Shown in pieces: positions 1-13,300 of a DNA stretch of 13,300 nt. Each line of letters starts with the position of its first letter. The first letter of the stretch is position 1. Under the pieces are notes generated by a model that had not been told where the DNA came from, made no database searches, and saw only the letters and a program-made list of their open reading frames with translations. Both the position numbers and the translations under genes were made by a program. Location of the stretch: assembly GCA_900319505.1 (NCBI GenBank), contig ONOV01000126.1, positions 1-13,300 on the forward strand, written 5' to 3'. This DNA is from an uncultured Erysipelotrichaceae bacterium. Lineage in GTDB: Bacteria; Bacillota_I; Bacilli_A; Erysipelotrichales; Erysipelotrichaceae.

Positions 1-1
1 G

Positions 2-907
2 GAAGAGGAAGAAGAGACTGAGAGGGAAGTCCGTGTCAGCCGTTCTTCCTCCGGCCGCTCTACGCTGGATGCCCAGCGGCAGTATATGAAGGAAATCGGT
101 CAGATTCCTCTTCTGACCCCGGAACAGGAGCGGGAAACCGGACGCATTCTCAAGGAAGCGGATCCGGATTCTGATGCATACAAACAGGCCAAGGATCTTC
201 TGATTTCCAGCAATCTGAGACTTGTTGTCTCCATGGCAAAGCAGTTTGCCAACCGCGGCCTTTCCTTCATGGATCTGATCCAGGAAGGAAATATCGGTCT
301 GGTCAGGGCGGTAGAGAAATTCGATTATGAAAAGGGATATCGTTTTTCCACCTATGCGACATGGTGGATCCGCCAGTCCATGAACCGTGCCATATCCGAC
401 CAGTCACGGGATATCCGTATTCCGGTCCATATGACCGAACAGATTTCCCACGTCAAGAAAGCACAGAAGGAACTGTCCCAGGAGCTCAACCGGGAACCGA
501 CGGCCAAGGAAATTGCCAGGCGGCTTGGCGGCGGGATGACGGAAGCGAAGGTCAATGATATTATCAGGCTTTCGCAGCCGATTGTTTCACTGCAGTCCCC
601 GCAGGGTGAAGAAGAAGACAGTGAGCTGTCTGATTTTGTGGAAGATAAGTCTGCGGTCAATCCGGAGGATTATGCCCGGGATCAGGATAAGAAGAAGCTG
701 CTGGATGAACTGCTGCAGGAACTGCCGGAAAGAGAAGAGAAGATTCTGCGGATGCGCTATGGACTGGATGACGGCAAGCCGAAGACCCTGGAAGAAGTGG
801 GCAGGGAATGCCATGTTACGCGGGAAAGAATCCGTCAGATTGAAGCAAAGGCAATCAGAAGACTGCAGAATATGAGCGCCAGACGCGGCATGGATGAGAT
901 GAACTAG
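2..907 (+). CDS. rpoD: RNA polymerase primary sigma factor (SigA/RpoD), 5' truncated by window edge
   Basis: This is the housekeeping sigma-70 factor, which recruits core RNA polymerase to -10/-35 promoters. The frame is open back to base 2, and 28 codons precede the first ATG at 86. That ATG sits inside the conserved region 1.2 block (DAQRQYMKEIGQIPLLT), so it is an internal Met and the true start lies upstream of the window. The upstream residues include an acidic EEEEE run and a Ser-rich linker, as expected before region 1.2. Region 2 follows (NLRLVVSMAKQF, DLIQEGNIGL, then FSTYATWWIRQ, which does -10 recognition and melting). Region 3 comes next (RIPVHM onward), then region 4 (ELPEREEKILRMRYGL and the helix-turn-helix EVGRECHVTRERIRQIEAKA, which reads the -35). 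The intact regions 2 to 4 and the presence of region 1.2 favour the primary factor over an alternative sigma. The stop TAG at 905-907 overlaps the SD of prfA, so the two are probably co-transcribed. About 301 residues are visible. Confidence 0.96.
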   Translation, partial: EEEEETEREVRVSRSSSGRSTLDAQRQYMKEIGQIPLLTPEQERETGRILKEADPDSDAYKQAKDLLISSNLRLVVSMAKQFANRGLSFMDLIQEGNIGLVRAVEKFDYEKGYRFSTYATWWIRQSMNRAISDQSRDIRIPVHMTEQISHVKKAQKELSQELNREPTAKEIARRLGGGMTEAKVNDIIRLSQPIVSLQSPQGEEEDSELSDFVEDKSAVNPEDYARDQDKKKLLDELLQELPEREEKILRMRYGLDDGKPKTLEEVGRECHVTRERIRQIEAKAIRRLQNMSARRGMDEMN

Positions 908-916
908 GAGAAAAGA

Positions 917-1990
917 ATGGATGCAGTAAGAGAAAAACTGAAAGCACTGGAAGAGGAATATAACGGCATCAATGAACAGCTCATGGATCCGGAAGTCATG
1001 AAAGATCCATCCCGGATTGCCAGCCTTTCCCGCCGGCAGGCAAGGCTGAATGCGCCGGTTGAGGCAAGGCATCAGCTGATGGAACTGGATGAGAGAATTG
1101 AACAGGCTGAAGCCATGAAGAACGATGCCGAGATGAAGGAAATGGCAGAAGCGGAGCTCACAGAATGTGAACCGGAGCGGGAAAAGCTGCTGGAACATAT
1201 TCAGCATCTATTGATTCCGCATGATCCGGAAGATGACTGCAATGCCATCATGGAAATCCGCGGCGGAGCCGGCGGAGACGAAGGCAATATCTTTGCCGGA
1301 GATCTGTACCGCATGTATACAAGGTATGCGGAAAGCAGAGGATGGAAGTGTGAAGTCATGGAGGCCAATCCTTCCGAAGCAGGCGGTTTCTCCCAGATTG
1401 TTTTCTCGATTAAAGGAAAAGACGGGGTGTATGGCGATCTGAAGTTTGAATCCGGTGTACACAGAGTGCAGCGGGTGCCTAAGACGGAATCACAGGGCCG
1501 CATTCAGACTTCTACGGCCACGGTTTACTGCTATCCGGAAATTGAAAAGGGCGATTTCACCATCGATCCCGATGATCTTGAAATTGAAACCCATCGTTCC
1601 AGCGGTGCAGGCGGCCAGCATATCAACAAGACCGACAGTGCCGTCCGTATTGTTCATAAGCCGACCGGCATCACCGTCAACTGTCAGGAGGGACGCTCCC
1701 AGATTGAAAACCGTGAAACGGCCATGGCGATTATCCGGGCCCGGGTTTATGCCTATGAAAGAGAAAAAGAGCTGGAAAGGGCAGGACAGGCAAGAAGAAA
1801 CGCGATCGGCTCCGGCGACAGATCGGAAAAGATCCGCACTTACAACTATCCCCAGAACAGAGTCACGGATCATCGCATCGGGCTGACGCTGAACAAGCTG
1901 GATCAGATCATGGAAGGAAAGCTCGATGAAGTCATTGATGGACTGAAGAAGGAAGAAGAAAAGCGCAAACTGGAGGAAGCCGGATCATGA
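917..1990 (+). CDS. prfA: Peptide chain release factor 1 (RF1)
   Basis: RF1 recognises UAA and UAG in the ribosomal A site and triggers hydrolysis of peptidyl-tRNA. The 357-residue product has the usual RF1 length. Visible landmarks are the N-terminal helical domain, GGAGGDEGNIFAGDLYRMY, the codon-reading PxT tripeptide as PKT at residues 188-190, the catalytic GGQ at 232-234 (in SSGAGGQHINKTDSAVR), and the RF1-type C-terminal block DRSEKIRTYNYPQNRVTDHR. The PxT motif in place of SPF, and the absence of a programmed frameshift, separate it from RF2. The middle residue of PxT varies between species, so Lys is not alarming. The start ATG at 917 has an SD AGGAG at 906-910 that includes the rpoD stop. 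Its last four bases (ATGA, 1987-1990) are shared with prmC, whose product methylates the Gln of this GGQ. The pair is therefore a functional and translational unit. Confidence 0.97.
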   Translation: MDAVREKLKALEEEYNGINEQLMDPEVMKDPSRIASLSRRQARLNAPVEARHQLMELDERIEQAEAMKNDAEMKEMAEAELTECEPEREKLLEHIQHLLIPHDPEDDCNAIMEIRGGAGGDEGNIFAGDLYRMYTRYAESRGWKCEVMEANPSEAGGFSQIVFSIKGKDGVYGDLKFESGVHRVQRVPKTESQGRIQTSTATVYCYPEIEKGDFTIDPDDLEIETHRSSGAGGQHINKTDSAVRIVHKPTGITVNCQEGRSQIENRETAMAIIRARVYAYEREKELERAGQARRNAIGSGDRSEKIRTYNYPQNRVTDHRIGLTLNKLDQIMEGKLDEVIDGLKKEEEKRKLEEAGS

Positions 1991-2844
1991 GTACATTCAG
2001 ACAGGAAGTCATGAAATATGAAAAGCTCTGTGAAGTGAACGGTGTGCCGGAAGAAACGGTCATGTCTTATCTTGTCGAATTGTCCCAGCGGGAACGCTAT
2101 GATCTCTATGCCAATTATGATGAGGAAATGCCGGCAGATCTGCAGAAGGAATTTGCGGCCGGGATGGAGCGGATTCTGAAACAGGAACCGATGGCCCATG
2201 TGCTCGGTTATTCCTGGTTTTATGGCTATAAATTCATTGTCAATGAGAATGTGCTGATTCCCCGTTATGAAACGGAAGAGCTCTGTGCCAATGTGCTGGG
2301 GGAAATGGATCGGTATTTTGCGGATCAGAATACAATTGAATGTGCAGATGTCGGTACAGGATCCGGGGCTATTGCCATTACACTGTGCAAAGAAGAGCCC
2401 AAAGTACATATGACGGCAACGGATATCAGTGAAGAAGCGCTGTTGACGGCCCGTCAGAACGCCGCCAACAATGATGCGGATGTGACCTTTTTATGCGGGG
2501 ATATGGTGAAGCCGCTGATTGAAAGGGGCATGAAGCTGGATGTACTGGTATGCAATCCGCCTTATATTCCCCAGGAAGAAAAGATGGAGAAGTCGGTGGT
2601 GGATTTTGAACCGCATGTGGCATTGTTCGGCGGTGAAGATGGATTGAAGTTCTACCGTGAAGTGTTCGAAGACTGTCAGAAGGTATTGAAAGAGAAAGCG
2701 TTCATGGCCTTTGAGATGGGCTGGGACCAGCGGGAGAGAATGTCGGCCCTAGTGGAAGAGAAGCTGCCGGGCTGGCGCTATGAAATCCGCAGGGACATCA
2801 ACGGCAAGGACAGGATGTTATTTGTTTACAGGAATCTCGGCTAA
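1987..2844 (+). CDS. prmC: Release factor glutamine N5-methyltransferase PrmC
   Basis: PrmC (HemK) transfers a methyl group from S-adenosylmethionine to the side-chain amide of the GGQ glutamine in release factors, raising termination efficiency. At 285 residues it has the normal length. The N-terminal helical substrate-binding domain covers roughly residues 1-80 and ends near LIPRYETEEL, the usual linker motif (IPRxET). The Rossmann-fold methyltransferase follows, with SAM motif I DVGTGSGAIAI at 121-131, the acidic loop TDISEEAL, and the family signature NPPYIP at 190-195 that holds the target amide. The start ATG is inside the last prfA codons and has an SD GGAGGA at 1972-1977, so translational coupling is likely. 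The stop codon lies in the loop of a terminator hairpin that closes the rpoD-prfA-prmC unit. I see nothing missing or truncated. Confidence 0.95.
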   Translation: MSTFRQEVMKYEKLCEVNGVPEETVMSYLVELSQRERYDLYANYDEEMPADLQKEFAAGMERILKQEPMAHVLGYSWFYGYKFIVNENVLIPRYETEELCANVLGEMDRYFADQNTIECADVGTGSGAIAITLCKEEPKVHMTATDISEEALLTARQNAANNDADVTFLCGDMVKPLIERGMKLDVLVCNPPYIPQEEKMEKSVVDFEPHVALFGGEDGLKFYREVFEDCQKVLKEKAFMAFEMGWDQRERMSALVEEKLPGWRYEIRRDINGKDRMLFVYRNLG

Positions 2845-2861
2845 ACCCGGGATTCTTTTTT
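2832..2861 (+). terminator. Rho-independent terminator after prmC
   Basis: A 9-bp stem (GAATCTCGG at 2832-2840 with CCGGGATTC at 2847-2855, one G-T wobble) has a 6-base loop and is followed directly by TTTTTT at 2856-2861. The prmC stop codon TAA (2842-2844) is inside the loop. It separates the translation operon from the YitT/EamA unit. Confidence 0.8.
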
Positions 2862-2871
2862 AAAGGGTTAT

Positions 2872-2879
2872 GGTATACT
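2872..2879 (+). promoter_or_regulatory. Extended -10 promoter for the YitT/EamA unit
   Basis: TGG followed by TATACT (2874-2879) forms a TGn extended -10 element, 11 bases after the preceding T-run. No good -35 is seen 15-18 bases upstream, which is tolerable for extended -10 promoters. Transcription would start near 2886, which excludes the in-frame ATG at 2870 as the start of the next gene. Confidence 0.55.
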
Positions 2880-2899
2880 TCATCTGTTTTGAGGATGGA

Positions 2900-3769
2900 A
2901 TGCATATGGATGGAGTAAAGATCAGAAATATTATTCTGGATGGACTGTATCTTGCCGGGGCAGAGCTGATTATAGCGGCTGCGATTTTCTTTTTCCTGGA
3001 GCCGAGTCATGCGGCGATCTGTTCGGTGTCAGGCATCGCTATTGTTCTGGTGAATTTCATACACCTGCCGATTTCCTTACTGACCCTGATCATGAATATC
3101 ATTCTGCTGGTCCTGGGATTTCTGTTAGTCGGGAAGGGATTCGGCGTCAAAACGGTTTATACCTCGATTCTGCTGTCTGTCTTCTTATGGATGTTTGAAA
3201 AGCTTCTGCCGGGATTTACATCCATTACCCATGATCAGGTACTGGATGCGGCATGTTATATCTTTGTGATCAGTGCCGGACAGACACTGCTGTTTCATGA
3301 CAATGCGTCCAGCGGCGGTACGGATATCATCGGCAAGATTATGCAGAAGTATACCCATATGGATCTGGGCAACTGCCTGATTATTGTCGGTACTCTGGTT
3401 GCCCTGAGTTCGGCTTTTGCGTATGACGGCAAGACAGTGGTGATTTCATTGCTCGGTTCATATCTTGGCGGGGTGGTGCTTGATAAGTTCATGAATGGCT
3501 TTGCCATGAAGAGAAGAGTGACCATTGTGTCCAATCATGAAAAGGAGCTGGTGCACTTCATCATTCATGATCTGCACAGCGGTGCTTCCATTTATCAGTT
3601 CTATGGAGCATATCATATGGAAGTCAGAAGAGAAGTAGTGGCTATTGTCGACCGCCGGGAGTATCAGATCCTGATGAACTATATCCGTAAGACAGATCCG
3701 GATGCTTTACTGACGGTGTATCAGGTGTCGGATATGCATTACAGGCCGAAAGGAAAGACGGTACAGTGA
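2900..3769 (+). CDS. YitT family membrane protein (DUF2179 C-terminal domain)
   Basis: This belongs to the YitT/DUF161 family of Firmicute membrane proteins, whose transported substrate or role is not settled. From the chosen start it has about 290 residues. Roughly residues 10-190 form five to six hydrophobic segments, with the conserved loop SSGGTDIIGKIM and the block GSYLGGVVLDKFMNG at the end of the membrane part. After that comes a soluble alpha/beta domain of the DUF2179 type (KRRVTIVSNHEKELVHFIIH through VYQVSDMHYRP). The frame is open from an ATG at 2870, but that codon lies upstream of or within the -10 box. I prefer ATG 2900, behind GAGGA at 2891-2895; ATG 2906, with a spacing of 10, is equally possible. 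The 3' end overlaps the transporter start, so the two are probably one operon. Confidence 0.85.
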   Translation: MHMDGVKIRNIILDGLYLAGAELIIAAAIFFFLEPSHAAICSVSGIAIVLVNFIHLPISLLTLIMNIILLVLGFLLVGKGFGVKTVYTSILLSVFLWMFEKLLPGFTSITHDQVLDAACYIFVISAGQTLLFHDNASSGGTDIIGKIMQKYTHMDLGNCLIIVGTLVALSSAFAYDGKTVVISLLGSYLGGVVLDKFMNGFAMKRRVTIVSNHEKELVHFIIHDLHSGASIYQFYGAYHMEVRREVVAIVDRREYQILMNYIRKTDPDALLTVYQVSDMHYRPKGKTVQ

Positions 3770-4680
3770 TGCGGCAGAAGAAGTGGGCCGTATTCCTGAC
3801 GGCACTTTTCTGCTGTATGTTATGGGGCTCTGCTTCCCCGGCCATCAAGATCGGCTATGCCCTGTTTCAGATTGAAGCGGATGATACGGCCGGCCGCATT
3901 CTGTTTGCAGGGGTGCGTTTTGCTCTGGCAGGGGTAATGGTGATTGTCTATGACAGTCTCAGGCATCATGCTTTTCATCATCCCCGCAGGGGAAGCTGGA
4001 AGTATGTGTTTCTGCTGATGTGTTTTCAGACAATCGGACAGTATATCTTTTTCTACATGGGGCTGGCCCATACTTCCGGGGTCAGAGGCTCGGTCATCAA
4101 TGCGGCCGGCACATTCTTTTCCATCTTTCTTTCCGCTTTCCTGTTTCATTATGAAAAGCTGACAGTACGCAAAGTTCTTGGCAGCATCATCGGCTTTGCC
4201 GGGGTATTCATCATGGTGGGCGGTCCTTCCATGAGCGGAAAGGTAACGATGGCCGGAGAAGGGGCCATGGTAACAGCTGCTTTCTGCAGTGCACTGGCCG
4301 GGTGTCTGATCAAGCTTTTCGGACAGAAGGAGGATCCGGTTGTATTGAGCGGCTGGCAGTTTCTGTGCGGCGGATTGATCATGGCGGCATGCGGAAAGAT
4401 GATGACAGGACGTCTTGTATTGAGCACATGGAAAGGGATTGTACTGCTTCTGTACATGGCGTTTATCTCAGCCGGGGCGTATACACTGTGGAGTATTCTA
4501 TTGAAGTACAACGATATTTCAAAGATCAGTATTCTCGGGTTTATGAATCCGGTGATGGGGGTGCTGTTATCTGCTCTGTTTCTGAAGGAAAGCCGCGAGG
4601 CGCTGCAGTGGACCACCATCTTTGCACTGCTGTTTGTCAGTCTGGGCATATGGACAGGAGAAGGAAATGAAGAAAAGTAA
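3766..4680 (+). CDS. EamA/DMT-superfamily transporter
   Basis: A polytopic inner-membrane protein of 304 residues, the usual size of the 10-helix drug/metabolite transporter group built from two repeated EamA halves. The first half begins with the typical CCMLWGSASPAIKIGYAL segment; TIGQYIFFYMGLAHTSGVRGSVINAAGTFF is the usual end of half one. The second half runs from about residue 165 and ends with the conserved GFMNPVMGVLLSALFLKE block and a last helix, TIFALLFVSLGIW. The substrate cannot be deduced; relatives export amino acids, metabolites or drugs. The start is either GTG 3766, overlapping the YitT stop as GTGA, or ATG 3769; AGGAAAG at 3751-3757 serves both. Its last codons overlap the start of the degraded reading frame that follows. 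Confidence 0.88.
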   Translation: MMRQKKWAVFLTALFCCMLWGSASPAIKIGYALFQIEADDTAGRILFAGVRFALAGVMVIVYDSLRHHAFHHPRRGSWKYVFLLMCFQTIGQYIFFYMGLAHTSGVRGSVINAAGTFFSIFLSAFLFHYEKLTVRKVLGSIIGFAGVFIMVGGPSMSGKVTMAGEGAMVTAAFCSALAGCLIKLFGQKEDPVVLSGWQFLCGGLIMAACGKMMTGRLVLSTWKGIVLLLYMAFISAGAYTLWSILLKYNDISKISILGFMNPVMGVLLSALFLKESREALQWTTIFALLFVSLGIWTGEGNEEK

Positions 4681-4975
4681 AGCAGATGGGCTATGCGGTG
4701 AATCCGGGATTCTGTCTGGATCGGCGGTTTTCAGGATTATGCTGGGTCTTTCCCGGGCAATAACTGGTTTCATTATGAAGGAAGCAGAAAATGTTCGCTG
4801 TATCGCAGCAGCGTATTTCTGGTGAGCGGGATTACGATCATTCTCATTCTGCCGGGGACGCACAACAGCTATGGCGTGCATATGGGCAGAGAAGATACCG
4901 GCCATCGGTTCACTCATGATGCCCGGGACCATGGCGTATGCGGTCATGATCATCATGGGACTGAAGATGTTATAA
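4667..4975 (+). pseudogene. Probable decayed gene for a ~100-residue membrane protein
   Basis: The roughly 400 bases between the transporter and mutS contain no intact convincing gene. A well-placed ATG at 4667 with SD AGGAGAAGGA (4656-4665) overlaps the transporter end, as a coupled downstream gene would. The frame stops at TGA 4823-4825 after 52 codons. Protein-like stretches are split between frames: a hydrophobic run in the frame of 4822 (VFLVSGITIILILPG, about 4814-4860) and a clean C-terminal membrane segment back in the frame of 4667 (IPAIGSLMMPGTMAYAVMII, then TAA at 4973-4975). Joined, they would give about 103 codons with at least two membrane helices, which suggests one or more frameshifts in a small membrane protein. 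An SdpI-like origin is conceivable but weak. Alternatives are a sequencing error, or a short intact 52-residue peptide. Confidence 0.45.
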
Positions 4976-4985
4976 GAAGTAATAG

Positions 4986-5011
4986 ACAGCACTGGTGTAC
5001 AGTGCTGTTTT
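4986..5011 (+). terminator. Rho-independent terminator upstream of mutS
   Basis: A perfect 9-bp stem ACAGCACTG (4986-4994) / CAGTGCTGT (5000-5008) has loop GTGTA and a short T-run to 5011. It closes the YitT/EamA unit 10 bases after the last stop of the decayed gene. Confidence 0.75.
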
Positions 5012-5030
5012 CAGCCTGGGTATGTCAGCC

Positions 5031-5058
5031 GTGAAACAGGCAGGGATAATGCTATAAT
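5031..5058 (+). promoter_or_regulatory. Promoter of the mutS-uvrA operon
   Basis: A consensus -10 TATAAT lies at 5053-5058, preceded by TGC (extended -10). A 4-of-6 -35 match, GTGAAA, is at 5031-5036 with 16-base spacing. Transcription would start near 5065, giving a leader of about 15 bases before the mutS ATG at 5080. Confidence 0.7.
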
Positions 5059-5079
5059 ACGAACGTTTGAGGAAGAGAT

Positions 5080-7605
5080 ATGGCAGAGAAATACACGCCG
5101 ATGATTGAACAGTACCTGAAGGTCAAGGAAAATTATCAGGATACGCTGGTGTTCTACCGGATCGGTGATTTTTATGAAATGTTTTTTGATGATGCGAAGA
5201 TTGCATCAAAGGAACTGGATCTTGTTCTGACCGGGAAGAATGCCGGGGCGGAAGAGAAGGTGCCGATGTGCGGTGTGCCGCATCATGCGGTGTCTTCCTA
5301 TATCCAGAGACTTGTTTCAAGAGGCTACAAGGTAGCCATTGTGGAACAGATGGAGGATCCGAAGAAGGCGGTCGGCATTGTCAGGCGTGATGTCATCCGG
5401 GTGATTACCCCGGGCACGGTCATGGAAGAGATCGGTGACGATAAGGCATCGGTGTATCTTGGGGCTGTAGAAGATTATGGCTATGGCTATGCCATCGCAG
5501 CGGCGGAAGCCAGCACGGGTGAAAACTTTCTGGAAGAGATACCGCATAAGGATACGCTGTTTGTCCAGGCCATCATGAAAAACAATATCCGTGAAGTTGT
5601 GGTGGCAGAAGGATTTTCCCAGCGTCTGCTTAAGAGCCTCAGAAACATGCAGGTGGTGATTTCCTATTGTGATAAGACGGAGATACGGGCTGAATATGAA
5701 CCGCTGTGTGAGAATCTGAAGAAGGATTATGAACGGACGGCTTATGGCAGAATGCTCAATTATCTGGAAGAGACACAGCGGCATATGCTGGCGCATCTGC
5801 AGCCGGCAGCGGTGGAGAATGAGAGTGATTTCCTGGATATGGATTACAGTACCAGGATGAATCTGGAGATCTCTGTTTCCGCACATCCGGATGGCAGAGG
5901 AACAACGCTGTGGTCGTTTCTGGATCACTGCCGCTCGGCCATGGGTTCCAGATTATTGAGAAGATGGCTGGAGAAGCCGCTTGTCAAAGTAAAGGATATT
6001 GAAGCCAGATATGACAGGGTGCAGTATCTGATGGATCATTTCATGGAAAGGCAGAATCTGCGGGATGCGCTGAGTCAGGTGTATGATCTGTCGCGTCTGA
6101 TTGCCCGGTGTGCCATGAATACGGCATCTCCGGTTGATCTTGTCAGACTGACAAAGACCCTGGGGCAGGTGCCGGCGGTTCTGGACTGTGTCCGGTGTGA
6201 TGCCTTTGCGGTTTATGCGGGGATTGATCCGCTGAGTGATCTGTATGATGCCTTGAAGGATGCGTTTGCTGAAAATGTGCCGGCTGTTTTAAGCAATGGC
6301 GGTGTGTTTGCGGATGGCTATGATGCTCAGCTGGATGAAGATCGGAAAGTACAGCGGTCCGGCCAGGATTTTATTGCGTCCATGGAAGCCAAAGAAAAGG
6401 AGAAAACCGGCATCAAGACGCTGAAGATCGGGTATAACAAGGTATTCGGCTATTATATTGAAATCTCCAAGGCGGCGGCCAGAGAGGTCAGGCCGGAGTG
6501 GGGGTACATCCGCAAGCAGACATTAGTGAATAATGAGCGTTTCATTTCACCAGAGCTCAAGGAAAAGGAGGATGCCATCCTGCATGCCTCGGATAATGCG
6601 ATTGAGCGGGAAAAGGAACTGTTCCGTGAGATTCTGGAGAAGATCAGAGGCTGTCTGCCCAGGCTTCAGAAGCTGGCCCGGGCTCTGGCGGAGATTGATG
6701 TGTATCAGTCCATGGCGGAAGTATCGGCTGACTATGGCTATGTGAGACCTTCCTTCACGGATGATGTGCTGGATATTGTATCAGGCAGACATCCGATTCT
6801 GGATGAGATGATGAAAGATCCAAGGTATGTTGCCAACAGCGTACACATGGATTCTGAAAAAAGTATTCTGCTGATTACCGGTCCCAATATGGGCGGCAAA
6901 TCCACGTATATGCGTCAGACGGCCCTGCTTGTCATCATGGCCCAGGCCGGCTGCTATGTGCCGGCCCGTTCCATGAAGACGCCGGTGTTTGACAAGATCT
7001 TTACCCGGATCGGTGCCAGTGATGATATTCTGGCCGGCCAGTCCACTTTCATGGTGGAAATGAGTGAAGCCAATAAAGCCCTGCAGAATGCGACGGAACA
7101 CTCCCTGATTCTCTTCGATGAGATCGGACGCGGGACAAGTACGTATGACGGCATGGCCCTGGCCCAGGCGATGATTGAATATATCGCGGCCTGTGTCCAT
7201 GCCAAGACCATGTTCTCCACACACTATCATGAACTGACCAGTCTGACGGATTCCATCGGCTGTGCCAGAAATGTGCATGTGGTGGTGAAGGAAGAGAATG
7301 ATAAGGTGACGTTCATGTATAAAGTAAAGGATGGGGCCGCCGGTCATTCGTATGGTGTCAATGTGGCAAGGCTTGCCGGCCTGCCGGATGCGGTCATTGA
7401 AAGGGCAAAGGAAGTACAGAAGGAGCTGGAAAGCAAGAAGCGGGTTGTGCAGCAGAGCTATCAGCTGGTGGAGATGGAAAAGGAAGATCCTGAGACAAAG
7501 GAAATTGTGGATGAATTGAAACAGGTCAATCCGGATGAACTTTCACCCCGGCAGGCCTGGCAGATGCTGGCAGATCTGAGTGCAGAGGCGAAGAAGGAGA
7601 AATAA
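5080..7605 (+). CDS. mutS: DNA mismatch repair ATPase MutS
   Basis: MutS dimers bind mismatches and small loops in newly replicated DNA and, on ATP binding, recruit the rest of the mismatch-repair machinery. At 841 residues it is of normal MutS1 length. The N-terminal mismatch-binding domain has the Phe-x-Glu motif F31-Y32-E33 (in [12 protein letters not shown]), whose Phe stacks on the mispaired base. Connector, lever and clamp domains follow, and then the ABC-type ATPase: Walker [10 protein letters not shown] at 601-609, Walker [14 protein letters not shown] at 676-688 with catalytic Asp680-Glu681, and the STHYHEL switch at 713-719. The final helices (about 760-841) would form the dimer and tetramer region. 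ATG 5080 has an SD AGGA at 5070-5073. The neighbour two bases downstream is uvrA and not the customary mutL. Confidence 0.97.
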
Positions 7606-7607
7606 GT

Positions 7608-10451
7608 ATGGATGATAAACTGGTCATACGCGGCGCAAGAGAAAATAATCTCAAGAATATTTCACTGGAAATTCCCAAACATAAATTTGTGGTTATGACC
7701 GGTCTTTCCGGTTCGGGCAAGACAAGTCTGGCCTTTGATACGATTTATGCGGAAGGACAGAGAAGATATGTTGAATCTCTTTCTGCCTATGCAAGACAGT
7801 TTCTGGGCGGCGTGGACAAGCCTGATGTGGATAAGATCGAAGGGCTGAGTCCGGCCATTTCCATTGATCAGAAGACCACCAGCAACAACCCCCGCTCTAC
7901 CGTCGGCACAGTGACGGAAATCTATGATTATCTGCGTCTGCTCTATGCCCGCTGCGGCGTTCCCTACTGCCCGCGCCACCACATTCCGATCACCGGCCAG
8001 ACCGTACAGGAAATGACTGATACTCTGATGAATCTTGATGATCGCACAAGGCTTACCATCATGGCACCGATTGTGCGGGATAAAAAGGGCACGTTCAAAG
8101 ACCGGTTTGACAAGCTTCTGAAGGAAGGCTATATCCGGGTCAGAGTCGATGGAGAAATCAAGCTGCTGGAAGATGATATTGAGCTGGATAAGAACAGGCG
8201 CCACAGAATTGATGTGGTGGTGGACCGTATTGTCAAAAATGACAATGCCAGAAGCCGGATTCATGATTCTCTCGAGACGGCTTTGAAGCTGACGGATGGC
8301 AATGCATGTGTGCTGGCGGGAGACAGGGAAATGCTGTTTTCCAGCAATTATGCCTGCCCGGTCTGCGGCTTCTCTGTACCGCATCTGGAACCGCGTCTCT
8401 TTTCTTTTAATGCGCCTTTAGGGGCATGTGATGTGTGCCATGGCCTTGGCATTACGGAAGAAGTGGATGTGGATAATCTGATGCCGGATCTCTCTCTCTC
8501 TATCCGCCAGGGAGGTATCCGCTACTATAAGAACATTGTGGATACGGATAACATTGAATGGCAGACCTTTGAGGTATTGTGTGAGACATATCATATTGAT
8601 CTTGATAAGCCATTGGATCAGATGAGCGAGCATGAGATGAACATTCTTCTGCATGGCTCTGACCGTCCCATTTCCTATACCATTACTTCTTCCGGGGGCA
8701 ATACCTACCAGAAGTCAAGCTATATCGAAGGCGTGAAGGACATGATTGAGCGCAGGTATGTGGAAACCACCTCTTCCTGGAACAAAGAATGGTATCACTC
8801 CTTCATGGTGGAATCTCCCTGCCCCAAGTGCCATGGCGACCGTCTCAATGAACAGGCTTTAAGTGTACGGGTCGGCGATAAGAACATTGCCGAATTCACC
8901 CGCATGTCGGTGGTACAGGCGCTCGGCTGGCTGGACGCGCTGCAGATGGATGAAGAGAAAAAGAGGATTGCCGAACTGGTATTAAAGGAAATACGCTCCC
9001 GCCTGGAGTTTCTCAAGAATGTGGGCCTGGATTATCTGACTCTGGACCGTCTTGCCGGTACGCTTTCCGGCGGTGAGTCGCAGCGCATCCGGCTCGCAAC
9101 TCAGATCGGTTCACAATTGTCAGGTGTGCTGTATGTCATGGATGAGCCTTCCATCGGCCTGCATCAGAGGGACAATGCAAGACTGATCCGCACCATCAAG
9201 GATATGCGGGATCTCGGCAATTCTCTGATTGTGGTCGAACATGATGAAGAGACCATGATGAATGCGGACTGGATTGTGGATATCGGTCCGGGTGCCGGCA
9301 TTCATGGCGGCCAGGTCATGGCCAATGGTACGCCTGAGCAGGTCATGGAAACGCCGGCATCGATTACCGGACAGTATCTTTCCGGAAAGAAGGTCATTCC
9401 CCTGCCGAAGGAAAGAAGAAAGGGCAATGGGAAGTATATTGAGCTGAAGGGCGTAGCGGAACACAACCTGAAGAATATCAATGTGAAGTTCCCGTTAGGA
9501 AAGCTGGTGCTGGTGACCGGGGTATCGGGTTCCGGCAAGTCGACGCTTGTCAATGATGTATTCATGAAGGCGGTGCTGGTGCACCTTGGCCGTCAGAAGA
9601 TCAGACCGGGAAAGTATAAGAGCATCAAAGGACTGGAGAATATCGATAAGCTGGTCCAGATCGACCAGGCGCCGATCGGCCGTACACCCCGTTCCAACCC
9701 GGCTACCTATACCGGTGTCTTTGATGATATCCGGGCGGTGTTTGCCACGACCCCGGAAGCGAGGCTCAGAGGCTATAACAAGGGCAGATTCTCTTTCAAT
9801 ACCAAAGGCGGCCGGTGTGAGGCATGTCAGGGAGACGGCGTGAAGGTTATCCGCATGAACTTCCTGCCGGATGTCTATGTGCCGTGTGAAGTATGTCATG
9901 GCAAGCGGTACAATGAGGAAACACTGCAGTGTACGTATAAAGGAAAGAACATTTATGACGTACTGGAGATGTCTGTGGAAGAAGCCCTGCACTTCTTTGC
10001 CAACCATCCCAGGATCAAGCGCAAGCTGCAGACACTGTATGATGTGGGCCTGGGCTATATCAAGCTCGGCCAGTCCTCCACGACTCTTTCCGGCGGTGAG
10101 GCACAGCGGGTCAAGCTGGCAACGGAGCTGCAGAAAGTAGCGACCGGCAAGACGGTCTATATTCTGGATGAACCGACCACCGGCCTGCATACGGATGATG
10201 TCAGCCGGCTGATTGCGGTGCTGCAGCGGATTGTGGATGGCGGTGATACGGTCATTGTCATTGAACACAACCTGGATGTGATCAAGTGTGCGGACTGGAT
10301 TATCGACCTCGGCCCGGAAGGCGGCGACGGGGGCGGTACGGTTGTTGCCGCAGGAACACCGGAAGATATCATGAAAGTCAAAGAAAGCTGGACCGGTCAG
10401 TATCTGATCAAGGCGGTGCAGTGGACGAAGGAACATCAGAAGCAGGAGTAA
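7608..10451 (+). CDS. uvrA: Excinuclease ABC subunit A (UvrA)
   Basis: UvrA is the damage-sensing ATPase dimer of nucleotide excision repair; it loads UvrB on lesions. The 947 residues match the family norm and both ABC modules are complete. Module 1 has Walker A GLSGSGKT (32-39), a C4 zinc site C250/C253/C274/C277, signature LSGGESQR from 486 and Walker B MDEP with D512-E513. Module 2 has Walker A GVSGSGKS (638-645), zinc site C737/C740/C760/C763, signature LSGGEAQR from 827 and Walker B LDEP with D854-E855. [10 protein letters not shown] motif in the insertion region is also present. The SD AAGGAG (7594-7599) lies inside the mutS end and the start is 2 bases after the mutS stop, so both are read from one mRNA. 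uvrB and uvrC are not in the window. A (CT)6 tract at 8490-8501 lies in frame, encoding part of DLSLSI. Confidence 0.98.
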
Positions 10452-10463
10452 TCCTGCTTTTTT
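10440..10463 (+). terminator. Rho-independent terminator after uvrA
   Basis: A perfect 8-bp stem AAGCAGGA (10440-10447) / TCCTGCTT (10452-10459) closes on loop GTAA, and T's continue to 10463. The uvrA stop TAA (10449-10451) is inside the loop. Confidence 0.85.
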
Positions 10464-10571
10464 GTATGACAGCGTAAAAAACAGGACGGACAGTTTAAAA
10501 TGTATAAATATTTTCGTGTGACAGGAAAAAAAGTGGAAAGAAAAGAAGCAGAAGACGGGAAAACAAGGCCG

Positions 10572-10585
10572 AAATAGCGCTTACA
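10572..10585 (-). promoter_or_regulatory. cre-like site 1 (CcpA operator candidate)
   Basis: Read on the minus strand this is TGTAAGCGCTATTT. Against the cre consensus TGWAANCGNTNWCA only the last two bases differ. It lies in the leader region of the hprK operon, whose product phosphorylates the CcpA co-effector HPr at Ser46. Confidence 0.45.
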
Positions 10586-10591
10586 TGAAAA

Positions 10592-10620
10592 TACACAAAA
10601 AAGCCGGAAACGATTACAAT
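10592..10620 (+). promoter_or_regulatory. Possible distal promoter of the hprK operon
   Basis: TACACA (10592-10597, 4 of 6 to TTGACA), a 17-base spacer and TACAAT (10615-10620, 5 of 6 to TATAAT). cre-like site 2 covers the spacer and the first four bases of the -10, so a bound CcpA would block polymerase. Assigned by eye only. Confidence 0.3.
10605..10618 (+). promoter_or_regulatory. cre-like site 2 (CcpA operator candidate)
   Basis: CGGAAACGATTACA matches the cre consensus TGWAANCGNTNWCA except at positions 1 and 3. It is 33 bases (about three helical turns) downstream of site 1 and shares with it the core CGnTTACA on the plus strand. It overlaps a possible -10 (TACAAT). Confidence 0.45.
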
Positions 10621-10621
10621 T

Positions 10622-10640
10622 AAACCGGTTTCATATGAAA
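10622..10640. repeat. Two overlapping perfect palindromes in the hprK leader
   Basis: AAACCGGTTT (10622-10631) and TTTCATATGAAA (10629-10640) are both perfect and share three bases. They sit next to the predicted start of the distal promoter. They could be operator half-sites or chance; I do not recognise a regulator. Confidence 0.4.
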
Positions 10641-10657
10641 ATGGGGATGCGGAAAAG

Positions 10658-10686
10658 TTGAAATCTGTTTTCTCATCCACTACAGT
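10658..10686 (+). promoter_or_regulatory. Likely proximal promoter of the hprK operon
   Basis: TTGAAA (10658-10663, 5 of 6), a 17-base spacer and TACAGT (10681-10686, 4 of 6). Transcription would start near 10693. The two cre-like sites are then centred at about -114 and -81, the upstream side on which CcpA usually activates. Confidence 0.45.
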
Positions 10687-10692
10687 ACAGCA

Positions 10693-10709
10693 GTCACTTC
10701 AGAAGTGAC
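10693..10709. promoter_or_regulatory. 17-bp perfect palindrome at the predicted transcript start
   Basis: GTCACTTC, a central A, then GAAGTGAC. It is just downstream of the proximal -10 and ends 7 bases before the SD (10717-10721). It may be a repressor operator, or a 5' mRNA hairpin (6-bp stem with loop TCAGA) that influences stability or translation. No T-run follows, so it is not a terminator. Confidence 0.5.
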
Positions 10710-10729
10710 GGGAAATGGAGGTGTGTATC

Positions 10730-10954
10730 ATGATGGATTTTCTGAAATGTGAAAAAGGCAATCTCGATCACTATGCCAGACAGACCTGGCAGGTTATGTC
10801 CGGCAGGTATGCACTGACGGAAGTAGATGGTCTGGCATACCATGTCACCATCGGTCCGCAGCGGGTTGTGGTGACGCCGCTGGATCAGAAGGAAAACAGT
10901 TTTGCCCTGCCTACGGTAAAGTTCAAAGCACTGCTGGAGATGTTCAGAATCTAG
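10730..10954 (+). CDS. Small protein of unknown function, first gene of the hprK operon
   Basis: A 74-residue product that I do not recognise. It starts MMDFLKCEKGNLDHYARQTW and has no signal peptide or membrane segment. The middle (YHVTIGPQRVVVTPL) looks like beta strands and the end (FKALLEMFRI) like a short amphipathic helix. An excellent SD, GGAGG at 10717-10721, sits 8 bases before ATG 10730, which is why I place the start there and not at the in-frame ATG 10715 that overlaps this SD; ATG 10733 is a second option. Only 35 bases separate its stop from hprK, with no terminator, so it is probably co-transcribed. Codon use resembles its neighbours, which supports a real gene. A role in HPr kinase or catabolite control is suggested by position only. 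Confidence 0.7.
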   Translation: MMDFLKCEKGNLDHYARQTWQVMSGRYALTEVDGLAYHVTIGPQRVVVTPLDQKENSFALPTVKFKALLEMFRI

Positions 10955-10989
10955 AGCGGTTGTGATAGAATTCTGTCGAGGAACCATCG

Positions 10990-11946
10990 ATGGCAGATAA
11001 AAAAGTATACACAAAAAAGGTGACAGTCAGAGAGATTGTTGACTTTTTCAAATTTGAGAGACTGACCGGCGATGACAAGTCGCTGGACAGATGGACGGTT
11101 GTACCGGATATCAACCGGCCGGGGTTCGAACTGTGCGGGTTCTATAAGCGCAGCGATCCCCGCAGAATTATTGTTATCGGCAATAAGGAATCCGAGTTCA
11201 TCAGGACCATGACGGAAGAGGAGCAGCGGACCCGCTTCCCGATGATTACCGACGGCCTGACGCCGATGATCATTATTACCCGCAACAATGAACTTCCGCC
11301 GATCCTGAAGGAAATCGCTGATTCACAGGATTTCCCGATTGTCCGTACGAATATGGAAACGTATCGTCTGGTGACGGATCTGATTACGTTTCTGGACGAG
11401 AAGATGGCGGATGAGGATACGATCAGCGGTACGCTGATGTCGGTTTACGGCAAAGGCGTTCTGATTTCCGGTGAATCCGGCATGGGCAAAAGTGAAACCG
11501 CCCTGGAACTGATCCGGGATGGACAGGTGCTTGTTTCAGATGACCGGGTTGATGTGGAACATGTTCACAACAAGATCTTCGGCTATGCGCCGGAGATCAT
11601 CAAAGGCCTTCTGGAGATCAGAGGCATCGGCATCATTGATGTGGAAAAGATGTTCGGCGCCAGTGCCATGGCCAATCGGTCGGAAGTGAATATGGTCATT
11701 GAATTAGTCAAGTACAGTGCTGCGGATGAGTACAACCGGATCGGGGATGAAACAACCCACTATACAAGAATCCTTGATGTACTGATTCCGACAATTGTGC
11801 TGCCGGTATCGCCCGGCCGCAATATGAGAATTCTGGTCGAATCGGCAGTGACCAATTTCATTCTGCAGGAAGCAGGCTATTCTTCTTCTCAGGAAATCAA
11901 GCGGCGCTTCAGAGAGTATGCCGGAAAGGAAGGCGGCAATGTTTGA
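10990..11946 (+). CDS. hprK: HPr kinase/phosphorylase, with altered active-site residues
   Basis: HprK phosphorylates HPr on Ser46 with ATP or PPi and removes the phosphate phosphorolytically. It thereby sets the level of the CcpA co-effector for carbon catabolite repression. The 318-residue product has the N-terminal domain (about 1-130) and the kinase core with Walker A GESGMGKS at 161-168 (K167), LVSDDRVD with D184-D185, the HprK signature LLEIRGIGIIDV from 207 and YNRIG with R250. Two departures stand out against my recollection of the B. subtilis enzyme. The segment aligned to IHGVLVDIYG reads ISGTLMSVYG, so the catalytic His (His138) is Ser146. The dephosphorylation loop PVRPGR is PVSPGR (S274). 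Kinase elements look intact, so phosphorylase activity may be the part changed. An SD GAGGAA (10978-10983) fixes ATG 10990. It overlaps the next gene by 8 bases. Confidence 0.93.
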   Translation: MADKKVYTKKVTVREIVDFFKFERLTGDDKSLDRWTVVPDINRPGFELCGFYKRSDPRRIIVIGNKESEFIRTMTEEEQRTRFPMITDGLTPMIIITRNNELPPILKEIADSQDFPIVRTNMETYRLVTDLITFLDEKMADEDTISGTLMSVYGKGVLISGESGMGKSETALELIRDGQVLVSDDRVDVEHVHNKIFGYAPEIIKGLLEIRGIGIIDVEKMFGASAMANRSEVNMVIELVKYSAADEYNRIGDETTHYTRILDVLIPTIVLPVSPGRNMRILVESAVTNFILQEAGYSSSQEIKRRFREYAGKEGGNV

Positions 11947-13255
11947 TCATGTGACATTCCGCTGGCAGGGCATCTTCTTCCTGATCGGCGCCTTCATGGC
12001 CTATATCTTCATGCGCAAGGACATGAAGCATAATGGCTATGTGGCTGCGTATGCGGAGGAAATGCTGCTGGGGGAGACGATCTGCGGTCTGCTTGGGGGC
12101 AGACTCGGGTGGTATCTCATCAATGGCTTTGATGACATCAGATACTTCTTCCGGTATTGGGATGGAAGGTTTGATGTACTGGGTGCGGTGCTGCCGTGTA
12201 TTCTCTTTCTGTTTATCTACAGCCGCAAAAATCTGATGTCTTTCAGAAGGGCGATGGACTGTGCCCTGCCGCATGTGCTGTTTCTGACGGCGGCTGCGTA
12301 TTTCCCGTATATCTTTTCCAACATACGGATGCTGTTAGTGGTAGGGGTGGATGCCCTTGGCTGGCTGCTATTGGAAGTGGTGTTCCGGGTCTGGTATCAG
12401 GATAAGCACAGAGGCGATCGAGCTGCCCTTGCCTTATTGTGGATCGGACTGTCCCGCTATTTCATTTATGTAGCGGAATACGGCAGAGCGGAAATGAAAC
12501 TTGTCATGAAGCTGCCGGGGCTGGTCACTGCCGTTGTCGGCCTGATCCTGTATCTGTTCAACCGCTTCAAGAAGAACACCGTCAAGCCGCTTGTGCTGTT
12601 TGACTTTGACGGTACACTCATGGATACCAAAGCCATGGTGGATGAATCCTACCGTTTTCTATTCAACAAATACCGTTCCGTCGATGACTATGATGACCGG
12701 ACACAGATCGAGGTGTTCGGCGCCAACGACCGGGCGGTCATCCGCAAATACTTCAAGAATGAAGACACAGCCGAACTGACCCATGAATTCCGGGCTTTCC
12801 AGGCAGATCTGCCGGCCCTGGGCCTGGTCAATACGATGCCGCATGCCCTGGAAGTGCTGATGTGGCTCAAGAAGAACGGCTATGCAGTAGGCGTTGTTAC
12901 ATCAAGACCTACTGACAACTGCCGGATGTGGATTGAAGAGTTTGATCTGGAAGATTACATTGACTGCGTCATGGGGGCCGAGGCATATAAGAAAGCCAAG
13001 CCGGCGCCGGACGCGTTAAGAAGAATCTGTCAGGAAATGGGCAGAGGCCATGATAACTGTGTGTACATCGGCGACCATGCCAGAGATGTACGGATGGGAC
13101 GGCGTGCCTGTGTGTATGCCATCGGCTATCTGACCAGTGAAAAGAATGAAAAGCGTATTGCCCGGGCAAAGCCCAACCGTACCATTACGGACCTGCTGGA
13201 ACTGGAAGATATCCTGCAGGAAACAGACCACAACTGGACGTACAATCTGCTGTAA
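11939..13255 (+). CDS. Fusion: Lgt-like membrane domain (catalytic residues lost) + PpaX-like HAD phosphatase
   Basis: From ATG 11939 (SD AGGAAGG, 11927-11933) it has 438 residues. Residues 1-215 form about six membrane segments that align with prolipoprotein diacylglyceryl transferase: GGRLGWYLING (53-63), then RYWDG (72-76), then SF and D (101-107). The Lgt catalytic His (FHGG) is Leu81 (DVLGA), and GRxGNFxN is replaced by AAYFPYIFSN (119-128), so transferase activity is unlikely. Residues 216-438 are a complete HAD subfamily I phosphatase: DFDGT with nucleophile D222 and D224, T321 (VVTSRP), K354 (KAKPAPDAL) and GDHARD with D379/D383. This resembles PpaX, the pyrophosphatase encoded near hprK in B. 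subtilis, where lgt also lies between them. Inference: a membrane-tethered phosphatase for PPi, P-Ser-HPr or another small phosphate ester. The in-frame ATG 11918 is less likely because it precedes the SD. Confidence 0.85.
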   Translation: MFDHVTFRWQGIFFLIGAFMAYIFMRKDMKHNGYVAAYAEEMLLGETICGLLGGRLGWYLINGFDDIRYFFRYWDGRFDVLGAVLPCILFLFIYSRKNLMSFRRAMDCALPHVLFLTAAAYFPYIFSNIRMLLVVGVDALGWLLLEVVFRVWYQDKHRGDRAALALLWIGLSRYFIYVAEYGRAEMKLVMKLPGLVTAVVGLILYLFNRFKKNTVKPLVLFDFDGTLMDTKAMVDESYRFLFNKYRSVDDYDDRTQIEVFGANDRAVIRKYFKNEDTAELTHEFRAFQADLPALGLVNTMPHALEVLMWLKKNGYAVGVVTSRPTDNCRMWIEEFDLEDYIDCVMGAEAYKKAKPAPDALRRICQEMGRGHDNCVYIGDHARDVRMGRRACVYAIGYLTSEKNEKRIARAKPNRTITDLLELEDILQETDHNWTYNLL

Positions 13256-13279
13256 ACGCTGTCAGCTGACAGCGTTTTT
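13254..13279 (+). terminator. Rho-independent terminator of the hprK operon
   Basis: A perfect 24-base palindrome (13254-13277; core CGCTGTCAGCTGACAGCG) ends in a T-run, 13275-13279. The stop codon TAA (13253-13255) overlaps its left foot. The last 21 bases of the window hold nothing I can assign. Confidence 0.85.
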
Positions 13280-13300
13280 CAGTGCTTTATGTGCATGAAA

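Follow-up and report, generated by a model that had tools for sequence, protein, structure and literature searches.

The window, that is, the whole stretch of 13,300 nucleotides analysed here, carries an hprK gene followed by a gene encoding a degenerate Lgt domain joined to a HAD phosphatase (Table 1). The fusion gene is a single open frame running from an ATG at 11939 to a TAA at 13255; an alternative in-frame ATG at 11918 would give a protein of 445 aa and a junction with hprK of -29 nt. The length of 438 aa obtained from the downstream ATG is also that of 10 of the 13 closest database proteins; about 8000 candidates were scored in the protein database searches, and figures from these rest on the best matches listed, at most 120. 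The sequence-only reading of this DNA had placed an Lgt-like domain and a complete HAD domain in one frame overlapping hprK, an arrangement borne out by the Pfam matches (LGT, 44.9 bits; HAD_2, 121.8 bits, residues 219-396) and by the overlap of 8 nt. The names mutS and uvrA were assigned by recognition and are assumed here. The palindrome and T run 3' of the fusion gene do not appear in the output of a simple terminator scan.

Table 1. Features of the window, with positions counted along the whole stretch
Feature	Position	Strand	Evidence
mutS (assumed)	5080-7605	+	
uvrA (assumed)	7608-10451	+	
Small uncharacterised frame, at most 81 aa, just 5' of hprK	10709-10954	+	
hprK, HPr kinase/phosphorylase, 318 aa	10990..11946	+	Pfam Hpr_kinase_N 112.7 bits, Hpr_kinase_C 192.3 bits
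Fusion gene, degenerate Lgt domain + HAD phosphatase, 438 aa	11939..13255	+	ORF; Pfam LGT, HAD_2
Overlap of hprK stop and fusion start, 8 nt	11939..11946	+	Sequence reading
Pseudo-Lgt membrane domain (residues 1-214), predicted to have seven helices and a cytoplasmic C-terminus	11939..12580	+	PF01790, 5AZB, hhalign, hydropathy
Gln10, aligned with Tyr26 of E. coli Lgt	11966..11968	+	5AZB comparison, alignment
Leu81, aligned with His103 of E. coli Lgt	12179..12181	+	Alignment
Tyr121 and Tyr124, aligned with Arg143 and Asn146; the head domain that comes next (E151, G154) deleted	12299..12310	+	Alignment
Arg173, aligned with Arg239 of E. coli Lgt	12455..12457	+	Alignment
HAD phosphatase domain	12584..13225	+	Pfam HAD_2; Asp222, Asp224, Lys354, Asp379, Asp383 invariant
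C-terminal tail DHNWTYNLL, aromatic	13226..13252	+	Match to a loose pattern (FTY, or W followed by S/T/A/N)
Palindrome AACGCTGTCAGCTGACAGCGTT with a T run, probably a transcription terminator	13255..13279	+	Sequence reading

Lost catalytic residues and predicted topology of the Lgt half

An HMM search of the N-terminal segment with PF01790 confirmed the proposed relation to Lgt: the match covers residues 5-115, exceeds the cut-off of 24.9 bits and spans profile positions 9-121 of 240 only. E. coli Lgt (PDB 5AZB) aligns with residues 5-118 at an E-value of 7e-8, and profile-profile comparison (hhalign) of the window's clade with intact Lgts gave 98.9% probability (E 2e-17) over residues 2-178. 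The framework motifs GRLGWYLIN and RYWDG are present and GRxGNF is gone, as had been noted from the sequence. By these comparisons the N-terminal half is of common ancestry with Lgt, with which it also shares the predicted seven helices, but it differs from Lgt in that both the signature (GRxGNF..NxE..G) and the head domain are missing and in that it falls far below the TIGR00544 equivalog cut-off of NCBIfam (29.5 vs 118.9 bits).

According to the available text of two studies, the residues essential in E. coli Lgt are Y26, H103, R143, N146, G154 and R239 (PMC13251419; see also PMC4728403). The window retains one of these six, R239, as Arg173. The same positions were compared in 29 degenerate fusions, a set in which identical sequences are counted once and from which HAD rows with few matched profile positions (including the contig-cut gene of genome G024) were dropped. 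N146, E151, G154 and the head domain are lost in all 29, the window included, and N146 is replaced by Arg in 24; R143 is retained in 28, R239 in 22 and Y26 in 22, the window being the only sequence that has lost R143. In the intact fusions described below, N146, E151, G154, R143 and R239 are retained in 16/16, and Y26 in all 14 that reach that position. It is thus very unlikely, judging from its residues, that the Lgt half of the window is a working Lgt. The replacement of the catalytic His by Leu81, on which the sequence-only reading had relied, does align with His103 but proves little, since 13 of the 16 intact fusions have Gln and the other 3 have His at this position, which is Tyr in Firmicutes according to the available text of a 2026 Lgt survey (PMC13251419).

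Other features of the membrane half are conserved. The polar positions R73, D129 and an RG loop are kept in 29/29 degenerate sequences, and seven hydrophobic segments with a positive-inside bias and the C-terminus inside were predicted by hydropathy in all 8 degenerate sequences examined, Lys and Arg in the window's membrane half numbering 14 on one side and 5 on the other. This simple scan is not precise, since among four intact fusions it returned seven segments in two and five and six in the other two.

The arginine pattern would also fit a continued role in lipoprotein or phospholipid biology, in which the pseudo-Lgt binds phosphatidylglycerol (PG), or partners the separate Lgt, and signals to the HAD and HprK. 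R143 and R239, both frequently kept, line the PG pocket of E. coli Lgt in the available text of PMC4728403, and the change of N146 to Arg points the same way; however, the window itself lacks R143 and Y26, and the stand-alone HADs of its genus manage without an Lgt half, so that we consider this reading unlikely. A related speculation, to which we give a slightly lower chance, is that the pseudo-Lgt may be a membrane lipid sensor coupling the state of the membrane to the PPi/Pi balance that steers the direction of HprK/P, given that the two pocket arginines are mostly kept and a third is gained. The window, having lost R143, would then be a weakened or altered version, and carbon catabolite control would read membrane status.

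Distribution, descent and selection

A match to the N-terminal part occurs in 30 of 70 genomes of the window's genus. Both domains lie in one frame in 29 of these, the gene of G024 being cut by a contig end, and hprK is in the same locus in 30/30, so that the survey of related genomes bears out the proposed fusion. Of the sequences found in the genus, the two nearest to the window match its N-terminal half at 55-60% identity, and an isolate of Lactimicrobium massiliense (L062) carries the same fusion at 70% identity. A sequencing or assembly error is ruled out by this recurrence across the genus and in an isolate. For the 29 degenerate sequences, with the window counted from the ATG at 11939, the spacing between hprK and the fusion runs from -8 to +12 nt.

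Intact Lgt::HAD fusions were found in Holdemania filiformis, Anaerorhabdus furcosa, Erysipelothrix (P0138, P0151, P0015) and several MAGs. With the Holdemania protein as query, 2062 matches were obtained at E-values up to 1e-50; all of the best 120 contain both domains and 117 of these measure 482-489 aa. The intact fusions resemble the degenerate ones in domain order, in a similar C-terminal tail and in near-universal adjacency to hprK (11 nt or less in 13/16, 621 nt in L082, two being cut by contig ends), and differ in that the GRxGN signature is kept and that no second Lgt was found in their genomes. The named intact fusions among the best 120 matches are annotated simply as (pro)lipoprotein diacylglyceryl transferase, and the LGT Pfam domain is assigned to intact and dead fusions alike, which is a warning for annotation.

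The order of events was reconstructed from a rooted HAD tree of 83 rows, comprising 75 HADs of the fusion family and 8 PpaX-type rows; the 38 other-HAD rows had been cut to 12, 10 of which were dropped from the rooted tree, the remaining two (L019 and L134) being given new labels manually. With this choice of rows, the 75 fusion-family HADs form one clade beside the PpaX-type rows (support 100/97). From the lgt-adjacent PpaX outgroup the tree proceeds through paraphyletic intact fusions to the window's genus, where one clade holds 23 stand-alone HADs and 3 HprK::HAD fusions (100/99) and the other holds 30 degenerate fusions with 3 stand-alone HADs nested inside (100/99), the fork uniting both being weaker (90/84). 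The degenerate N-domains are also monophyletic in a quick tree (SH-aLRT 98). On this topology, the intact Lgt::HAD fusion is the ancestral state and the dead Lgt the derived one, and the placements of the stand-alone HADs imply three or more losses of the Lgt half within the genus, with the HAD staying by hprK, a count subject to the caveat that L018 sits on a long branch. The idea that a dead Lgt has been retained stands, given the loss of five of six essential residues and the purifying selection found in relatives; what changes is the sequence of events, as the fusion predates the death of the Lgt. Judged by sequence, an important membrane enzyme has here clearly become a non-catalytic domain, and living relatives still show both the earlier and the later state.

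Two other origins of the N-terminal half were considered. A derivation from YvoD, a putative membrane protein encoded between lgt and yvoE in B. subtilis according to the available text of PMC12345273, need not be invoked, since the half matches LGT and intact intermediates exist. A copy of the separate Lgt found in the same genomes is ruled out, since in the quick tree the separate Lgts form a clade distant from the degenerate N-domains.

Selection on the two halves was compared in pairs of degenerate sequences, those being listed in which each half had a dS under 1.8. Among the listed pairs, dN/dS in the 23 closest is 0.03-0.19 for the N-terminal half and 0.02-0.13 for the HAD half, and in the eight closest the N-terminal values are 0.03-0.08; more distant pairs, which are less reliable, reach 0.82 and 0.49. 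No pair including the window came under the dS limit, so that selection was measured in its relatives rather than in its own clade. The aligned N-terminal half measures 216 codons in the listed pairs and 202 in the five pairs with L004. Mean pair identity in the degenerate clade is 0.41 for the N-terminal half and 0.53 for the HAD, the reverse of the order in intact fusions (0.55 and 0.46), suggesting that catalytic constraint has gone and structural constraint has been kept.

Free decay of the Lgt half is argued against by the low dN/dS in close relatives. It could still be a fossil with no role of its own, carried in frame before a HAD that is needed, with selection acting merely to keep the membrane protein harmless during insertion. 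Repeated loss of the Lgt half while the HAD stays, together with its faster evolution in the degenerate clade, would suit a fossil of this kind, yet the dN/dS of the closest pairs, the nearly constant length and the invariance of R73, D129 and the RG loop weigh against it, and we hold it to be unlikely.

Separate Lgts and the lipoprotein pathway

A search with PF01790 in 22 genomes reached through the loci found no separate Lgt in 17/17 genomes with intact fusions (in G077 and G080 two contig-end pieces were taken as one gene, and the gene of G081 runs into a contig end), while one is present in 5/5 with degenerate fusions. The absence is not airtight, since the PF01790 control list lacks B. 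subtilis, which has lgt in the available text of PMC12345273. A second search, covering 60 listed genomes and that of the window, recovered a separate near-full-length Lgt in all 14 of its degenerate-fusion genomes, the window's own included; these represent 14 of the 30 genomes of the genus that carry this fusion, and the two sets share two genomes (G060 and G061 apparently being G034 and G035). A separate Lgt is likewise present in the genomes that lack a degenerate match, the exceptions being G006 (none) and G018 (two pieces). Extra LGT-domain frames occur in addition to the main Lgt in two genomes of the genus without the fusion (G013:C60:32276-32923, 100.8 bits; G004:C96:30243-30860, 40.1 bits).

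The proposed search for a second lgt in the window's genome thus found one; it belongs to a distant type that has Cys where N146 is expected. All 11 separate Lgts examined read GRxGCFxAGCC, with Cys at that position; the separate Lgt of this lineage at locus L001 (1462-2226, minus strand) carries GRIGCFFAGCCYG where GRxGNF is expected. In the window's genome the separate Lgt falls narrowly short of two NCBIfam cut-offs (282.8 of 334 and 115.7 of 118.9 bits), so that its activity is putative. In the available text of PMC13251419, E. coli was not restored by Lgts from monoderms. LspA is encoded in the window's genome, and a lipobox, by our own pattern, occurs at 4 of 5 sugar-binding-protein loci; lipidation therefore presumably continues through the separate Lgt.

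The HAD half and its association with hprK

The fused HAD resembles PpaX (NF009804; YvoE of B. subtilis, which we take to be PpaX) in fold, motifs and hprK neighbourhood, and PpaX is its best-scoring family; it differs in being joined to a membrane domain and in carrying an extra aromatic C-terminal tail. Asp222, Asp224, Lys354, Asp379 and Asp383, presumably the HAD catalytic motifs, are unchanged across 46 aligned HAD sequences. PpaX was the top NCBIfam model for 7/7 HADs tested, at 291 bits for a stand-alone PpaX of Sporosarcina, 232 for a stand-alone PpaX of the sister family, 185 for the Anaerorhabdus fusion, 162 for HprK::HAD, 136 for a stand-alone HAD of the genus, 132 for a degenerate relative and 97.5 for the window. 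The equivalog cut-off is 218 bits, and the low score of the window's HAD means that its substrate may have changed. On sequence comparison the HAD of the window is nonetheless placed in the PpaX lineage that adjoins hprK.

The pattern of the aromatic tail occurs in 29/29 degenerate and 16/16 intact fusions and in none of 26 stand-alone HADs, 3 HprK::HAD proteins and 7 PpaX. Among the proteins tested it is therefore confined to fused Lgt::HAD proteins, where it perhaps touches the membrane domain.

In 3 of the 70 genus genomes (G030, G027 and G091; loci L030, L032 and L199) HprK is fused in frame to a PpaX-like HAD, and three database proteins of this type (P0018-P0020, 533-537 aa) are found among the best 120 listed of 1198 matches. 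The HAD of the genus proteins is orthologous to that of the window and derives from a common fused ancestor, but it joins HprK instead of the Lgt remnant and lacks the aromatic tail. By these placements the HAD accompanies hprK through fusion, fission and refusion. In the available text of PMC2405797, HPrK is a single polypeptide except for a tandem HPrK in Fusobacterium, and ptsK always occurs with lgt in Bacillales and Lactobacillales; the B. subtilis cluster is given as hprK-lgt-yvoD-yvoE-yvoF (PMC12345273, available text). No paper on an Lgt::HAD fusion was found among the open-access matches listed; in its available text the Lgt survey PMC13251419 does not use the word 'fused' and notes a C-terminal extension in one Lgt.

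We favour, as the probable though far from certain reading, a PpaX-type HAD phosphatase acting together with HPr kinase/phosphorylase, with a catalytically dead Lgt domain as its hold on the membrane. The ancestor would have been a working Lgt fused with PpaX inside the hprK operon. With a distant Lgt on hand for lipidation, the active site and the head domain of the fused Lgt would then have disappeared. Selection would have maintained the seven-helix body, as an anchor or as a module for interactions, in 30 of the 70 genus genomes, and elsewhere this body would have been deleted. HprK/P would strip phosphate from P-Ser-HPr by phosphorolysis, yielding PPi, and the nearby HAD would hydrolyse this PPi, pulling the reaction and returning Pi. 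Such a HAD would be a partner of HprK, would take PPi as its substrate and would be tethered next to the PTS at the cytoplasmic face. The anchor itself is dispensable, since the Lgt half has been lost at least three times.

A relation between PPi and PpaX was reportedly the subject of work in 2002. An HPr with a serine site, as we assign the motif, is encoded in the window's genome. PPi is the product of P-Ser-HPr phosphorolysis, and in Brucella a PPase binds HprK/P in yeast two-hybrid assays, both according to the available text of PMC2937029. Two DHHA2-domain proteins, possibly PPases, are also encoded in the window's genome, so that a local PPase is not obviously needed. Because the phosphatase occurs in nature fused either to Lgt or to HprK, its two neighbours, it becomes possible to test how HPr kinase/phosphorylase is linked to a dedicated pyrophosphatase.

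The HAD could instead act on a phosphate ester linked to Lgt, such as glycerol-1-phosphate. Such a substrate would agree with an ancestral fusion whose Lgt looks active and with the fused HADs scoring under the PpaX cut-off. However, Lgt works extracytoplasmically according to the available text of PMC12345273 and the HAD is predicted to lie inside; moreover, the HAD remains by hprK after loss of the Lgt half and is fused to HprK in three genomes, which makes this alternative highly improbable.

A further fusion involving HPr occurs in the window's genome (L235, 1495-2790, plus strand), where an HPr domain (PTS-HPr, 76.6 bits) is joined to a D-2-hydroxyacid dehydrogenase with 2-Hacid_dh Pfam domains. 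This HPr domain presumably keeps the His15 motif and differs in the Ser46 region.
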